Shown in pieces: positions 1 through 64,000 of a DNA stretch of 64,000 nt. The position numbers and the translations under genes were made by a program. This DNA is from Plantactinospora endophytica. Its GTDB lineage: Bacteria > Actinomycetota > Actinomycetes > Mycobacteriales > Micromonosporaceae. The stretch spans positions 186,001 to 250,000 of the forward strand of contig NZ_BONW01000021.1 in the NCBI RefSeq assembly GCF_016862915.1, read 5' to 3'. Position 1 is the first letter of the stretch, and each line of letters begins with the position of its first letter. The notes under the pieces were generated by a model. That model did not search any database and was not told where the DNA came from. It saw only the letters and a list, made by a program, of their open reading frames with translations.

Positions 1-1130
1 TGATCCCGTAGACCTGGGCGACGCCCTTGTGCAGACCGAGGCTGGCCACGCTGCCGGCGTGCTTGTGCTTGTAGTTGACCGGCGCCCGGCCCCGGAGCAC
101 CGCCCGGATGTTGTCGGCCATCCGGGCCGCCTGCCGCACCGCGTGCTGGGCACTCGGCGAGCAGTACGCACCGGGCGGGCCGGTCAGGTCCGGCACCGCC
201 GCGCAGTCACCGGCGCTCCACGCCCCCTCGACCACCTGGTCGCCGTCGACCACCTGGAGGGTCGGCAGGCAGGTCACCCGGCCCCGCTCGTCCCGGGGCA
301 GGTCGGTCTGGGCCAACATCGGCGACGGCTTCACCCCGGCCGTCCAGACGATGGTGTCGGCCCGGAAGCTGTCCCCGTCGGAGAGCCGGACCAGTCCGTC
401 CACACAGGACTCCAGCCGGGTCTCCAGCCGGATGTCCATCTTCCGCTTCAGCAACTGCGCCACCGTGTACGCGCCCATGTCCCGGTCGACCTCGGGCAGC
501 ACCCGCAGGGTCGCCTCGACGAGTACCCAGCGCATGTCGCCGGGCTTCAGCTCCGGGTAGTACTTGAGCGCGTCCCGGGCCATGTCCTCCATCTCGGCCA
601 GCGCCTCGATGCCGGCGTAGCCACCGCCGACGAAGACGAAGGTCAGCGCACAGCGCCGGACGTCCGGGTCGGTGGTGGCGGCGGCCACGTCCAACCGGTC
701 CAGCACGTGGTTGCGCAGGAAGATCGCCTCACCGATGGTCTTGAACCCGATGCCCTGCTCGGCCAGCCCGGGGATCGGCAGGGTACGGGAGACCGAGCCG
801 GGCGCCACCACGATGTGGTCGTACGCGATCTCCCGGGCCGGGCCGATGATCGGCTGCACGGTCGCGGTCTTCCGGTCGTGCTCGACCCGGGTGACCGTAC
901 CGGCGACGATGGTGCAGCGGCGCAGTTCGCGCCGGAGCGGCACCACGGAGTGCCGGGGGGAGATGTTGCCGGCCGCCGCCTCGGGCAGGAAGGGTTGGTA
1001 CGTCATGTGGGGCTGAGGGTCGACGACGATGACCTCGGCCTCCCACGACCGGAGCTTCTTCGACAGGCGCAGGGCCGCGTACAGGCCGACGTGACCGGCG
1101 CCCACCACAAGGATCCGCTGCGGATTCACG
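1..1130 (-). CDS. ndh: Type II NADH dehydrogenase (NDH-2), C terminus cut by the window edge
   Basis: FAD-dependent NADH:quinone oxidoreductase that passes electrons from NADH to membrane quinone without pumping protons. The N terminus VNPQRILVVGAGHVGL holds the FAD-binding GxGxxG at residues 10-15. A second dinucleotide fold, FVGGGYAGIE, lies near residues 166-175, and WSAGDCAAVPD is the late FAD-contact motif. About 376 codons are present; family members run to roughly 430-470 residues, so the C-terminal membrane-association region lies beyond base 1. I chose the GTG start because the only nearby ATG (1138) runs into a stop after three codons. GGAG sits very close to the GTG, so initiation may be weak. 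Family assignment is firm; electron acceptor and physiology are inferred from the family. Confidence 0.9.
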
Positions 1131-1250
1131 TCTCCATCTTTCCCCCCGCCGCCCCGGGATGCGGGCCAGATGCCCCCTTCTGTGACTGAGGACGCCAGGT
1201 GAGCCGCGTTACCCCAGTTTGCACCGATCTTGCCGAGCGGCGCCGCCGAA

Positions 1251-1343
1251 CGCCGGAACTCCGACCGGTTCCCGGCGCCGCAGCGACCGCTACCTGCGCC
1301 GGAACACCGGCCGGTTCCCCGCCGGAACGTCGGGCGCTACCTG
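1251..1343. repeat. Two imperfect direct repeats (46 and 47 bp) carrying hairpins at a gene 3' end
   Basis: Copy 1 (1251-1296) and copy 2 (1297-1343) both begin CGCCGGAAC, contain CCGGTTCCC and end GCTACCTG. Copy 2 overlaps the last codons and stop of the membrane-protein gene ending at 1337, so copy 1 repeats the coding tail (TTCCGGCGCAGGTAG on the minus strand) downstream of the real one. GGAAC/GTTCC stems in each copy could form tandem terminators. The rest of the 1131-1336 gap holds nothing I recognise. Confidence 0.6.
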
Positions 1344-1888
1344 CGTCGGAACAGCCAGCCGAGCAGTGCGGCGGCGGCGACGGCCAGGGCCAGCCCGCCG
1401 AGCAGTACGACGACGAAGTTCTCGTCGCCCCACCGGCCGTCCAGGGCGAGCAGCGGCACGGCGAGCACCGCCGAGGCGAGCGCCACCCCCAGCGCCCGGG
1501 CCACCCACCGGGCCAGCACCTCGGGGGCGATCACCGCGTCGTACGACAGCAGGGCGGCGAGCGCGGCGAGGCTGTGCGTCAGGTAGAGGAAGGTGGCCAG
1601 GGCGAGCAGCCGCCACAGCTCGACCCGCTGGTCGTACCAGCCGGTGGCCGCCACCCAGGCGCCGGCCGCGGCCAGCAGGATAAAGGTGGGCCAGTTCCGC
1701 CGGGGCGCGACCGCGGGCGCCATCGCCGCCACCACCAGCAGGCCGAGCAGCCGGGGGTCGGACGGCCGTTCCGGGTACGCCAGCAGCAGCGCCACCAGCG
1801 CGCAGCCGAAGACGCCGCCCCGGACCAGCAGCGGCACCAGGGTGATCCGGCCGATCGCCGCGTACATCTCCTTGACCCGGTTCAGCAC
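1337..1888 (-). CDS. Polytopic membrane protein of the MoxR/DUF58 cluster, unknown function
   Basis: A 183-residue protein that is almost entirely hydrophobic, with about five predicted membrane segments (roughly residues 17-39, 42-60, 68-83, 93-118 and 127-175 in pieces) and a basic C terminus, GWLFRRR. I recognise no family motif. It follows the DUF58 gene by 28 bases on the same strand and is probably the last gene of the MoxR-DUF58-DUF4129 operon. Its 3' end lies inside the 46/47-bp repeat pair. Function unknown; a role in assembling or anchoring the MoxR/DUF58 complex is only a guess from position. Confidence 0.75.
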   Translation of the reverse strand: MLNRVKEMYAAIGRITLVPLLVRGGVFGCALVALLLAYPERPSDPRLLGLLVVAAMAPAVAPRRNWPTFILLAAAGAWVAATGWYDQRVELWRLLALATFLYLTHSLAALAALLSYDAVIAPEVLARWVARALGVALASAVLAVPLLALDGRWGDENFVVVLLGGLALAVAAAALLGWLFRRR

Positions 1889-1916
1889 GGCGTCTCTCCG
1901 TTCGACACGGCGGCCC

Positions 1917-3374
1917 TCACCGCAGCGCCGGGCGGGGCGCGGAGGCGAGCCGGGCGACGTCCCGGAGTACCAGGTCGAGGCTGCCCGCCCCGGCCCAGGT
2001 GACCACCGGTACCCCGTGCTCGCGGAGCTGCCCGATCGTCATCTCCCGGTCCAGCCGCCAGAGCCGGTGCGCGATCTCGGTCCACTGCCCCCGCTTCGGC
2101 GGCACCGCCGACGGCGGCAGGGTGTCCACCGCCACCACGAACCGGCCGGACCGGGCCAGCCGAGCCAGCATCGCCGCCGACCGGGCGTCCACCAGCGGGG
2201 TGAGCACCACCACCAGGGCGTTCGAGGAGAGCAGTTGCGGACCGAAGACCTGGTCGTACGGCTCGTGCGGAGACTGTTCGACCCGGACGTCGAGCAGCCA
2301 CTCCAGCAGGGTCAGGTACTGCCGCCGGCCGGTGGCCGGCCGGAGCCGGCGGGCCGACGGGCCGTATTCGAGCAGCGAGACCCGGTCGCCCCGGTGCAGG
2401 TAGTGCTCGGCGATCGCGGCGGCGGCCCGGACGCAGGTGTCCAGCACCGAGGCGCTGCCCCGGATCCCGCCCGACCGGCCCGCCTCGGCGAGTACGTCGA
2501 GCAGCAGCACCACCTCGGCGTCCCGGTCGGAGAGCATCGCCGCCACGTGCAGTTGCCGGGCTCGCAGCGACACCCGCCAGTCGATCCGGCGCAGCCGGTC
2601 CCCCGGCCCGAAGATGCGTACCCCGGCCAGTTCGCCGCCCTCGCCCGGGCGCCGCGACCGGTGCCCGCCGACCAGGCCGGCGGCCCGGGGCATCGCCTCG
2701 TCCGCGTCGAACGGCTCGGTCACCGGGTAGACCGGCACCGCGCGGGCGTCGGTGAGCACCGTCTGGCTGGCCAGCAGGCCGTCGCAGGCGATCGCCCGGA
2801 CCGCCGCCGGCCCGATCGCGTGCCGGCCCCAGCGCAGCGTCGCACCGCGCAACTCCAGGTCGGCTATGGTGCCGGCCGGCACGGTGAAGCCGTACGGGCG
2901 GTCGGTGGCGTCCCGCCGTCCGTCCCCGCCGGCCGGTACGGCGCCGTCGGCCCCGGCACCGCCGGGCGCGAACAGCACCTCGTCGATCCGCAGCCAGGAC
3001 GACACCACGGTACGGACCAGCACCAGGTCGTACCCGACGTCGTCGCGGTTGCCGACGCTGATCCCGCCGACCAGCCCGGCTCCCTCGACAAGGTTGGTGT
3101 CGTCGACCCCGATCGCGATCTCCGGCGGATGCTCCGGCCGGCGCCGCAGCGCGTACGCGGTGCCGAGCGCGAAGGGGGCGGCCAGCACGACGAGGTCGGC
3201 CCGGCCGAGCAGCGCACCGGCCACCAGGAACAGCCCGGTGAGCAGCACCGCTCGGCCGAGGGCCCGGGTGGACACCCAGTCCGGCACCGGCCCCGCCCAG
3301 GACTGCCCGGCCGGGGGCGCGGCGGTGCGCTGCCCGGGTACGGCGGGTCGCAGGGTCGGTCCGGAGGTGCCCAC
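1917..3374 (-). CDS. DUF58 domain protein partner of MoxR
   Basis: A 485-residue protein with two close membrane segments at about residues 41-75 and a DUF58 domain around residues 255-300, marked by FGPGDRLRRIDWR and the following DAEVVLLLDV strand (a von Willebrand A-like fold with a degenerate metal site). DUF58 proteins are encoded beside MoxR ATPases and are thought to be chaperoned or metal-loaded by them, possibly acting at the cell envelope. The GTG start is 2 bases after the MoxR stop, and no Shine-Dalgarno is needed if translation is coupled. A longer upstream open frame exists but overlaps moxR, so I rejected it. Confidence 0.88.
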   Translation of the reverse strand: MGTSGPTLRPAVPGQRTAAPPAGQSWAGPVPDWVSTRALGRAVLLTGLFLVAGALLGRADLVVLAAPFALGTAYALRRRPEHPPEIAIGVDDTNLVEGAGLVGGISVGNRDDVGYDLVLVRTVVSSWLRIDEVLFAPGGAGADGAVPAGGDGRRDATDRPYGFTVPAGTIADLELRGATLRWGRHAIGPAAVRAIACDGLLASQTVLTDARAVPVYPVTEPFDADEAMPRAAGLVGGHRSRRPGEGGELAGVRIFGPGDRLRRIDWRVSLRARQLHVAAMLSDRDAEVVLLLDVLAEAGRSGGIRGSASVLDTCVRAAAAIAEHYLHRGDRVSLLEYGPSARRLRPATGRRQYLTLLEWLLDVRVEQSPHEPYDQVFGPQLLSSNALVVVLTPLVDARSAAMLARLARSGRFVVAVDTLPPSAVPPKRGQWTEIAHRLWRLDREMTIGQLREHGVPVVTWAGAGSLDLVLRDVARLASAPRPALR

Positions 3375-3376
3375 GG

Positions 3377-4384
3377 TCAGCGTGCCCCGGCAGGCCCGGC
3401 GGCGTAGCTGGGCAGGGCGCCGCTGGCCGGGGCGGGAGTGGTCTCCAGCACCTCGTTGACCACGAACGACGGGTCGACCCGGCGCAGCCACATCTCCGGG
3501 CGGAGCGTGATCCGGTGCGCCAGCACCGGCACCGCCACCGCCTTGACGTCCTCGGGGATCACGTAGTCGCGGTTGGCGAACGCGGCGATCGCCCGGGCCA
3601 GCAGCAGCAGCGCGAGCGAGCCACGCGGCGAGGCGCCGACCAGCACGGAAGCGTGCTCCCGGGTGGCGGCGGTCAGCGCGACGATGTAGCGGCCGATCGA
3701 GTCCTCCACCACCACGTTCTCCAGGGCCGCCTGCATGCCCCGGAGTACTCCGGCGTTCACCACCGGTTTCAGCTCCGCCTCCTCCTGGCGGCGGGCCATC
3801 CGGCGGCGGAGCACGTCCCACTCCTCCTCGGCGCCCGGATAGCCGAACGAGACCCGGAGCAGGAACCGGTCGAGCTGCGCCTCCGGCAGCGGATAGGTCC
3901 CTTCGTATTCGATCGGGTTGGCGGTGGCGATCACGTGGAACGGCGGGTCGAGCCGGTAGGTGACGCCCTCCACCGAGACCTGCTTCTCCTGCATCGCCTC
4001 CAGCAGCGCCGCCTGGGTCTTCGGCGGCGTCCGGTTGATCTCGTCGGCGAGCAGCAGGTTGGTGAAGACCGGCCCGGCCCGGAAGCTGAAGTCGGCGGTG
4101 CGCTGGTCGTAGAGGAAGGAGCCGGTGACGTCGGCGGGCAGCAGGTCGGGGGTGAACTGGAGGCGCCGGAAGTCGAGCCCGAGCGCCTGGGCGAAGGAGC
4201 GCGCGGTCAGCGTCTTGCCCAGCCCCGGCAGGTCCTCCAGCAGCACGTGCCCGCCGGCCAGGATGCCGGCGAGTACCAGCTCCAGGGCGTCCCGCTTACC
4301 CACCACCACCGTGCCGACCTGGTCCAGCACGGCCTGCGCCAGCCGACCCACGTCGAACGTGCTGACCTGCTCCGCGTCTGTCAT
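3377..4384 (-). CDS. moxR: MoxR-family AAA+ ATPase
   Basis: A 335-residue AAA+ ATPase. Walker A is LPGLGKT (residues 52-58), Walker B LLLADEINR (110-118), followed by the family-typical TPPKTQAALLEAMQE and sensor 1 ATANP. MoxR proteins act as chaperones or cofactor-insertion ATPases, usually for a DUF58/vWA partner, which is the next gene here. The chosen ATG overlaps the upstream stop as ATGA and gives the usual family N terminus; a 27-codon extension has no support. The neighbours form the common actinobacterial set: a small membrane protein, DUF4129, moxR and DUF58. Substrate unknown. Confidence 0.93.
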   Translation of the reverse strand: MTDAEQVSTFDVGRLAQAVLDQVGTVVVGKRDALELVLAGILAGGHVLLEDLPGLGKTLTARSFAQALGLDFRRLQFTPDLLPADVTGSFLYDQRTADFSFRAGPVFTNLLLADEINRTPPKTQAALLEAMQEKQVSVEGVTYRLDPPFHVIATANPIEYEGTYPLPEAQLDRFLLRVSFGYPGAEEEWDVLRRRMARRQEEAELKPVVNAGVLRGMQAALENVVVEDSIGRYIVALTAATREHASVLVGASPRGSLALLLLARAIAAFANRDYVIPEDVKAVAVPVLAHRITLRPEMWLRRVDPSFVVNEVLETTPAPASGALPSYAAGPAGAR

Positions 4385-4974
4385 AGCTTCTCCAATTGGG
4401 CGACGATCGCCGCGATGTCGCGCGGCGCCGGAGTGCGCTTGGGAGGCGTGTCGATGAAGTTCCACAGTGGCTCGCCGAGCAACGCCCGGGCCCGCTCCGG
4501 ATCGGTGGCCCGGTCGACGCCGTGCCGCTGCCGCAGCACCTCGTCGACGAGTTCGCCGAGCACCGGCTGCACCGCCCGGGAGAACCGCTCCGGCTCCCCC
4601 TGCGACCAGGCCAGCTTGGTCTCCCAGCGGCTGACCGAACTGCCCAGGGCGTCCCGGACGGTCCAGTCGTAGCTGCCGTCCTCCTCGCCCCGATCGGCGG
4701 GTCGCTGGAGCCGGATCGGCACCGGTGGCGGCGGGGCGAGGCTCCGGGCGAGCCGGCGCAACAGCAGCAGGGCGAGGAAGCCGGCGAAGACCGCCGGGGC
4801 CGAGACGCCGATCCCGACCATGCGCAGCCCGAGTACGACCGCAGCGGCGAACCCGGCCGCGGCGAACCCGATGCGCAGCCAGCCGCGTACGCCACCGCGC
4901 CGGGGAGCGTCCGTGGGCGCCTGCTCCTCCTCGTCTTCGAGCAGGTCGAAGATGCTGGCGCTGGAGCCGCTCAC
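4381..4974 (-). CDS. Membrane protein of the MoxR operon, uncharacterised
   Basis: A 197-residue protein with an acidic N terminus (SIFDLLEDEEEQ), two adjoining hydrophobic segments at about residues 34-75, and a soluble C-terminal half of about 115 residues ending DIAAIVAQLEKL. The GTG start overlaps the DUF4129 stop as GTGA, and its own stop overlaps the moxR ATG as ATGA, so all three are probably translated as a coupled unit. I recognise no characterised family. Position suggests a structural part of the MoxR/DUF58 membrane assembly. Confidence 0.85.
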   Translation of the reverse strand: MSGSSASIFDLLEDEEEQAPTDAPRRGGVRGWLRIGFAAAGFAAAVVLGLRMVGIGVSAPAVFAGFLALLLLRRLARSLAPPPPVPIRLQRPADRGEEDGSYDWTVRDALGSSVSRWETKLAWSQGEPERFSRAVQPVLGELVDEVLRQRHGVDRATDPERARALLGEPLWNFIDTPPKRTPAPRDIAAIVAQLEKL

Positions 4975-5729
4975 CCGGTCACCCCCGCCGTCAGTTCGGT
5001 ACGCAGCCGGTGCAGCGCCGACCGGGCCTGGGTACGCATCCGCTCGTCGACGGTGTGCGTGGCGTACCGGGCCTCGCGGTAGACGTCGGCGAACGCGGCC
5101 AGCACGTCGGCACTGACCGGCCGGCCGGCGCCCAGCAGCCGGGTGACCAGGTCGGTCGGGGTGTCGCCGGGCCGGCGTTCGACGCCCGCCGCAGCGGCGG
5201 CCTGTTCCAGGCGTACCCAGCAGGCGATCACCGCCTTGCGCGGGTCGGCGTCGGTGTCGGAGAGTTCGACCAGGCCGGCGTCGAGCGCGGCGACCACCTC
5301 CTCCGCCGTCTGTTCGGCGGAGCGGAGTTTGCGGGCACCGGGGCGGGCCAGTCCCCGGCGGCGGCGCAGCAGGTCCCGGGCCAGTGCCCAGAGCAGCGCG
5401 ACCACCACCGCCAGCACCACGGCGGTGCAGAGCACGGTGCCGACGTACGGGACCCACTCGGGCAGGTAGCTGCCGGACGGCCCCGGCTCGGCGCTGGCCA
5501 GCGACTCCGCCGGGACAGGCTGTTCCGGCGGTTCGAAGGTTGGCACGATGTCGGCCGGCGGGTCGACCCGGGTGAACCCGATCGAGGAGTGTCCGGCGGC
5601 GAGCGCGGCCAGCGCCAGCAGCCCGGCGACGGCGGCCAGTGGCCACAGTGTGCGCAGCAGGCCGGCGGTGAGGCTGGACCGGGGTGGCTGCGGTGCCGGG
5701 CGGGCACGGTCGGAGCGCCCGTCGGTCAT
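4971..5729 (-). CDS. DUF4129 domain membrane protein
   Basis: A 252-residue protein with two membrane segments (about residues 24-45 and 95-117) separated by an extracytoplasmic loop rich in Pro and Glu, and a cytoplasmic DUF4129 domain at about residues 165-245 (PRKAVIACWVRLEQAA and ADVYREARYATHTV are typical). DUF4129 proteins are common in MoxR operons and, in some families, are fused to transglutaminase-like domains. It is the first gene of the run down to the membrane protein ending at 1337. The biochemical role of DUF4129 is not established. Confidence 0.88.
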   Translation of the reverse strand: MTDGRSDRARPAPQPPRSSLTAGLLRTLWPLAAVAGLLALAALAAGHSSIGFTRVDPPADIVPTFEPPEQPVPAESLASAEPGPSGSYLPEWVPYVGTVLCTAVVLAVVVALLWALARDLLRRRRGLARPGARKLRSAEQTAEEVVAALDAGLVELSDTDADPRKAVIACWVRLEQAAAAAGVERRPGDTPTDLVTRLLGAGRPVSADVLAAFADVYREARYATHTVDERMRTQARSALHRLRTELTAGVTG

Positions 5730-5750
5730 CGCACCGCCCCCCTGAGCCGT

Positions 5751-6476
5751 CTAGCGGGAGTCGTCCAACCCGGCCAGGCGCCGGGCCTGGGCGAACACGT
5801 CGTCCAGCATTGTCGGTGTGAGCCGCCCGGTAAAGGTGTTCTGCTGGCTGACGTGGTAACAGCCGAGCACCTGCGGTACGGCGTCGTTCCCGGACCAGTG
5901 TGCCCCATGACCGAAGCCGGGTCGCGGGGTGGGCGGGCGCACACCGTACGCCTGGCGGAGCACCGGCCACCACGCCGCCCAGGCGAACGCGCCGAGGGTG
6001 ACCACGACGCGCAGGGTGGGTCTGATCAGGTCGATCTCCCGGTGCAGCCAGGGCGCGCAGGTGTCCCGCTCGACCGGGGTCGGCTTGTTGTCCGGCGGCG
6101 CGCAGCGCACGGCGGCGGCGATCCGGGTGTGCCGCAGGGCGAGCCCGTCGTCGGCGGCCACGCTGGTCGGCTGGTTGGCCAGGCCGGCCCGGTGCAGCGC
6201 GGCGAAGAGGACGTCCCCGGACCGGTCGCCGGTGAAGATCCGGCCGGTCCGGTTGCCGCCGTGTGCGGCCGGGGCCAGTCCGAGGATGGCGATCCGGGCG
6301 TCGGCGACGCCGAAGCCGGGTACCGGTCGTCCCCAGTACTCCTGGTCGCGGAAGGCGGCCCGGCGCACGGTGGCGACCTCCTCCCGCCAGGCGACCAGCC
6401 GGGGGCAGGCGAAGCACTGGGCGACCGCGCCGTCCATCTCGGCCAGGTCGGCCGCCCGCGCCGCGCGGCCGGCCAC
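5751..6476 (-). CDS. Family 5 uracil-DNA glycosylase (UdgB-like)
   Basis: Base-excision repair enzyme that removes uracil and other deaminated bases from DNA. Visible motifs are the N-terminal iron-sulfur cysteines [13 protein letters not shown], motif 1 [14 protein letters not shown], a second cysteine pair in RCAPPDN...RDTCAPW, and a C-terminal [15 protein letters not shown] motif. Motif 1 with Ala-His rather than a catalytic Asp/Asn is characteristic of family 5. The start is uncertain: GTG 6476, ATG 6437 and a TTG at 6557 overlapping the previous stop are all in frame. I used the GTG (241 residues). It lies downstream of the dienelactone hydrolase gene and 21 bases upstream of the DUF4129 gene. 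Confidence 0.88.
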
Positions 6477-6549
6477 CTCTCCGGCGGTACGCGAAACCCG
6501 GCCCGGTCCGCCGTGCGGCTGCCGGGCCGGGTCGTCCGGTCGGGCCGGT

Positions 6550-7239
6550 TCAGCCAAGTCGGGACCGGAAGAGTTCGAGGGTCCGGGCCCAGGCGCTGGC
6601 CGCCGCACGCTGGTCGAAGACCTCCGGCCGGTCGTCGTTGAAGAACGCGTGCCGGGTACCCGGGTAGTCGTGGGTGACGCAGTCGCCGCCGGCCGCCTCG
6701 ATCGCCGCGCGGGCCGCCTTGACCCCGTCCGCCGCCGAGGTGCCGTCCTCCTCGGAGCAGTGGATGACGGCGGCCTTGCCGGCGTAGTCCGACCACTCGG
6801 GACGCATCCGCTCCCAGGGCAGTACCGGGTAGAAGCCGGCGGTCGCGACGATCCGGTCGGAGAGCGTCGCCGACCAGAGCGCCAGGCTGCCGCCGGCACA
6901 GAAGCCGACGCAGCCGACCGTGTCGCCGGTCACCTCGGGCCGCTCCACCAGGTAGTCGGCGGCACCGGCGATGTCCCGGGCGGCCTGGTCCATGGCCAGC
7001 CCCATCAGCAGCTTGCCGGCCTGGTCGGGCTCGGTGGTGGAGGCACCGTGGTAGAGGTCGGGGGCGAGCGCCACGAAACCGGCCTCGGCGAACCGGTCGG
7101 CGACCGACGTGATGTGCGGCACCAGTCCCCACCACTCCTGGATGACGATGACGGCCGGACCGGTGGCGCCGCCGGCCGGCAGCGCCAGATAGCCCTCGCT
7201 GGTCCCCCCGTTACTCCGGTAACTCACCATCTCGCCCAT
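6550..7239 (-). CDS. Dienelactone hydrolase family protein
   Basis: A 229-residue alpha/beta hydrolase. The nucleophile is Cys114 in GFCAGG, the family's Cys-for-Ser exchange. His197 in GTRHAFFND completes the triad and Asp165 in HCSEEDG is the likely acid. Family members hydrolyse dienelactone in chlorocatechol breakdown, but most actinobacterial homologues stand outside any aromatic pathway, as here, so the substrate is unknown. A strong AGGAGGG lies before the ATG. A hairpin separates it from the upstream HAAS gene, so it probably has its own promoter in 7240-7372. A shorter start at Met4 is possible. Confidence 0.88.
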
Positions 7240-7372
7240 CGGTGGCCCTCCTGTCGGTCAGTCATCGTTGGCTGGTCGCACAGTTTTTCCGACCCAAGTC
7301 CGATGGTCGGGTCTTGCGTGCCGGGTGTGCGGGTAGCCTGCCACGCCCGACGGAGCGACGGAAGCCAACAGC

Positions 7373-7414
7373 GACGTGGCGTACACCTCCTGTTGCGGAG
7401 GTGTACGCCACGTC
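7373..7414 (-). terminator. Perfect 18-bp hairpin downstream of the HAAS gene
   Basis: The 18-base arms at 7373-7390 and 7397-7414 are exact reverse complements around a TGTTGC loop. On the minus strand the hairpin lies about 33 bases after the stop at 7448. There is no U tract, which is usual for actinobacterial terminators. Confidence 0.75.
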
Positions 7415-7447
7415 GTCGACCGCCCCCGGGGGAGCGGGGTTCGCGGT

Positions 7448-8473
7448 CTAGTCGGTCGGGGTGGGGGTGGGAGCCGGCCCGCGCCCCTGGACGGCGCTCG
7501 GGGTCGCGGTCGGCGCCGCACCGCCCGGGGTGGCCGACGGCCCGAACTCTCCGGGCGTGGCCGTCGGGGCGGCCGGCTCCGGGGTCGGCGGAGTCGTCGG
7601 ACCGAACCGGAACGGCGCACCCTCCGGGCAGAACGGGTACGGCAGCCGCGTCGGGTCGCTGTATTCCGGCATGGTCTGGTAGCGCTCCTGCGCCTCGCTG
7701 CACCACGGGTGGCCGAGCCGGATCGGCTGGCCGTTCTGGTCGAAGAGGCGTACGCCCTCCAGCAGCCGGCCCTGGCTGTCGTAGACGTAGACGTCCTGCA
7801 CCCCGGAGTATTGGTCGGTGTAGACCTGCTCGTAGGGGACGGGGTTGCCGCCACCGCCGGCCCGGCCGTCCAACTCGGCGAAGCCGGCCAGGCCGAACAG
7901 GACCAGCAGGGCGGCGGTCACGTTGAGCACCAGCCTCGGCCGCCTGCCCAGCCGCTCGGTGCGGCGGCCGAGCCAGATCGACCCGGTGACGGTCACGGCG
8001 AGCAGCAGCAGCGCGGCCAGGCCGCTACCGCCGAGCCGGGGCAGCAGCCCGAACGAGGTACCGGTCAGCACGACGGTGAACAGCATCGCGACCAGGTAGC
8101 CGCGCAGGATCCACCAGGCCGGGCGGAGCAGCCGGAGGAAGTCGCTGAGCCGGGTGTATCCAAGCACGGGGCCGAGCCGGTCGTCGGCGACCCGGATCCG
8201 CGCCCAGCCCTCGCGTACCGCCGCGCTGATCCGCTGGTCGAGGTTGGGCGTGGCGGACGGCGCGCTGACCCCGGCGGCGGTGCGCAGCTCCATCGCGTAC
8301 GCCTCGGGTGGGCCGAGCCGTTCGTGCAGCGACCCGTCCGCCTCGGCGGCCACCTCGGTCAGGTGCTCGGGCAGGTCTTCGAGCAGGTCGTCGCGGACTG
8401 CGGGTGGCAGGTCGGCCAGCGCCTCGCGGACCTGCCCGACGTACCGGGCGATCTCCTGCTCGGTCACGGTCAT
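7448..8473 (-). CDS. HAAS-domain membrane protein, partner of PadR
   Basis: A 341-residue protein. Residues 1-65 (EIARYVGQVREAL...LLEDLPEHLTEVAAEA) match the HAAS signalling domain that occurs next to PadR regulators. Three membrane segments follow at about 122-143, 148-168 and 180-199, then an extracytoplasmic region and a low-complexity Pro/Thr/Ala tail from about residue 292. Its start overlaps the padR stop as ATGA, so the two are coupled. HAAS proteins are thought to sense an envelope signal or modulate their PadR partner; the ligand is unknown. The repetitive tail looks like a wall-spanning or disordered linker. Confidence 0.85.
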   Translation of the reverse strand: MTVTEQEIARYVGQVREALADLPPAVRDDLLEDLPEHLTEVAAEADGSLHERLGPPEAYAMELRTAAGVSAPSATPNLDQRISAAVREGWARIRVADDRLGPVLGYTRLSDFLRLLRPAWWILRGYLVAMLFTVVLTGTSFGLLPRLGGSGLAALLLLAVTVTGSIWLGRRTERLGRRPRLVLNVTAALLVLFGLAGFAELDGRAGGGGNPVPYEQVYTDQYSGVQDVYVYDSQGRLLEGVRLFDQNGQPIRLGHPWCSEAQERYQTMPEYSDPTRLPYPFCPEGAPFRFGPTTPPTPEPAAPTATPGEFGPSATPGGAAPTATPSAVQGRGPAPTPTPTD

Positions 8474-8802
8474 GCCGCCATCCCCTTGTCGTCGAGCAGC
8501 GTGTCCATGGTGGTGGCGAAGGACCGCCAGATCTTGCCGGAGCGGAGGAGTTGGTCCCGCCCGGCCGGGTTGAGCGCGTAGTACTTGCGGTGTGGGCCGG
8601 ACTCGCTGGGCACCACGTAGGTGGTCAGCAGGCCGGCCTGGAAGAGCCGGCGCAGCGTGCCGTAGACGGAGGCGTCGCCGATCTCGTCGAGACCGGCGGA
8701 ACGGAGCCGGCGCATGATGTCGTAGCCGTAGCCGTCCTCGTCCTTCAGCACGGCCAGCACGGCGAGATCCAGCACGCCTTTGAGCAACTGGGTCGTGTCC
8801 AC
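8470..8802 (-). CDS. PadR-family transcriptional regulator
   Basis: A 110-residue winged-helix repressor starting MDTTQLLKGVLDLAVLAVL, with the PadR signature GYGYDIMRRLRSAG and the wing GPHRKYYALNPAGRDQL. I chose GTG 8802 over an in-frame TTG at 8823 because this is the family's usual N terminus and a TAGTAT -10 element (8810-8815) lies exactly 7 bases upstream, which suits a leaderless transcript. An inverted repeat TACTAC-N10-GTAGTA overlaps that -10, so autoregulation is likely. It is coupled to the downstream HAAS gene. The inducer is unknown. Confidence 0.92.
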   Translation of the reverse strand: MDTTQLLKGVLDLAVLAVLKDEDGYGYDIMRRLRSAGLDEIGDASVYGTLRRLFQAGLLTTYVVPSESGPHRKYYALNPAGRDQLLRSGKIWRSFATTMDTLLDDKGMAA

Positions 8803-8809
8803 GTCACCG

Positions 8810-8832
8810 ATACTACTGTTCAATGCGTAGTA
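8810..8832 (-). promoter_or_regulatory. padR leaderless promoter with candidate PadR operator
   Basis: On the minus strand, TAGTAT (8810-8815) sits 7 bases before the padR GTG. TACTAC (8811-8816) and GTAGTA (8827-8832) form an inverted repeat with a 10-base spacer over the same site, suitable for steric autorepression. Operator function is inferred. Confidence 0.5.
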
Positions 8833-8906
8833 CCGTCAACGAGGCAGTAGCGCGGCGCGAGCGCAGCACCCGTCGACGGCCGGGCGCTGGCCTGGCGGGG
8901 CGGCGG

Positions 8907-8912
8907 TACGGT
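8907..8912 (+). promoter_or_regulatory. Leaderless -10 element TACGGT
   Basis: TACGGT lies 6 bases before GTG 8919, with no Shine-Dalgarno. It supports GTG 8919 over the in-frame ATG at 8823, which lies inside the padR operator. Confidence 0.4.
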
Positions 8913-8918
8913 GTCGCC

Positions 8919-9350
8919 GTGCCCGCCGAGACCGACGTACTGCGCCGCCTGACCGCCGCGACCGGGGTCTACCGTGGCCGGGGCGACGGCCCGGAGAGCG
9001 GGCCGTTCGTGGCGCGGATGCTGGTCAGCGCCGGCCTCGACGGGCGTGCCGCCATTCTGGACTACGAGGCGACCAACGACAGCGACGGACTGCGGCACGT
9101 CGAGCACAGCGTGCTGGTCCTCGGTGCCGACGGTCGACTCGAACTGCACGTCGCCAGCCTCGAACTACCCGGGATGGTCCGCTTCACCCAGCGGTCGCCG
9201 GGGCACTTCACCGCGTACGAGGGGCCGTTGGTGGCCCGGATCGTGCTGGCCACGCCCCGGCCGGGGGCGATCAGCTACGCGTGGTGGTGGTCCCGCGACG
9301 AGCACGAACCCCGCGAGCAGTCCCGGGCCGACCTGTTCCGCACCGCCTGA
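8919..9350 (+). CDS. Conserved hypothetical protein, possible small beta-barrel
   Basis: A 143-residue soluble protein with no signal peptide or membrane segment. The pattern (LTAATGVYRGRGDGPESGPF, then alternating beta-like segments LEDLHVASLELPG-type and a final AWWWSRDEHEPREQ) resembles small lipocalin-like or DUF1579-like barrels, but I cannot assign a family. It is transcribed divergently from padR and could share its operator region. It converges with the methyltransferase-like gene at 9369, with only 18 bases between them. Confidence 0.75.
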   Translation: MPAETDVLRRLTAATGVYRGRGDGPESGPFVARMLVSAGLDGRAAILDYEATNDSDGLRHVEHSVLVLGADGRLELHVASLELPGMVRFTQRSPGHFTAYEGPLVARIVLATPRPGAISYAWWWSRDEHEPREQSRADLFRTA

Positions 9351-9368
9351 CCTCCGCCCGGCAGCGGC

Positions 9369-9965
9369 TCAGCCGACCCGTGGCAGGAACCGGCCGACCC
9401 GCGCGGAGTAGTCGGCGTACGCCGTACCGTGCGTCCGGCGCAGGTACGGCTCCTCGACCACCCGCACCTGCAACTGGACCGCGCCGACCAGGCAGCCGAG
9501 CGCGGCGAGTTGGACCCAGTTCGGCACCATCGCGGTCAGCCCGGCCACCATCGCCACCATCGCGGTGAAGATCGGGTTCCGGACCAGTCCGAAGATCCCC
9601 CCGGTGACCAGCGCGGTCCGCTCCTCCGGATCCACCCCGATCCGCCACGAGCCGCTCATCGCCGACTGCGCCGCCAGCACTCCGAGCCAGCCGGCCAGCG
9701 CCGCCACCAGCCCGACCGCCGCCACGGCGGGCCGGTCCAGCCAGCCGACCGGGCCGAGCAGCCCGGTGGCGGTCAGCACCGGGGCGACCAGACCGAGCAG
9801 CAGGGCGGCACCGAACAGCTCTTGCGCCCACCACTGCGTACCGCCGAACGGCACCGGTGGGCGCCGGAATCCGCTGTCCCCGGTGGCCCGACGGTGCAGC
9901 CAGGTGCGTACCCCGAACGCGGTCACCAGCCCCACCAGATAGACGACGAACGCCAGCCAGGCCAT
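9369..9965 (-). CDS. Isoprenylcysteine carboxyl methyltransferase (ICMT)-like membrane protein
   Basis: A 198-residue polytopic membrane protein with the ICMT/phospholipid-methyltransferase C-terminal signature: GGIFGLVRNPIF (the G..RNP motif), then VEEPYLRRTHGTAYADYSARVGRFLP. ICMT-fold enzymes transfer methyl groups from S-adenosylmethionine to membrane-embedded or thiol substrates. Bacterial substrates are mostly unknown. The ATG overlaps the transporter stop by one base (TGATG), so it belongs to the metal-response operon started by the ArsR gene. That context hints at a role in metal or thiol handling, which is an inference. Confidence 0.83.
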   Translation of the reverse strand: MAWLAFVVYLVGLVTAFGVRTWLHRRATGDSGFRRPPVPFGGTQWWAQELFGAALLLGLVAPVLTATGLLGPVGWLDRPAVAAVGLVAALAGWLGVLAAQSAMSGSWRIGVDPEERTALVTGGIFGLVRNPIFTAMVAMVAGLTAMVPNWVQLAALGCLVGAVQLQVRVVEEPYLRRTHGTAYADYSARVGRFLPRVG

Positions 9966-10714
9966 CAGGACTCCTTCCCGGAAACGGTTCCACAGTCACA
10001 GTCGTCGTCGGCGCAGCCGCTCCCGGCGACGCCGGTGGCCGGGGGCGTGCAGCCGCTCGTGGCGAGGCCGGTGGCCGGGGTCGCGCAGCAGGCGTCGCCG
10101 CGCCAGGCGGCCCGGCCCTCCCGTACCGCGACGGCGGCGATGACCAGCGCGGCGACCGGGTCGGCCCAGCCCCAGCCGAACAGCGAGTTCAGCGCCAGGC
10201 CGACCAGCAGCACCGCCGACAGGTAGGTGCAGAGCAGGGTCTGTTTCGAGTCGGCGACCGCCGTGGCCGAGCCGAGTTCCCGACCGGTACGCCGCTGCGC
10301 CAGCGACAGCACCGGCATGACCAGCAGGGAGAGCGCGGCCAACACGAGCCCGACGGTCGAGTGGTCCGGCTCGTGCGCGCCGAGCAGCGCCAGTGTCGAC
10401 TCGACGGTCAGATAGCCGGCGAGCAGGAAGAACGAGCCGGCGATGACCCGCAGGGTGGGCCGCTCCCAGCGCTCGTGGTCGGGGCGGCTGAACTGCCAGG
10501 CCACCGCTGCCGCCGAGGAGACCTCGATCACCGAGTCGAGCCCGAATCCGACAAGCGCGGTCGACGAGGCGACGGTACCCGCGCCGATCGCCACCACCGC
10601 CTCGACCACGTTGTAGGCGATGGTGCCGGCGACGAGCAGGCGTACCCGCCGGACCAGCACCGCCCGGCGGGCCGGCGGAGGCCCGACCGGGCCGAGCAGG
10701 ATCGGGGTGGTCAT
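9965..10714 (-). CDS. Cation diffusion facilitator-type transporter with a Cys-rich tail
   Basis: A 249-residue membrane protein of the cation-efflux superfamily. VGFGLDSVIEVSSAAAVAWQF carries the characteristic aspartate in a membrane helix, and a second metal-site helix is in LGSATAVADSKQTLLCTYLS. About six hydrophobic segments are visible. The usual cytoplasmic dimer domain is replaced by a tail with eight cysteines (CC, SGC, SGC, DDDCDCG) in near-repeated PATG...SGC units, probably metal-binding. The ATG overlaps the arsR-family stop as TGATG. Together with the CmtR-like sensor this suggests export of soft metals such as Cd, Pb or Zn. Confidence 0.87.
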   Translation of the reverse strand: MTTPILLGPVGPPPARRAVLVRRVRLLVAGTIAYNVVEAVVAIGAGTVASSTALVGFGLDSVIEVSSAAAVAWQFSRPDHERWERPTLRVIAGSFFLLAGYLTVESTLALLGAHEPDHSTVGLVLAALSLLVMPVLSLAQRRTGRELGSATAVADSKQTLLCTYLSAVLLVGLALNSLFGWGWADPVAALVIAAVAVREGRAAWRGDACCATPATGLATSGCTPPATGVAGSGCADDDCDCGTVSGKES

Positions 10715-11043
10715 CAGCAGCAGCCCCGGTCGGCACTGTCCGGGCAGGCGGCCGGGTCGACGGCGAGTACGACGCCGAGCAGGTCGCCGAGGGCGTGCCC
10801 GAGCCGTGCGTCGGCGAGTTCGTAGCGGGTCCGGCGGCCCTCCGGCACGGCCACCACCAGGCCGCAGCCGCGCAGGCAGGCGAGGTGGTTGGAGAGGTTC
10901 TGCCGGGTCACCCCGAGCAGGTCGGCCAGCTCGGCCGGATAGCCCGGCCCGTCGCGCAGCGCCAGCAGCAGCCGGGCCCGGGTCTGGTCGGAGAGCGCGT
11001 GGCCGAACCGCGCGAGAACCTGCCCGTACGTCAACGTCGCCAC
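10714..11043 (-). CDS. ArsR/SmtB regulator of the CmtR (Cd/Pb-sensing) type
   Basis: A 109-residue winged-helix repressor. The recognition helix contains HLACLRGCGLVV, with the Cys-x3-Cys pair (residues 56 and 60) that with a C-terminal Cys binds Cd(II)/Pb(II) in mycobacterial CmtR (Cys57, Cys61, Cys102). Here the C-terminal tail ACPDSADRGCC supplies Cys100, 108 and 109. GTG 11043 is chosen because TATCGT lies 7 bases upstream; GTG 11049 is two codons longer. It heads the operon with the cation transporter and the ICMT-like gene and probably represses it until metal binds. Confidence 0.92.
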   Translation of the reverse strand: MATLTYGQVLARFGHALSDQTRARLLLALRDGPGYPAELADLLGVTRQNLSNHLACLRGCGLVVAVPEGRRTRYELADARLGHALGDLLGVVLAVDPAACPDSADRGCC

Positions 11044-11050
11044 GTCCACG

Positions 11051-11077
11051 ACGATACAGCAAACGCTGAACTCAGTG
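11051..11077 (-). promoter_or_regulatory. Metal-operon promoter: -10 TATCGT with an upstream dyad
   Basis: On the minus strand TATCGT (11051-11056) is spaced 7 bases from the regulator GTG. Just upstream, CGCTGA-AC-TCAGTG (11064-11077) is an imperfect dyad in the -35 position, a plausible ArsR-family operator. Confidence 0.45.
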
Positions 11078-11094
11078 AACGATGTACTGAAAAG

Positions 11095-11137
11095 CCGCGA
11101 CGCCCTCCCGCCGTCGTCGGGCGGAAGGGCGTCGCGG
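11095..11137 (-). terminator. Strong hairpin downstream of the DHA2 exporter
   Basis: Twelve-base arms at 11095-11106 and 11126-11137 are exact reverse complements. After one mismatch, five more pairs close a loop of about seven bases. It sits 17 bases after the exporter stop on the minus strand. Confidence 0.8.
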
Positions 11138-11154
11138 AACCGCAGGGGTCGGGA

Positions 11155-12687
11155 TCAGTGCATCGGCACCGGTACCGGCACCTCGCCGGACTCCGGCGTC
11201 GCGGCCTCGATCCGCTTGCGCGGCAGCAGCAGTGCCGGGACGACGCAGAGCACGATCAGCACCAGCGCGATCACGTACGTCTGGCCGAACGCGTCGGCCA
11301 GCGCCGACTGCCCCTGCACCAGCACCTCCGGCGGCACCTGGTCACGCGGCACCTGTCCCTGCGTCACCGCGCTGTACGCCGTGGCGGCCTGGCTCTCCAG
11401 CACCCGGTTGGTGAGGATCACGGACATCACGGCGGTACCGATCGAGCCGGCGGTCTGCTGGACGATGTTCATCATCGTGGAGCCCCGGGCGACCTGCGCG
11501 TGGGTGAGGCTGGCCATCGCCGCCGACATCATCGGCATCATGGTCATCCCCATCCCCATGCCCATCACGAACAGCCCACCGAGCAGCAGCGGGTACGAAC
11601 TGCCGGCGGTGATCTGGGTGAACGGGGCGAGGCCGAGGGCGATCAGCACCATGCCGCCGAGCACCAGCTTGCCGGGACCGATCCGGTCGGTCAGCCGGCC
11701 GGCGATCGGCATGGTGAGCATCGCGCCGATGCCCTGCGGGGCGAGCAGCAGTCCGGCGTTCAGGGTGCCCTCGCCGCGCACCTGGAGGAAGTAGCTCGGC
11801 AGCAGCAGCATCGCGCCCATGAACGCCACGGTGAACAGCGTCATCGTGATGACCGAGATGGTGAGGTTGCGGTTCTTGAACAACCCGAGGTCGATCAGCG
11901 GATGGTCCTTGCGCAGCGCGTGGAAGACGAACGCGACGATCAGGCCCAGGCCGACGATCGCCGGGACCAGCACCTTGGCGGCGGCGACGGTGCCGGCCTC
12001 CGGGATGGAGGAGACGCCGTAGAGGAAGAGCGCGAGACCCGGCGAGAGCAGCAGCATGCCGAGGAAGTCGAACGACTCGGAGGGGTGCGGCTCGTCCTTG
12101 GGCAGCACCCGCAGCGCGAGGACGAAGGCGACGACGCCGATCGGCACGTTGATCAGGAAGATCCAGTGCCAGGAGACCGCCTCGATCAGCCAGCCGCCGA
12201 GGATCGGACCGCCGATCGGGCCGAGCAGCATCGGTACGCCGAGCACGGCCATCACCCGGCCGACCCGGTGCGGGCCGGCGGCGCGGGTCATGATCGTCAT
12301 GCCGAGCGGCATCAGCATGCCGCCGCCGAGCCCCTGGAGAGCCCGGAAGACGATCAGTGGGCCGATGTCCCAGGCCATGCTGCACAGCACCGAACCACCG
12401 AGGAACAGCACCACGGACAGCAGGTAGAGGCGTTTGGTGCCGAACCGGTCGGCGGCCCAGCCGGTGATCGGGATCACGGTGGCCAGCGCCAACGTGTACG
12501 CCGTCATCGTCCAGGCGACGGTGGCGTAGCTGGCGTCGAAATCGCGCTGGAAGGTCGGCAGCGCGACGCTGACAACGGTGACGTCGAGGATGGACATGAT
12601 GACGCCGAGCACCACCACGCCGGCGACTTTCAGGACGCCTGGATCAAGCTTGTCGCTCTCGGCGTCAGGTTGGACGGCCACGGACAT
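11155..12687 (-). CDS. DHA2-family (EmrB/QacA-type) MFS drug exporter
   Basis: A 510-residue proton-driven exporter with about 14 membrane segments. MFS motifs are visible: LDVTVVSVALP in helix 1 (DHA2 motif D1), GWAADRFGTKR (motif A), FRALQGLGGGMLMP (motif B) and GVPMLLGPIGGPILGGWL (motif C, antiporter signature). GGAG precedes the ATG. It is divergent from a MarR regulator with a dyad between them, which is the usual layout of a MarR-controlled multidrug pump. The substrate cannot be told from sequence. Confidence 0.92.
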   Translation of the reverse strand: MSVAVQPDAESDKLDPGVLKVAGVVVLGVIMSILDVTVVSVALPTFQRDFDASYATVAWTMTAYTLALATVIPITGWAADRFGTKRLYLLSVVLFLGGSVLCSMAWDIGPLIVFRALQGLGGGMLMPLGMTIMTRAAGPHRVGRVMAVLGVPMLLGPIGGPILGGWLIEAVSWHWIFLINVPIGVVAFVLALRVLPKDEPHPSESFDFLGMLLLSPGLALFLYGVSSIPEAGTVAAAKVLVPAIVGLGLIVAFVFHALRKDHPLIDLGLFKNRNLTISVITMTLFTVAFMGAMLLLPSYFLQVRGEGTLNAGLLLAPQGIGAMLTMPIAGRLTDRIGPGKLVLGGMVLIALGLAPFTQITAGSSYPLLLGGLFVMGMGMGMTMMPMMSAAMASLTHAQVARGSTMMNIVQQTAGSIGTAVMSVILTNRVLESQAATAYSAVTQGQVPRDQVPPEVLVQGQSALADAFGQTYVIALVLIVLCVVPALLLPRKRIEAATPESGEVPVPVPMH

Positions 12688-12716
12688 GCGGCTCGCTCCT
12701 TCTCCCCGTAGATTAA

Positions 12717-12733
12717 GTTAGGTCGACACTAAC
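12717..12733. promoter_or_regulatory. Candidate MarR operator between exporter and marR
   Basis: GTTAG-N7-CTAAC is a 17-bp dyad in the AT-richer divergent intergenic region. A smaller TTCG-N7-CGAA dyad follows at 12736-12750. MarR proteins bind such palindromes; binding here is inferred. Confidence 0.45.
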
Positions 12734-12855
12734 AGTTCGTATGTAGCGAAGTATTCTGGGGCTGGTGCCCGCCTGATAGCCTCCGCTGACCCTGGAGGCG
12801 TGGCCGCCGCGTCGCGGCCAACCGTTGCCGCCGTCCCCGTGCGCTGGAGGAACCG

Positions 12856-13341
12856 ATGAGTGGCCGTGACGATCTCATCGCCCAGATCATGGAGACGCAA
12901 CGAGAGATGCAGCACCATTTCGCCAACGACCCGGCGAATCCGCTGTTCACGCTCCACCTGACGTTGCCGCAGCTCAAGACGCTGCTCCTACTCTCGGCCC
13001 ACGGCAGCATCGCCGGCCAGGAACTCAGCGCGGCAATGGGTGTGAGCCTGGCCACCATGACCGGCATGGTGGACCGGCTGGTCGCGCAGGGTCTGGTCAC
13101 CCGGCACGAGGACCCGCACGACCGCCGGGTACGCCGGATCGAGCTGAGCGGGCCGGGACGCGATCTGATCGACCGGTTCGTCACGGCCGGTGCGGAGAAG
13201 ATGCGTCGGATTCTCGACCGGCTCTCCGACGACGACCTGCGTACCGTCGCGCACTGTCACGCGCTGCTGGTGAACGCCGTCGTCAACGATCCGGAGCCGC
13301 CCACGAGCGGCTGCGTCGGGTTCGGCGTCCCGTCGGCGTAG
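12856..13341 (+). CDS. MarR-family transcriptional regulator
   Basis: A 161-residue winged-helix regulator. The core is LTLPQLKTLLLLSAHGSIAGQELSAAMGVSLATMTGMVDRLV, split by the recognition helix, followed by the wing with the MarR signature DPHDRRVRRIELSGPGRDL. GGAGGAACCG precedes the ATG. It is divergent from the DHA2 exporter and is expected to repress it, and probably itself, until a toxic ligand binds. The C terminus has a short Pro/Cys-containing extension. Confidence 0.92.
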   Translation: MSGRDDLIAQIMETQREMQHHFANDPANPLFTLHLTLPQLKTLLLLSAHGSIAGQELSAAMGVSLATMTGMVDRLVAQGLVTRHEDPHDRRVRRIELSGPGRDLIDRFVTAGAEKMRRILDRLSDDDLRTVAHCHALLVNAVVNDPEPPTSGCVGFGVPSA

Positions 13342-13496
13342 TCACCGACGGACGGGGAATTGTCCCGCGTGGCGTCCCGGCCGGATTTCGAGTAGCGACC
13401 ACCGCTGCCGCTGAATCGGCGGCTGGCAGGGGCTCGTGGAGCTGGCGCTCAGTCAGGAAGCCTCCGAGGACCTGCTCGCCGTCGTCATCAGGGAGG

Positions 13497-13694
13497 CTGT
13501 CGACGACTGAGCCGACGATCCTGACCTGGCGGAAGAGCACCCGCAGCAGCAACCAGAGCGCTTGTGTCGAGGTGGCGGTCAACCTGCCCGGCGCGGTGCT
13601 GGTGCGGGACAGCAAGGATCGGGACGGTGCCACGTTGACGTTTCGTCCTGCCGGGTGGCGGGGGTTTCTTGTCGGGGTGCCCGGACGAGCCTGA
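13497..13694 (+). pseudogene. DUF397 protein relic without a start codon
   Basis: The frame ending in TGA at 13692-13694 encodes a clear DUF397 domain: LTWRKSTRSSNQSACVEVA, then LPGAVLVRDSKDRDG and FRPAGWRGFLVGV. DUF397 proteins are small (about 60-70 residues) actinobacterial partners of XRE regulators. No ATG, GTG or TTG occurs in this frame where the family start should be (around 13500); only CTG 13497 is available. The usual XRE partner is missing, and another frame just upstream ends at 13510 with a short unrecognised tail. Either a decayed relic or a gene using an unusual start. Confidence 0.6.
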
Positions 13695-13732
13695 ACCGGA
13701 GCGACCGCCGGAGTAGACACACCCTCTCCGCG

Positions 13733-13812
13733 AGACTGTCGAGCTGCCCCGCCTGTGCGCCCACGCGCCCGGCCACCTCGGCGCCCCGTCTGTGCACCCA
13801 GCTCGACAGTCT
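13733..13812. repeat. Inverted repeat with 14-bp perfect arms and a 52-base spacer
   Basis: AGACTGTCGAGCTG (13733-13746) and its exact reverse complement (13799-13812) flank a GC-rich spacer. Partial complementarity continues outward with a one-base shift. It lies between the DUF397 relic and the SDR gene. It could be the remnant of a small mobile element or a large terminator-like hairpin. No coding sequence is supported in 13342-13884 apart from the DUF397 relic. Confidence 0.6.
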
Positions 13813-13872
13813 GCGCGGGAGGTAGTGCGGCTCCGCCGCGCGCGGGTTCTCCCGTGGACACCGGCTACCGTC

Positions 13873-13878
13873 GATACT
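13873..13878 (+). promoter_or_regulatory. Leaderless -10 element GATACT of the SDR gene
   Basis: GATACT is 6 bases before ATG 13885 and no Shine-Dalgarno is present. The first base deviates from TANNNT, so the call is tentative. Confidence 0.35.
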
Positions 13879-13884
13879 GGTCGG

Positions 13885-14844
13885 ATGCCGCATCGCAGCC
13901 CTGACATCGACGTACCAGATCTTGCCGGCAAACTCGCGGTGGTGACCGGGGCCAACAGCGGGATAGGGTTCGGCGCCAGTTCCCGGCTCGCCCGGGCCGG
14001 TGCGGAGGTGATCCTCGCGGTACGCGACGAGGCCAGGGGCAACAAGGCACTCGCCGAGATCCGGGCCGAGGTACCCGACGCGAGAGTCAGCCTCCGGCAC
14101 CTGGACCTGGCCTCGCTGGCGAGCGTCGCGGCGCTCGGCGCGCGGTTGGTCGAGGAGGGTCGGCCGGTGCACATCCTGGTCAACAACGCCGGGATCATGG
14201 CGCCGCGCCGCCGGGCGCTCACCGAGGACGGGCTCGAACTCCAGTTCGCCACCAACTATCTCGGGCACTTCGCGCTGACCGGTCACCTGCTGCCGCTGCT
14301 GCGCGCCGCCGGTGCCGCCCGGGTGGTGTCGGTCAGCAGCATGATGAGCCGGTTCGGCCGGTTCGACTTCGACAACCTCCAGGGTGAACGCCGCTACCAG
14401 GGCGTACTCGCCTACGGGCTGTCCAAGCTCGCCATGCTGGTCTTCGCCCGGGAACTCCAGCGGCGCAGTACGGCCGGCGGGTGGGGAATCCTCAGCAACG
14501 CCGCGCATCCGGGTGCCACCATCACCAACCTCCAGGTCACCGGGCCGACGCACGGCGGGCGCTCACTGCGACTCAACCGAATCCGCAACCGGCTGCTCTA
14601 CCTCGTACCGTGGGTGTGGCAGGAAATCCCGGCCGGCGCCCTGCCCACGGTCTATGCCGCGACCAGCCCGGCGGCGGAAGGGGCCGGCTACTACGGCCCG
14701 GACGGCTTCGGCGAACTCCACGGCGGACCCGCCCCGGCGAGCGTTCCCGCCCGAGCCCTGGACGAGGCGGACGCGGCCCGGTTCTGGGAGGTGTCGGAGC
14801 GGCTCAGCGGGGTGACCTATCCGGATCCGCGATCGGCCGACTGA
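13885..14844 (+). CDS. Short-chain dehydrogenase/reductase
   Basis: A 319-residue NAD(P)-dependent oxidoreductase of the retinol-dehydrogenase-like SDR subgroup. The cofactor motif TGANSGIG is at residues 21-28, NNAG at 100-103, the catalytic Ser at 151/152, and Tyr177-Gly-Leu-Ser-Lys181 forms the YxxxK pair. ATG 13885 gives the normal distance to the cofactor motif; an in-frame ATG 31 codons upstream lies in the inverted-repeat arm and is unlikely. It stands alone on the strand, with relic genes on both sides. The substrate is unknown. Confidence 0.9.
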
Positions 14845-14880
14845 GCCGAGGATCGAGCGGCGGGAGAGCAGGAGGAGACG

Positions 14881-15006
14881 ATGGCCCCATCGGTACGACT
14901 GCGCCCGGTCCGCGAGCCCGACCTGGCGATGTTCCGGCGACCCGTCCCCGTGGTGAGGATCCCGGACGCGTGGCGACCGGCGGTGTTGCTAAGCTGCGCC
15001 CCATGA
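14881..15006 (+). pseudogene. N-terminal relic of a GNAT acetyltransferase
   Basis: A strong GGAGGAGACG ribosome-binding site precedes ATG 14881. The first 18 codons (MAPSVRLRPVREPDLAMF) match the opening strand and helix of GNAT acetyltransferases. The frame then becomes unrelated and stops after 41 codons, overlapping the next ATG (CCATGA). I read this as a gene cut by deletion, whose start signals survive, fused to the promoter region of the downstream methyltransferase. A functional 41-residue peptide cannot be excluded. Confidence 0.55.
14990..14995 (+). promoter_or_regulatory. Leaderless -10 element TAAGCT of the Phe leader peptide
   Basis: TAAGCT lies 7 bases before ATG 15003, so transcription would start at or next to the leader ATG. 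No good -35 is visible 16-18 bases upstream. Confidence 0.5.
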
Positions 15007-15026
15007 ACTTCTTCTTCCTCGCCTGA
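15003..15026 (+). CDS. Putative Phe-rich leader peptide MNFFFLA
   Basis: ATG AAC TTC TTC TTC CTC GCC TGA encodes seven residues with three consecutive Phe codons. Runs of one amino acid in a tiny ORF at the transcript 5' end are the hallmark of ribosome-mediated attenuation. The position directly downstream of a TAAGCT -10 box fits a leaderless start. Two stable hairpins and then the ribosome-binding site for the next ORF follow. Expression of the peptide is inferred. Confidence 0.5.
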   Translation: MNFFFLA

Positions 15027-15111
15027 CGCGACCGCTGGCGGGTTGCGGACAACCCCTCGCCAGCGATGCGGGGCGGCGACGCGTCGCCCCGAGTCGCGAC
15101 GTGGGAGAAGA
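15010..15111 (+). promoter_or_regulatory. Candidate translational attenuator: Phe codons pair with a downstream ribosome-binding site
   Basis: The Phe-codon stretch TCTTCTTCC (15010-15018) can form nine contiguous pairs, one of them G-U, with GGGAGAAGA (15103-15111), the Shine-Dalgarno of the short ORF at 15116. Between them lie hairpin 1 (GCTGGCG 15034-15040 with CGCCAGC 15058-15064, inner GGTTG/CAACC) and hairpin 2 (the perfect palindrome at 15075-15088). A ribosome stalled on the Phe codons would block the long-range helix and free the ribosome-binding site. Folding was judged by eye; regulation is a hypothesis. Confidence 0.4.
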
Positions 15112-15115
15112 TCGG

Positions 15116-15187
15116 ATGATCTTTCGGTTGCCGGTGCGTACGCGCGCCGGGGCCACACCGCGTCCTGGCACCGTCGTCGCGTCGTGA
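15116..15187 (+). CDS. Short ORF translationally coupled to the tRNA methyltransferase
   Basis: ATG 15116 is 5 bases after GGGAGAAG, an ideal ribosome-binding site. The 23-codon frame (MIFRLPVRTRAGATPRPGTV...) ends in TGA that overlaps the methyltransferase GTG as GTGA. The methyltransferase GTG has no ribosome-binding site of its own, so this ORF may deliver ribosomes to it. The peptide itself resembles nothing I know and may matter only for being translated. Confidence 0.5.
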   Translation: MIFRLPVRTRAGATPRPGTVVAS

Positions 15188-16242
15188 CGGCCGCGCGCCT
15201 GCTGGCGCGTACGGTGCGGGGCATCGAGCCGGTGGTGGCCGACGAGATTGCAACACTGGGACTGGGTCGGATCGGTGGTGTCGGGCACCGCGAGGTGTGG
15301 TTCGATGCCGACGATCCCGGCCCGGAGATATTGGAGCTGCGCTGCGCCGACGACGTGTTCCTGGTCGGCACGGTGGTGTACGGGATCGGCCGGGGTCGGG
15401 CCGACCTGCGGATGCTGGGCAAGGCCGCCACGGCACTGCCGCTGTCGGAACTGCTGGCCGGGTGGCGCCGCTGCGGTGGTGACCGCCCGATCTCCGGTGT
15501 CGACGTGTCGGCGTCGTTCCTCGGGCGGCGCAACTACACCCGGTACGACCTGGAGGACGTGGTCGGCGAGCCGCTCGCCGCCGCGCTCGGGTTGCCGTAC
15601 CACAGTCGGCGGGACGGGGTGGCGCCACCGCCGGGTGGACTGTCCTGGCGGGTCACCGTCGTCGACGACCGGGCCCTGGTGGCGTTACGGATCGCCGACC
15701 GGCCGCTGCACCGCCGGGCGTACCGTCGGATGTCCCGGCCGGGCAGCCTGCACCCGCCGGTGGCCGCCGCGCTGGTCCGGCTCGCCGGGCCGCGCGACCG
15801 CGATCTGCTCCTCGACCCGTGCTGCGGGGCCGGGACGATCCCCATGGAGGCGGCCTCCGGTCGCACACTGTCCATCGTGGGCAGTGACATCGACCGGCGG
15901 GTGGTGGCGATCGCCGCCGACAACGGCGGGGACACCCCGATCGACTGGCTGGTGGCGGATGCCGGCCGGATTCCGCTGCCTGACGGGATGGTCGACCTGG
16001 TGGTCACCAACCCGCCGTGGAACCGGCAGGTGCCGTTCGCCGGGATCCTGCGTCAGCGGCGGTACCGGTTCTGGGTGGAACTGCGCCGGGTGTTGCGGCC
16101 GGGTGGCCGGGCGGTGCTGCTCGTCTCCGATGTGGACGGTCAGGTGCCCGATGCTGCGGCGGCCGGACTGACGGTGCGGGGGCGCCACCCGATCAGCCTC
16201 TCGGGCAGCCACCCGGAGATCGTCGTCCTGCGGGCGCGATAG
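15184..16242 (+). CDS. THUMP-domain tRNA guanine-N2 methyltransferase (TrmN/Trm14-like)
   Basis: A 352-residue SAM-dependent RNA methyltransferase. The N-terminal half (TVRGIEPVVADEI, then RNYTRYDLEDVVGEPLAAAL) matches the THUMP/ferredoxin-like RNA-binding region. HRRAYRRMSRPGSLHPPVAAAL leads into SAM motif I (Asp211-PCCGAGTIP) and the catalytic TNPPWN (NPPW at residues 276-279). The closest known activities are TrmN/Trm14 (m2G6 in tRNA) and the related RlmKL domains; family knowledge places TrmN activity on tRNA-Phe in Thermus. The GTG start overlaps the short ORF stop. Exact target unproven. Confidence 0.85.
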   Translation: MTAARLLARTVRGIEPVVADEIATLGLGRIGGVGHREVWFDADDPGPEILELRCADDVFLVGTVVYGIGRGRADLRMLGKAATALPLSELLAGWRRCGGDRPISGVDVSASFLGRRNYTRYDLEDVVGEPLAAALGLPYHSRRDGVAPPPGGLSWRVTVVDDRALVALRIADRPLHRRAYRRMSRPGSLHPPVAAALVRLAGPRDRDLLLDPCCGAGTIPMEAASGRTLSIVGSDIDRRVVAIAADNGGDTPIDWLVADAGRIPLPDGMVDLVVTNPPWNRQVPFAGILRQRRYRFWVELRRVLRPGGRAVLLVSDVDGQVPDAAAAGLTVRGRHPISLSGSHPEIVVLRAR

Positions 16243-16246
16243 CCGG

Positions 16247-16291
16247 CTGCCGGCGTGGCGGTTCCGATGGCCGGATTCGCCACGCCGGCAG
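16247..16291 (+). terminator. Perfect 14-bp hairpin after the methyltransferase
   Basis: CTGCCGGCGTGGCG (16247-16260) and its exact reverse complement (16278-16291) flank a 17-base loop, 4 bases after the stop codon. The right arm runs into the first 21-bp tandem repeat. Confidence 0.75.
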
Positions 16292-16367
16292 TGCCAGAGA
16301 CGACGCCGGCAGTGCCAGAGACGACGCGGGCAGTGCCAGAGACGATGCCGGCAACATCAGAGCAGAC
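16284..16367. repeat. Four tandem 21-bp repeats
   Basis: The unit GCCGGCAGTGCCAGAGACGAC starts at 16284 and 16305. Copy 3 (16326) has one change, copy 4 (16347) is degenerate. The array lies between the convergent methyltransferase and doc genes. A unit length divisible by 3 lets open frames read through (PAVPETT or ARDDAGS heptads), but I see no gene signals. Confidence 0.75.
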
Positions 16368-16399
16368 GCCGTGCTGCGCCAGAGATCAGGCCGGCAGGG

Positions 16400-16777
16400 T
16401 CAGAGGTACAGCTTCCGAAGCTCTCGGGCGATGTCGCCGACCTCGGTCGTCGCGCCGCTCGCCACCGACATCACCAGAGCTTCGGCCTGGTCCACGTCGA
16501 CGTCCCGCAACGGTACGTCGTTGAGCGCGAGGAAGATCCGGGCGCCGGCCCAGGCGAGCCGCTTGTTCCCGTCGATGAGCGCGTGGTTCATGCAGATCGA
16601 GTGCAGCAGCGCGGCGGCCTTCGCCCACAGGTCCGGGTACGCCTCCTGCCCGAACGCCACCGTGGCCGGGCGGACCACCGCCGACGAGAGCAGACCCGGG
16701 TCACGCACCTGCGGCGGCTCGGCCAGCACGACCGAGGCGATCTCCATCAGGTCGTCGACGTCGAGGTAGACGATCAC
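16400..16777 (-). CDS. doc: Doc (death-on-curing) family toxin
   Basis: A 125-residue Fic/Doc-fold protein with the Doc active-site motif His65-ALI-Asp69-GNKR in NHALIDGNKRLAWAG. Doc toxins phosphorylate elongation factor Tu and stop translation; Fic relatives transfer AMP instead. The short length, GNKR ending and N terminus MIVYLDVDDL fit Doc. The GTG start overlaps the antitoxin stop as GTGA, the usual coupled antitoxin-toxin order. Activity is inferred from the intact motif. Confidence 0.9.
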   Translation of the reverse strand: MIVYLDVDDLMEIASVVLAEPPQVRDPGLLSSAVVRPATVAFGQEAYPDLWAKAAALLHSICMNHALIDGNKRLAWAGARIFLALNDVPLRDVDVDQAEALVMSVASGATTEVGDIARELRKLYL

Positions 16778-16977
16778 TCCGCCAGCCGCCGCAGCAACTC
16801 GGCATCGCGCTCGGCGACGTCCCGGGCGAGATCCCGCACCCGGGCGCGGCGGTGGTGCGCCGAGACGTACTCCTCCAGCGCCACCACGATGGTGGCGTTC
16901 ATCGAGCGGTGCTCCTGCTCGGCGAGCTGCTTGAGCCGCTCGTGCAGTTCGTCCGGAAGATTGACCGTGGTGACCAT
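16774..16977 (-). CDS. Ribbon-helix-helix antitoxin of the Doc pair
   Basis: A 67-residue protein. The N-terminal MVTTVNLPDELHERLKQLA...SMNATIVVALEEYV forms an Arc/MetJ-type ribbon-helix-helix DNA-binding domain, and the charged helical tail (VRDLARDVAERDAELLRRLAE) is the probable toxin-neutralising region. The ATG lies 6 bases after a TATGAT -10 box and within the palindrome CCATATGG, so the antitoxin probably represses its own operon. Expected role: bind and inhibit Doc. Confidence 0.87.
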   Translation of the reverse strand: MVTTVNLPDELHERLKQLAEQEHRSMNATIVVALEEYVSAHHRRARVRDLARDVAERDAELLRRLAE

Positions 16978-16989
16978 ATGGAAATCATA
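16974..16989 (-). promoter_or_regulatory. Toxin-antitoxin leaderless promoter and palindromic operator
   Basis: On the minus strand TATGAT (16984-16989) is 6 bases from the antitoxin ATG. The palindrome CCATATGG (16974-16981) covers the start and is a likely binding half-site for the RHH antitoxin/Doc complex. Confidence 0.5.
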
Positions 16990-17012
16990 CCGGCGCCGTG
17001 CAGCGCAAACGG

Positions 17013-17981
17013 CTAACCCGAGGCGCCCACGAGGCTGTAGGCGATGCCGTCGAGGATGTCGCGTTCGCTGGCGATCACCGAGGTCATCCCGGCCCGCTCC
17101 ATGATGATCTTCAGCACCAGGGCACCGGCACCGATCACGTCGGCCCGACCCGGATGCATCACCGGGATGGTCAGCCGCTCGGCGGACGACCGGGCCAACA
17201 GGTCGCCGGTCACCTTGACCACGTCGGCGTACGGGATGCGGGCGTGGTGGATCCGCTCGGGGCGGTACTCCGGCAGGCCCAGTGCGATCCCGGCGACCGT
17301 GGTCACCGAGCCGGCCAGCCCGATCAGGGTGGCCGCCTCCCGTCCCGGCACCATCGACAGCGCCCGGTCCACCACCGCCGTGATGTCCGCCTCGGCCGCC
17401 GCCAACTGGTCCGGCGTCGGCGGGTCGCCGTGCAGGTGCCGTTCCGTCATCCGGACACAGCCGATGTCCATCGACACCGCCGCGTCCACCGTCGCCGCAC
17501 CGCCGCCGGCCGGCTGCCCGCCGACCACGAACTCGGTCGACCCGCCGCCGATGTCGACCACCAGGTACGGCGCCCGGACGTCCGCGCCCAGCCCGCGTAC
17601 GGCACCTGTGAAGGAGAGCCGGGCCTCCTCGTCGCCGGTCACCACCTCCGGCTCGACGCCGAGCGTGTCCACCACCATCGACCGGAACTCGCCCGCGTTG
17701 GAGGCGTCCCGGGAGGCGGAGGTGGCACACATGCGTACCCGGGCCACGCCCAGCGACTCGATCGAGGTCGCGTACCTCACCAGGGCCAGCCGGGTCCGCT
17801 CCAGCGCCTCCGGCGCCAGCCGGCCGGTCCGGTCGAGGTCCTGGCCGAGCCGGACGATCTCCATCCGCCGGACCACCTCGACCAGCTCGGCCTCCGGCCC
17901 GGCGGACGGATCCGGCAGGTCGGCCACGAGCAGCCGGATCGAGTTCGTGCCGCAGTCGATCGCGGCCACCCGGTTCGTCAC
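17013..17981 (-). CDS. ppx: Ppx/GppA exopolyphosphatase family protein
   Basis: A 322-residue actin-fold (ASKHA) phosphatase that hydrolyses inorganic polyphosphate and/or pppGpp. Motifs: phosphate 1 AAIDCGTNSIRLLVADL, phosphate 2 VVDIGGGSTEFV and adenosine-motif-like GLAGSVTTVAGIAL. The length matches short actinobacterial Ppx1/Ppx2. GTG 17981 is chosen because TAGGGT lies exactly 7 bases upstream; a GTG three codons earlier is embedded in that element. It closes the eno-ftsB-DUF501 neighbourhood, as in many actinobacteria. Confidence 0.92.
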   Translation of the reverse strand: MTNRVAAIDCGTNSIRLLVADLPDPSAGPEAELVEVVRRMEIVRLGQDLDRTGRLAPEALERTRLALVRYATSIESLGVARVRMCATSASRDASNAGEFRSMVVDTLGVEPEVVTGDEEARLSFTGAVRGLGADVRAPYLVVDIGGGSTEFVVGGQPAGGGAATVDAAVSMDIGCVRMTERHLHGDPPTPDQLAAAEADITAVVDRALSMVPGREAATLIGLAGSVTTVAGIALGLPEYRPERIHHARIPYADVVKVTGDLLARSSAERLTIPVMHPGRADVIGAGALVLKIIMERAGMTSVIASERDILDGIAYSLVGASG

Positions 17982-17988
17982 GATCTTC

Positions 17989-17994
17989 ACCCTA
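17989..17994 (-). promoter_or_regulatory. Leaderless -10 element TAGGGT of ppx
   Basis: On the minus strand TAGGGT precedes GTG 17981 by 7 bases. This implies that ppx has its own promoter apart from the argA-DUF501-ftsB run. Confidence 0.4.
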
Positions 17995-18077
17995 CGTCGT
18001 CGGAGTGGTCGCCATACGCCGTCGGACTCGGCGCGGGCGCGGAAGTTACCCAGCGTCGGGGCGGCCCCGGAAGCAGC

Positions 18078-18632
18078 TCAGAGCCGGAGCAGCATCCGGA
18101 TGTTGCCGAGGGTGTTCGGCTTGACCCGTTCCAGGCCGAGGAACTCGGCGACACCCTCGTCGTACGAGCGGAGCAACTGTTCGAAGACCGGCTGCGGCAC
18201 CGGCGCCCCGTCGATCTCGACGAAGCCGAAGGCGGCGAAGAACCGGGTCTCGAAGGTGAGTACGAAGACCCGGGCGACGCCCAGCTCGCGCGCGGTGGTC
18301 AGCAGCTCCGCCACGATCCGCTGACCGATCTTGCGACCCCGGTGCGCCGGGTGTACGGCCACGGTCCGGATCTCGGCCAGGTCCTCCCACATCACGTGCA
18401 GGGCACCGCAGCCGACCACCGTGCCGTCGGCCGGGTCGACCGCGACCCAGAACTCCTGGACGTCCTCGTAGAGCGTGACGGTGGCCTTGCTGAGCAGCCG
18501 CCGCTCCGGGCTGTAGGTGTCGATCAGGTCCCGGATGCCGCGTACGTCTGCGGTCCGGGCCCGCCGGATCACCAACTCGCCCGGCACCGGCGCCGGCACG
18601 TCGTCGGGGGCCGGCACGTCGTCGCCGGTCAC
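18078..18632 (-). CDS. argA: Short-type amino-acid N-acetyltransferase (ArgA)
   Basis: A 184-residue GNAT enzyme expected to make N-acetylglutamate, the first step of arginine synthesis. It closely resembles the stand-alone mycobacterial ArgA: VTLYEDVQEFWVA, VGCGALHVMWEDLAEIRTVAV, the acetyl-CoA loop HRGRKIGQRIV, FVLTFETRFFAAFGF and the ending VKPNTLGNIRMLL. The GTG start overlaps the DUF501 stop as GTGA. The N-terminal 20 residues are Pro/Ala/Asp-rich and non-conserved, so the true start could be slightly internal. Confidence 0.88.
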   Translation of the reverse strand: MTGDDVPAPDDVPAPVPGELVIRRARTADVRGIRDLIDTYSPERRLLSKATVTLYEDVQEFWVAVDPADGTVVGCGALHVMWEDLAEIRTVAVHPAHRGRKIGQRIVAELLTTARELGVARVFVLTFETRFFAAFGFVEIDGAPVPQPVFEQLLRSYDEGVAEFLGLERVKPNTLGNIRMLLRL

Positions 18633-19294
18633 GGAGCCGGCTCCCCCGACCTGGCTGACTCGACCGGCTCGCCCGACGTGGCCGAGGAGGCCGGCTCGCC
18701 TGACCTGGCTGACTCGACCGGCTCGACGCACGGGCCGTCGGCCCACCACTGTTCGAGCAGTTCGAGCACCTCGTCGCCGAACGGGTTGACGCCGGGGCCG
18801 GCGGCCAGCGCGTGCCCGAGGTGCACGTGCAGGCACTTCACCCGGCCCGGCATCCCGCCGGCCGAGATCCCGTCGATCTCCGGTACGGTGCCGATCGCCT
18901 CTCGCCGGGCCAGGTAGTCCCGGTGCGCCGCGAGATAGTGCTCGGCAAGCTCCGGATCGGTGGCCAGCCGCTCCTGCATCTCGCGCATCACCCCGGCGGA
19001 CTCCAGCCGGCTGCACCCGCCGACCGCCCGGGGACAGGTGAGGTAGAACAGCGTCGGGAACGGTGTGCCGTCCGCGAGCCGTGGGGTGGTCTCCACCACG
19101 TCGGGCCGGCCGCACGGGCAACGGTGCGCCACCGCCCGGGTGCCGCGCGGAGTCCGGCCGAGCTGGGCCGCGACCGCCGCCAGGTCCGCCTCGGTGGCCG
19201 GCTCCCGCACCGGTGCCGGCACGCCGGCCGCCGCCGGCTCCGCACCTGCACGATCACCCGCAGCGGGTACGCCGACCGCGTCGGAACGGCTCAC
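18629..19294 (-). CDS. DUF501 family protein
   Basis: A 221-residue protein. The core, about residues 38-185 (VAAQLGRTPRGTRAVAHRCPCGRPDVVET, LADGTPFPTLFYLTCP, GGMPGRVKCLHVHLGH), is the DUF501 domain with conserved Cys and His residues that suggest metal binding. Function unknown, but the gene lies between ftsB and ppx/argA across actinobacteria. The C-terminal tail repeats SARSGEPA/SATSGEPV, encoded by duplicated DNA around 18652-18722, and is probably disordered. It overlaps ftsB by 4 bases (ATGA). Confidence 0.9.
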   Translation of the reverse strand: MSRSDAVGVPAAGDRAGAEPAAAGVPAPVREPATEADLAAVAAQLGRTPRGTRAVAHRCPCGRPDVVETTPRLADGTPFPTLFYLTCPRAVGGCSRLESAGVMREMQERLATDPELAEHYLAAHRDYLARREAIGTVPEIDGISAGGMPGRVKCLHVHLGHALAAGPGVNPFGDEVLELLEQWWADGPCVEPVESARSGEPASSATSGEPVESARSGEPAP

Positions 19295-19968
19295 CGGGCG
19301 GCCCGATCCGGCTCGTTGGCCGCCTGCACGCTGGACCAGAGGGTGTCGTACCAGGGCACCGGGGCCCGTTCGGCGGCGCTGGGGTCGACTCCGGCGTCCC
19401 GCGCCGCGCCCTTCTGGTCGGTGAGCACCACCAGCGGCGCCTCGCCGGGCAACACCATGTAGAACCGCTCCCTCGCCTGGATCTTCACGTATTCGGGGTC
19501 GTCCCAGAGCGCCGCCTCCTCGGTCAGGTCACCGATGAGTTCCCGCTGCGCCTGCTGGGCCGCCTCGATCCGGGCGATGTCGGACTGCTGGTTGAGATAG
19601 ACCCGGACCGGATAGGTGTACGCCAGCGCCAACGCGATCAGCACCCCGACGAGTACGGTCACCCGGCCGGTGTAGCGCCGGGGGTGCTGGGCGTACGTCC
19701 GCTTGACCGTCCGGGCGGCGACGGTCCGGCGGGCCGCCGCGGGCCGACTGCCCGACCGGGCCCCGTCGGCGCCCCGCCCGATGCCGGACGCCCGGGTCGC
19801 ACCGGTCGTCCGGGAAGCTCCGGAGGAGCGGGCCTGGCCCTGCCGTGGCTCGGCCCGGGACCCGGAGTCCCGACCCGAGGTCCGGCCGGTCCGGGACGTC
19901 CCGGCCCGGCCACCACGGTCCGGCCGTCGAGCCGGGCCCTGCCCGCTCGGCGTACGGCGTTGCGTCAT
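19291..19968 (-). CDS. ftsB: Septum formation initiator FtsB/DivIC-like protein
   Basis: A 225-residue bitopic membrane protein. A long basic, disordered N-terminal region (residues 1-95, rich in Arg, Gly, Ser and Thr) precedes one membrane segment (about 102-120), a short coiled coil (125-152) and the DivIC/FtsB motif DPEYVKIQARERFYMVLPGE. FtsB joins FtsL and FtsQ in the divisome and helps activate septal peptidoglycan synthesis. It follows eno on the same strand, the conserved actinobacterial arrangement, and overlaps DUF501. The very long basic N terminus is typical of actinobacteria. Confidence 0.92.
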   Translation of the reverse strand: MTQRRTPSGQGPARRPDRGGRAGTSRTGRTSGRDSGSRAEPRQGQARSSGASRTTGATRASGIGRGADGARSGSRPAAARRTVAARTVKRTYAQHPRRYTGRVTVLVGVLIALALAYTYPVRVYLNQQSDIARIEAAQQAQRELIGDLTEEAALWDDPEYVKIQARERFYMVLPGEAPLVVLTDQKGAARDAGVDPSAAERAPVPWYDTLWSSVQAANEPDRAAR

Positions 19969-20001
19969 CGCCGTCGCACCCCTCCCCCGAAGGCTGACCC
20001 G

Positions 20002-21408
<1,407 letters not shown>

Positions 21409-21534
21409 CTACCTCCGGGCGGCACCTCCGGGCAAGGCGCCCGACCGTCCGGCTATCCGACATTTGCGGATCACTTTCACAGTACGTGGGAACCGGTTTG
21501 CGCGCGCTTGACCCGATCGTGAAGGCTGTGGGCC

Positions 21535-22251
21535 ATGCCGGCTGTGTCGATCTCACTCCGGGTACTCGCGGGGGCGATCATTTCCGTACTGACGATCTCC
21601 GGGTGCCAGACCCTCGACGACGCCGGCCGGGTGATCGGCCGGGCCGATCTGGTCAACGACCTCGCCGCCCGGCTCGACCGGTCCAACGAGCTGACCTACT
21701 CGGCCGACTACCAGCTTCCGGGCGGGCAGAACGCGTCGATCTCGCAGACCCAGGACCCGCTGCGGGCGGCGTACACCTATCCGGGCGGGAAGTTGACGGT
21801 CACCGCCGACGCCACCACGGCCTGCGACACCAGCACGAAGAAACCCACCTGCACGCTCACCGCGCCACCGGCGGCGAACGCCAAGCCGTCGGTCACCATC
21901 TTCACCGAGGTCAACAAGCGCGGCCTGGTCACCCCGCCGGTGGTGATCGGCCTGCTCACCGCCGCCGCGCTGGACCCGGACGCGGCGATCCGGCAGTACG
22001 ACACCACCGTCGCCGGCCGGCACGCCACCTGCGTGGAGGTCAACCAGCTCAGCGACGCGCCCGCGGTCAACTTCGACGCCTGCATCACCAGCGAGGGCGC
22101 CCTCGGCAGCTTCACCGGCACCCTCGACGGCACCGAACTGGAGATGGCGCTGAGCCGCTACCGCGACGCGGTCGAGAGCAGCGCCTTCGACCTGCCGGCC
22201 GGCGCCGGGCTGGTCGACCGGCGCGCCGCAGAGGGCCAGCCTCCCGCCTGA
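21535..22251 (+). CDS. Putative lipoprotein, LppX/LprG-like size
   Basis: A 238-residue exported protein with a signal peptide and the lipobox LTISGC, so Cys24 is the acylation site. The mature part has alternating beta-like segments (ELTYSADYQLPGG, AAYTYPGGKLTVTA) and two Cys pairs, suggesting a half-barrel lipoprotein as in actinobacterial LppX/LprG relatives, but I see no diagnostic motif. It is divergent from eno and has a monocistronic layout, ending before a hairpin shared with the convergent DUF885 gene. Function unknown. Confidence 0.82.
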   Translation: MPAVSISLRVLAGAIISVLTISGCQTLDDAGRVIGRADLVNDLAARLDRSNELTYSADYQLPGGQNASISQTQDPLRAAYTYPGGKLTVTADATTACDTSTKKPTCTLTAPPAANAKPSVTIFTEVNKRGLVTPPVVIGLLTAAALDPDAAIRQYDTTVAGRHATCVEVNQLSDAPAVNFDACITSEGALGSFTGTLDGTELEMALSRYRDAVESSAFDLPAGAGLVDRRAAEGQPPA

Positions 22252-22332
22252 CGGCCCGACAGCCGGTCCCGGAGCCACGGCGCCCGATCCCGGAACCCGG
22301 GGCCGGCGCCGGCTGGACGGACTCGGAGGGCT

Positions 22333-22363
22333 CCTCGTGGCCGTACGGTCGGCACGGCCGAGG
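22333..22363. terminator. Bidirectional hairpin between the lipoprotein and DUF885 genes
   Basis: CCTCG plus GCCGT (with a 2-base bulge) pairs with ACGGC plus CGAGG around a nine-base loop: ten pairs. It lies between two convergent stops. Confidence 0.55.
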
Positions 22364-22369
22364 CTTCCG

Positions 22370-24010
22370 CTACGCCAGGTCGTACTCGTCGTCGAGGCCG
22401 AGCAGGGCCGGCAGGTGACGCGGCGCCGGGGAGCCGTGCGCCAGCATCGCGTCGTGCCACTGGCGTACCGGCACCCCGTCCGGCCGGCGCGCGGCGATCT
22501 CCGCGACCTGGTGGTAGCCGACGAAGTAGGTGGAGAGCTGGGTCGAGGTGAGCAGGGCCCGGCGCCACTTTCCGGCCGCCTCGCCCTCCTCCTGGAAACC
22601 CCGCCCGGTCATCAGGGCGAGCCCGTCGGCCTCGGACAGCTCCTCGCAGTGCGTCAACTGGTCGAGGATCGCGTTGATGGTCATCCGGAGCTGCATCTTG
22701 AGCTGCTGCAACCGCACCGCCAGGCCGCCGTACCCGCGCTGCGCCATCGCCTGCTCGGCGTAGACCGCCCAGCCCTCGATGAACGGTCCGGAGTGGCCGA
22801 GCGCGCGGGCCCGGCTGCTGCCCCGGTAGCGCCGGGCGTGCGCCAACTGGAGGAAGTGCCCCGGCACCGCCTCGTGCACCGTGAGGTTGCGGATCATGTG
22901 GTCGTTGTATTCCCGGAAGAACGACTCGACCCGGGTCGCCGACCAGTCGGCCGGGGTCGGCGCGATGCAGTAGTACGTCGGCACGGCGGCGAACTCCAGC
23001 GGCCCCGGCGCGTCGCAGTACGCCACCGCGACGCCTCGGTCGTGCTCGGGCATCTCCCTGATCACGCAGGCGTCGTCCACCAGCGACACCAGGTCGGCGT
23101 CGGCGACGAAGTCGAGTACCTCGTCCAGGGTGGCCCGGGCCAGCGGCACCACCGAGGAGTTGTCCGGGTGCTCGTCGGCGAGCAGGGCCAGCGCCTGGCG
23201 TACCGTCTCGTCGGAGGCCGGACCACCGACCAGCTCGACCGCCGCCGCCCGGATCTCCTCGGTCACCCGGTCCAGGTTCGCCCAGGCCGATTCCAGCACC
23301 TGCCGGGCGCCGAGTTCGGTGTCCAGGGTGTGCCAGAGCCGCGCCTCCCAGAGTCGCCGGCCCAGCCGTGGATCGCGGCCCGGCCCGGAGTCGTCGCGCA
23401 GGCCGGCCCGGAGCCGTTCGGCGAACCCGGTCAGCTCCCGGATCGCCGCCTTGGCAACCGGCTCGACGGTGTCCCGCAACCCGGGTGCCTCGGCCAGCAG
23501 AACCGGTACCTGCGTCCGGACCAGGGTCGCGGCACCCTCGAACTGCCCGACGGCGGTCTCGGCGTGCACCCGGGGCACGTCGCCGAGCACGGCCCGGGCG
23601 GTCGCCAACGCGTCCGGTACGGCGGCCAGCCGCCCGGCGAGGCTGGCCAGCCGTACCTCCGCCGGGGCGAACGGCCGGGCCAGCAGCGCGTGCAGCAGCG
23701 GCGCCGGGTTGTGCACCAGCGGGTTCCACTCGTGCGCCCGCACCTCGGTCAGTTCGAAGATGCCCCGGTCGACAAGCGCGGTGAGGACGGCGTGGTCGAC
23801 CCGTTCGGGTGTCGCCAACTCCTCGGCGTCCACCTCGGAGAGTGCGTGCGCGGCGTCCCGCAGCATCGCCACCCGGCCGGCCACCGCGCCCGCCGAGCGG
23901 TCCGGCAACTGGTCGTCGAAACCGTGCTCGCCGACCGACGAGGCCAGCTCGGGGTCGCTCGCCAGCAGCGCGTCGACGATCCGTTCGGCGAGTGGGACGA
24001 ATGGTGGCAT
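22370..24010 (-). CDS. DUF885 family putative zinc metallopeptidase
   Basis: A 546-residue soluble protein of the DUF885 family. The zinc-site motif HEAVPGH (HExxxGH) is near residues 374-380, followed by the family signature EGWAVYAEQAM about 35 residues later, and a further GYHQVAEIAAR near the C terminus. Relatives are predicted carboxypeptidase-like metalloenzymes. No signal peptide is visible, so it is probably cytoplasmic. The ATG is 6 bases downstream of a TAGGTT -10 element, consistent with a leaderless transcript. Substrate unknown. Confidence 0.9.
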   Translation of the reverse strand: MPPFVPLAERIVDALLASDPELASSVGEHGFDDQLPDRSAGAVAGRVAMLRDAAHALSEVDAEELATPERVDHAVLTALVDRGIFELTEVRAHEWNPLVHNPAPLLHALLARPFAPAEVRLASLAGRLAAVPDALATARAVLGDVPRVHAETAVGQFEGAATLVRTQVPVLLAEAPGLRDTVEPVAKAAIRELTGFAERLRAGLRDDSGPGRDPRLGRRLWEARLWHTLDTELGARQVLESAWANLDRVTEEIRAAAVELVGGPASDETVRQALALLADEHPDNSSVVPLARATLDEVLDFVADADLVSLVDDACVIREMPEHDRGVAVAYCDAPGPLEFAAVPTYYCIAPTPADWSATRVESFFREYNDHMIRNLTVHEAVPGHFLQLAHARRYRGSSRARALGHSGPFIEGWAVYAEQAMAQRGYGGLAVRLQQLKMQLRMTINAILDQLTHCEELSEADGLALMTGRGFQEEGEAAGKWRRALLTSTQLSTYFVGYHQVAEIAARRPDGVPVRQWHDAMLAHGSPAPRHLPALLGLDDEYDLA

Positions 24011-24016
24011 GGGGCA

Positions 24017-24022
24017 AACCTA
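24017..24022 (-). promoter_or_regulatory. Leaderless -10 element TAGGTT of the DUF885 gene
   Basis: On the minus strand TAGGTT precedes ATG 24010 by 6 bases, with no Shine-Dalgarno between them. Confidence 0.45.
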
Positions 24023-24130
24023 GACGATCAGTTCCGATCCGTCGGCCGGCACATCGGCTCGAACCACCGACCGAACCGGCGGCGCGGCACACTATGGCCC
24101 TGTCATCGGCCACTTGTTTGGCCCTGTGAT

Positions 24131-24161
24131 CCGGACCAATAGCGCCCTAGCGTCGGTCCGG
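24131..24161 (+). promoter_or_regulatory. Leaderless promoter framed by a 7-bp inverted repeat
   Basis: CCGGACC (24131-24137) and GGTCCGG (24155-24161) are exact inverted repeats 17 bases apart. The -10 element TAGCGT (24148-24153) lies between them, 7 bases before GTG 24161, and the right arm touches the start codon. The arrangement suits repression by a dimeric regulator. Confidence 0.5.
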
Positions 24162-25231
24162 TGAACGTCTCGAACCCGGTCGCGGTGCTGCTCTGCCTCG
24201 GCGGGATGGTGCTGGTCGGCAGCTCCGTCTCGATCAGCCAACTCGTCCTCGACTATCCGCACCTCACCGGGCAGGCGGCCCGGTACGCGCTGGCCGCCGC
24301 CGTACTCTTCGCGCTGGTCCGGCGCTTCCCCGGACTGCTGGCCGGCGGCACGCCCCCACCCGGCCGACCGAACCGGCGCGAGTTGGTGATGCTGACCGCA
24401 CTCGCGCTCACCGGGATGGCCGGGTTCAACGCCTGCATCCTGGTCGCGCTGCCGCACGCCGACGCGGCCGTGGTCGGGACCTTCATCGGCGCCGCGCCGC
24501 TCGGACTCGCCCTGCTCGGTCCGCTCACCGGTGGACGCCGTCCGGCGGTCCGGCTGGTCGCGGCGGCCGGAATCGTCGTCGCCGGAACCGCGCTGGTGCA
24601 GGGCAGCGGCCGGGCCGACGCGATCGGGATCGTCGCCTCGCTCGGGGCGTTCGGCGGCGAGATCGCCTTCTCGCTGCTGGCCGCCGCCGTACTCCCCCGG
24701 CTCGGGCCGGTACGCGTCGCGGCGTGGAGTTGCGCGCTGGCCGTACCGCTGCTGCTGGTGGCGGCGATCCCGGCCGGTGAACTGGGCCGACTGCGGCTGC
24801 CCACCGGCACCGAGACCGCCGCGTTCGGCTATCTGGCGGCGATGATGACCGTGGTCGCCTTCCTCGCCTGGTTCACCGGACTGCGCAAACTCGGCGTGGA
24901 GCGGGCCGGCGTACTCGTCGGGGTGATGCCGATCGCCACCCTGCTCACGGCGGCGGTCCAGGCCGGCCGGCTGCCGGACCCCGGGCAGACCGCCGGAGTA
25001 CTGGTGGCGGCGGTCGGCATCGCGGTCGGCCTCGGCGCCGGCCGTCGTCGGGACCGCGCCCCGGCCGGGGACGCCCCCGCTGCCCGGACCGGACAGCGGG
25101 AGCCACCGGGCCGGATCGGCGGCGGTGCCGGTGGCGGCGGTGGCGGTGGCGGCGGTGACGGTGACGGCGGTGGCGACGGTCCCCGCCCCGGTGCCGGCAT
25201 TGTGCCGCGCAGGGCTGGTCACCGACCGTAG
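24161..25231 (+). CDS. EamA/DMT-family membrane transporter with a Gly-rich tail
   Basis: A 356-residue protein with ten predicted membrane segments in two EamA repeats (residues about 6-140 and 150-290), with typical ends of the first repeat (GTFIGAAPLGLALLGPL) and second repeat (GVLVGVMPIATLLTAAV). DMT proteins export small metabolites such as amino acids; the substrate is unknown. After residue 295 comes a basic, Gly-rich cytoplasmic tail encoded by GGC/GGT triplet repeats (about 25118-25180), probably of variable length. GTG start, leaderless. Confidence 0.88.
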   Translation: MNVSNPVAVLLCLGGMVLVGSSVSISQLVLDYPHLTGQAARYALAAAVLFALVRRFPGLLAGGTPPPGRPNRRELVMLTALALTGMAGFNACILVALPHADAAVVGTFIGAAPLGLALLGPLTGGRRPAVRLVAAAGIVVAGTALVQGSGRADAIGIVASLGAFGGEIAFSLLAAAVLPRLGPVRVAAWSCALAVPLLLVAAIPAGELGRLRLPTGTETAAFGYLAAMMTVVAFLAWFTGLRKLGVERAGVLVGVMPIATLLTAAVQAGRLPDPGQTAGVLVAAVGIAVGLGAGRRRDRAPAGDAPAARTGQREPPGRIGGGAGGGGGGGGGDGDGGGDGPRPGAGIVPRRAGHRP

Positions 25232-25234
25232 CGT
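25229..25234 (+). promoter_or_regulatory. Leaderless -10 element TAGCGT of the GH3 gene
   Basis: TAGCGT lies 7 bases before GTG 25242. Its first three bases are also the stop codon of the EamA gene. The spacing supports GTG 25242 over GTG 25233. Confidence 0.45.
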
Positions 25235-25241
25235 GGATCGG

Positions 25242-26417
25242 GTGACGGACGCGTACCTCACCCGCCGACTGCTGCTCGCCGGCCTCGGCTCGGCCGCGGT
25301 CGCGGCGGGTACCACCGGCTGCGGTTCGAGCCGGACCCCGGCCCGGCTCGCGGCCACCCCGTCCCGGCCGGCCGGACCGGCCCGGCGCGACGAGGCCGCG
25401 CTGCGCCGCAGGATCGCCAGCCTGCTGGTGGTCGGGTTCCGGGGTCAGCAGGCCGCCGAGGCGGACTGGGTCGTTCAGGCGATCCGGGACGGGCTCGGCG
25501 GCGTCATCCTCTTCGACCGCGACCTGAAGACCGACGCCGTACGCAACATCAGCTCGCCGGGCCAGGTCACCGCACTGGTGAAGGCGCTGAAGCAGGCGTC
25601 GCCCGGCCGGCTGCTCGTCTCGATCGACCAGGAGGGTGGCCGGGTCGCCCGACTCAACCCCGAGAACGGGTTCCCGGCCACGAAGTCCGAGGCCGAGATC
25701 GGCCGGGCGGACTCAGTCCCGACCACCCGCGCCTGGGCGGAGGGCCTGGTGCACAGCCTCACCTCGATCGGCGTCAACCTCAACTACGCACCGGTCGTCG
25801 ACCTCGACGTACGACCGGACAGTCCCGCCGTCGGCAAGCTCGAACGCAGCTTCTCCGCCAACCCGGACGTGGTGGTCCGGAACGCGGCCGAGGAGGTCCG
25901 GGTGCACCGGGTCGCCGGGGTCCGCACCTCGCTCAAGCACTTCCCCGGGCTCGGCAGCGCCACCGGCAACACCGACTTCACCGCCGTCGACGTCACCGAC
26001 ACCTGGCGGGAAACCGAACTCGAACCGTTCCAGAAGCTGATCGCCAAGGGCACGGCCGATTCGATACTGGTCGGCCACGTACTCAACCGGAAGCTCGACC
26101 CGGACCGGCCGGCCTCGCTCTCCCGGGCGGTCGTCACCGACCTGCTGCGCGGTCGGCTCGGCTGGCGGGGCCCGGTGGTCAGCGACGACATGCAGGCGGT
26201 GGCGGTCACCAGCCGGTTCGGCCGGGACGAGGCGGTGGCGCTGGCCCTGGAGGCCGGCGTCGACCTGCTGGTCTTCGGCAACCAGCAGGAGTACGACCAG
26301 AACGTCGTCAGCCGGACCGTCGACAGCGTCGTCCGGCTGGTCCGCTCCGGTCGGCTCACCGAACAGCGGATCGACCAGTCGGTCGCCCGCGTCGACAGCC
26401 TCCGGCCGAAGCGCTGA
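25242..26417 (+). CDS. GH3 beta-N-acetylhexosaminidase-like lipoprotein (LpqI-like)
   Basis: A 391-residue exported glycoside hydrolase. The N terminus LTRRLLLAGLGSAAVAAGTTGC combines a twin-arginine-like signal with a lipobox (AGTTGC). The GH3 fold is shown by LLVSIDQEGGRVARL, LNYAPVVDLDV, LKHFPGLG and the nucleophile aspartate in VVSDDMQAVAV. NagZ/LpqI enzymes remove N-acetylglucosamine from cell-wall fragments during peptidoglycan recycling. The usual acid/base loop after KHFPG ends in DSH; here it reads GLGSATGNTDF, so catalytic detail may differ. The leaderless -10 box supports this GTG. Confidence 0.88.
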   Translation: MTDAYLTRRLLLAGLGSAAVAAGTTGCGSSRTPARLAATPSRPAGPARRDEAALRRRIASLLVVGFRGQQAAEADWVVQAIRDGLGGVILFDRDLKTDAVRNISSPGQVTALVKALKQASPGRLLVSIDQEGGRVARLNPENGFPATKSEAEIGRADSVPTTRAWAEGLVHSLTSIGVNLNYAPVVDLDVRPDSPAVGKLERSFSANPDVVVRNAAEEVRVHRVAGVRTSLKHFPGLGSATGNTDFTAVDVTDTWRETELEPFQKLIAKGTADSILVGHVLNRKLDPDRPASLSRAVVTDLLRGRLGWRGPVVSDDMQAVAVTSRFGRDEAVALALEAGVDLLVFGNQQEYDQNVVSRTVDSVVRLVRSGRLTEQRIDQSVARVDSLRPKR

Positions 26418-26670
26418 CCCAGCCGGCGTCGAGCTGGTCGCGCAGCCGGCACAGTGGCGGCCAGGCGTTGGCCAGCAACTGCCGGAAGTGCGCCGGAAAC
26501 CACTCGCGGAGCGGCCGGCGATGCGGCTGTTCCGGGCCGACCGGATCGACGCCATGGTCGAACTCGACGAGCCGGCCCGGCAGCGCCCCGGTCTCGTACG
26601 ACGAACCGCGCGGTCGGCGAGGTCATCGACCCGCGTCGGGGTGGAAGAGCGCCGGAGCCGTACGTCGTCC
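26418..26670. other. Intergenic stretch with a possible decayed coding remnant
   Basis: No intact gene. On the minus strand two short frames with coding-like codon bias abut (TSPTARFVVRD, then, in another frame, GRLVEFDHGVDPVG...HRRPLREWFPAHF...LRDQLDAGW), as if one small gene had suffered a frameshift. I recognise no family, and the second frame runs into the antisense of the GH3 gene. Confidence 0.3.
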
Positions 26671-27675
26671 TCAGGACGGCGGCGTGGAATCCCGCTCGGC
26701 GGCGCGGACCGTGGCCGCGTAGTCCAGCGTCGCCCGCCGGAGCGCTGCCTCGGCGTCCAGCCCCGCCACCCGGGCCCGGGCCACCGTCGCCAGCAGGCCG
26801 GCACCCAGCCGGGTCGACTCGTCCGACCCGGCCGGCGGCTCCGGCGGCGGCAGGTCGAGCCCGGACCGGGCGACCCGCTGGAGCACCTTCGCCGCCAGCG
26901 CCAGCGCCGGCTGGGAGAGCGCGACCCCGTCGAGTACCGAGACCCGGGGCTTCTCCTCCCGCTTGATCCGCTCCCAGTTCTCGATGATCTCGTCGATGCC
27001 GCCGACCTCGGTGTCCGCGAAGACGTGCGGGTTACGCCGGACCATCTTCGCCACCAGCCCACCGGCCACGTCGTCGACCGACCAGCGCTCGTCCTCCGGC
27101 AGGTTCTCGGCCAGCCGGGCGTGCAGCACCACCTGCAACAGCACGTCCCCCAGCTCCTCGCGGAGCGCGCCGAGATCGTCCGCCACGATCGCGTCGTACG
27201 CCTCGTAACACTCTTCGAGCAGGTACTGCGCCAGTGAGGCGTGAGTCTGGGCCCGCTTCCACGGGTCGCCGCCGGGCGAGGCGAGCCGGTCCATCACCGC
27301 GACCGCGTCGAGCAGCCGGGCGCCGGGCGGATCCCAGGAGCCGTACATCAGCTCCAGCTCGGCCAGCCCTGGTTGCCGGGCCAGCCGCAGCCCCAACTCC
27401 CGGGCCAGGTCCTCGTCACCGGCCGGGCCGGCGAGCCAGATCGCCGTACCGTGAGCGGCGACCGTGGCCAGCAGGTCGGCGGTCGGAGTGGCGGTGACGC
27501 TCACCTCGGCGCCGGCCGCGCGTACCGCCGTGGCCAGCTCGCTCTCCGCGCCGGCCAGCACCGGATGGTTCCGTACGGCGTCCCAGGCCGGCGCGGTCAG
27601 CAGCCCGGCCGGCAGCCGGGGCGAGGTGACCAGCAGCACGATCCGGCCGGCCGGGCCGGGCAGGGTCTCGTTCAT
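26671..27675 (-). CDS. mazG: MazG nucleoside triphosphate pyrophosphohydrolase
   Basis: A 334-residue protein. Residues about 140-245 form the MazG domain, with the metal-binding EECYE (154-158) and EELGD (173-177) motifs and the following VVLHARLAE helix. It hydrolyses NTPs or aberrant dNTPs to NMP and pyrophosphate and contributes to pool sanitation and stress responses in mycobacteria. The N-terminal 130 residues resemble the tetrapyrrole-methylase-like half found in actinobacterial MazG, here without clear catalytic motifs. The gene is downstream of the SurA-like lipoprotein and mfd, a conserved order. Confidence 0.92.
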   Translation of the reverse strand: MNETLPGPAGRIVLLVTSPRLPAGLLTAPAWDAVRNHPVLAGAESELATAVRAAGAEVSVTATPTADLLATVAAHGTAIWLAGPAGDEDLARELGLRLARQPGLAELELMYGSWDPPGARLLDAVAVMDRLASPGGDPWKRAQTHASLAQYLLEECYEAYDAIVADDLGALREELGDVLLQVVLHARLAENLPEDERWSVDDVAGGLVAKMVRRNPHVFADTEVGGIDEIIENWERIKREEKPRVSVLDGVALSQPALALAAKVLQRVARSGLDLPPPEPPAGSDESTRLGAGLLATVARARVAGLDAEAALRRATLDYAATVRAAERDSTPPS

Positions 27676-27732
27676 CGGCCGGCGGGACTGGTCGACGGCA
27701 AGGTCAACACGGACTGATCACAGGTGCGCCGG

Positions 27733-28452
27733 TCAGCGGGCGTCGACCACGGTGTCCGAGCCGCTCGGACCGATCGGGATGACCAGCGCCGGGCTGCTGT
27801 CCGAGAAGGTCAGCACCGGGTATTCCAACGGACGGTAACGCGGGTTGACCGTGACGTCGGCCTGGTCCAGCGCCTCGACCAGGGTGTTCCGCATGGCCAG
27901 CGCCCGGCGCAGGACGTCCCCGTCGAGCTGCTGGCCGGCCTCGCCGTCCTTGGCGTCCGGCGGGATCACCCCGGCGACCCGGCCCCGGGCCACCACGTCC
28001 ATCAGCTCCTCCTGGGTCGGCGCCACCGGCTGGGTCACCGGAATGCCGGCCCGGCAGGCGTCCAGCTCGGAGAAGAGCCGCACGTAGCGGGAGTCCGCCG
28101 GCAGCCCGGTCGCCTGGGCGACCTGCTCGACCGGGGCCTGCTCCGACGGCTTGAAGCCCTTGTCGGCGGCGAGCTTGAGGCAGACCTCCCGCATCACCAG
28201 GGTGCCGACCACCTGGACCCGGGTCGGCGCCTTCAGCTCGGGTGCGTCCGGCGCGGGCGTCGCGCCCGGCTCGTGACCACCCGGCGGCACCTTGCTCCGG
28301 ACGTCGTCCAGCACCGAGGTCACCTCGTCCTCGGTGATCTTCTTGTCACCCAGGTAGACGGCGACGCTGGAGTCGGACCGGCAGGCGGAGAGGGCGGTGG
28401 TGCCGAGGACGGCAATGACCGCGATCGACGCCAGACGACGGGCACGCTGCAT
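27733..28452 (-). CDS. SurA N-terminal-like lipoprotein between mfd and mazG
   Basis: A 239-residue exported protein with signal peptide and lipobox LSAC (Cys24). The mature N terminus (SVAVYLGDKKITEDEV...VLDDV) matches the SurA/PrsA-type N-terminal chaperone region that begins peptidyl-prolyl-isomerase lipoproteins, but no PPIase domain follows. It may help fold or sort exported proteins. ATG 28452 gives a normal signal peptide; a 16-codon longer frame overlaps the mfd 3' end and is unlikely. It begins 13 bases after the mfd stop. Confidence 0.85.
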   Translation of the reverse strand: MQRARRLASIAVIAVLGTTALSACRSDSSVAVYLGDKKITEDEVTSVLDDVRSKVPPGGHEPGATPAPDAPELKAPTRVQVVGTLVMREVCLKLAADKGFKPSEQAPVEQVAQATGLPADSRYVRLFSELDACRAGIPVTQPVAPTQEELMDVVARGRVAGVIPPDAKDGEAGQQLDGDVLRRALAMRNTLVEALDQADVTVNPRYRPLEYPVLTFSDSSPALVIPIGPSGSDTVVDAR

Positions 28453-28465
28453 GCTCGACACTCTC

Positions 28466-31400
28466 TCACGCACCGCTTCCGGCCGCCGGCACGGGGTCAC
28501 CCAGTACGTCGCGGAGGAGCTGGGCGCACCACTCCAACAGCGCCTGGTCGCGCAGCGGCTCGCCGCCGATCCGCCGGGTCGTCGGGCGGGGCACGCTCAC
28601 CTGGTCTGTGGCCGACTTGTAGACCGCGTCCGGGTGGTAGCGCTTGAGCCGGAGTTGCTTCGAGTCCGGCAGCGGCAGCGGCCCGAACCGGACATGTTTG
28701 CCCTGGGCGGAGACGTCGCTCAGCCCGTACGACCGGGCCAGCAGCCGGAACCGGGCCACCGCCACCAGGTTGCCGACCTGCTCCGGCGGCTCGCCGTACC
28801 GGTCGGTCATCTCGGCGACCACCTCGGCCAGCCGGGCGGCGTCCCGGGCCTCGGCGAGCTTGCGGTACATCTCCAGGCGCAGCCGCTCCACCCCGATGTA
28901 GTCGTGCGGCAGGTGCGCGTCGACCGGCAGGTCGATCTTGATGTCGACCTCCTCCTCCGGCCGCTCGCCCTTGAACGCCTGCACCGCCTCGCCGACCATC
29001 CGGACGTACAGGTCGAACCCGACCCCCTCGATGTGCCCGGACTGCTCGCCGCCGAGCAGGTTGCCGGCGCCCCGGATCTCCAGGTCCTTCATCGCCACGT
29101 ACATGCCCGCGCCCAGCTCGGTGTGCTGGGCGATGGTGGCCAGCCGCTCGTGCGCGTGCTCGGTCAACGGCTTCTCCGGCGGATAGAGGAAGTAGGCGTA
29201 CGCCCGCTCCCGGCCCCGGCCGACCCGGCCCCGGATCTGGTGCAACTGGGCCAGGCCGAGCAGGTCGGCGCGCTCCACGATCAGCGTGTTGGCGTTCGGG
29301 ATGTCGATGCCGGACTCGACGATCGTGGTGCAGACCAGGACGTCGTACTCCTTCTCCCAGAAGCCGACCATGACCTTCTCCAGGGCGTCCTCGCCCATCT
29401 GGCCGTGCGCCACCGCGACCCGGGCCTCCGGGACGAGTTCGCGGATCCGCCGGGCCGCCTTGTCGATCGACTCGACCCGGTTGTGCAGGTAGAAGACCTG
29501 GCCGTCGCGGAGCAGCTCACGGTGGATCGCGGCGGCGACCTGCTTGTCGTCGTACGCCCCGACGAAGGTCAACACCGGGTGCCGCTCCTCCGGCGGGGTG
29601 GCGATGGTGGACATCTCCCGGATGCCGGTGATCGCCATCTCCAGGGTGCGCGGGATCGGGGTCGCCGACATGGTCAACACGTCCACGGCGGTACGCAGCG
29701 TCTTCAGGTGCTCCTTGTGCTCCACCCCGAAGCGCTGCTCCTCGTCCACCACCACCATGCCGAGCTGCTTGAACCGGGTCGCCGCCTGGAGCAGCCGGTG
29801 GGTCCCGATCACGATGTCCGCGCTGCCGTCGGCGGCGGCCTCCAGGGTCCGCTCCGCCTCCTTCGGCGTCTGGAACCGGGAGAGCTGCCGGATCTGGATC
29901 GGGAACTGCCCCATCCGCTCGGCGAAGGTGTTGTAGTGCTGCTGCGCCAGCAGGGTCGTCGGCACCAGCACCGCCACCTGCTTGCCGTCCTGCACCGCCT
30001 TGAACGCGGCCCGGACCGCGATCTCGGTCTTGCCGTACCCGACGTCGCCGCAGATCAGCCGGTCCATCGGGATCGACTGCTCCATGTCCCGCTTGACCTC
30101 CTCGATCGCCGCGAGCTGGTCCGGCGTCTCGGTGTACGGGAAGGCGTCCTCCAGCTCCCGCTGCCACGGGGTGTCCGGGGCGAACGCGTGCCCCTTGGAC
30201 GCCTTCCGGGCGGCGTAGAGCTGGACGAGCTGGGCGGCGATCTCCTTGACCGCCTTGCGGGCCCGCGCCTTCGCCTTCTGCCACTCGGCGCCGCCCATCT
30301 TGTGCAGCGTGGGCGCCTCGCCTCCCACGTAACGGGAGAGCTGGTCGAGCTGGTCGGTGGGGACGAAGAGCCGGTCACCGGGCTGGCCGCGCTTGCTGGC
30401 CGCGTACTCGATGACCAGGTATTCCCGGTCGGCGCCGTTGACGGTGCGCTGCACCAGCTCGACGTACCGGCCGATGCCGTGCTGCTCGTGCACGACGTAG
30501 TCGCCGGCCCGCAGCTCCAGCGGGTCGATGGTGTTGCGCCGCCGGCTCGGCATCCTGCGCATGTCCCGGGTCGACGAGCCCCGGCCGCCGGTGATGTCGT
30601 TGCCGGTGACGACCGCGATCCGGGAGGCGGTGTCCAGGAAGCCGTGGTTGAGCGAGCCGCAGGTGACGACCAGCTCGCCGACGCCGGGCGGTGCCGGCAC
30701 GTCCTCGGTCAGCGCGGCGCCGAGCCCGGCGTCCCGGAGCACCTCGACGGCGCGCTGCGCCGGCCCGTGCCCCTCGAAGACCAGCGCCACGCCCCAGCCG
30801 TCGCCGACCCAGCGCTTCAGGTCGTCGACCACCCGGGCCGTCTCGCCGTGGTAGAGCGGCACCGGCTGGGCGGCCAGCGCCACCGACTCGCCGGTGTCCG
30901 GCACGACGGTCACCTCGGGCTCCGGCTCCACCGCCCACGGCTCGACGGTCACGCCCGGCCCAGGGGCGGCCTCCACCAGGCCGAACGGCGATGCCGACCA
31001 CCAGGGCTGGTCGAGGGTCGCGGCGGTGCCGCGTACCTCGGCCAGGGTCTTGAAGGCGGCGGCGCCGAGATCGACCGGAGCCTGGCCGCCGTTGGCGGCT
31101 GCCGCCCAGCTCGCCTCCAGGAACTCGGCCGAGGTACGCACCAGGTCGTGCGCCCGGGTCCGGATCCGCTCCGGGTCGCAGAGCAGCACGTGGCTGCCGG
31201 CCGGCATGCAGTGCAGCAGAAGTTCGAGCGAGTCCGCGCCGATCAGCGCCGGAGCCAGCGACTCCATCCCCTCGACCGGGATCCCCTCGGCCAGCTTGTC
31301 CAGGATCTCGGCCAGCTCCGGGTGCTGCTCGGCCAGCTCGGCGGCGCGGCGCCGGACCGGGCCGGTGAGCAGCAGTTCCCGGCACGGTGGTGCCCAGAGC

Positions 31401-32101
31401 GCCGGTACCGCCTCGATGGTCCGTTGGTCGGCGACGGCGAAGGTGCGGATCTCCTCAACCTCGTCGCCCCAGAACTCGACCCGGGACGGGTGCTCGTCGG
31501 TGGGCGGGAAGACGTCCAGGATGCCGCCCCGGACGGCGTACTCCCCGCGCTTGGTGACCAGGTCGACCCGGGCGTACGCCAGGTCGGTGAGGCGGCGGGC
31601 GGTCTCCTCCAGCTCCGCCTCGGCGCCGACGGCCAGCCGTACCGGCTCCAGGTCGCCGAGCCCCTTGAGCTGCGGCTGCAACACCGAGCGGACCGGGGCG
31701 ACGACCACCCGTACCGGACCGGCGTGCTCGTCGAGGTCGGGGTGGGCCAGCCGGCGGAGTACGCCGAGTCGCCGGCCGACGGTGTCGGACCGGGGCGAGA
31801 GCCGCTCGTGCGGCAGGGTCTCCCAGGCCGGGTAGACCACCACCTGCTCCGGCGACAGCAGGCTGCCCAGCGCGGCGGCCAGGTCGTCGGCCTCCCGGGT
31901 GGTGGCGGTGACGGCGAGCACGGGGCGCCCGGCGCCGCCCGCCTCGTCGCCGGCCGCCACGGCGGCGACCAGGAACGGTCGCAGCGCGGGCGGGGCGGTG
32001 AGATCGAGGCCGTCTGCGTCCGCCCCGCCGGTGCGAGCCAACGAGCGGGCCCGGGCCAGTGCGGGGTCGCGGAGCGCGGCAGTGAGCAGACCGGTGAGCA
32101 C
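28466..32101 (-). CDS. mfd: Transcription-repair coupling factor Mfd
   Basis: A 1211-residue DNA translocase that removes RNA polymerase stalled at lesions and recruits UvrA. Domain order is normal: UvrB-like N-terminal modules, the CarD-like RNA-polymerase-interaction domain (ELRAGDYVVHEQHGIGRYVEL-type sequence near residue 537), the RecG-like helicase with Walker A GDVGYGKTE (about 682-690) and DEEQ (about 786), then the TRCF C-terminal domain (about 1040-1150). GTG 32101 gives the family N terminus LTGLLTAALRDP; GTG 32110, three codons earlier, is the alternative, with AAGG nearby. Confidence 0.96.
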   Translation of the reverse strand: MLTGLLTAALRDPALARARSLARTGGADADGLDLTAPPALRPFLVAAVAAGDEAGGAGRPVLAVTATTREADDLAAALGSLLSPEQVVVYPAWETLPHERLSPRSDTVGRRLGVLRRLAHPDLDEHAGPVRVVVAPVRSVLQPQLKGLGDLEPVRLAVGAEAELEETARRLTDLAYARVDLVTKRGEYAVRGGILDVFPPTDEHPSRVEFWGDEVEEIRTFAVADQRTIEAVPALWAPPCRELLLTGPVRRRAAELAEQHPELAEILDKLAEGIPVEGMESLAPALIGADSLELLLHCMPAGSHVLLCDPERIRTRAHDLVRTSAEFLEASWAAAANGGQAPVDLGAAAFKTLAEVRGTAATLDQPWWSASPFGLVEAAPGPGVTVEPWAVEPEPEVTVVPDTGESVALAAQPVPLYHGETARVVDDLKRWVGDGWGVALVFEGHGPAQRAVEVLRDAGLGAALTEDVPAPPGVGELVVTCGSLNHGFLDTASRIAVVTGNDITGGRGSSTRDMRRMPSRRRNTIDPLELRAGDYVVHEQHGIGRYVELVQRTVNGADREYLVIEYAASKRGQPGDRLFVPTDQLDQLSRYVGGEAPTLHKMGGAEWQKAKARARKAVKEIAAQLVQLYAARKASKGHAFAPDTPWQRELEDAFPYTETPDQLAAIEEVKRDMEQSIPMDRLICGDVGYGKTEIAVRAAFKAVQDGKQVAVLVPTTLLAQQHYNTFAERMGQFPIQIRQLSRFQTPKEAERTLEAAADGSADIVIGTHRLLQAATRFKQLGMVVVDEEQRFGVEHKEHLKTLRTAVDVLTMSATPIPRTLEMAITGIREMSTIATPPEERHPVLTFVGAYDDKQVAAAIHRELLRDGQVFYLHNRVESIDKAARRIRELVPEARVAVAHGQMGEDALEKVMVGFWEKEYDVLVCTTIVESGIDIPNANTLIVERADLLGLAQLHQIRGRVGRGRERAYAYFLYPPEKPLTEHAHERLATIAQHTELGAGMYVAMKDLEIRGAGNLLGGEQSGHIEGVGFDLYVRMVGEAVQAFKGERPEEEVDIKIDLPVDAHLPHDYIGVERLRLEMYRKLAEARDAARLAEVVAEMTDRYGEPPEQVGNLVAVARFRLLARSYGLSDVSAQGKHVRFGPLPLPDSKQLRLKRYHPDAVYKSATDQVSVPRPTTRRIGGEPLRDQALLEWCAQLLRDVLGDPVPAAGSGA

Positions 32102-32185
32102 GCAGATCACAACCTTGCGGAATGCAGCAGATGGGCACACGGAAATCGCCCCGCGCCCGACTCGGGTGGGGGGTTCGGGAGGTGG

Positions 32186-32246
32186 GGAAAGGCCCCTTCT
32201 TGCCGCCGCTGCCGCGTACCGCCGCTGGTGGTGGAAGGGCCCCTTC
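32186..32246. repeat. Two copies of GGAARGGCCCCTTC in the mfd/AraC intergenic region
   Basis: GGAAAGGCCCCTTC (32186-32199) and GGAAGGGCCCCTTC (32233-32246) differ at one base. Each is nearly self-complementary (AAGG/CCTT arms), and they are spaced 47 bases apart. They look like members of a dispersed intergenic hairpin family. The rest of 32102-32516 is non-coding. Confidence 0.6.
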
Positions 32247-32437
32247 GCAACACCGGAGCCAAGCCTATCTCCTGGGCCCGACAACCCCGGGCCCGACGGC
32301 CGGCGTAGCGGGGTTCCGGTTCACCGCCGTACCGCCACCGGTCGAGGGATGGGCGGCTTTCCGGTCCGCGCCTTCCCCGGTTGGACGCCTGACCTGCCCC
32401 GTCGACACCAACCCGCTGCGTCAGCTCGCCGAGCATC

Positions 32438-32456
32438 CCGGAAGTGCCGTTTCCGG
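32438..32456 (+). promoter_or_regulatory. Dyad CCGGAA-N7-TTCCGG upstream of the AraC-family gene
   Basis: A perfect 6-bp inverted repeat about 60 bases upstream of ATG 32517. It is a candidate regulator site; AraC proteins more often bind direct repeats, so the link is weak. Confidence 0.3.
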
Positions 32457-32516
32457 CAGCCGCCGGGCGACAACCGGCCGGCGAGGCTCGGGCGTTTCCG
32501 CTCGGGAGGAGACGCC

Positions 32517-33416
32517 ATGTCCGGTTTCAGGGACGTGCGGGCCGCCGACGGCCGGGTGCAGGCCCGGATGCGCTGGTTGGGCTGCCCGGACGGAATGGGC
32601 TTCTACGAGGTCCGGTGCCTCAACACCGAGCCCCGCTGGGCGGTCGCCCGGCCGTGCGACAGCTTCACCCTGCACCTCGCCCGCTCCGGCGGCTACCTGC
32701 GCCGGCTCAACGGGCGGGAACGCTTCGTCGATCCGACCTCGGCGCTCTTCCTGAAGCCCTCCGACGATCTCACCATCTCGCACCCGCTGGGCTGCGGCGA
32801 CAGCTACTCAGCGATCGAGATCGACACCGAGGTACTGGCCGAACGGCCGGACGGCGAACGGTGGCTGACCAGCGCCGGCTGGGAGGGACGGCTCCCCGTC
32901 GAGGTCGACCTCCGGCACCGCGCCCTGGTCGCGGATTCCCTGCGCGGCGTGGACGGCTTCGAGCTGACCGAGCGGGTGCACGGGCTGCTCGGCAGCCTGC
33001 TCGCCGACGGTCCGACCCGGCCCGGGGACGACCTGGGCCGGGCGGTGGGGCGGCGTCCGGCCACCCTCGCCGCCCACGGCCGGCTGACCGACCGGGTACG
33101 CGAGGTGATCAGCGGCGGCGGCTACACCCTGGGCCTCACCGAGCTGGCCCGGGAGGTCAACTGCTCGCCCCACCACCTGAGCCGGGTGTTCCACCGGACC
33201 ACCGGGCAGAGCCTGACCGCGTACCGCAACCAGGTCCGGACCCGGGCGGTGCTGACCGCGTTGGCCGGCGGGGAGGTGGAGAGCCTGCGCCGCCTGGCGG
33301 CCGAACACGGCTTCGCCGACCAGTCCCACCTGACCCGCACCCTCCGGCAACAACTCGGCCACTCTCCGACACAGCTCCGGCGGATCCTCGCCACCACCGA
33401 GGTCGGCGGCAAGTGA
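32517..33416 (+). CDS. AraC-family transcriptional regulator
   Basis: A 299-residue regulator. Residues about 10-120 form a cupin-like sensor region (FYEVRCLNTEPRWAVARPCDSF, FLKPSDDLTISHPLG). The C-terminal 100 residues hold the double helix-turn-helix: LTELAREVNCSPHHLSRVFHRTTGQSL, then EHGFADQSHLTRTLRQQLGHSPTQLRR. GGGAGGA precedes the ATG at ideal spacing. It lies upstream of the secreted hydrolase gene on the same strand (67 bases apart) and may control it; inducer and targets are unknown. Confidence 0.92.
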   Translation: MSGFRDVRAADGRVQARMRWLGCPDGMGFYEVRCLNTEPRWAVARPCDSFTLHLARSGGYLRRLNGRERFVDPTSALFLKPSDDLTISHPLGCGDSYSAIEIDTEVLAERPDGERWLTSAGWEGRLPVEVDLRHRALVADSLRGVDGFELTERVHGLLGSLLADGPTRPGDDLGRAVGRRPATLAAHGRLTDRVREVISGGGYTLGLTELAREVNCSPHHLSRVFHRTTGQSLTAYRNQVRTRAVLTALAGGEVESLRRLAAEHGFADQSHLTRTLRQQLGHSPTQLRRILATTEVGGK

Positions 33417-33483
33417 GCACAGATCTTCAACGTGACTGACCGGTGCCGGCGCGAGCATGGGGCGACCCCGATAGGAGGCACCA

Positions 33484-34965
33484 ATGCGAGACCGACATCT
33501 CGTCCGACGGCGTGCGCGATCCGGCGTCGCCCTGCTCGGACTGCTCGCGGTACTGGTCACCGGGTCGCCCGTCGCGGCGGCCTCCCACACCGGCCCGCCG
33601 GCCGCCGGTACGCCGGTCGTCAGTGCGCCGGTCGTCGATGCGGCAGTCGTCAATGCGGCCGTCGGCGGAGACCGTCCGGGCTTGACCGATCCGCGCCCGT
33701 GCGCCGAGGCGGCCGGGTTCACCTGCGCCGACCTGACGGTGCCGCTGGACCGCCGGGGGCGTACCCCCGGGAAGTTGCGGCTGCGGGTGGCGGCGGCGGA
33801 CAACGCCGAGGCTCCCCGGGGCACTCTGCTGCTGCTCTCCGGCGGTCCGGGACAACCCGGGCCGGGCCTGCTGCCCCGGCTCGTCCCCCGGTTCCGCTAC
33901 CTGATGGACGACTACCGGCTGGTGATGATCGACCAGCGCGGTACCGGACCGGCGGGGATCGACTGCCCCGAACTCCAGGCCGAGGTGGGCTCCTCCGACA
34001 TCACCCCGGCCACCCCGGAGGCGGTGCGGAAGTGCGCGGATCTGCTCGGCGAGACCCGCCACTTCTACACCACCGCCGACACCGTGGCCGACCTGGAGGA
34101 CCTGCGGCGGGCCCTGGGCGTGGCCCGGTGGACCCTCGACGGCGTCTCGTACGGCTCCTTCGTCGCCCAGCAGTACGGCCTGACGTACCCGGATCGGGTG
34201 GTCCGGATGGTGCTGGACTCGGTGGTGCCGCAGGACACCCTGGACGGGCTGTACCTGCCGAGCCTGCACCGGGTCGCCCAGGTGCTGCGTACGGCGTGCC
34301 AGGAGCAGTCCTGCGGCTACGATCCGGCGGCCGACGTCGCCGAGACGATCCGCCGGTACGGCAACGCCGTCGGCATCTTCGACTTCCTGGTCATCGCCAG
34401 CATCGTCGATCCGAAGCTGACCGGGGAGACCTTCTATCCGGTGCTGCTCTTCCTGCGCCTGGCCGCCCAGGGCACCCCGGAGCCGCTGATGTCGGCGATC
34501 GACGACCTCCAGGGCGGCGAGAACATCCCGTTCGCCGAGTACAGCGCCGGTCTGCACGCGGCCACGATCTGCGCCGACCAGACCGACGCCCCGTGGGGCG
34601 ACTCGACGGCCCCGCTGGGCAGGCGGGCGAAGGCGCTGGACCGGGCGATCCGGCGGATTCCGGCCAGCCAGGTCTGGCCGTTTCCCCGCGAGGTCGCGGC
34701 CGAGCAGGCAGTTATCTCGACCTGCCTGCACTGGCCGCCGTCCCGGCCGAACCGGCCACCGCCGCGACGCACCCTGACCATGCCGGTACTGCTGCTGAAC
34801 GGCGATCGCGACCTGTCGACCCCGGTGGAGTGGGCGATCGAGCAGGCGGCGCGTACGCCCCGGGGCGAACTGGTGGTGATCGCCGGGATGGGCCACTCGA
34901 TCCAGGGCCGGCATCCCGAGGGTGACCAGGCCGTCCGGCGGTTCCTGCTCGGGTCGGCGACCTGA
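33484..34965 (+). CDS. Secreted alpha/beta hydrolase, tripeptidyl-aminopeptidase-like
   Basis: A 493-residue exported serine hydrolase. The signal peptide (about residues 1-33) is followed by a short Val/Ala/Pro repeat and a catalytic domain with the oxyanion motif LLLSGGPGQPG, nucleophile Ser222 in GVSYGS, Asp443 in NGDRDLSTP and His471 in GMGHSIQG. The architecture matches Streptomyces SlpD/E-type and mycobacterial CaeA/Hip1-like peptidases. ATAGGAGG precedes the ATG. A very stable hairpin follows the stop. The peptide substrate is unknown. Confidence 0.9.
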   Translation: MRDRHLVRRRARSGVALLGLLAVLVTGSPVAAASHTGPPAAGTPVVSAPVVDAAVVNAAVGGDRPGLTDPRPCAEAAGFTCADLTVPLDRRGRTPGKLRLRVAAADNAEAPRGTLLLLSGGPGQPGPGLLPRLVPRFRYLMDDYRLVMIDQRGTGPAGIDCPELQAEVGSSDITPATPEAVRKCADLLGETRHFYTTADTVADLEDLRRALGVARWTLDGVSYGSFVAQQYGLTYPDRVVRMVLDSVVPQDTLDGLYLPSLHRVAQVLRTACQEQSCGYDPAADVAETIRRYGNAVGIFDFLVIASIVDPKLTGETFYPVLLFLRLAAQGTPEPLMSAIDDLQGGENIPFAEYSAGLHAATICADQTDAPWGDSTAPLGRRAKALDRAIRRIPASQVWPFPREVAAEQAVISTCLHWPPSRPNRPPPRRTLTMPVLLLNGDRDLSTPVEWAIEQAARTPRGELVVIAGMGHSIQGRHPEGDQAVRRFLLGSAT

Positions 34966-34977
34966 CCCCCCGCAGTC

Positions 34978-35053
34978 GGCGGATCCCGGCACGGATCTCA
35001 CGGAGCGGCTCCGACCAGCGCTCCGACGGGGGAGATCCGCGCCGGGATCCGCC
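34978..35053 (+). terminator. Exceptionally long 76-base hairpin after the hydrolase gene
   Basis: Three consecutive helices nest: GGCGGATCCCGGC with GCCGGGATCCGCC (34978-34990 / 35041-35053), CGGATCTC with GAGATCCG, and GGAGCG with CGCTCC near the 11-base loop. That is 27 perfect pairs, starting 12 bases after the stop. Confidence 0.8.
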
Positions 35054-35104
35054 CGGCGGCCAGCCGTCCGGTCGTTCGCGGCAGGCGTCCAGTCATTCGC
35101 GTAT

Positions 35105-35137
35105 CGAGTACGGGAAGTAGCATTCGGACCGTACCCG
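35105..35137 (+). promoter_or_regulatory. Candidate TetR operator upstream of the tetR-family gene
   Basis: CGAGTACGG (35105-35113) and CCGTACCCG (35129-35137) form a 9-bp inverted repeat with one mismatch and a 15-base spacer. A TAGCAT -10-like hexamer (35118-35123) lies within the spacer, 28 bases before ATG 35152. This suits autorepression. Confidence 0.45.
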
Positions 35138-35151
35138 ACGGAAGGCGGACG

Positions 35152-35949
35152 ATGACGGTGGAGCGCAGCGGCGGCGGGGATCCGCGCCGGACCCTGGCGT
35201 TGCTCTGGACCGCCGAGCCGGCGCCGGCCGCCGCCGGCACCACCGGAAGACCCGCCCGGGGCCGGCCGCCCCGGCTGACCGTACGGCAGATCCGGCAGGC
35301 CGCGATCGCGGTGGCCGACCGGGACGGGCTGGCCGCCATGTCGATGGCCCGGGTCGCCGACGGACTGGGCGTCGGCACGATGTCGCTCTACACCTACGTC
35401 CCGGGCAAGGCCGAACTGATCGACCTGATGGTGGACGGTGTACTGGCCGAGCGCGAGCTGCCCGGCCCGGACGACGCGCCTCCGCCGGACTGGCGGGCCC
35501 GGATCGAGCTGTACGCCGACCGGACCCGGGCGACGTACCTGCGCCACCCGTGGCTGCGGGAGGTCTCCACCGTGCGACCGCCGCTCGGACCGGGGCTGCT
35601 GGCCCAGCAGGAGTACCTGCTGGCGGCCCTGGCCGGCCTCGGCCTGCCGGCCCGGCAGACGGTCGCCGCCGCGAACGCGATCGTCACCTTCGTCGACGCG
35701 TCCGCCCGGCAACGGGCCGAGACCGACCAGCTCGAACGGGTCACCGGGCAGTCGACCGACGAGTGGTGGTCGGACCGGGACTCGTTCTGGTCGGAGCACT
35801 TCGACGTCGCGCGCCACCCGGCGATGAACCGGATCTGGCTGGCCGACGGGTTCGTCGACACCCCCGACGCGATGGCCGACGCCTACCGGTTCGGGCTGCG
35901 GCTGCTGCTCGACGGCATCCAGCGCACCGTCGAGGCCGCCGACCGCTGA
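35152..35949 (+). CDS. TetR-family transcriptional regulator
   Basis: A 265-residue regulator. After a 35-residue Gly/Ala/Pro-rich N terminus the HTH spans LTVRQIRQAAIAVADRDGLAAMSMARVADGLGVGTMSLYTYVPGKAEL (split here only for description), the TetR DNA-binding signature. The C-terminal ligand domain (WRARIELYADRTRATYLRHPWLREV) resembles the TetR_C family near drug-resistance genes. GGAAGGCGG precedes the ATG. No obvious target is adjacent: the hydrolase lies upstream behind a strong hairpin and a DUF4240 gene is downstream. Confidence 0.9.
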   Translation: MTVERSGGGDPRRTLALLWTAEPAPAAAGTTGRPARGRPPRLTVRQIRQAAIAVADRDGLAAMSMARVADGLGVGTMSLYTYVPGKAELIDLMVDGVLAERELPGPDDAPPPDWRARIELYADRTRATYLRHPWLREVSTVRPPLGPGLLAQQEYLLAALAGLGLPARQTVAAANAIVTFVDASARQRAETDQLERVTGQSTDEWWSDRDSFWSEHFDVARHPAMNRIWLADGFVDTPDAMADAYRFGLRLLLDGIQRTVEAADR

Positions 35950-35993
35950 TCCGCCCGCCGCGCGCCGGTACCCCGGATGTCGGACCGGATTGC

Positions 35994-35999
35994 CATAAT
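35994..35999 (+). promoter_or_regulatory. Leaderless -10 element CATAAT of the DUF4240 gene
   Basis: CATAAT lies 6 bases before ATG 36006, with no Shine-Dalgarno. It supports ATG 36006 over the ATG two codons later. Confidence 0.4.
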
Positions 36000-36005
36000 C
36001 CGCCG

Positions 36006-36578
36006 ATGGAGATGGATCGATGCTGGGAGCTGATCGAGTCGGTGCGGGCCGGCGTCGACACGTCCTGGGAGGAACTCGACGACGTTCTCGGGGCAGCGCT
36101 GACCGCACGACTGGCCGAACTCCCCCCGGACGAGATCGTCGCCTTCGAGCTGCGGTTCAGCGAACTCCAGGACCAGGTCTCCGCCGACCGCACCCTGACG
36201 GCCGCCTGCCTGATCTTCAACGGTTGCGGCGACGACTCGTTCACCGACTTCTGCGCCGGCATGGTGGGGCTCGGGCGGAGCTGGCACGAGCGGGTCGTGG
36301 CGGATCCGGACAACCTCGCCGACCATCCGCTGGTGCGGGGCATCGTCGACGGCCTCGTCGACCATCACGCGCTGCTGATGGAGTTCTTCCAGGCCTCCGC
36401 ATACCGGGCGTACAAGCAGGTCACCGGCGACGACGACTTCTGGGATGCCGTCGAGGAGGCGGACGAGCGGGAGGACCCGTCGTCCGACGACCCGGCGGGG
36501 CCGTCCAGCAGCGACCTTCGGCTGCCCCGGCTCGCCGCGCTCTTTCCGGAGTCGCGGGAGTACATCGTCGGTCAGTAG
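36006..36578 (+). CDS. DUF4240 family protein
   Basis: A 190-residue soluble acidic protein. The core MDRCWELIESVRAG...LAELPPDEIVAFELRFSE, followed by FTDFCAGMVGLGRSWHERVVADPDNLAD, is the DUF4240 pattern seen in many actinobacteria, often next to WGR or SUKH-like genes. Function unknown. The C-terminal 40 residues are acidic and low-complexity. Its 3' end overlaps the 3' end of the convergent S66 peptidase gene by 7 bases, leaving no room for a terminator between them. Confidence 0.85.
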   Translation: MEMDRCWELIESVRAGVDTSWEELDDVLGAALTARLAELPPDEIVAFELRFSELQDQVSADRTLTAACLIFNGCGDDSFTDFCAGMVGLGRSWHERVVADPDNLADHPLVRGIVDGLVDHHALLMEFFQASAYRAYKQVTGDDDFWDAVEEADEREDPSSDDPAGPSSSDLRLPRLAALFPESREYIVGQ

Positions 36579-37630
36579 CGGACGCTGATCCGTCTCGCCG
36601 CCGCGTCGACCCGGGCCTCGCCGCCGTACGGGACGATCAACTGCGGGTCGGTGTGCCCGATCTCCAGGTCGAAGACGAGTACGGCGTCCGGGGCGTACTC
36701 GGCGCAGGCCCGGCGCACGGCGGCCCGTTGCGCGTCGGCGTACTCCCGCTTCTCGGCCGGGGTGTGCCGGCGGGCGAGGTCCCACGCCTTGGCCCGGCCG
36801 ACCAGTACGGCGGGAAAGCCGCCGAGCAGTCCGCGCTCGCCCATGTCCCGCAGGATCCGGTACACCTCGACGTCCGGGGGCAGCTCCTCGGAGGTCTCGA
36901 CCACCAGCACACAGCCGGCGTACGCCCCGCTCGGGCCGATCCGGCCGGCCCGGAGCAGCCAGGAGAGCACCTCCAGGTTGCCGCCCCAGATCCGTCCCTC
37001 GACCAGCCGCTCGGGGCCGTACCAGGACCAGCCGGAGGCCGGGAACATCGTCGGGGCCCGGTCCAGCCCGGCCGGGTCACGCCAGTCGCCGGACTCGTCG
37101 GTGTATTCGGCCACCTCGGTCAGCTCGTGCCAGCCGGTGCCGAACAGCGCCGTACGCAGCGAGGAGACGGTCACCGGATGGGCCGCGCCGCCCCGGCCGA
37201 GGTGCACCATCACCGAGCCGCCGTGATAGGCGACGATGCCCAGGTCGAAGAGGTGGGCCAGCAGGTTGGTGTTGTCCGAGTAGCCGAAGAACGGCTTCGG
37301 GTTGGCCCGCAGCACGGCGTCGTCGAGATGCGGGACGACGGTGATCTGGTCCTCGCCGCCGATGGTGGCCAGCACCGCCGTGACCGACGGGTCGGCGAAG
37401 GCGGCGGTCAGGTCCCTGGCCCGGTCCCGGGGGCCGGCGTCCGTCGCCCGGGTGGTCGGGTACTCGACCGGGACCAGGTCGAACTCGGCGCGCAGTCGGC
37501 GCAGGCCCAGCTCGTACACCTCGGGGAAGAGGCCCGGCAGACCGGCGGACGGGGAGACCACCGCGACCCGGTCCCCGGGGCGGGGCTTCGGCGGGTAGTG
37601 CGGGGTCGGACCGGGTGACGGCGCGGACAT
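36572..37630 (-). CDS. S66 family peptidase (LD-carboxypeptidase / MccF-like)
   Basis: A 352-residue serine peptidase. The Ser-Glu-His triad is visible: Ser118 in FFGYSDNTN, Glu220 in WGGNLEVLSW and His326 in EIGHTDPQ, at spacings like those of MccF. S66 enzymes either cleave the L,D-bond of muropeptides during wall recycling (LdcA) or detoxify microcin C-type nucleotide peptides (MccF). The long middle insertion (WYGPERLVEGRIWGGNLEV) resembles the MccF subgroup, so self-protection is possible but unproven. Converges with the DUF4240 gene. Confidence 0.88.
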   Translation of the reverse strand: MSAPSPGPTPHYPPKPRPGDRVAVVSPSAGLPGLFPEVYELGLRRLRAEFDLVPVEYPTTRATDAGPRDRARDLTAAFADPSVTAVLATIGGEDQITVVPHLDDAVLRANPKPFFGYSDNTNLLAHLFDLGIVAYHGGSVMVHLGRGGAAHPVTVSSLRTALFGTGWHELTEVAEYTDESGDWRDPAGLDRAPTMFPASGWSWYGPERLVEGRIWGGNLEVLSWLLRAGRIGPSGAYAGCVLVVETSEELPPDVEVYRILRDMGERGLLGGFPAVLVGRAKAWDLARRHTPAEKREYADAQRAAVRRACAEYAPDAVLVFDLEIGHTDPQLIVPYGGEARVDAAARRISVRY

Positions 37631-37865
37631 GCGGGTCAGGCTAGCCGGGAGCGGGCGCGGGGGTGGGGCGTGAGCAAACTAACGATCATCCGCGGCAGCG
37701 TCCGAAACTCGACATAACGCACGTTTTGCCGGTACGGGATAGGCTCTAAGCAGTACCGCCGCCCGCCAGTTCGGCACGGGCCTCGTTAGCGTTCCGGGAC
37801 CGCCCGCCGATAACATCCACTGTGTCGGACAACGCTGTCCTCCGTACTCGACCAAGGAGCGCACG

Positions 37866-40652
37866 GTGACCGACCAGCATGATCACGACGGCCCCGACGC
37901 CGCGCTGCGCGCCGACATCCGTCGGCTCGGCAAGCTCCTCGGCCAGACCCTCGCCCGCCAGGAGGGCCCGCCCCTGCTCGACCTGGTCGAGGAGGTCCGC
38001 GCCCTGGTCCGGCACGACGCGGAGGCGGCGGCCCGGCGGCTCGGCGCGATGGACGTCACCACCGGCACCAAACTGGCCCGCGCCTTCTCCACCTACTTCC
38101 ACCTGGCCAACATCACGGAGCAGGTGCACCGCTCCCGCGACCTGCGCCGGCAGCGCGCCACGCACGGCGGCTGGCTGGACCAGGCGGCCCGGCTGATCCG
38201 GGAGCGCGGGGTGCCGCCGGAGGAGATCGCCTCGGTCGCCCGCCGGCTCTCCGTCCGGCCGGTCTTCACCGCCCACCCCACCGAGGCGGCCCGCCGGTCG
38301 ATCCTCTCCAAGCTGCGCGCCGTCGCCGACGAACTCGACGCCGAGGCCGCCGCCGCCATCCTCTACGGCGCCAGCGACGAGGGCCCGGCCAGCCGCCGCC
38401 TCGCCGAACTGCTCGACCTGCTCTGGCAGACCGACGAACTCCGGCTGGACCGGCCGGACCCGACCGACGAGGCCCGCAACGCCATCTACTACCTGCGCGA
38501 CCTCTTCGCCGAGGCGGCCCCGCAGGTGCTCGACGACCTCGCCGACACGCTGCGCGGACTGGGCGTGGAGACAGCGCCGACCGCCCGGCCGCTGACCTTC
38601 GGCACCTGGATCGGCGGCGACCGGGACGGCAACCCGTTCGTCACCCCGCAGGTCACCCGGGACGTGCTGCTCATCCAGTACGAGCACGGCATCCAGGCGA
38701 CCGAGGCGGCGATGGAGGCGCTGATCAACGAGATCTCGGTCTCCCGCCGGCTGCGCGGGGTCAGCCTCGACCTCTCCGCCAGCCTCGCCAAGGACCTGGA
38801 CGCGCTGCCCGAGGTGGCCCCCCGGTTCCGCCGGGTCAACGCCGAGGAGCCATACCGACTCAAGGCCCGCTGCGTACGCGCCAAGCTGGCCAACACCCGG
38901 CGTCGGCTCAACCAGGGCACCGCGCACGTGCCGGGGCGGGACTACCGGGGCTCCGCCGACCTGCTCGCCGACCTGGAACTGATGCGCGCCTCGCTGGCCC
39001 GCAACTCCGGCCAGCTCACCGCCGTCGGCCGGCTCGCCTCGGCGATCCGCACCGTCGCCGCGTTCGGGCCGCACCTGGCGACGATGGACATCCGCGAGCA
39101 CGCCGAGGCGCACCACGTGGTGCTATCCCAGTTCTACCACCAGGTCGGCGAGGTGCCGGACTACGCGGCGCTGAGCCGGACCGAGCGGACGAAGCTGCTG
39201 GCCGAGGAGCTGACCGGCCGCCGCCCGCTCTCCACCATGGACACTCCGCTGACCGAGCCGGCCCGGAAGACCTTCGACGTCTTCGGCACCATCCGCGAGG
39301 TGCAGGAACGGTTCGGCGTCGAGGTGATCGAGTCGTACATCATCTCGATGACGCTCGGCGTGGACGACGTACTCGCCGCCGTGGTGCTGGCCCGGGAGGC
39401 CGGGCTGGTCGACGTGCACACCGGGCGGGCCCGGGTCGGTTTCGTGCCGCTGCTGGAGACCCCGGCCGAACTGGACGCCGGGGGCGAACTGCTCGACGAG
39501 ATGCTGTCGCTGCCGGCGTACCGGGCGATCGTGGCGGCCCGGGGCGACGTGCAGGAGGTGATGCTCGGCTACTCCGACTCCAACAAGGAGGCCGGGATCA
39601 CCACCTCGCAGTGGTCCATCCACCGGGCGCAGCGGGCGCTGCGGGACGTGGCCGCCCGGCACAACGTACGGCTGCGGCTCTTCCACGGCCGGGGCGGTAC
39701 GGTCGGCCGGGGCGGCGGCCCCACCCACGAGGCGATCCTCGCCCAGCCGTACGGCACGCTGGACGGCGAGATCAAGGTGACCGAGCAGGGCGAGGTCATC
39801 TCCGACAAGTACACGCTGCCGTCGCTGGCCCGGGAGAACCTGGAGCTGACCCTGGCGGCGGTGTTGCAGAGCACCCTGCTGCACACCACGCCCCGGCAGC
39901 CCGCCGAGGCGCTGGACCGCTGGGACGCCACCATGGACGTGGTCTCCGGCGCCGCCTACCGGCGGTACCGCTCGCTGGTGGAGAACCCGGACCTGCCGGC
40001 GTACTTCTGGGCCTCCACCCCGACCGAACTGCTCGGCGCGCTCAACATCGGCTCCCGCCCGGCGAAGCGGCCGAACACCGGGGCCGGGCTGTCCGGACTG
40101 CGTGCTATCCCGTGGGTCTTCGGCTGGACCCAGACCCGGCAGATCGTCCCCGGCTGGTTCGGGGTCGGGACGGGACTGGCCGCCGCCCGGGAGGCCGGGA
40201 TGGGCGACATCCTCGCCGAGATGCACCGCGCCTGGCACTTCTTCGGCACGTTCCTGTCCAACGTCGAGATGATGCTGAGCAAGACCGACCTCAACATCGC
40301 CCGTCGGTACGTCGAGACGCTGGTCCCGGAGCCGCTGCACCCGATCTTCCAGATGATCGAGGCGGAGTACGAGCTGACCAAGCAGGAGGTGCTGGCCATC
40401 ACCGCCTCCCCCGCGCTGCTGGAGAACTCCCCGGTGCTGCAACGCACCCTCGCCGTCCGGGACACCTACCTGGAGCCGCTGCACCACCTCCAGGTGGCGC
40501 TGCTGCGGCAGTACCGCGACTCGGGTGCCGCCGGGCGGGCCGTGGCCACCGCACCGGGCGGCCGGCGGGCCCCCGGCGACGGTACGGCCCTGGAGCGGGC
40601 CCTGCTCACCACCGTCAACGGCATCGCCGCCGGGATGCGCAACACCGGCTGA
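37866..40652 (+). CDS. ppc: Phosphoenolpyruvate carboxylase
   Basis: A 928-residue anaplerotic enzyme that makes oxaloacetate from phosphoenolpyruvate and bicarbonate. Catalytic motifs are intact: [12 protein letters not shown] with His137, [31 protein letters not shown] (about residues 568-583) and [15 protein letters not shown] (about 604-618). The C terminus has the usual [15 protein letters not shown]...YLEPLHHLQ-type ending plus a short extension. GTG start after AAGGAGCG. The 235-base upstream gap is non-coding; a TAGGCT hexamer at 37740 is a weak -10 candidate. Confidence 0.97.
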
Positions 40653-40691
40653 GCCGACGGCGCGGGCGTTCGGTGACGACGCGGAAGAGAA

Positions 40692-40708
40692 TCGGCTGAA
40701 ATAGCCGA
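40692..40708 (+). terminator. Short hairpin after ppc
   Basis: TCGGCT-GAAAT-AGCCGA, a perfect 6-bp stem with a 5-base loop, 40 bases after the ppc stop and upstream of the sigma-factor gene. A weak terminator or a sigma-gene operator. Confidence 0.4.
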
Positions 40709-40775
40709 CGACACGCGGACATGTTTCCGGTGTCGGGCATCCCCGCCCGGCGCCGGACCGTCCGAGGGAGTTCCG

Positions 40776-41306
40776 TTGGCCCGCGCCGCACCCACTCCGT
40801 CCACCGACGACGCGCACGTCGCCGCCGCCAGGTTCGAAACCCTCTACCGGGCCTGCTACCAGGACCTGCTCGCCTTCGCGCTGCGCCGGTGCGACCGTCC
40901 GGAGGCCGCGGCCGACGTGGTGGCGGACACCTTCCTCGTCGCCTGGCGGCGGATCGACGAGATCCCGACGGACCAGGGCCGGTTGTGGCTGTTCGGGGTG
41001 GCCCGCAACATGCTGGCGAACCACCACCGGAGCGTACGGCGCCGGGCCGACCTCGCGGCGCGGCTGCGCCAGGAACTCGCCCGGACCGAGGTCGTCGCGC
41101 CGGAGGTGCCCGACGACGTCGGACGGGCGTTCCGGTCCCTGTCCGAGGCCGACCAGGAACTGCTGCGGCTGGTGGCCTGGGAGGGGCTGGCCGCCGACGA
41201 GCTGGCCGTGGTCCTCGACTGCTCGGCGAACGCCGCCCGAATCCGGCTGCACCGCGCCCGGCGACGGTTCGCCGCCGCACTGCGCCAGCCGTCGCTGACG
41301 AGATGA
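40776..41306 (+). CDS. ECF-type RNA polymerase sigma factor
   Basis: A 176-residue sigma-70 family protein with only regions 2 and 4. Region 2 covers FETLYRACYQDLLAFALRRCDRPEAAADVVADTFLVAWRR (in pieces) and region 4 is FRSLSEADQELLRLVAWEGLAADELAVVLDCSANAARIRLHRARRRF. The TTG start is supported by GAGGGAG 5 bases upstream. The following gene encodes a single-pass membrane protein, starts within the stop region and is the likely anti-sigma partner. The regulon and signal are unknown. Confidence 0.92.
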   Translation: MARAAPTPSTDDAHVAAARFETLYRACYQDLLAFALRRCDRPEAAADVVADTFLVAWRRIDEIPTDQGRLWLFGVARNMLANHHRSVRRRADLAARLRQELARTEVVAPEVPDDVGRAFRSLSEADQELLRLVAWEGLAADELAVVLDCSANAARIRLHRARRRFAAALRQPSLTR

Positions 41307-41320
41307 CCGGGGAGAACACC

Positions 41321-42016
41321 ATGACGGACCACGACGAGCAGGACCGGCTGATCCGGCTGCTGGCCCCGGAGCACCACGTCGCCGACTCGGCCTGGGAACC
41401 GGACGGGCCGGTCGCGCGGGAGCTGCTTCAGATAATCATGACGACGTCGACCGCCGAGCCGGCACCGGTCCGGATCCCCCGCCGGCCCGGGTCCTGGTTC
41501 GCGGGTCGCCGGTTCGCCTTCGCGGTGCCGACCGTGGCCGCCCTCGGTGCGCTGGTCGCGGTCGTCGCCCTCGCCCTGCCCGGCGACCCGGCCAGCCCGG
41601 AACTGACCCAGGTCGCCCCGTCCGGGCCGCCGACCGCCGCGTCGAACGGGCCGGCGAGCCCGGCCCCGTCGCTGCGGCCGGTCGCGCTCTCGATCGTCCC
41701 CGGGGCCGAGTACATCGTCGTCACGATCGTGGACCCGATCGCCGATCCCGCCCGCTACCAGGCCGAACTGAAGAAGTACGGGCTCGACATCGAGATCACC
41801 GTCGCCCCGGTACCGGCGGAGCGGGTCGGTCGGGTGGTCTTCATGGAAACCGGTCCGGACGCGGAGGTGGAGACCATCGAGTCGCCCGGCAACTGCACCG
41901 CGAACGGCAACTGCTCGGTCGGCATCCGGATCCCGCTGAACTTCAAGTCGTACGCCCGCATCGTGTTCGGGCGTACTCCGCTGCCCGGCGAGTCGCCGAT
42001 GACCGAGGAGGGGTAG
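41321..42016 (+). CDS. Single-pass membrane protein, probable anti-sigma partner
   Basis: A 231-residue protein: a cytoplasmic N-terminal region of about 60 residues (DEQDRLIRLLAPEHHVADSAW), one membrane segment (about 65-87), a Pro/Ser linker and an extracytoplasmic domain with a Cys pair (GNCTANGNCSVG). The N terminus has no zinc HxxxCxxC motif, but location directly after an ECF sigma gene suggests a sensor/anti-sigma role. ATG 41321 has GGGGAG at good spacing; ATG 41303, overlapping the sigma stop as ATGA, is also possible. Confidence 0.75.
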   Translation: MTDHDEQDRLIRLLAPEHHVADSAWEPDGPVARELLQIIMTTSTAEPAPVRIPRRPGSWFAGRRFAFAVPTVAALGALVAVVALALPGDPASPELTQVAPSGPPTAASNGPASPAPSLRPVALSIVPGAEYIVVTIVDPIADPARYQAELKKYGLDIEITVAPVPAERVGRVVFMETGPDAEVETIESPGNCTANGNCSVGIRIPLNFKSYARIVFGRTPLPGESPMTEEG

Positions 42017-42029
42017 CACGGGGGCTGGG

Positions 42030-42086
42030 GCGGGGACCGGGCGGCTTGGGTGGTCCCCGCCTCCGGGGGCGGAATCCCGCCCCCGG
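42030..42086 (+). terminator. Two consecutive hairpins after the sigma/anti-sigma operon
   Basis: Stem 1 is GCGGGGACC (42030-42038) with GGTCCCCGC (42052-42060). Stem 2 is CCGGGGGCGG (42063-42072) with CCGCCCCCGG (42077-42086) around an AATC loop. Both are perfect. Confidence 0.75.
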
Positions 42087-42161
42087 TCCGTTCGCGCGTC
42101 CCGATCGCCGTCGGCCCGCCGGATCCTCCGACAGCCGGACCGAGATCGCAGAGGTCGGGGC

Positions 42162-42350
42162 TTGACATAGACGGCACCTGATGTCGAAAATCTACGCCAT
42201 CGCGCCGCCCAGTGAAAATTATCGGCCCCTCGCCCATCGGTGACGGGGTCGTGGCGTTTCTACCCGGACGCGCGACGAGACGGCAACCCCCACCGTCTCC
42301 ACCACCCGTGGTTCGGCATCGTCCGCCCACCCACCCCCCGGGAGGAACCC
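42162..42350 (+). promoter_or_regulatory. Amidase promoter candidate and structured 5' leader
   Basis: TTGACA (42162-42167) is a consensus-like -35; the -10 about 18 bases later (GAAAAT) is poor. GACAT-N12-ATGTC overlaps it as a possible operator. Downstream, about 150 untranslated bases contain GAGACGG/CCGTCTC (42277-42283 / 42293-42299) and CCAC-CC-GTGG before GGGAGGA. The leader does not match a riboswitch I can name. Confidence 0.4.
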
Positions 42351-42992
42351 ATGTCCGGCGTACCCCTCATGCGCAGACGCACCCTGTTGGCCGCAGTCGC
42401 CGGGATCGCGACCGCGCCGCTGCTCGCCAGCCCCGCCCAGGCCGCACCGCCGAAGATCTACCTCGACCCCGGCCACGGCGGGACCGACCCCGGCGCCGTC
42501 GGGAACGGCCTCCAGGAGAAGGCCCTGACCCTCGACATCGCGCTGCGCACCCGCACCGTCCTACAGACCAACTGGGACGTCTCGATCCGGATGTCCCGCA
42601 CCACGGACGTCACCCGCAGCCTCAGCTCGCGCAGCAGCGACGCCAACTCCTGGGGCGCCAACGTCTTCGTGAGCATCCACATCAACGCCGGCGGCGGCAC
42701 CGGCTTCGAGAGCTACATCTTCCCCACCGCCGGCGCCGCGACCCAGCGCCTACAGGACGACGTGCACGCGGCCGTGCTCAGCAACGCGCGGACCGTCGGC
42801 GCGGTCACCGACCGTGGCCAGAAGACGGCGAACTTCCAGGTACTCCGGGAAACCGCGATGTCGGCGATGCTCACCGAGAACCTCTTCATCGACCGGGCCG
42901 CCGACGCGGCGCTGCTCGCCCGCGCGGACTTCCGGCAGGCGCTCGCCGTCGGGCACGCCCGGGGCATCGCCCGTTTCTTCGGCCTCGCGTAG
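42351..42992 (+). CDS. Tat-exported N-acetylmuramoyl-L-alanine amidase (Amidase_3)
   Basis: A 213-residue zinc amidase that cuts between muramic acid and L-Ala in peptidoglycan. The signal LMRRRTLLAAVAGIATAPLLA is twin-arginine-like and ends SPAQA. Zinc and catalytic residues: His42 in LDPGHGG, Glu56 in LQEKALT, His110 in VSIHINA and Glu176 in LTENLF. No cell-wall-binding domain is present, so it is a catalytic-only enzyme. GGGAGGA precedes ATG 42351, which is preferred over an in-frame ATG 37 codons upstream in the structured leader. Confidence 0.92.
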   Translation: MSGVPLMRRRTLLAAVAGIATAPLLASPAQAAPPKIYLDPGHGGTDPGAVGNGLQEKALTLDIALRTRTVLQTNWDVSIRMSRTTDVTRSLSSRSSDANSWGANVFVSIHINAGGGTGFESYIFPTAGAATQRLQDDVHAAVLSNARTVGAVTDRGQKTANFQVLRETAMSAMLTENLFIDRAADAALLARADFRQALAVGHARGIARFFGLA

Positions 42993-43000
42993 CCGCGACG

Positions 43001-43035
43001 GCGGCGGGGCCGGCTCGGTGAGCCGGCCCCGCCGC
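43001..43035. terminator. Bidirectional 16-bp perfect hairpin between convergent genes
   Basis: GCGGCGGGGCCGGCTC pairs exactly with its reverse complement around a 3-base GGT loop, 8 bases after the amidase stop and 10 bases from the permease stop on the other strand. Confidence 0.85.
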
Positions 43036-43045
43036 TGCCCCTCGG

Positions 43046-43756
43046 TCAGCTCGTCTCGCCGGCCACGCTGAAGGTACCCAGCCGGCGGATCGCCAGCAGG
43101 GTGAAGCCGACCGTGAAGACCGCACTCATCACGATCGCCACCGGCAGCGACACCGAGCCGTCCAGCAGTGCCGTCGGCGCGATCCGATCGGTCAGGGTCA
43201 CCACGTAGTGCTGCACCGACAGCACCCGGGTACCGCTGACGATGTTGTTGAGCAGGCCCTCCCAGATCAGCACGTACACCAGGCCGAGCAGCACCGGACG
43301 ACGGGTCAGCAGGCTCAGTGCCAGAAAGAACGCCGAGTACGCCAGTGCGCCGACCGCACCCGCGGCGGCCAGGCCGAGCCCGAACCGTACCGACTCGACC
43401 AGCACCCCGGCGACGTAGAGCGGCAGGGCGACGGTGAGCGCGGTGACCCCGGCCGCCACGAGGAGCTTCGGCAGCACGATCTGCCACCGGGGCAGCGGCT
43501 TGGTCAGGATGTGCAGCAACGTCCCGTCGTCGATCTCGGAACCGAGTACCGCCGTGCCGACGATCAGCGCGGTCACCGGCAACACCACACCGAGACCCAG
43601 CCCGTGTACGACCGGCAGACCCCACTCGGTCGACGCGACGCCGGCCGCCCGGGACAGCACCGCCAGCCCGACCAGCAGCACCGGCAGCGGGAAGAGCAGC
43701 AGGAACCGGCGCCGCCCGAGCAGCCCGCGCGCGGTGATCCAGGAAACAGTCGTCAT
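43046..43756 (-). CDS. ABC-2 type transporter permease
   Basis: A 236-residue membrane protein with six predicted helices (GRRRFLLLFPLPVLLVGL as the first) and the ABC-2 pattern GSEIDDGTLLHILTKPLPRW between helices 2 and 3. It is the last gene of a four-gene export operon and follows its ATPase by 6 bases. It probably forms a transporter with that ATPase or with both permeases. Substrate unknown. Confidence 0.88.
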   Translation of the reverse strand: MTTVSWITARGLLGRRRFLLLFPLPVLLVGLAVLSRAAGVASTEWGLPVVHGLGLGVVLPVTALIVGTAVLGSEIDDGTLLHILTKPLPRWQIVLPKLLVAAGVTALTVALPLYVAGVLVESVRFGLGLAAAGAVGALAYSAFFLALSLLTRRPVLLGLVYVLIWEGLLNNIVSGTRVLSVQHYVVTLTDRIAPTALLDGSVSLPVAIVMSAVFTVGFTLLAIRRLGTFSVAGETS

Positions 43757-43762
43757 TGGGAT

Positions 43763-44674
43763 CTACGCCTCCACCAGGTAGGAGAACACGCTCTCCAGGG
43801 ACTCGTCCGAGGGCAGCAGCCGGCGTACCCGGATGCCGGAGGCCAGCGCGATCTTCGGCAGGGCGCGGGTGAAACTGCCGTAGTCGCCGGCCCGGACGGT
43901 CAGCCCGTCCCGGGTGACGTCCACCCCGTTCACCGAGGGCTGGCCGATCAGCTCGACGGCCAGCCGCCGGTCGTCGCTGGACTGCACGGCGAAGACGTGC
44001 GGCCGGTTGGTCATCAGCCGCCGGATGGTCCGGAAGTCGCCGGAGGCGGCGAGCCGGCCCGAGACGATCACCTGTACGGTGCCGGAGACCTGCTCGACCT
44101 CCTCCAGGATGTGCGAGCTGAACAGGATCGTCCGGCCCTGTGCGCCGAGCGAGTGCAGCAGCTCCATCATGTGCAGCCGCTGCCTCGGGTCCATCCCGTT
44201 GAACGGCTCGTCCAGCAGCAGCACCTGCGGGTCGTGCACCAGGGCGGCGGCGACCCGGGCCCGCTGACGCATGCCCTTGGAGTACGTGCCGATCCGGCGG
44301 TCCTGCGCCTCGGTCAGCTCGACCAGCTCGATCGCCCGCCGGGCCGCCGCCTCCGGGTCGGGCAGCCGGTGCAGCCGGGCGCTGGCCAGCGCGAACTCGT
44401 ACGCGCTGAGGAAGTCGTAGACCGACTCCCGCTCGGTGACCAGGCCGAGCCGACGGTAGACCTCGGGATTGCCCCAGGTGGGTTCGCCGTCCAGGCTCAC
44501 CGTGCCCTTGGAGGGGGCCAGGAACCCGGCCATCATGTGCAGCACGGTGGTCTTGCCGGCACCGTTCGGCCCGAGCAGCCCGGTCACCCCGGCGCCGAGG
44601 CTCATCGACACGTCGTTGACGGCCACCACGTTGCCGTACCAGCGGGAGACCCCGGCCAGTTCCACGTTACTCAT
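43763..44674 (-). CDS. ABC transporter ATP-binding protein
   Basis: A 303-residue ABC ATPase: Walker A GPNGAGKTT (residues 35-43), signature YSKGMRQR (131-138), Walker B VLLLDEP (151-157) and H-loop SSH. A C-terminal domain of about 85 residues follows, common in ABC-2 exporters of the drug/bacitracin type. The ATG overlaps the upstream permease stop by 4 bases. The signature reads SKGMRQR rather than SGGQ, which is normal in this subgroup. Confidence 0.92.
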   Translation of the reverse strand: MSNVELAGVSRWYGNVVAVNDVSMSLGAGVTGLLGPNGAGKTTVLHMMAGFLAPSKGTVSLDGEPTWGNPEVYRRLGLVTERESVYDFLSAYEFALASARLHRLPDPEAAARRAIELVELTEAQDRRIGTYSKGMRQRARVAAALVHDPQVLLLDEPFNGMDPRQRLHMMELLHSLGAQGRTILFSSHILEEVEQVSGTVQVIVSGRLAASGDFRTIRRLMTNRPHVFAVQSSDDRRLAVELIGQPSVNGVDVTRDGLTVRAGDYGSFTRALPKIALASGIRVRRLLPSDESLESVFSYLVEA

Positions 44675-45555
44675 CGGGCGGCGACCTTCCGGTAGCGGGC
44701 GAGCAGCAGCAGGATGCCGGCGACGACGAACCCGACGGCGACCAGGCCGTAGAGCGGACCGTACGGGCCGATGTCGAGGTCACCGACCTCCTCGACCGTC
44801 CAGTCCCCGATCCCGCCGACCAGGGTGACCGGGCTGGCCAGCCCGGCGAGCTGGTTCGCCGCCTCGTGCGGCATCACCGACAGCACCGCGACGACCGGGC
44901 TGGTCAGCAGGAAGGCGCCGACGATCGCCCCGGCCGCCACCGCCCGGCGCCGGACCAGGGAGGCGACCAGCAGCGCCAGCACGGAGTAGACGATCGCGTG
45001 TACGGCGACGTAGCCGAGCGCCGGCAGGAAGTCCCCGAGTTCGTCCCAGACCGCCCCGATGCCGTCGACCATGAACGCGGCACCGGCGAACATCACCGTC
45101 AGCGGTACCGCGAGCATCAGGAAGGTCGCCGAGACCAACGCGGCCAGCTTGACCAGTGCGTAGTCGGCGCGGTGCAGCGGGCGGGCGAAGTAGAGCGGCA
45201 GCACCCCACTGTGCAGGTCGCGGGAGGCGAGTTCCGGCCCGACGATCGCGCAGAAGAAGATGATCAGGATGCTGAGCACCTCGGGGAACTCGGCGTAGCT
45301 CAGCGCCACCTCGCCGGTCTGGGCCCGGACCGCGGTCAGCACCGCGGCGACCACCCCGACCACCCCGACGATCAGCCACGGGAAGATCTTCGCCTTGATG
45401 GTGCGACCGAGCCCGAACGCGGTACGCAGGCTGTGCAGGTAGAGCGAGCCGACCAGGTAGCGCCGGCCGAGCCGGGGACCGTCGTAGCGCTGGTAGCCGA
45501 TGTCGTGGATGACCCCGGCCGGACGGTCGGTCTGCGGGGCGTCGAGGGTGGTCAT
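44671..45555 (-). CDS. ABC-2 type transporter permease
   Basis: A 294-residue membrane protein with six predicted helices after a cytoplasmic N terminus (VIHDIGYQRYDGPRLGRRYLVGSLYLHS). ELASRDLHSGVLPLYFARPLHRADY is the ABC-2 motif that couples to the ATPase. The ATG overlaps the first ATPase stop as ATGA. It pairs with the ATPase genes on both sides. The substrate is unknown. Confidence 0.9.
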   Translation of the reverse strand: MTTLDAPQTDRPAGVIHDIGYQRYDGPRLGRRYLVGSLYLHSLRTAFGLGRTIKAKIFPWLIVGVVGVVAAVLTAVRAQTGEVALSYAEFPEVLSILIIFFCAIVGPELASRDLHSGVLPLYFARPLHRADYALVKLAALVSATFLMLAVPLTVMFAGAAFMVDGIGAVWDELGDFLPALGYVAVHAIVYSVLALLVASLVRRRAVAAGAIVGAFLLTSPVVAVLSVMPHEAANQLAGLASPVTLVGGIGDWTVEEVGDLDIGPYGPLYGLVAVGFVVAGILLLLARYRKVAAR

Positions 45556-46544
45556 CGGGCGCCCTCCAGGGCCGTGCCGGCGGCGACCGGCCCGGACACC
45601 CGGGCCGGGTCGGTGGCGAAGAGTTCGACGACCCGGTGCCGGCGCTGGTCGAGCCGGTGCAGCGGCAGGTCCAGCTCGGCGACCGCGGTCAGGATCAGGT
45701 CGTACGTCTTGTCGAGCGCCGTGTCCCCCGCCCCGACACCTGCGGAATCCGGGTCGAGCACGGGTACCAGCAGCAGCCGGTTGTCCCGGCGGACCGGCAG
45801 GCCGGCGGCGGCGAGCCGGGCGGCCAGCTCGTCGGTGCCCTCGCTGACCTCGACCGAGAGCACCTCGGTCACCGCGGTCATGTCGGAGAGCTGTGCCGAC
45901 CGGAGCAGTTTGCCGCCCTCGATCGCGACCAGCGCGTCGCAGATCCGCTCGACCTCGCCGAGCAGGTGCGAGCAGACCAGCACCGAGATGCCGAACTCGG
46001 TGCCGATCCGCTCGATCAGGGCGAGCATGGCGTCCCGGCCGGCCGGGTCCAGCCCGTTGGTCGGCTCGTCGAGCAGCAGCAGGTCCGGGTCGTGCACCAG
46101 CGCCTGGGCCAGCTTGACCCGCTGTTTCATGCCGGTGGAGTATCCGCCGACCTGGCGGTAGCGCTCCTCGTAGAGGCCGACGTGCCGCAGCGTCTCGGAG
46201 GCCCGTTCCCGGGCGGTGGTCTTGGGCAGCCCGCTCATCCGCGCCATGTGCGTGACGAACTCCGCGGCGGAGAGGTCCGGGGGCAGGCAGTCGTGCTCGG
46301 GCATGTAGCCGACCCGGGCCCGGACCTGGTGCCCGTCCACCGTCGGGTCGAGGCCGAGCACCCGGGCCTGGCCGCCGGTCGGTTCGAGCAGGCCGAGCAT
46401 GATCTTGATAAAGGTCGACTTGCCCGCACCGTTGGCTCCGACCAGACCGACGATGCCCGGCTCGACGGTGACCGTCAGGTCGGACAACGCGGTCACGCGA
46501 TTGCCGTACGTCTTGGTCAGCGACTGGGTCGCGATCAGTGTCAC
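45552..46544 (-). CDS. ABC transporter ATP-binding protein, first gene of the export operon
   Basis: A 330-residue ABC ATPase with Walker A GANGAGKST (residues 36-44), signature YSTGMKQRV, Walker B LLLLDEPTNGLDPAG and a C-terminal extension of about 100 residues. It heads a four-gene operon (ATPase, permease, ATPase, permease) coupled by 4-base overlaps. The GTG is 6 bases downstream of a TACCCT -10 element, so the transcript is probably leaderless. The duplicated ATPase-permease pairs suggest either a heteromeric exporter or two related ones. Confidence 0.92.
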   Translation of the reverse strand: MTLIATQSLTKTYGNRVTALSDLTVTVEPGIVGLVGANGAGKSTFIKIMLGLLEPTGGQARVLGLDPTVDGHQVRARVGYMPEHDCLPPDLSAAEFVTHMARMSGLPKTTARERASETLRHVGLYEERYRQVGGYSTGMKQRVKLAQALVHDPDLLLLDEPTNGLDPAGRDAMLALIERIGTEFGISVLVCSHLLGEVERICDALVAIEGGKLLRSAQLSDMTAVTEVLSVEVSEGTDELAARLAAAGLPVRRDNRLLLVPVLDPDSAGVGAGDTALDKTYDLILTAVAELDLPLHRLDQRRHRVVELFATDPARVSGPVAAGTALEGAR

Positions 46545-46550
46545 GCTGCC

Positions 46551-46556
46551 AGGGTA
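46551..46556 (-). promoter_or_regulatory. Leaderless -10 element TACCCT of the ABC operon
   Basis: On the minus strand TACCCT is 6 bases before GTG 46544. The rest of the 46557-46812 divergent gap has no recognised element apart from GGTT-GGGT-AACC near 46676. Confidence 0.45.
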
Positions 46557-46812
46557 GGGCCGGCGGTGGGCACCGGAGGTCCGGAAACGACCCTGGAAGT
46601 ACCCCTGATTCGGCGGCCCCCGCCGACCGCCTCCCCTAAGGGCCGGGGTAGGACTTTGGTAACGGTCCGGCGCCGGGTTGGGTAACCTCCTTCTGGCCGC
46701 CGACCGAACACGGCGTCACCGATCAAGGCGTCCAAACGGGAGTGGCGGTCTCGACCGATCGGCGGCCGGCTGAGAAACTGTGTGCCGGCCGGCCGGGTAG
46801 TTGGGGGTGCGG

Positions 46813-48342
46813 ATGAGCAACGGGTGGGTGCTGCCCGATGAGTTGCTGCGTGACGCTCCGGCGTACACGCCGCGCCCGTATGAGCTGGCCGACCTGGAGT
46901 TGCTGCTCACCGGGGCGTACGCACCGCTCGCCGGCTTCCTGGGCCGGGCCGACCTGACCTCGGTGGCCCGGCGTGGCCGGCTCGCCGACGGTTCCCCGTG
47001 GCCGGTGCCGGTGACCCTCCAGGTGCCGGCGGAGCTGGTCAGCGGCCTCGACCTGAACAACCCGGTCGAGCGGGGGCTGGTCCTCACCGACCCGGAGGGG
47101 GCGCCGACCGCCCTGCTGGAGGTCACCGACCTCTGGCCGACCACCCAGGGCTGGTACGGCGTCGGCGGCCCGGTACGCCGGATCGGCGACGGCGGCCACG
47201 GCCCGTTCCAGCGGCTCCGCCGCGCCCCCGCCGAGGTCCGGGAGCTGCTGCCGCCGGGCCGGGTGCTCGGAGTGATCGCCGACCGGCCACTGCACCGGCC
47301 GCAGCTCGCGCAGATCGCGCACGCGGTCCGGACGCTCGCCGCCCACCTGCTCATCCTCATCCCGGTCGCCAACACCAGCCCGGACGGCCTGGCGCCGGAG
47401 GTGCTGGTCCGGAGCATCTTCGGGGCCCGGGACCGGATGCCCCCGGCCACCATCGTCGCGGTGCCGATCGCCCGGCGCGGCGACGACATCTGGGACGCGC
47501 TGCTCCGGGCCCGGGTGGCCCGGGCCTACGGGGTGACCCACGTCCTCTCCACCACCGAGATGCTCACCGGTGGCGGGCTGCGCATGCTGGTCCCCCGCGA
47601 GCTGGCCTACGACAACCGGGACGGCCAGTGGCGGTGGCGGGACGACATCCCGCCGCGCAACCGCCGGCTGCCGCTGGGCCAGGAGGAGATCGAGGACCTG
47701 CTCGACCGGGGCTTCCCGCTGCCGGAGTGGCACACCCCGCCGACGGTGGCGAAGGAACTCACCCGGGCCCGTCCGCCGCGCCGGCACCGGGGTCTGGTGG
47801 TCTTCTTCACCGGGCTCTCCGGCTCGGGCAAGTCGACGATCGCCCGGGGGCTGGCCGACGCGCTGCGGGAGAGCGGGGACCGCACCCTCACGCTGCTCGA
47901 CGGCGACGTGGTCCGCCGGGAACTCTCGGCCGGGCTGGGCTTCAGCCGGGCCGACCGGGACCTGAACGTACGCCGGATCGGCTGGGTCGCCGCCGAGGTC
48001 GCCCGGCACCGGGGCCTCGCCATCTGCTGCCCGATCGCGCCGTACCACCGGGCCCGGTCGATCGCCCGGGAGATGGCCCGCTCGGCCGGGGCCGGTTTCG
48101 TACTGGTGCACGTCGCCACCCCGCTGGCGGTCTGCGAACGGCGGGACCGCAAGGGCCTGTACGCCCGAGCCCGCGCCGGCCAGCTCACCGGGATGACCGG
48201 CGTCGACGACCCGTACGAGGAGCCGAAGGACGCCGACGTCGTGCTCGACACCACCGACCTGACGGTGGAGGAGTGCGTACACCTGCTGCTCACGCACCTG
48301 ACCGAGACCGGCTGGGTCGAGTCCCGCCTGCAACCCGCCTGA
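46813..48342 (+). CDS. cysC: APS kinase fused to a degenerate ATP-sulfurylase domain
   Basis: A 509-residue two-domain protein. Residues about 1-310 have the ATP-sulfurylase layout (PYELADLELLLTGAYAPLAGFLG, a PUA-like start), but the catalytic HxxH site reads DRPLHRPQ (157-164) and the QTRN motif is absent, so that half is probably inactive. Residues about 325-500 are a complete APS kinase: P-loop GLSGSGKS (334-341), LDGDVVRRELSAGLGFS and the lid region. It should phosphorylate adenylyl sulfate to PAPS. No cysN/cysD or cysH is nearby, so the pathway partner lies elsewhere. ATG 46813 follows a G-rich stretch. Confidence 0.87.
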   Translation: MSNGWVLPDELLRDAPAYTPRPYELADLELLLTGAYAPLAGFLGRADLTSVARRGRLADGSPWPVPVTLQVPAELVSGLDLNNPVERGLVLTDPEGAPTALLEVTDLWPTTQGWYGVGGPVRRIGDGGHGPFQRLRRAPAEVRELLPPGRVLGVIADRPLHRPQLAQIAHAVRTLAAHLLILIPVANTSPDGLAPEVLVRSIFGARDRMPPATIVAVPIARRGDDIWDALLRARVARAYGVTHVLSTTEMLTGGGLRMLVPRELAYDNRDGQWRWRDDIPPRNRRLPLGQEEIEDLLDRGFPLPEWHTPPTVAKELTRARPPRRHRGLVVFFTGLSGSGKSTIARGLADALRESGDRTLTLLDGDVVRRELSAGLGFSRADRDLNVRRIGWVAAEVARHRGLAICCPIAPYHRARSIAREMARSAGAGFVLVHVATPLAVCERRDRKGLYARARAGQLTGMTGVDDPYEEPKDADVVLDTTDLTVEECVHLLLTHLTETGWVESRLQPA

Positions 48343-48445
48343 CCCGCCTCCGCCCCGCACCACCACGGCTGCCCTTACGCGGGTACTCGCGTGGACGCTA
48401 GTGTGCGTATCTGTTGGATTGCGTGCGAGCGCGTTTGGAGGCGGT

Positions 48446-50482
48446 GTGGGCAGCCTGGTGCGAGGCGTCGACGGCCTGAGCTACGGCGGGGACTACAACC
48501 CGGAACAGTGGCCCGAGCAGGTCTGGCCGCAGGACGTGGCGCTGATGCGGGAGGCCGGGGTCAACCTGGTCACCGTCGGCGTCTTCGCCTGGGCCTGGCT
48601 CGAACCGGCACCGGGGCGCTACGACTTCGACCGACTCGACCGGATCATGGACCTGCTGCACGCGGGTGGGATCCGGGTCTGCCTGGCCACCGCCACCGCC
48701 TCGCCGCCGCCCTGGTTCTCCTCCGCCCACCCGGAGACGCTGCCGGTACAGGCCGACGGGCGCCGACTGACGTACGGCAGCCGGCAGGCGATCTGCGCCA
48801 GCTCCCCGGTCTACCGGCGGGCCGCACTGGCGCTGACCGAGCAACTCGCCCGGCGGTACGCCGACCACCCGGCGCTGGCCGTCTGGCACGTACACAACGA
48901 GTACGCCTGCCACAACGCGCACTGCTACTGCGACACCTCGGCCGAGGCGTTCCGCACCTGGCTCCAGCACCGGTACGCCGACCTCGACGGCCTCAACGCC
49001 GCCTGGGGGACGGCGTTCTGGTCGCAGACGTACACCGACTGGGCGCAGGTGCAACCGCCCCGGGCCACCCCGACCTCGTCCAACCCCGCCCAGGTGCTGG
49101 ACTTCAAGCGGTTCAGCTCGGACGAGCACCTGGCCTGCTTCACCGCCGAACGGGACCTGCTGCACCGGCTCTCCCCCGGCGTACCGGTGACCACCAACCT
49201 GATGACCGCGAGCTGCGTCAACCTGGACTACTGGGCCTGGGGGCGGGAGCTGACCGGCCCGGACCGGCTGCTCTCCAACGACCACTACCTGCTCGGCGAA
49301 CATCCGCTCGAACCGCCGGCCCAGATCGCCTTCGCCGCCGACCTGAGCCGGTCGCTGGCCGGCGGCCCGTGGCTGCTGATGGAGCACTCCACCAGCGCGG
49401 TCAACTGGCAGCCGCGCAACCTGGCCAAGCCGGCCGGGCAGCTCGTCCGGGACGCGCTGGCGCACGTGGCCCGGGGCTCCGAGGGTGCGCTCTTCTTCCA
49501 GTGGCGGGCCAGCCGGGCCGGCTCGGAGAAGTGGCACTCGGCGATGCTGCCGCACGCCGGTACCGACTCGAAGATCTGGCGCGAGGTGGTCGAGCTGGGC
49601 CGGCACCTGCGGGCGCTGGCCGAGGTCGAGGGCTCGCGGACGGTCGCGGACGTCGCGGTGCTGCTCGACTATTCGAGCGTCTGGGCCCAGGAGGCGGCCA
49701 ACCAGCCGAGCACCGACATGGTGGCGTTCGACGAGATCCGGCGCTGGCACAGCGCGCTGTGGCGGGCCGGCATCACCGCCGACCTGGCCCGGCCGGACGC
49801 CGACCTGTCCGGCTACAAACTGGTCCTGGCCCCGGCGCTCTACCTGGTCGACGACGAGTCGACCGCCAATCTGACCGGGTATGTCGAAGCTGGCGGCACG
49901 CTGGTGGTCGGCCCGTACAGCGGGTTGGTGGACGAGTGCGACCGGGTCCGCCCGGCACCGCTGCCCGGCGCCTTCGCCGAGCTGCTCGGCATCCGGGTCG
50001 AGGAGTTCTTCCCGCTCCCCACCGCCGGCACGGTACGCCTCGACGACGGCACCTCGGCGACGGTCTGGACCGAAGCACTGGCTGCGCCGGACGCCGAGGT
50101 GCTGGTCAGGTACGACAACGGGCCGGTCGCCGGTGGGCCGGCGATCACCCGCCGAGCCGGGGACGGCGGCGGCACCGCCTGGTATCTCGGCACCAGGCTG
50201 GAGGATCGGGCGCTGGGTCGGCTGCTGGGCACGATCGCCGGGGCTGCCGGTGCCGGGCCGGGCGGAGCGGTCGTACCCGGAATCGAGCAGATCCGGCGGC
50301 GGCACCCGGACGGGCGGTCGTACCTCTTCCTGCTGAACTCCGGCGACCGGCCGGCGGCGGTCGACGCGGCCGGGACCGACCTGCTGACCGGCGCCCGGTG
50401 GGCCGGCCCGACCCGGGTCGCGGCCCACGGCGTGGTGGTGTTGGCACAGCAACCGGAGCCGGAACCGACCGGGACGGCCTGA
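48446..50482 (+). CDS. lacZ: GH42 beta-galactosidase
   Basis: A 678-residue glycosidase of family GH42, hydrolysing beta-galactosides, often from plant or arabinogalactan oligosaccharides. The N terminus LSYGGDYNPEQWPEQVWPQD is diagnostic. The acid/base is Glu152 in HVHNEYAC and the nucleophile Glu313 in LLMEHSTS. Cys residues around residue 150-165 (CHNAHCYC) probably bind the structural zinc of bacterial GH42. No signal peptide, so it acts in the cytoplasm. GTG 48446 has GGAGG 4 bases upstream. It heads an operon with deoR and galT. Confidence 0.93.
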   Translation: MGSLVRGVDGLSYGGDYNPEQWPEQVWPQDVALMREAGVNLVTVGVFAWAWLEPAPGRYDFDRLDRIMDLLHAGGIRVCLATATASPPPWFSSAHPETLPVQADGRRLTYGSRQAICASSPVYRRAALALTEQLARRYADHPALAVWHVHNEYACHNAHCYCDTSAEAFRTWLQHRYADLDGLNAAWGTAFWSQTYTDWAQVQPPRATPTSSNPAQVLDFKRFSSDEHLACFTAERDLLHRLSPGVPVTTNLMTASCVNLDYWAWGRELTGPDRLLSNDHYLLGEHPLEPPAQIAFAADLSRSLAGGPWLLMEHSTSAVNWQPRNLAKPAGQLVRDALAHVARGSEGALFFQWRASRAGSEKWHSAMLPHAGTDSKIWREVVELGRHLRALAEVEGSRTVADVAVLLDYSSVWAQEAANQPSTDMVAFDEIRRWHSALWRAGITADLARPDADLSGYKLVLAPALYLVDDESTANLTGYVEAGGTLVVGPYSGLVDECDRVRPAPLPGAFAELLGIRVEEFFPLPTAGTVRLDDGTSATVWTEALAAPDAEVLVRYDNGPVAGGPAITRRAGDGGGTAWYLGTRLEDRALGRLLGTIAGAAGAGPGGAVVPGIEQIRRRHPDGRSYLFLLNSGDRPAAVDAAGTDLLTGARWAGPTRVAAHGVVVLAQQPEPEPTGTA

Positions 50483-51261
50483 TGCTCGCCCAGCAGCGGC
50501 AGGAGGCGATCCTGCACCGGGTACGCAGCGCGGGCGGGGTCCGGGTCACCGAACTGGCCGGCGAGTTCGGCGTCTCCGACATGACCATCCGGCGCGACCT
50601 GGAGGCGCTGGCCGAGCGGGGCCTGCTGGCCAAGGTGCACGGCGGGGCGACCACCACCCGGCCGGGCTCGACCGACGAGCCGGGCTTCGCGGCCAAGTCG
50701 GTCCGGCAGCGGGCCGAGAAGTCCGCCGTCGCGGCCGAGGCCGCCCGGCTGGTCACCGCCGGGATGGCGGTCGCGCTATCCGCCGGTACGACCACCGCCG
50801 AACTCGCCCGCCGGCTGGCCGGGGTACCGGCGCTGACCGTGGTCACCAACTCGATCCCGGTCGCCGAGATCCTGCACCGGTCCGGCCGGCCGGACCAGAC
50901 GGTGGTGCTCACCGGCGGGGTACGCACCCCGTCCGACGCGCTGGTCGGGCCGGTGGCGGTGGCCACCATCCGCTCGCTCCACCTGGACCTGGTCTTCCTC
51001 GGCGTGCACGGGATGAGCGAGCGGGCCGGGTTCAGCACCCCGAACCTGCTGGAGGCGGAGACCAACCAGGCCCTGCTCGCCGCGGCGGACCGGCTGGTGG
51101 TGCTCGCCGACCACACCAAGTGGGGGACGGTCGGCATCTCCTCCTTCGCCGAGCTGACCGAGGCGCACACCGTGGTCTCCGACACCGGCCTGCCCGAACC
51201 GGCCCGGGAGGTACTCCGGGCCTCGGTGACCGAACTACTGCTGTGTGAGGTGGCGGCGTGA
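50482..51261 (+). CDS. DeoR-family regulator of the galactose operon
   Basis: A 259-residue sugar-responsive repressor. The N-terminal HTH QRQEAILHRVRSAGGVRVTELAGEFGVSDMTIRRDL is classic DeoR (described in pieces), and the C-terminal sugar-phosphate isomerase-like sensor has ALSAGTTTAELARRL and VVLADHTKWG. The ATG overlaps the lacZ stop as TGATG and its stop overlaps galT as GTGA, so regulator and enzymes are made together. The likely ligand is a galactose phosphate; this is inferred from context. Confidence 0.92.
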   Translation: MLAQQRQEAILHRVRSAGGVRVTELAGEFGVSDMTIRRDLEALAERGLLAKVHGGATTTRPGSTDEPGFAAKSVRQRAEKSAVAAEAARLVTAGMAVALSAGTTTAELARRLAGVPALTVVTNSIPVAEILHRSGRPDQTVVLTGGVRTPSDALVGPVAVATIRSLHLDLVFLGVHGMSERAGFSTPNLLEAETNQALLAAADRLVVLADHTKWGTVGISSFAELTEAHTVVSDTGLPEPAREVLRASVTELLLCEVAA

Positions 51262-52337
51262 GGCGGCTGGCGGTCAAGCTGGCGGACGGACGCGAGCTGA
51301 TCTACTTCGACGAGCACCCGGACGCGACCCGGGACGAGCCGGACCGGCGTGACCTGCCGCTGCCCCCGCCCGCCTCGCAACTCCGGTACGACCCGCTGGT
51401 CGACGAGTGGGTGGCGGTGGCGGCGCACCGGCAGGGTCGGATCTTCCTGCCGCCGAGCGACCAGTGCCCGCTGTGTCCGTCCACTCCGGAGCGGTCCGGC
51501 GAGATCCCGGCCCACGACTACGACGTGGTGGTCTTCGAGAACCGCTTCCCGTCCTTCAGCGACCGGCCCGGAGACCCGCCCGGCCAGGTGACGCCGTACA
51601 CGGCGGTGCGGCCGGGGACCGGGCGGTGCGAGGTGGTCTGCTTCACCGCCGACCATCAGGCGTCGTTCGCCACCCTGCCGCCGAGCCGGGTGCGTACCGT
51701 GCTGGAGGCGCTCGCCGACCGTACCGCCGCACTGTCCGGGCTGCCCGGGGTGGAGCAGGTCTTCTGCTTCGAGAACCGGGGGGTGGAGATCGGGGTGACG
51801 CTGCACCACCCGCACGGGCAGATCTACGCGTACCCGTTCCTGCCACCGCGCAGCCGGGCGATGCTGACCGCCGCGCGGCGGCACGCGGAACGCACCGGCG
51901 GACGCAACCTCTACGCCGACGTGCTCGCCGCCGAACGGGCCGCCGGGGAACGGGTGGTGCTGGCCAACGAGCACTGGACCGCGTACGTGCCGGCCGCCGC
52001 CCGCTGGCCGTTCGAGGTGCACATCGCGCCGCACCGGCCGGTACCGGACATTCCGGCGCTGGACGACGCCGAGCGGGACGCCTTCGGCCCGCTCTACCTG
52101 GACCTGCTGCGCCGGTTCGACCGGCTCTTCGACCGGCCGCTGCCGTACATCTCGGCCTGGCACCAGGCACCGGTGCACGCCGACCCGGCGCTGGCCCACC
52201 TGCACCTCCAGGTGTTCAGCATCCGGCGGGCGGCGGACAAGCTGAAGTACCTGGCCGGTTCGGAGTCGGCGATGGGAGTCTTCGTCAACGACATCGCGCC
52301 GGAGCGGTCCGCCCAACTGCTGCGCAACGCCGGCTGA
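51258..52337 (+). CDS. galT: Galactose-1-phosphate uridylyltransferase
   Basis: A 359-residue Leloir-pathway enzyme that exchanges UMP between UDP-glucose and galactose 1-phosphate. The active site is His184-Pro-His186-GQIYAYPF, with His186 the uridylylated nucleophile. CPLCP (Cys70, Cys73) is the zinc site. FEVHIAPHRPVPD and the C-terminal HLHLQVFS metal motif are also present. It is coupled to deoR by GTGA. galK and galE do not follow (the next gene is a hydrolase), so the rest of the pathway must be elsewhere. Confidence 0.95.
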   Translation: MRRLAVKLADGRELIYFDEHPDATRDEPDRRDLPLPPPASQLRYDPLVDEWVAVAAHRQGRIFLPPSDQCPLCPSTPERSGEIPAHDYDVVVFENRFPSFSDRPGDPPGQVTPYTAVRPGTGRCEVVCFTADHQASFATLPPSRVRTVLEALADRTAALSGLPGVEQVFCFENRGVEIGVTLHHPHGQIYAYPFLPPRSRAMLTAARRHAERTGGRNLYADVLAAERAAGERVVLANEHWTAYVPAAARWPFEVHIAPHRPVPDIPALDDAERDAFGPLYLDLLRRFDRLFDRPLPYISAWHQAPVHADPALAHLHLQVFSIRRAADKLKYLAGSESAMGVFVNDIAPERSAQLLRNAG

Positions 52338-52370
52338 CCGGCGGCGATCCAGTTTGTCGGTGTCGGGTCG

Positions 52371-52376
52371 TAGGCT
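52371..52376 (+). promoter_or_regulatory. Leaderless -10 element TAGGCT of the serine hydrolase
   Basis: TAGGCT lies 7 bases before ATG 52384, only 33 bases after the galT stop. It implies an independent promoter rather than read-through. Confidence 0.45.
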
Positions 52377-52383
52377 GCCCGCC

Positions 52384-53556
52384 ATGACCGATTCCACCGA
52401 TCCGGACCGGCTGCACGCGGCGATGGCGGCCCGGGTCGACCGGGGTGACCTGCCCGGCCTGGTGACGGTGCTGGCCCGGGGTGGCGAGGCGCGGATCGAC
52501 CCGATCGGGACGCTGACGGTCGGCGGCACCGCCCCGATGCGCGCCGACACGATCTTTCGGATCACCTCGATGACCAAGCCGGTGCTCGGGGTGGCCACCA
52601 TGATGCTGGTCGAGGAGGGCCGGCTGGCGCTGGACGAGCCGGTCGACCGGCTGCTGCCCGAGCTGGCCGGGCGCGGCGTGCTGCGCCGGCTCGACGGCCC
52701 GCTCGACGACACCGTGCCGGCCGCCCGCCCGACCACCGTCGAGGACCTGCTGACCTTCCGGATGGGGCACGGCCTGCTCTTCGAGCCGAACTTCCAGCCT
52801 GGGTACCCGGTCGTCACCGCCGCCGACGAGTTGGGGCTGGCGATCGGGCCGCCCGACCCGCGCAGCCCGCACGATCCGGAGGAGTGGCTCCGCCAGTTCG
52901 GCACGCTGCCGCTGATGCACTCCCCCGGCGAACGCTGGCAGTACGACACCGCCGCCGAGGTGCTCGGCGTGCTGGTCGCCCGGGCCGCCGGCCGGCCGCT
53001 GCCGGAGTTCCTCGCCGACCGGATCTTTACGCCGCTGGGCATGGCCGACACCGGTTTCGTCGTGCCCGCCGGGCAGGCCGACCGGCTCGCCGGGCTCTAC
53101 GTGGGTGATCCGGAGACCGGCGCGCTAACCGAGCGGGAGGTTTCGCGGCCGGCCGAGTGGGCGACGCCACCGGCCTTCCCGTCCGGCGCCAACGGCCTGG
53201 TCTCGACCGCGCCCGACTACCTGGCCTTCGCCCGGCTGCTGCTGCACCGAGGAGTGCACCAGGGGCGACGGCTGCTGTCGGAGAAGTCGGTGGAGCTGAT
53301 GACCACCAACCAGCTCACGCCGGAGCAGATCGCCGCCGCCGGCCCGGTGCTCGACGGGTACGGCTGGGGCTACTGTCTCTCCGTCGCCGTCACCCCCGAC
53401 GAGTCGTCCCCGATCCCCGGCGGGTACGGCTGGACCGGCGGCTACGGCACCTCCTGGTTCACCGACCCACACCGGGACCTGATCGCGATCGTGCTGACCC
53501 AGACCGTCGGCTTCCTGTTCGACGGCGGGCTCGCCGAGTTCCGCACGCTCGCCTGA
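52384..53556 (+). CDS. Beta-lactamase-fold serine hydrolase (class C/PBP-like)
   Basis: A 390-residue member of the beta-lactamase/transpeptidase-like family. The catalytic SxxK is Ser62-Met-Thr-Lys65 and the YxN-position motif is YDT near residue 189, followed by GGYGTSW near the C terminus as the KTG-like element. There is no signal peptide. Relatives are esterases, D-aminopeptidases or lactonases rather than true lactamases. The leaderless promoter upstream and the convergent gene 16 bases downstream indicate a single-gene unit. The substrate is unknown. Confidence 0.9.
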   Translation: MTDSTDPDRLHAAMAARVDRGDLPGLVTVLARGGEARIDPIGTLTVGGTAPMRADTIFRITSMTKPVLGVATMMLVEEGRLALDEPVDRLLPELAGRGVLRRLDGPLDDTVPAARPTTVEDLLTFRMGHGLLFEPNFQPGYPVVTAADELGLAIGPPDPRSPHDPEEWLRQFGTLPLMHSPGERWQYDTAAEVLGVLVARAAGRPLPEFLADRIFTPLGMADTGFVVPAGQADRLAGLYVGDPETGALTEREVSRPAEWATPPAFPSGANGLVSTAPDYLAFARLLLHRGVHQGRRLLSEKSVELMTTNQLTPEQIAAAGPVLDGYGWGYCLSVAVTPDESSPIPGGYGWTGGYGTSWFTDPHRDLIAIVLTQTVGFLFDGGLAEFRTLA

Positions 53557-53572
53557 GCAGGTCCCCGACTAC

Positions 53573-53935
53573 TCAACCTGCCCGCTGCTCGATGCTCTCG
53601 AAGATGTCGGCGTCGGTCTCCCGCTGCCACGTTGGCAGGTCCGCCCAGTCCGCCACGTACGCCGGCTTCGGGTCGGGGAAGTGTCTGAAGATCTGGCCGA
53701 TCCAGCAGAGCGCCACGAACCGACCCTTCTGCTCCCGGCTGAGCCTCGCGGTACGCCCGTCCGTGGCGGTGACGAAGGCCCGCACCTGCTCCTCGACCGC
53801 CGCCGCGCTGGCCCGCTCCCAGTCGGGGGTCTCCGCCCACGGCGCGACGTACCCCGGCTTCGGCTCACCCGGATAGTGCCGGTGGACACCGGCGATCCAC
53901 GCCTCCCGGAAAGCCCGCCCCGGCTCGTCTGGCAT
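53573..53935 (-). CDS. Small duplicated-domain protein, unknown function
   Basis: A 120-residue acidic protein built from two similar units: residues 17-51 (HRHYPGEPKPGYVAPWAETPDW) and 82-117 (FRHFPDPKPAYVADWADLPTW), each ending in a helix (ASAAAVEEQ / TDADIFESIE). The W..LP.W.RE pattern resembles small RyR-like modules common in actinobacteria and their phages, but I cannot assign a function. It starts 30 bases after the XRE regulator stop and is probably co-transcribed with it. Confidence 0.75.
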   Translation of the reverse strand: MPDEPGRAFREAWIAGVHRHYPGEPKPGYVAPWAETPDWERASAAAVEEQVRAFVTATDGRTARLSREQKGRFVALCWIGQIFRHFPDPKPAYVADWADLPTWQRETDADIFESIEQRAG

Positions 53936-53965
53936 CCGCTGCTCCCTCCTGTCGGTCCCCTCGGG

Positions 53966-55486
53966 TCACGCCCGGTCCGCCTCGGGGTCCGCGAACTGGC
54001 GGATCTCACGGTCGATCCGACCGACATGTCGGTCGATGGTGAATGGTCCCAACTGTCTCCGCAGCCCCTGGAGCCTACGGGTGAGGACACCTGATCCCGT
54101 CTGCCTGGCGACGACGAGCGCCGCGTCCGCGTACATGACCAGGCGGTCAGGGTCCCGGAGCTGCACCCCGACCTGGGCGAGATCGACGAGTACGCCGCCG
54201 TGCCGGCGAAGGGAGAGATCCTTGTCGAGGGCTTCCAGGAGAGCGGGCTCCGCGAGGTGCGGCCGGTGGAGCTGGGTGTAACAGGTGCCCCGTTGCTCCG
54301 CCAGGCGCGAGCCGTCGAACCGGAGCCACCCGCCGTTCTGGAACTGGCCGCCCAGTCCGGCCACCCGATCCGCCCGGTCGAGAGCACGCGCGCACGAGTC
54401 CAGATCGCCGACGCCAGCGGCGGCTTCCGCGACGACGGCGTCGATCCAGTACCTCGTGGAGAGCGCCGCGTCACCGCGCGCCGCCAACCGTCCGGCGCCG
54501 TCCAACAGCGGAAGAGCGTTCGCAGGCTGTCGCTCGTAGACGCTGATGAAGGCGTGCCTGGTCATGGCACAGGCCCACAGGTCGAAATCGGTCGCCTCCC
54601 GACCGGCGACGGCCGCCGAGACATAGCAGTTCGCGGCGTCGACATAGTGATTGCCGTCGAACAGCACTTCCCCGGCAAGTTGGAGAAGCTCGCTACTCAG
54701 CGCGGAAAGGCGGATGCGGGTCGCGGTACCGCGCGCTTCCCGCAACGCACGGAACAAGGTGTCGAGCTGGCGCGAAACGAGCGGCAGGACGGTGCTCTTG
54801 CGCTTTGCCGAGATGAAGGCCGTCCACAGTTGACGATTCACCGACCCGTACGCGTCCAGGGCCGCCGCGTCGAGCCGTCGCGGTTCGGCACCGACGTACT
54901 CCAGCCGGTCCAGGTCGAGCCGATCCTCCAGGCCAGCCGCCGTCAGAGCCGGTGCCGCAAGGCTCAGCAGGCGCAGTAGTTCGCGGCGGTGCATATCCTC
55001 GACCCCCGGTGATGTCTCACGGGCATGGTCCTTACCATCCCCACTTCCGCCTGCCTCGGAATGGCACCCGAACTGCGCGTCGGCCGCACCGCGAACAGGC
55101 TGCTCCGGCAGCTTGAACCAGAGTAGGCCGGCCGGGATGCCGAGTGTCCTCGCCCACTGCACGAGCCTGTCCAGGTCCTTTATCGCAGGCCCACCCTCGA
55201 TTCGGCTCAACTGTGCCTGGGTGATACCCACCCAGCCGGCGACGATCTCCTGTCGAATGGTGCGACCGTGGAAGCGATGATGCCGATAGGCGGCGACGAC
55301 CTGCCCCATGTGCCAGGTCGCGAGGGCGTCCCGCATCTCGTCCGTGTCCCAGAAGTTGGCGGGTACGTCCGGCGGGCCGGCCGCGAGACCACGTGTCTTC
55401 GACTGGCAGGCCGCGCACCGGTGCTGCTGGTTGTCTCGGGCCAGCCGCGTCCCACACCGGCAGTAGCGCACGGTCCGGTTGGTCAT
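53966..55486 (-). CDS. XRE-type regulator with zinc-ribbon-like N terminus and TPR-like C terminus
   Basis: A 506-residue protein. Cys9, Cys11, Cys24 and Cys27 (CRC...CAAC) form a likely zinc ribbon. An XRE HTH lies at about 76-98 (WVGITQAQLSRIEGG). The C-terminal 300 residues are helical and repeat-rich (tetratricopeptide-like), as in large actinobacterial XRE regulators that bind peptides or small ligands. It is divergent from a DUF6907 gene and followed by a small duplicated-domain gene. Such regulators control development or secondary metabolism in streptomycetes; the role here is unknown. Confidence 0.87.
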   Translation of the reverse strand: MTNRTVRYCRCGTRLARDNQQHRCAACQSKTRGLAAGPPDVPANFWDTDEMRDALATWHMGQVVAAYRHHRFHGRTIRQEIVAGWVGITQAQLSRIEGGPAIKDLDRLVQWARTLGIPAGLLWFKLPEQPVRGAADAQFGCHSEAGGSGDGKDHARETSPGVEDMHRRELLRLLSLAAPALTAAGLEDRLDLDRLEYVGAEPRRLDAAALDAYGSVNRQLWTAFISAKRKSTVLPLVSRQLDTLFRALREARGTATRIRLSALSSELLQLAGEVLFDGNHYVDAANCYVSAAVAGREATDFDLWACAMTRHAFISVYERQPANALPLLDGAGRLAARGDAALSTRYWIDAVVAEAAAGVGDLDSCARALDRADRVAGLGGQFQNGGWLRFDGSRLAEQRGTCYTQLHRPHLAEPALLEALDKDLSLRRHGGVLVDLAQVGVQLRDPDRLVMYADAALVVARQTGSGVLTRRLQGLRRQLGPFTIDRHVGRIDREIRQFADPEADRA

Positions 55487-55702
55487 GGCTCTGCCCGACT
55501 CATCGTGGACGTGACCTCTTCACATCTACGGACGGCCTATCACTCTACGTGCATACAGCGATGCCGCCCATACATGTCACGCATACTCCGCTCGACACAG
55601 GACCGCCCGTCGCCAGGGCGCACCCTCGAAGGCACACATCGCCTGGCCAGCCGCACCGACCCGGGTCGGGCGGGCGGATGGCCCGAACGAGATGGAGGAG
55701 AC

Positions 55703-56122
55703 GTGACCACCGACTCCGTGCCACATCCGCCCTGGTGTTCGGCGCCCTGCCCGGTCACCCCGGCCAACCCGACCGGTTCGCACATGTCCCGCCTGCACAC
55801 CGTCGAACCCGTGGGTTCCGAGCCGCTCCGGCTCGCCGCGTTCGTCACCGGTCCGGGTCTGCCGAAGGGTACGCCCGCCACCGTCCTGGTGGAGGCCTAC
55901 GACGACGCCGACGACCCGGACGAGCCGTACGCGGTACTCGTGCTGTCGCCGCGCCAGGCGGGCGGCCTGGCCGACGGGCTGCGCTCACTGGCCGGAATCA
56001 CGCACACCGGTCGTACCGAACCGCGGGCGACCGATGGCCTGGCCCCGCCACCGGCACCAGAACCAGCACCGGTGGCCCGACGTTCCCTCACCATGGACGC
56101 GACCGTCCCCTCGGCGCCCTGA
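55703..56122 (+). CDS. DUF6907-like small protein
   Basis: A 139-residue protein starting VPHPPWCSAPCPVTPANPTGSHMSRLHTVEP, whose Cys-x3-Cys and His pattern matches DUF6907 proteins found beside actinobacterial XRE regulators (sequence described in pieces). The middle (VEAYDDADDPDEPYAVLVLSP) and a helix AGGLADGLRSL complete the domain; the tail is Pro/Ala-rich. GTG start after GGAGGAG. It faces the XRE gene across a 216-base AT-richer gap with three CATAC motifs (55553, 55569, 55582). Function unknown. Confidence 0.78.
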   Translation: MTTDSVPHPPWCSAPCPVTPANPTGSHMSRLHTVEPVGSEPLRLAAFVTGPGLPKGTPATVLVEAYDDADDPDEPYAVLVLSPRQAGGLADGLRSLAGITHTGRTEPRATDGLAPPPAPEPAPVARRSLTMDATVPSAP

Positions 56123-56137
56123 ACCTCGCCGCAACGG

Positions 56138-56185
56138 GATGGGGGCGGCGACGCACGGGTCCTTCCGTGCGCCGCCGCCCCCATC
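56138..56185. terminator. Bidirectional hairpin with 20 of 21 base pairs
   Basis: Arms 56138-56158 and 56165-56185 pair with a single A-C mismatch around a GTCCTT loop, between two convergent genes. Confidence 0.85.
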
Positions 56186-56198
56186 TTGAGTCGGTCGG

Positions 56199-57110
56199 TC
56201 AGTTCGGGCTGAGGTAGCTGTGCAGCACGGTCGGCCGGTAGCCGATCGCCCAGACCTCGCTGTTCTTCGCGGCGAAGCCGGCGGCGTCCCAGCCGAAGAT
56301 GATCGGCCGGCCGTCGTTGCCCGGCTCCCAGATCGCGTCGTAGCGGAGCGCGCCGGTGTTGGTCAGGTAGCTGCTCAGGTACTTCATCCGGTAGCCGCTG
56401 GCCCAGTGGTTGCCGTTCGCCTGCGCCAGTTCGTCCCAGGTCCCGCCGAGCAGGGTGGGTCGGGCGTCGGTGCCCGGCATCCAGATCCCGACGTAGCGGA
56501 CGTCGGCGCTGAGCGGCGGGTTCTGCGGCACACCGGTCACCTGGACCAGCCGGTAGCCCTGGGCGCGCATCTTGGCGTCCTCGGCCAGCAGGCTGTCCCG
56601 GGTCCAGTCGACGACGTACCGCCGACCGTCGGTGCCCGGCTTGAAGATGGCGTCGTAGCGGAAGCTGCCACCGTGCGGGTAGCGGTTGATCCGCCACGGC
56701 CGCAGCCCCTGGCTCCAGTACGCGCCGACCTGGGCGAAGAACTGCTGCTCGGTCCAGCCGATCAGGACCGGGCTCGGACCGCTGCCCGGCTTCCAGATCG
56801 CGTTGTACCGCAGTTCCCCGTTCGCGCCCTTGACCATGGTCAGCGAGTCGATCCGCCAGCCCTGGTTGAACAGCTCACCGTTGTGGTGGAGCAGGTCCTG
56901 GGCCGCCCAGGTGTGCACCCAGGCCCGGTTGTCGCCGCCCGGTTCCCAGATCGCGTTGAACCGGACGACGGACGCCTGGGTCGAGACCCGGTCCGCCGGT
57001 TCGGCCGCTGCCGGCGCCACCGTCCCGGCGACGAGTGCCGCCACGGTCAGCAGTACGCCGAGCGCCACCGGAAGCAGCCGACGTCTCCGCCGGGTGAAGT
57101 TGCCGATCAT
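56199..57110 (-). CDS. Secreted tandem-repeat protein (BTRD1-like)
   Basis: A 303-residue exported protein. A signal peptide with a basic start (FTRRRRRLLPVALGVLL) ends near Ala36. The mature part is five repeats of about 50 residues beginning R50-FNAIWEPG, R101-YNAIWKPG, R151-YDAIFKPG, R205-YVGIWMPG and R256-YDAIWEPG, each with a W.......F helix-like part and G..... end. This matches the bacterial tandem repeat domain seen in secreted hydrolase-associated proteins; no catalytic domain is present. GGGAGG precedes the ATG. It lies downstream of a two-component system, separated by tandem hairpins. Function unknown. Confidence 0.82.
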   Translation of the reverse strand: MIGNFTRRRRRLLPVALGVLLTVAALVAGTVAPAAAEPADRVSTQASVVRFNAIWEPGGDNRAWVHTWAAQDLLHHNGELFNQGWRIDSLTMVKGANGELRYNAIWKPGSGPSPVLIGWTEQQFFAQVGAYWSQGLRPWRINRYPHGGSFRYDAIFKPGTDGRRYVVDWTRDSLLAEDAKMRAQGYRLVQVTGVPQNPPLSADVRYVGIWMPGTDARPTLLGGTWDELAQANGNHWASGYRMKYLSSYLTNTGALRYDAIWEPGNDGRPIIFGWDAAGFAAKNSEVWAIGYRPTVLHSYLSPN

Positions 57111-57244
57111 GTTCGTGTCCCTCCCGCTGCTGCTGCGGGACCGCCGTCGGACCCGCTGTTTCGAGGTGTAGTCGGCGGAAGGTTGTCCGGCTTCGATGCG
57201 CCGCCCCGGACAATCAACTCCGGACGGCGCCACGATCGGTGGGC

Positions 57245-57331
57245 AGCAGCGGCGGACCACGGCCGCTGAAACTCCGGACGGCGTCCCGGCCGGCATGGAG
57301 CAGCGGCGGACCACGGCCGCTGGAACTCCGG
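57245..57331 (-). terminator. Two tandem terminator-like hairpins in a 33-bp direct repeat
   Basis: A 33-base sequence occurs at 57245-57277 and 57299-57331 with one mismatch. Each holds CAGCGGC/GCCGCTG arms with an 8-base loop. The second copy starts directly after the histidine-kinase stop on the minus strand. Confidence 0.7.
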
Positions 57332-58555
57332 TCAGCGGGCGGCCGGCAGGGTGACGGTGACGACCAGGCCGCCGCCGTCGCGGGGTTCGGCCGCCACCGT
57401 CCCGCCGTGTGCCCGGGCCACCGCCCGGACGATCGACAGCCCGAGTCCGGCACCGGCCGGGTTGGTGGCGAGCCGGTCGCCGCCGAGCCGCCGAAACGGT
57501 TCGAACAGGCTCGGGATCTCGTACCTGGGCACCACCGGCCCACTGTTCTCCACCCGTACCCGCACCGTGCCGGCCGGGCCGGAACCGCTGCTGACCCGTA
57601 CCCAGCCGTGCTCGGCGACGTTGTGCCGTACGCCGTTCTCGACCAGGTTCTGCACCAGCCGTTCGAGCAGTACCGAACTGCCGGTGGTGGCCGCCTCGGC
57701 CGGCTCGGCGCGTACCCCGACCGGCCCCGGCGGCAACTGCCCGACCACGTGCTCCACCACGTCCGCCAGGTCCACATAGGATCGCTCGGCCACCTCGCCC
57801 TCCGACCGGGCCAGCAGCAGTAGTCCGTCGATCAACCGCTCGTGCCGGGCGTTGACGGCCAGCAGCGTGCTGCCGAGTTGACGCAGTTCGGGCGAGGCCG
57901 AGCCGGGGTCGACCATCACCTCCAGCAGGGTCCGGTTCAGGGTCAACGGGGTACGCAGCTCGTGCGACGCGTTGCCGATGAACCGCCGCTGACTGTCGAA
58001 CGCCTGGTCCAGCCGGGCCAGCATCAGGTCGAAGGTGTCGGCGAGTTCCCTGATCTCGTCCGGCGGCCCGGTCAGCGCGATCCGCTCGTGCAGGCCACGG
58101 TCGGCGTCCGGGGCACCGGCGATCCGCCGGGCGGTCTCGGTCACCCGGTGCAGCGGCTGGAGCAGCCGGCCGGCGATCAGCCAGCCGAAGGCGGTCGCGG
58201 CGACCCCGACCACGACCAGCGCGATCCCGCCCTGGGTGAGCAGCGCCTCCAGGGCGTCCTGCCGGGCCAGCGCCGCCGCCCTGGTCACCTGCTCGACCTC
58301 GGTCGGCGACGGCAGCCCGGCCTCGCCGCCGAGCGCCGCACCGGTGGCGCCGTCGACCGCCGGCGGTGCTGTCGACGGGCCGTCGGGGACCGGCCCGGAC
58401 CGGCTGACCGTGAAGGTGGAGTTCTGCGGCAGCCGCTGCGACATCAGGGCGTACGTCACGCCGAGCAGGAGCAGGCCGGCGAGCAGGAACAGTCCGCCGT
58501 AGACCAGGGTCAGCCGGCCTCGGATCGTCAGCCTGGCCGGCGAGAGACGCCTCAC
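57332..58555 (-). CDS. Two-component sensor histidine kinase
   Basis: A 407-residue membrane kinase. Two membrane segments (about residues 17-37 and 109-128) flank an extracytoplasmic sensor of about 70 residues rich in Pro, Gly and Ser. HAMP follows, then the phosphoacceptor His198 in NASHELRTPLTLNRTL, the N-box LVQNLVENGVRHN, and the G1/G2 boxes in a slightly divergent SSGSGPAG...GAGLGLSIV. The GTG start overlaps the response-regulator stop as GTGA. It is paired with the OmpR-type regulator upstream; signal unknown. Confidence 0.93.
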   Translation of the reverse strand: MRRLSPARLTIRGRLTLVYGGLFLLAGLLLLGVTYALMSQRLPQNSTFTVSRSGPVPDGPSTAPPAVDGATGAALGGEAGLPSPTEVEQVTRAAALARQDALEALLTQGGIALVVVGVAATAFGWLIAGRLLQPLHRVTETARRIAGAPDADRGLHERIALTGPPDEIRELADTFDLMLARLDQAFDSQRRFIGNASHELRTPLTLNRTLLEVMVDPGSASPELRQLGSTLLAVNARHERLIDGLLLLARSEGEVAERSYVDLADVVEHVVGQLPPGPVGVRAEPAEAATTGSSVLLERLVQNLVENGVRHNVAEHGWVRVSSGSGPAGTVRVRVENSGPVVPRYEIPSLFEPFRRLGGDRLATNPAGAGLGLSIVRAVARAHGGTVAAEPRDGGGLVVTVTLPAAR

Positions 58556-59208
58556 GGGATCCGGTACCCCACTCCCGGCTCGGTGAGCACGATCGGTGGG
58601 TCGCCGAGTTTGCGGCGCAGCTTCAGGACCGCCATCCGTACCGCGTGGGTGAACGGGTCGGCGTGCTCGTCCCACGCCTTCTCCAGCAGCCGCTCGGCGG
58701 AGACCGCGGCACCGTCGGCCCGGAGCAGCTCGGCGAGGACCGCGAACTCCTTGCGGGACAGCGGGACGTACCTGCCGTTCCGGTAGACCTCGCGGCGGTG
58801 CGGGTCGAGGCGTACCCCGGCACGTTCCAGCACCGGCGGCGCGGCCGACCGGGACCGGCGGCCCAGCGCCGTCACCCGGGCGGCCAGTTCCCGGAACGCG
58901 AACGGCTTCGGCAGGTAGTCGTCGGCGCCCAGGGACAGTCCGGTGACCCGGTCGTCGATCTCGGCGGCGGCGGTCAGCATCAGCACCCGGACCGGCGAGC
59001 CGTGCCGGACGATCGCCCGGCACACCTCGTCACCGTGTACCACCGGCAGGTCGCGGTCGAGCACCACCACGTCGTAGTCGTGTACGCCGACCCGTTCGAG
59101 CGCGGCACCGCCGTCGTACGCCACGTCGACCGCGTGGGCAGCCCGGCGCAGCCCCTGGGCCACCGTGTCGGCGAGCAGTCGTTCGTCCTCGACCAGCAGG
59201 ATCCGCAT
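58552..59208 (-). CDS. OmpR-family response regulator
   Basis: A 218-residue regulator: a receiver domain with MRILLVEDERLLAD, phosphoacceptor Asp51 in VVVLDRDLP, Thr in MLTAAAE and Lys in YLPKPF, followed by a winged-helix DNA-binding domain (YVPLSRKEFAVLAELLRADG, VGYRIP). ATG 59208 gives the normal receiver start; an upstream in-frame ATG adds 13 non-conserved residues. It is divergent from a lipoprotein gene with a dyad between them, so it probably controls that gene. Confidence 0.94.
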   Translation of the reverse strand: MRILLVEDERLLADTVAQGLRRAAHAVDVAYDGGAALERVGVHDYDVVVLDRDLPVVHGDEVCRAIVRHGSPVRVLMLTAAAEIDDRVTGLSLGADDYLPKPFAFRELAARVTALGRRSRSAAPPVLERAGVRLDPHRREVYRNGRYVPLSRKEFAVLAELLRADGAAVSAERLLEKAWDEHADPFTHAVRMAVLKLRRKLGDPPIVLTEPGVGYRIP

Positions 59209-59249
59209 CCGCCCATGCTGACCCGTACCGGGTAACCGCGGCGTCAACG

Positions 59250-59271
59250 CTTTCCGTGACGGCCGGGAAAG
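59250..59271. promoter_or_regulatory. Dyad CTTTCC-N10-GGAAAG between regulator and lipoprotein
   Basis: A perfect 6-bp inverted repeat with one-turn centre spacing in the divergent gap. OmpR-type regulators often bind such spaced half-sites; binding is inferred. Confidence 0.4.
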
Positions 59272-59336
59272 GCGGCACCGGCTCTACTTCGCGGTACGGC
59301 CGGCGCCGGGCCGGCCCGAACGGAGGTGGTACGACG

Positions 59337-59900
59337 ATGCGGACCAGGATCGGCCTGCTGCTGGCCCTGCTGCTGGTGACCGGCGCGGCCGGCTGTGGCG
59401 GGACCGACCGGGAGCCGGGGATCGCCACGGCCGGCGGTCGGACCGCGAGCGCGGATGCCGGCGGCGGACCGGCCCCGGTGGACGAGGCGGACCGGGCCCG
59501 CCGGTTCGGCCAGTGCATGCGGGAGAACGGCGTACCGAACTTCCCCGACCCGGAGATCGAGGGCGGGGCGATCCGGATGCGGGCACCGGAGGGCGCGGAC
59601 GAGGCGAAGTTGAAGGCGGCCCAGCAGAAGTGCCAGGAGTACCTGCCGAACGGGGGCGAGCCGCCGAAACTGGACCCGCAGGCGCAGCAGCGGATGCGGG
59701 AGTACGCCCGGTGCATGCGGGAGAACGGCGTACCGGGGTTCCCCGATCCCGAGGCCGACGGCGGGATCCGGATCCAGGGCGGGCCGGGCCTCGATCCGCA
59801 GTCGGAGGACTTCAAGGCCGCCGAGCGGGCGTGCGCGGGACATCGACCGACGCCGCCGGGCGGCTCGACGGCGGGCCCCCGGACCGACAGCCAGGGCTGA
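59337..59900 (+). CDS. Lipoprotein with a duplicated CMRENGVP domain
   Basis: A 187-residue exported protein with lipobox TGAAGC (Cys20). Two homologous units follow: CMRENGVPNFPDPEIEGG (about residues 59-76) and CMRENGVPGFPDPEADGG (about 122-139), each with a later helix (ADEAKLKAAQQKC / EDFKAAERAC). Each unit has a CMR...C pair. Similar lipoproteins sit next to efflux or two-component genes in actinobacteria; function unknown. GGAGGTGG precedes the ATG. Divergent from the response regulator. Confidence 0.83.
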   Translation: MRTRIGLLLALLLVTGAAGCGGTDREPGIATAGGRTASADAGGGPAPVDEADRARRFGQCMRENGVPNFPDPEIEGGAIRMRAPEGADEAKLKAAQQKCQEYLPNGGEPPKLDPQAQQRMREYARCMRENGVPGFPDPEADGGIRIQGGPGLDPQSEDFKAAERACAGHRPTPPGGSTAGPRTDSQG

Positions 59901-59987
59901 CCGCCGCACCCCGGTTCGCCGAGGCGGCGTCCGCCGGGCTCGGCGAACCGGTGCCACCGGTCGCGTCGGGCGGGACAATGACTGGTC

Positions 59988-60431
59988 ATGGAGCAACGCG
60001 TGCACTTCGTCACCGTCGCCACCCGGGACCTCGACCGGGCCCGCGACTTCTACGTCGACGGGCTGGGCTGGATCCCGACGCTGGACGTACCCGAGGAGAT
60101 CCTCTTCTTTCAGGTGGCTCCCGGGCTGGTGCTCGGGCTCTTCGAGGCGGAGGCGTTCGCCGCCGACCTCGGTGCCGGAACGCCGGTGCTGCCCGCCCCC
60201 ACCGGTTTCACGTTGTCGCACAACGTGTCGAGCCCGGCGGAGGTCGATCGGGTACTGGCGCAGGCGGCTGCCGCCGGGGCGACGCTGGTCAAGCCGGGTC
60301 AGTCGGCCGCGTTCGGCGGCTACCACGGCCACTTCTCGGATCCGAACGAACTGCTCTGGGAGGTGGCGTACAACCCGGGCTGGCAGGTCGCGGAGGACGG
60401 TCGGGTGTCGCTCGCCCCGGTCGAGGAGTAG
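59988..60431 (+). CDS. VOC (glyoxalase/bleomycin-resistance) family protein
   Basis: A 147-residue protein with the paired beta-alpha-beta-beta-beta modules of the VOC superfamily: HFVTVATRDLDRARDFYVDGLGW opens module 1, and the second module ends GGYHGHFSDPNELLWEVAYNP, a common metal/ligand strand. Members include lyases, dioxygenases and drug-binding proteins. The metal ligands are not all obvious, so a specific activity cannot be named. Stands alone, followed by a GC-rich hairpin. Confidence 0.88.
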   Translation: MEQRVHFVTVATRDLDRARDFYVDGLGWIPTLDVPEEILFFQVAPGLVLGLFEAEAFAADLGAGTPVLPAPTGFTLSHNVSSPAEVDRVLAQAAAAGATLVKPGQSAAFGGYHGHFSDPNELLWEVAYNPGWQVAEDGRVSLAPVEE

Positions 60432-60528
60432 GCCGGCGGTTGGCGTACCGCTGCCTGACCGCCACGACGTCGTGCCGGAGGTCGGCCGGCCAGCAGGTCT
60501 GGTGCGGAATTCGGCCGGGAACGAGGGC

Positions 60529-60556
60529 GCGGGGGGCCCGGGACAGGGCCCCCCGC
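60529..60556 (+). terminator. Perfect 11-bp GC-only hairpin
   Basis: GCGGGGGGCCC (60529-60539) pairs with GGGCCCCCCGC (60546-60556) around GGGACA, about 100 bases after the VOC stop. The surrounding 60432-60758 sequence holds no supported gene. Confidence 0.6.
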
Positions 60557-60758
60557 AGGGAAGGGACGGCCGGCTGTGCGCAACAGCCGGGAAGACCGCT
60601 CCATCCGGTACGGGCCTCTCGCGGCGGCCTCGACCGGGCCGGTCTTCCTGGACGCGACTGGCATCACGTCCACCCTGTCCAACGAGCGCGCCCGCCCGAC
60701 GGTAACGGCACAAACCAGGCGATCTTGGACGCCGGGGCGAGGGCTTACCGGGTGGATG

Positions 60759-60800
60759 TTGACGACTTGTCGTCGCGGGAGAACGACGACAAGTCGTCAA
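60759..60800 (-). terminator. Perfect 16-bp hairpin after icd, with self-complementary arms
   Basis: TTGACGACTTGTCGTC (60759-60774) pairs exactly with its reverse complement (60785-60800) across a 10-base loop, 19 bases after the icd stop. Each arm also contains GACGAC/GTCGTC and can fold on itself. Confidence 0.75.
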
Positions 60801-60819
60801 GATCGGCCGAGGGGCACCG

Positions 60820-62037
60820 TCAGGCGGAGAGCTTCTTCGCCAGGTTGTGGTCCAGGGCGGACATGAACTCGTCGGTGGTCAGCCACGGGGCGTCGCGGGA
60901 GATGAGCAGCGCCAGGTCCTTGGTCATCTGGCCACCCTCGACGGTCTCCACGCAGACCTGCTCCAGCGCCTCGGCGAACCGGCTCACCTCGGGGGTGCCG
61001 TCCAGCTTGCCCCGGTGCGCCAGGCCACGGGTCCAGGCGAAGATCGACGCGATCGGGTTGGTCGAGGTCTTCTCGCCCTTCTGCCACTGCCGGTAGTGCC
61101 GGGTGACAGTGCCGTGCGCCGCCTCGGCCTCGACCGTACGGCCGTCCGGGGTCATCAGCACCGAGGTCATCAGGCCCAGCGAGCCGAAGCCCTGCGCCAC
61201 GGTGTCGGACTGCACGTCACCGTCGTAGTTCTTGCAGGCCCAGACGAAGCCGCCCTCCCACTTCAGCGCGGCGGCCACCATGTCGTCGATCAGCCGGTGC
61301 TCGTAGGTGATGCCGGCGGCGTCGAACTCCGAGGCGAACTCCGCCTCGAAGACCTCGGCGAAGAGGTCCTTGAACCGGCCGTCGTACGCCTTGAGGATGG
61401 TGTTCTTCGTGGACAGGTAGACCGGGTAGCCACGGTCCAGGCCGTACCGGAAGGAGGCCCGGGCGAAGTCCCGGATCGAGTCGTCGTAGTTGTACATCCC
61501 CATCGTGACGCCGCCACCGGGGAAGTTCGCCACCTCCATCTCAACCGGGGCGCCGCCGTCGGCCGGGGTGTAGGTGATGGTGACCGTGCCCGGCCCCGGC
61601 ACCACGAAGTCGGTGGCCTTGTACTGGTCGCCGTGCGCGTGCCGGCCGATGATGATCGGCTTGGTCCAGCCCGGTACCAGCCGGGGCACGTTGGACATGA
61701 TGATCGGCTCGCGGAACACCACGCCGCCGAGAATGTTCCGGATCGTGCCGTTCGGCGAGCGCCACATCTTCTTGAGGCCGAACTCCTCGACCCGGGCCTC
61801 GTCCGGGGTGATGGTGGCGCACTTCACGCCGACGCCGTGCTGCTTGATCGCGTTCGCCGCGTCGACCGTGACCTGGTCGTCGGTCTCGTCGCGGTACTGG
61901 ATCGAAAGGTCGTAGTAGTGCAGGTCGACGTCGAGGTACGGCAGGATCAACTGATCGCGGATCTGCTTCCAGATGATCCGGGTCATCTCGTCGCCGTCGA
62001 GTTCTACCACCGGATTCGTAACCTTGATCTTCGCCAT
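60820..62037 (-). CDS. icd: NADP-dependent isocitrate dehydrogenase
   Basis: A 405-residue citric-acid-cycle enzyme converting isocitrate to 2-oxoglutarate and CO2 with NADPH formation. It is of the eukaryote-like dimeric type [15 protein letters not shown], the substrate loop [48 protein letters not shown] and the NADP motif [19 protein letters not shown] precedes the ATG. A palindrome and the divergent MBL-fold gene lie upstream. Strongly conserved and confidently called. Confidence 0.97.
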
Positions 62038-62071
62038 CGGGCGGCGCTCCTCTCCGGGACATCTGCTCTAG

Positions 62072-62111
62072 CAGTACGAGCGTACTGGAGAGCGATCAGG
62101 GGCCATACACT
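62072..62111 (+). promoter_or_regulatory. Palindromic operator and leaderless promoter of the MBL-fold gene
   Basis: CAGTACG-AG-CGTACTG (62072-62087) is a near-continuous palindrome in the icd/MBL gap. TACACT (62106-62111) lies 7 bases before ATG 62119, and the palindrome occupies the -35 position, so bound regulator would block that promoter. The regulator is unknown. Confidence 0.5.
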
Positions 62112-62118
62112 GCCTGCC

Positions 62119-62937
62119 ATGCTCACCCGTTCCGTGGGTCCGGTCACCGTCGTCGCGCTGCCGGACGCCGAGGGGTTGTTCTTCCAGCCCCGCGCCGAGG
62201 CGTTCCCGACCGCCACCGCCGCACACTGGCGACTCGCCGACGAACGCGACCCCGAGGCGGTGACCGCCGACGGGCAGTGGCGGCTGCCGTTCCGCTGCTT
62301 CGCGCTCCGCGTCGACGACGGCCCGGCCGCCGGCCGGGTGATCCTCGTCGACGCCGGCATCGGCCCGGCCGACGCGCCCGCCCGGCACTGGGCCCCGGTG
62401 CCCGGTCGGCTGCCGGCCACCCTCGCCGCCGTCGGCATCGCACCCGAGCAGGTCGACACGGTGGTACTCACCCACCTGCACACCGACCACATCGGCTGGG
62501 CGGTCACCGGCGCGGCCGGTACGCCGTACTTCGGCAACGCCCGCTACCTGCTGCAACGGGCCGACATCGAGGCCGTACGCCGGAACGACCCGTCCGGGGT
62601 GGCCGGATACCTGCTCGATCCGCTCACCGCCGCCGGCCAGCTCGACGCGCTCGACGGCGACCTGCGGCTCGGCACCGGAATCCGGATCGTGGCCACCCCG
62701 GGGCACACCCCCGGGCACCAGTCGGTCTTGGTCGAACATGCCGACCAGAGCCTGCTGCTCACCGGCGACCTGCTGGTGCACGCGGTGCAACTGGTCGCCC
62801 CCGAGCTGCCGTACGTGCACGAGGACGACCCGGTCACCGCCCGCGCCTCCCGGGAGCGGCTGCTCGCCGAACTGGCCGCCCGGCCGACCGCCACGCTCGG
62901 CACCCCGCACCTGAGTACACCCTTCGTTCCGCTGTAG
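62119..62937 (+). CDS. Metallo-beta-lactamase-fold hydrolase
   Basis: A 272-residue hydrolase with the metal motif [10 protein letters not shown] (His119, His121, Asp123, His124), then a second histidine motif [11 protein letters not shown] (about 195-205) and LLTGDLL. The layout matches the quorum-quenching lactonase/AttM-like branch and general MBL-fold hydrolases; the substrate cannot be told. No signal peptide. The leaderless -10 box supports ATG 62119. Divergent from icd. Confidence 0.9.
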
Positions 62938-62999
62938 TACTGCTTCGAGTCGATTGTCGGGGGTGGTGTGCTTCGCCCCAGCTCAGCAGCATCGATGGC

Positions 63000-64000
63000 A
63001 TGACTTCTCCGTACCCGTTCAGCCGCCGACGCTTCGTCTCGGCGGCCGGTGCCGCGACCGCCGGCCTGGTGGTCGGACCGATGCTGCTCAACTCCGAGGG
63101 CGCGGCGGCGCACATCCCGTCCAGCGCGGGCGGCCCGCTGCCGACCGGCCTCTTCACCCTCGGCGTCGCCTCCGGCGACCCGCTGCCCGACGGCGTGGTG
63201 CTCTGGACCCGGCTCGCCCCGCAGCCGCTGCTCGGCGGCGGAATGCCGGACCGGCCGGTGCCGGTGCACTGGGAGGTGGCCGAGGACGAGCGGTTCCGCC
63301 GGATCCGCTGCCGGGGCACCGCGCTGGCCTCCCCCGACCTGGCCCACTCGGTGCACGTCGAGGTCTCCGGACTGCGCCCCGACACGGAATACCACTACCG
63401 GTTCCGGGCCGGCCGGGAGATCTCCCCGGTGGGCCGGACCCGGACCGCGCCGGCCGCGCACGCCCGGCCCCGGCGGCTCCGGTTCGCGTTCGCGAGCTGC
63501 CAGGACTACCAGGCCGGGGCGTACACGGCGCACCAGCACCTGGCCGAGGAGGATCTCGCCTTCGTGGCGTTCCTCGGCGACTACATCTACGAGAACCGGC
63601 CGAACCCGGCCGCGTACCGGGTGCACCAGGGCACCGACGAGCCGTACTCGCTTACCGACTACCGCAACCAGCACGCCCAGTACAAGACCGATCCGGATCT
63701 GCAACGGGCGCACGGGGCGTTCCCGTGGGTGGTCACCTTCGACGACCACGAACTGGACAACAACTGGGCCGACGAGATCCCGCAGGACCCGGCGCTCCAG
63801 ACCCCGGAGGCGTTCCGGGAGCGGCGGAAGGCGGCCTTCCAGGCGTACTACGAGCACATGCCGCTGCGCCGGTCGGCCCTGCCGCGCGGCCTCGACCTGC
63901 GGCTGTACCGGCGGCTGCGGTTCGGCGACCTGGCCACCGTGCACGTACTGGACACCCGGCAGTACCGCAGCGACCAGCCGGCGACGCTGGCCGACGCGCA
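63000..64000 (+). CDS. phoD: Tat-exported PhoD-family alkaline phosphatase, 3' end beyond the window
   Basis: A PhoD-type phosphatase/phosphodiesterase that releases phosphate from esters outside the cell. The twin-arginine signal ([11 protein letters not shown]) is followed by the N-terminal domain [20 protein letters not shown] and the metal-binding core [31 protein letters not shown] and [11 protein letters not shown]. About 333 residues are visible of an expected 500-550. ATG 63000 is the only start giving the Tat signal; the ATG at 62995 stops at once. The gene runs off the right edge. Confidence 0.93.

Follow-up and report, generated by a model that had tools for sequence, protein, structure and literature searches.

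Within the window, by which we mean the whole stretch of 64,000 nucleotides from Plantactinospora endophytica that was analysed, a methyltransferase gene (15184..16242) is preceded by a compact series of elements, all on the + strand. TAAGCT, a −10 hexamer of the leaderless promoter type (14990..14995), lies 7 nt upstream of the ATG of a leader ORF that encodes MNFFFLA and a stop codon (15003..15026). Between the leader and the methyltransferase gene are hairpin 1 (15033..15065, arms 15033-15039 and 15059-15065), hairpin 2 (15069..15091, arms 15069-15077 and 15083-15091) and the Shine-Dalgarno (SD) region GGGAGAAGA (15103..15111), whose core GGGAGA begins at 15103. The SD is followed by a 23-codon mini-cistron with a PRPG motif (15116..15187), the TGA of which overlaps the methyltransferase GTG at 15184. 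An earlier note on this DNA had listed the hexamer, the MNFFFLA ORF, the SD and the overlapping short ORF, and each of these can be read directly where it was placed.

The surroundings of this element have features of their own. By eye, the ORF at 14881-15006 looks like a remnant of a GNAT-like gene; locus L007 has a longer frame matching it at the same place, of which the window retains the first residues only. On the other side of the methyltransferase gene, a Fic/Doc family gene is found at 16400-16777 on the − strand (Pfam E 3.5e-14), and the frame adjoining it ends, by eye, like a ribbon-helix-helix antitoxin, so the two are perhaps a toxin-antitoxin pair. Short tandem repeats of the type gcagtgccagagacgac were noticed by eye at approximately 16283-16348, between the methyltransferase and Doc genes.

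The methyltransferase contains a UPF0020 methyltransferase domain according to Pfam. Its AlphaFold model (pLDDT 93.8) has TrmN (PDB code 3TMA) and Trm14 (PDB code 3TM5) as best Foldseek matches. The earlier note had described it as a TrmN/Trm14-like THUMP methyltransferase, which is right for the fold and not for the rest: at E 0.001 the Pfam search turned up no THUMP family, and by score EmtA is the named family closest to the enzyme. The best NCBIfam model is that of the orthosomycin-resistance protein EmtA (NF033398), with 115 bits, far below its cut-off of 625, and archaeal Trm14 comes second with 72 bits, under its cut-off of 280. BLASTP aligned the enzyme over its full length with the plasmid-borne EmtA of Enterococcus faecium (135 bits, 29% identity), and TrmN 3TMA scored 67 bits by phmmer, on a scale that differs from that of BLASTP, with 29% identity in the fold alignment. 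Taking profile searches, BLASTP, fold match and the enzyme tree together, 23S rRNA is probably the target; since the fold is that of TrmN and Trm14, a tRNA may be the target instead. The gene is accessory, being found in 28 of 354 genomes of the family at E 1e-20 and having no match in the other 326. A role in anti-phage defence was considered and rejected, as PADLOC gave weak methyltransferase-domain matches only.

The arrangement seen in the window recurs in relatives. From GTDB genomes we compared the best 80 of 211 relatives; a leaderless mini-ORF is present at the matching place in 69 of these 80 loci. We also applied a strict detector, which demanded TANNNT, a spacing of 6-8 nt, a start codon, 5-13 codons and an aromatic run of at least 2: it was positive in 64/80 homologous upstream regions (likewise the best 80 of 211 relatives), and in none of 4000 dinucleotide shuffles, and all 1455 windows taken from elsewhere in these loci were negative. 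The observation made in the window is thus confirmed as real, and the leader is strongly conserved, beyond chance. Leader, two hairpins and SD upstream of the methyltransferase are common to dozens of soil actinomycetes, and of the 28 gene-carrying genomes of the family, 17 have the leader. Searches of Rfam returned no match at gathering scores for the window and nine other loci, and none at E 1 for 14950-15250.

For further comparison we assembled 98 loci with a leader, which gave 87 distinct elements after identical ones were dropped, with 65 different peptides. TANNNT lies 6-8 nt upstream of the start in 86/87 of these, a count to be read with the knowledge that the detector behind it itself demanded the hexamer, allowing 4-9 nt, and that L127 was admitted without one. 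The leaders are 6-11 codons long and share a consensus before the stop codon, FF-x-[L/R]-[R], at a fixed distance from it. Counting from the stop, Phe is found at −5 in 81/87 and at −4 in 84/87, L or R at −2 in 81/87, and R at −1 in 60/87; the leader of the window, MNFFFLA, ends in A rather than R. The number of Phe codons is variable: one leader has 1, 19 have 2, 50 have 3 and 17 have 4, and the longest Phe run is 1 in 5/87. L070 has a single Phe (MMFTRR), and the runs of L087 (MTFNFRR), L047 (VFMNFRRR) and L054 and L081 (both MTFFYLR) are broken or shortened. The leaders lacking FF altogether are MMFTRR, MTFNFRR, VFMNFRRR, MNFAFSFHLR and MTFAFSFHLR. A Phe attenuator would have a run of the regulatory codon conserved in all relatives, and no run common to all 87 leaders was seen. 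The conserved Leu and Arg are encoded by synonymous codons (CTC 40 and CTG 18; CGC 38 and CGT 21). An arrest peptide therefore fits these leaders better than a counter of Phe codons does: the number of Phe varies, L/R-R is conserved, and the Leu and Arg codons change synonymously.

Folded at minimum energy, 15003-15220 (−122.4 kcal/mol, z −3.5; 2/200 shuffles as good) contains a nine-pair helix between 15010-15018 and 15103-15111, in which the Phe codons pair with the SD as the earlier note had proposed, and pairing of the SD to leader codons is predicted for 80 of the 87 elements. Both hairpins, which that note had wished to see conserved, are kept and covary. In an alignment of 79 elements, both-side changes occur in 10/16 pairs: hairpin 1 has 99.1% of cells paired and such changes in 5/7 pairs, and hairpin 2 has 98.2% of cells paired and such changes in 5/9. 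The window sequence has no U-run after the hairpins, so control looks translational.

Covariation of the leader:SD helix was not found by either of two tests (867/5000 permutations as good), and the search for compensatory changes in the 15010/15103 helix, which had been suggested as a check, came to one cell with both sides changed, which shuffles equal. The leader:SD duplex has a mean of −14.1 kcal/mol, compared with −7.1 for random codons and −13.8 for synonymous recodings of the leader. The complementarity is thus a consequence of TTC codons facing a purine SD, and the caution that CT-rich codons pair with purine-rich sites easily by chance was well placed. The effect of a ribosome on the leader was modelled by holding the leader ORF unpaired. 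Across the 87 elements, the mean unpaired probability of the SD rose from 0.11 to 0.46, compared with 0.12 when a stretch of equal length in hairpin 1 was blocked instead. The modelled gain is at least 0.3 in 43/87 elements and below 0.3 in 44/87, and for the window element SD accessibility goes from 0.00 to 0.26. In these models, release of the SD by leader occupancy is supported on average, and weakly for the window element.

The SD of the leader genes has a composition of its own: GAGAAG or GAAGAA is present in 66/87 leader genes and in 0/13 genes tested from a leader-free clade of 18 genes (see below). Its pairing with the anti-SD is weaker than in that clade (−6.9 versus −9.7), a comparison biased by the SD window of the leader-free genes having been chosen for anti-SD pairing. 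Judged by sequence, the SD of leader genes looks shaped for pairing with the leader. It serves a mini-cistron of 14-23 codons in 39/87 elements, all 39 of which contain R[PS][GSDR], and in 37/39 the end of the mini-cistron and the beginning of the methyltransferase gene share 4 nt. In 46/87 elements the SD opens a frame that continues into the methyltransferase, and 2/87 are ambiguous. For the Arg of the mini-cistron PRP(G/S), CGT is the codon in most cases, seemingly an unusual choice in GC-rich genomes, and by eye the PRP(G/S) block is similar to the 3′ arm of hairpin 2 and might compete with that hairpin. We also considered, and rejected, that the PRPG block pairs with the strand upstream of the SD: swapped pairs were as good in 4788/5000 permutations.

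Searching 394 genomes of the class with a covariance model of the leader gave 13 matches, 12 of them directly upstream of the methyltransferase. The thirteenth is partial (model positions 30-89, E 5e-5) and lies within a frame that by eye resembles a regulator gene. Of the 12 true matches, 11 had served in training or are identical to sequences that had, and scoring was confined, under strict filters, to eight candidates per genome, so this search is weak evidence of specificity; within these 394 genomes and eight candidates each, a close copy of the leader was not seen before any other gene. The 594 bases upstream of E. faecium emtA contain 21 ORFs of 4-24 codons, three of which have two adjacent aromatic residues and none of which has the motif before its stop. 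By eye, this region (L032, around 1425-1470) has a terminator-like hairpin and a T-run inside a 24-codon ORF, which hints at a different, transcriptional control.

A tree of 113 enzymes, quickly built by maximum likelihood and weak at several inner forks, has EmtA as a long outgroup branch and unites 18 leader-free genes, including the copies from everninomicin clusters, in one clade (SH-aLRT 100). The state of the leader changes 4 times on this tree, compared with 22 times in shuffles. Going by the sequences, the simplest history would be that the clade that holds the cluster copies lost the leader once. Five further rows without a leader fall outside the clade: L018 and the distant L023, L025, L128 and L129. 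L018 (G118; compared with L030) is a second methyltransferase copy in one genome, its leader cut off, with what by eye is a transposase-like frame directly upstream.

Members of the family occur inside orthosomycin biosynthetic clusters, which is true of the sister clade and not of the window gene. The G241 relative lies approximately 20 kb from a protein matching the nitrososynthase 3MXL (860 bits), and the frames adjoining it resemble, by eye, genes for a polyketide synthase and for a KAS III-type enzyme. Its methyltransferase is the same gene as that of L052 (Micromonospora sp. ATCC 39149), at tree distance zero. A review credits the evernimicin cluster, tied by its reference to M. carbonacea var. 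africana ATCC39149, with two 23S rRNA methyltransferase genes (PMC6804068), of which this gene may be one. The G155 relative lies approximately 16 kb from a protein matching EvdO1 (PDB code 4XBZ, 728 bits), and the flanks of the Catenuloplanes locus L046 encode relatives of several genes of the G155 cluster.

We searched for EvdO1 in the genomes of 50 of the 80 named loci, 11 leader-free and 39 with the leader. Strong orthologs were found in 3/11 leader-free genomes (L046, L052 and L063) and in 0/39 leader genomes, one of which, L066, has a weak 33% match. At 1e-20, 8/11 named leader-free genomes had no match, and the genome of the window gene itself had none at 1e-5. The 3 kb flanks of the Streptomyces curacoi locus (L063) contain no cluster gene. 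A SpoU-type methyltransferase gene adjoins the EmtA-like gene in L045, L046, L114 and L134, and the best PDB match of the SpoU-type copies of L045 and L134 is 1X7O, which we take to be AviRb. The site of everninomicin is described in PMC10338323 as hairpins 89 and 91 of 23S rRNA.

We consider it probable that the element is a drug-inducible translational attenuator of the erm/cat type, in which an orthosomycin-like drug would stall the ribosome on the leader and so free the SD; the dependence of the stalling on a drug is what we infer. Transcription would start at or beside the A of the ATG at 15003, judging by the spacing of the −10 hexamer. With no drug, a ribosome would complete MNFFFLA fast and depart, and the freed Phe codons would pair with the SD at 15103-15111, so that neither the mini-cistron nor the methyltransferase coupled to it would be expressed. 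If an antibiotic of the orthosomycin type were bound at helices 89/91, the ribosome would instead be arrested within FF-x-L/R-R and cover the Phe codons, which would free the SD, and the enzyme then produced would methylate 23S rRNA. The scheme presumes use of the promoter and translation of the leader, as well as drug-dependent arrest, this class of drug and an rRNA target. More tentatively, and with some doubt, the elements may constitute a family of actinomycete attenuators so far undescribed, in which the arrest codons themselves are the anti-SD strand, so that one stretch would both sense an orthosomycin-like drug and lock the gene; their spread in many apparent non-producers would then mark exposure in soil to orthosomycins or to a drug acting at the same site.

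The earlier note had cast the same parts in a different way: scarce or under-modified tRNA-Phe would stall the leader and induce a TrmN that modifies tRNA-Phe. Its view that a leader gates the methyltransferase through pairing of leader codons with the SD probably stands, the leader being conserved and the pairing predicted in most folds. That pairing, the 2-4 Phe codons in 86/87 leaders and the relation of the enzyme to TrmN in fold and sequence are also what its tRNA-Phe reading would lead one to expect, but a signal from tRNA-Phe agrees poorly with a single-Phe leader, with Phe runs broken or shortened elsewhere, and with conservation of the following L/R and R through synonymous changes. 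Methylation of tRNA-Phe as the output is likewise at odds with a sporadic gene that most family genomes lack at 1e-20, with the top score of EmtA, and with related copies of the sister clade in everninomicin clusters. We give this reading hardly any credence. It is also very improbable that the leader has no sensing role, with its structure merely lowering expression or the leader serving reinitiation. Such a leader would account for a leader:SD helix that does not covary and for a window SD that occupancy frees only partly in the model, but not for conservation at the level of the peptide with synonymous change, for a motif at a fixed distance from the stop, or for absence of the leader from the clade with the cluster copies.

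A third possibility keeps the attenuator and replaces the orthosomycin as arrest signal by another ribosome-targeting drug or a molecule of the host. EmtA is a distant relative only, and most of the named leader-free genomes tested (8/11) gave no EvdO1 match, both of which favour such a signal; yet no drug context other than everninomicin clusters was found for the family, and the gene lies near the SpoU-type enzyme, with 1X7O as best PDB match, in L045, L046 and L114. We therefore regard another signal as unlikely and prefer an orthosomycin-like drug. If this is true, many soil actinomycetes carry an inducible element that both senses orthosomycins and locks the gene. This class of drugs has a site to itself on the ribosome, and the methyltransferase under control would be one that fold-based annotation would label a tRNA enzyme. 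FF-x-L/R-R would be a directly testable arrest motif, and the element a natural reporter for orthosomycins. There would also be a clean evolutionary contrast, as the leader is present in most of the copies examined and in none of the clade that includes the producers' own clusters.

Work by Mangano et al. in Nat Chem Biol in 2022 is said to have found that orthosomycins arrest ribosomes at specific sequences, and in various bacteria this arrest is reportedly put to use by a regulatory ORF that precedes a gene for orthosomycin resistance. The present leader may already have been described there; our search of other literature returned no recognisable description of it. PMC10219788 cites Mangano 2022 as one of the works in which manual inspection brought functional upstream ORFs to light.

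Several known systems resemble parts of the element. The enzyme shares its closest solved folds, 3TMA and 3TM5, with the TrmN/Trm14 tRNA m2G6 methyltransferases, but the archaeal Trm14 model scores below EmtA (72 versus 115 bits) and the gene is sporadic. With EmtA, a 23S rRNA G2470 methyltransferase, it has in common the best NCBIfam model and a full-length alignment at 29% identity; it differs in scoring far below the equivalog cut-off, and the region upstream of E. faecium emtA has no ORF with the motif. The leaders of pheA and pheST are Phe-codon attenuators that act on transcription terminators before Phe genes. A run of Phe codons in a short leader is common to these and the present element, which differs in having no U-run after its hairpins and in regulating a methyltransferase. 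Drug-sensing leaders before rRNA methyltransferases are an already known kind, and cat attenuators share the scheme of leader peptide, drug stalling and hidden SD. In ermCL-ermC this scheme comprises a leader peptide, a drug-stalled ribosome, a hidden SD and a methyltransferase that protects the ribosome (PMC13410324, PMC10219788). The element described here is like erm and cat in its leader peptide and hidden SD, and presumably in its stalling, and like ermC in its methyltransferase; it differs from them in its leaderless start, its peptide of 6-11 codons, its two further conserved hairpins and its use of the leader codons themselves as the anti-SD strand.
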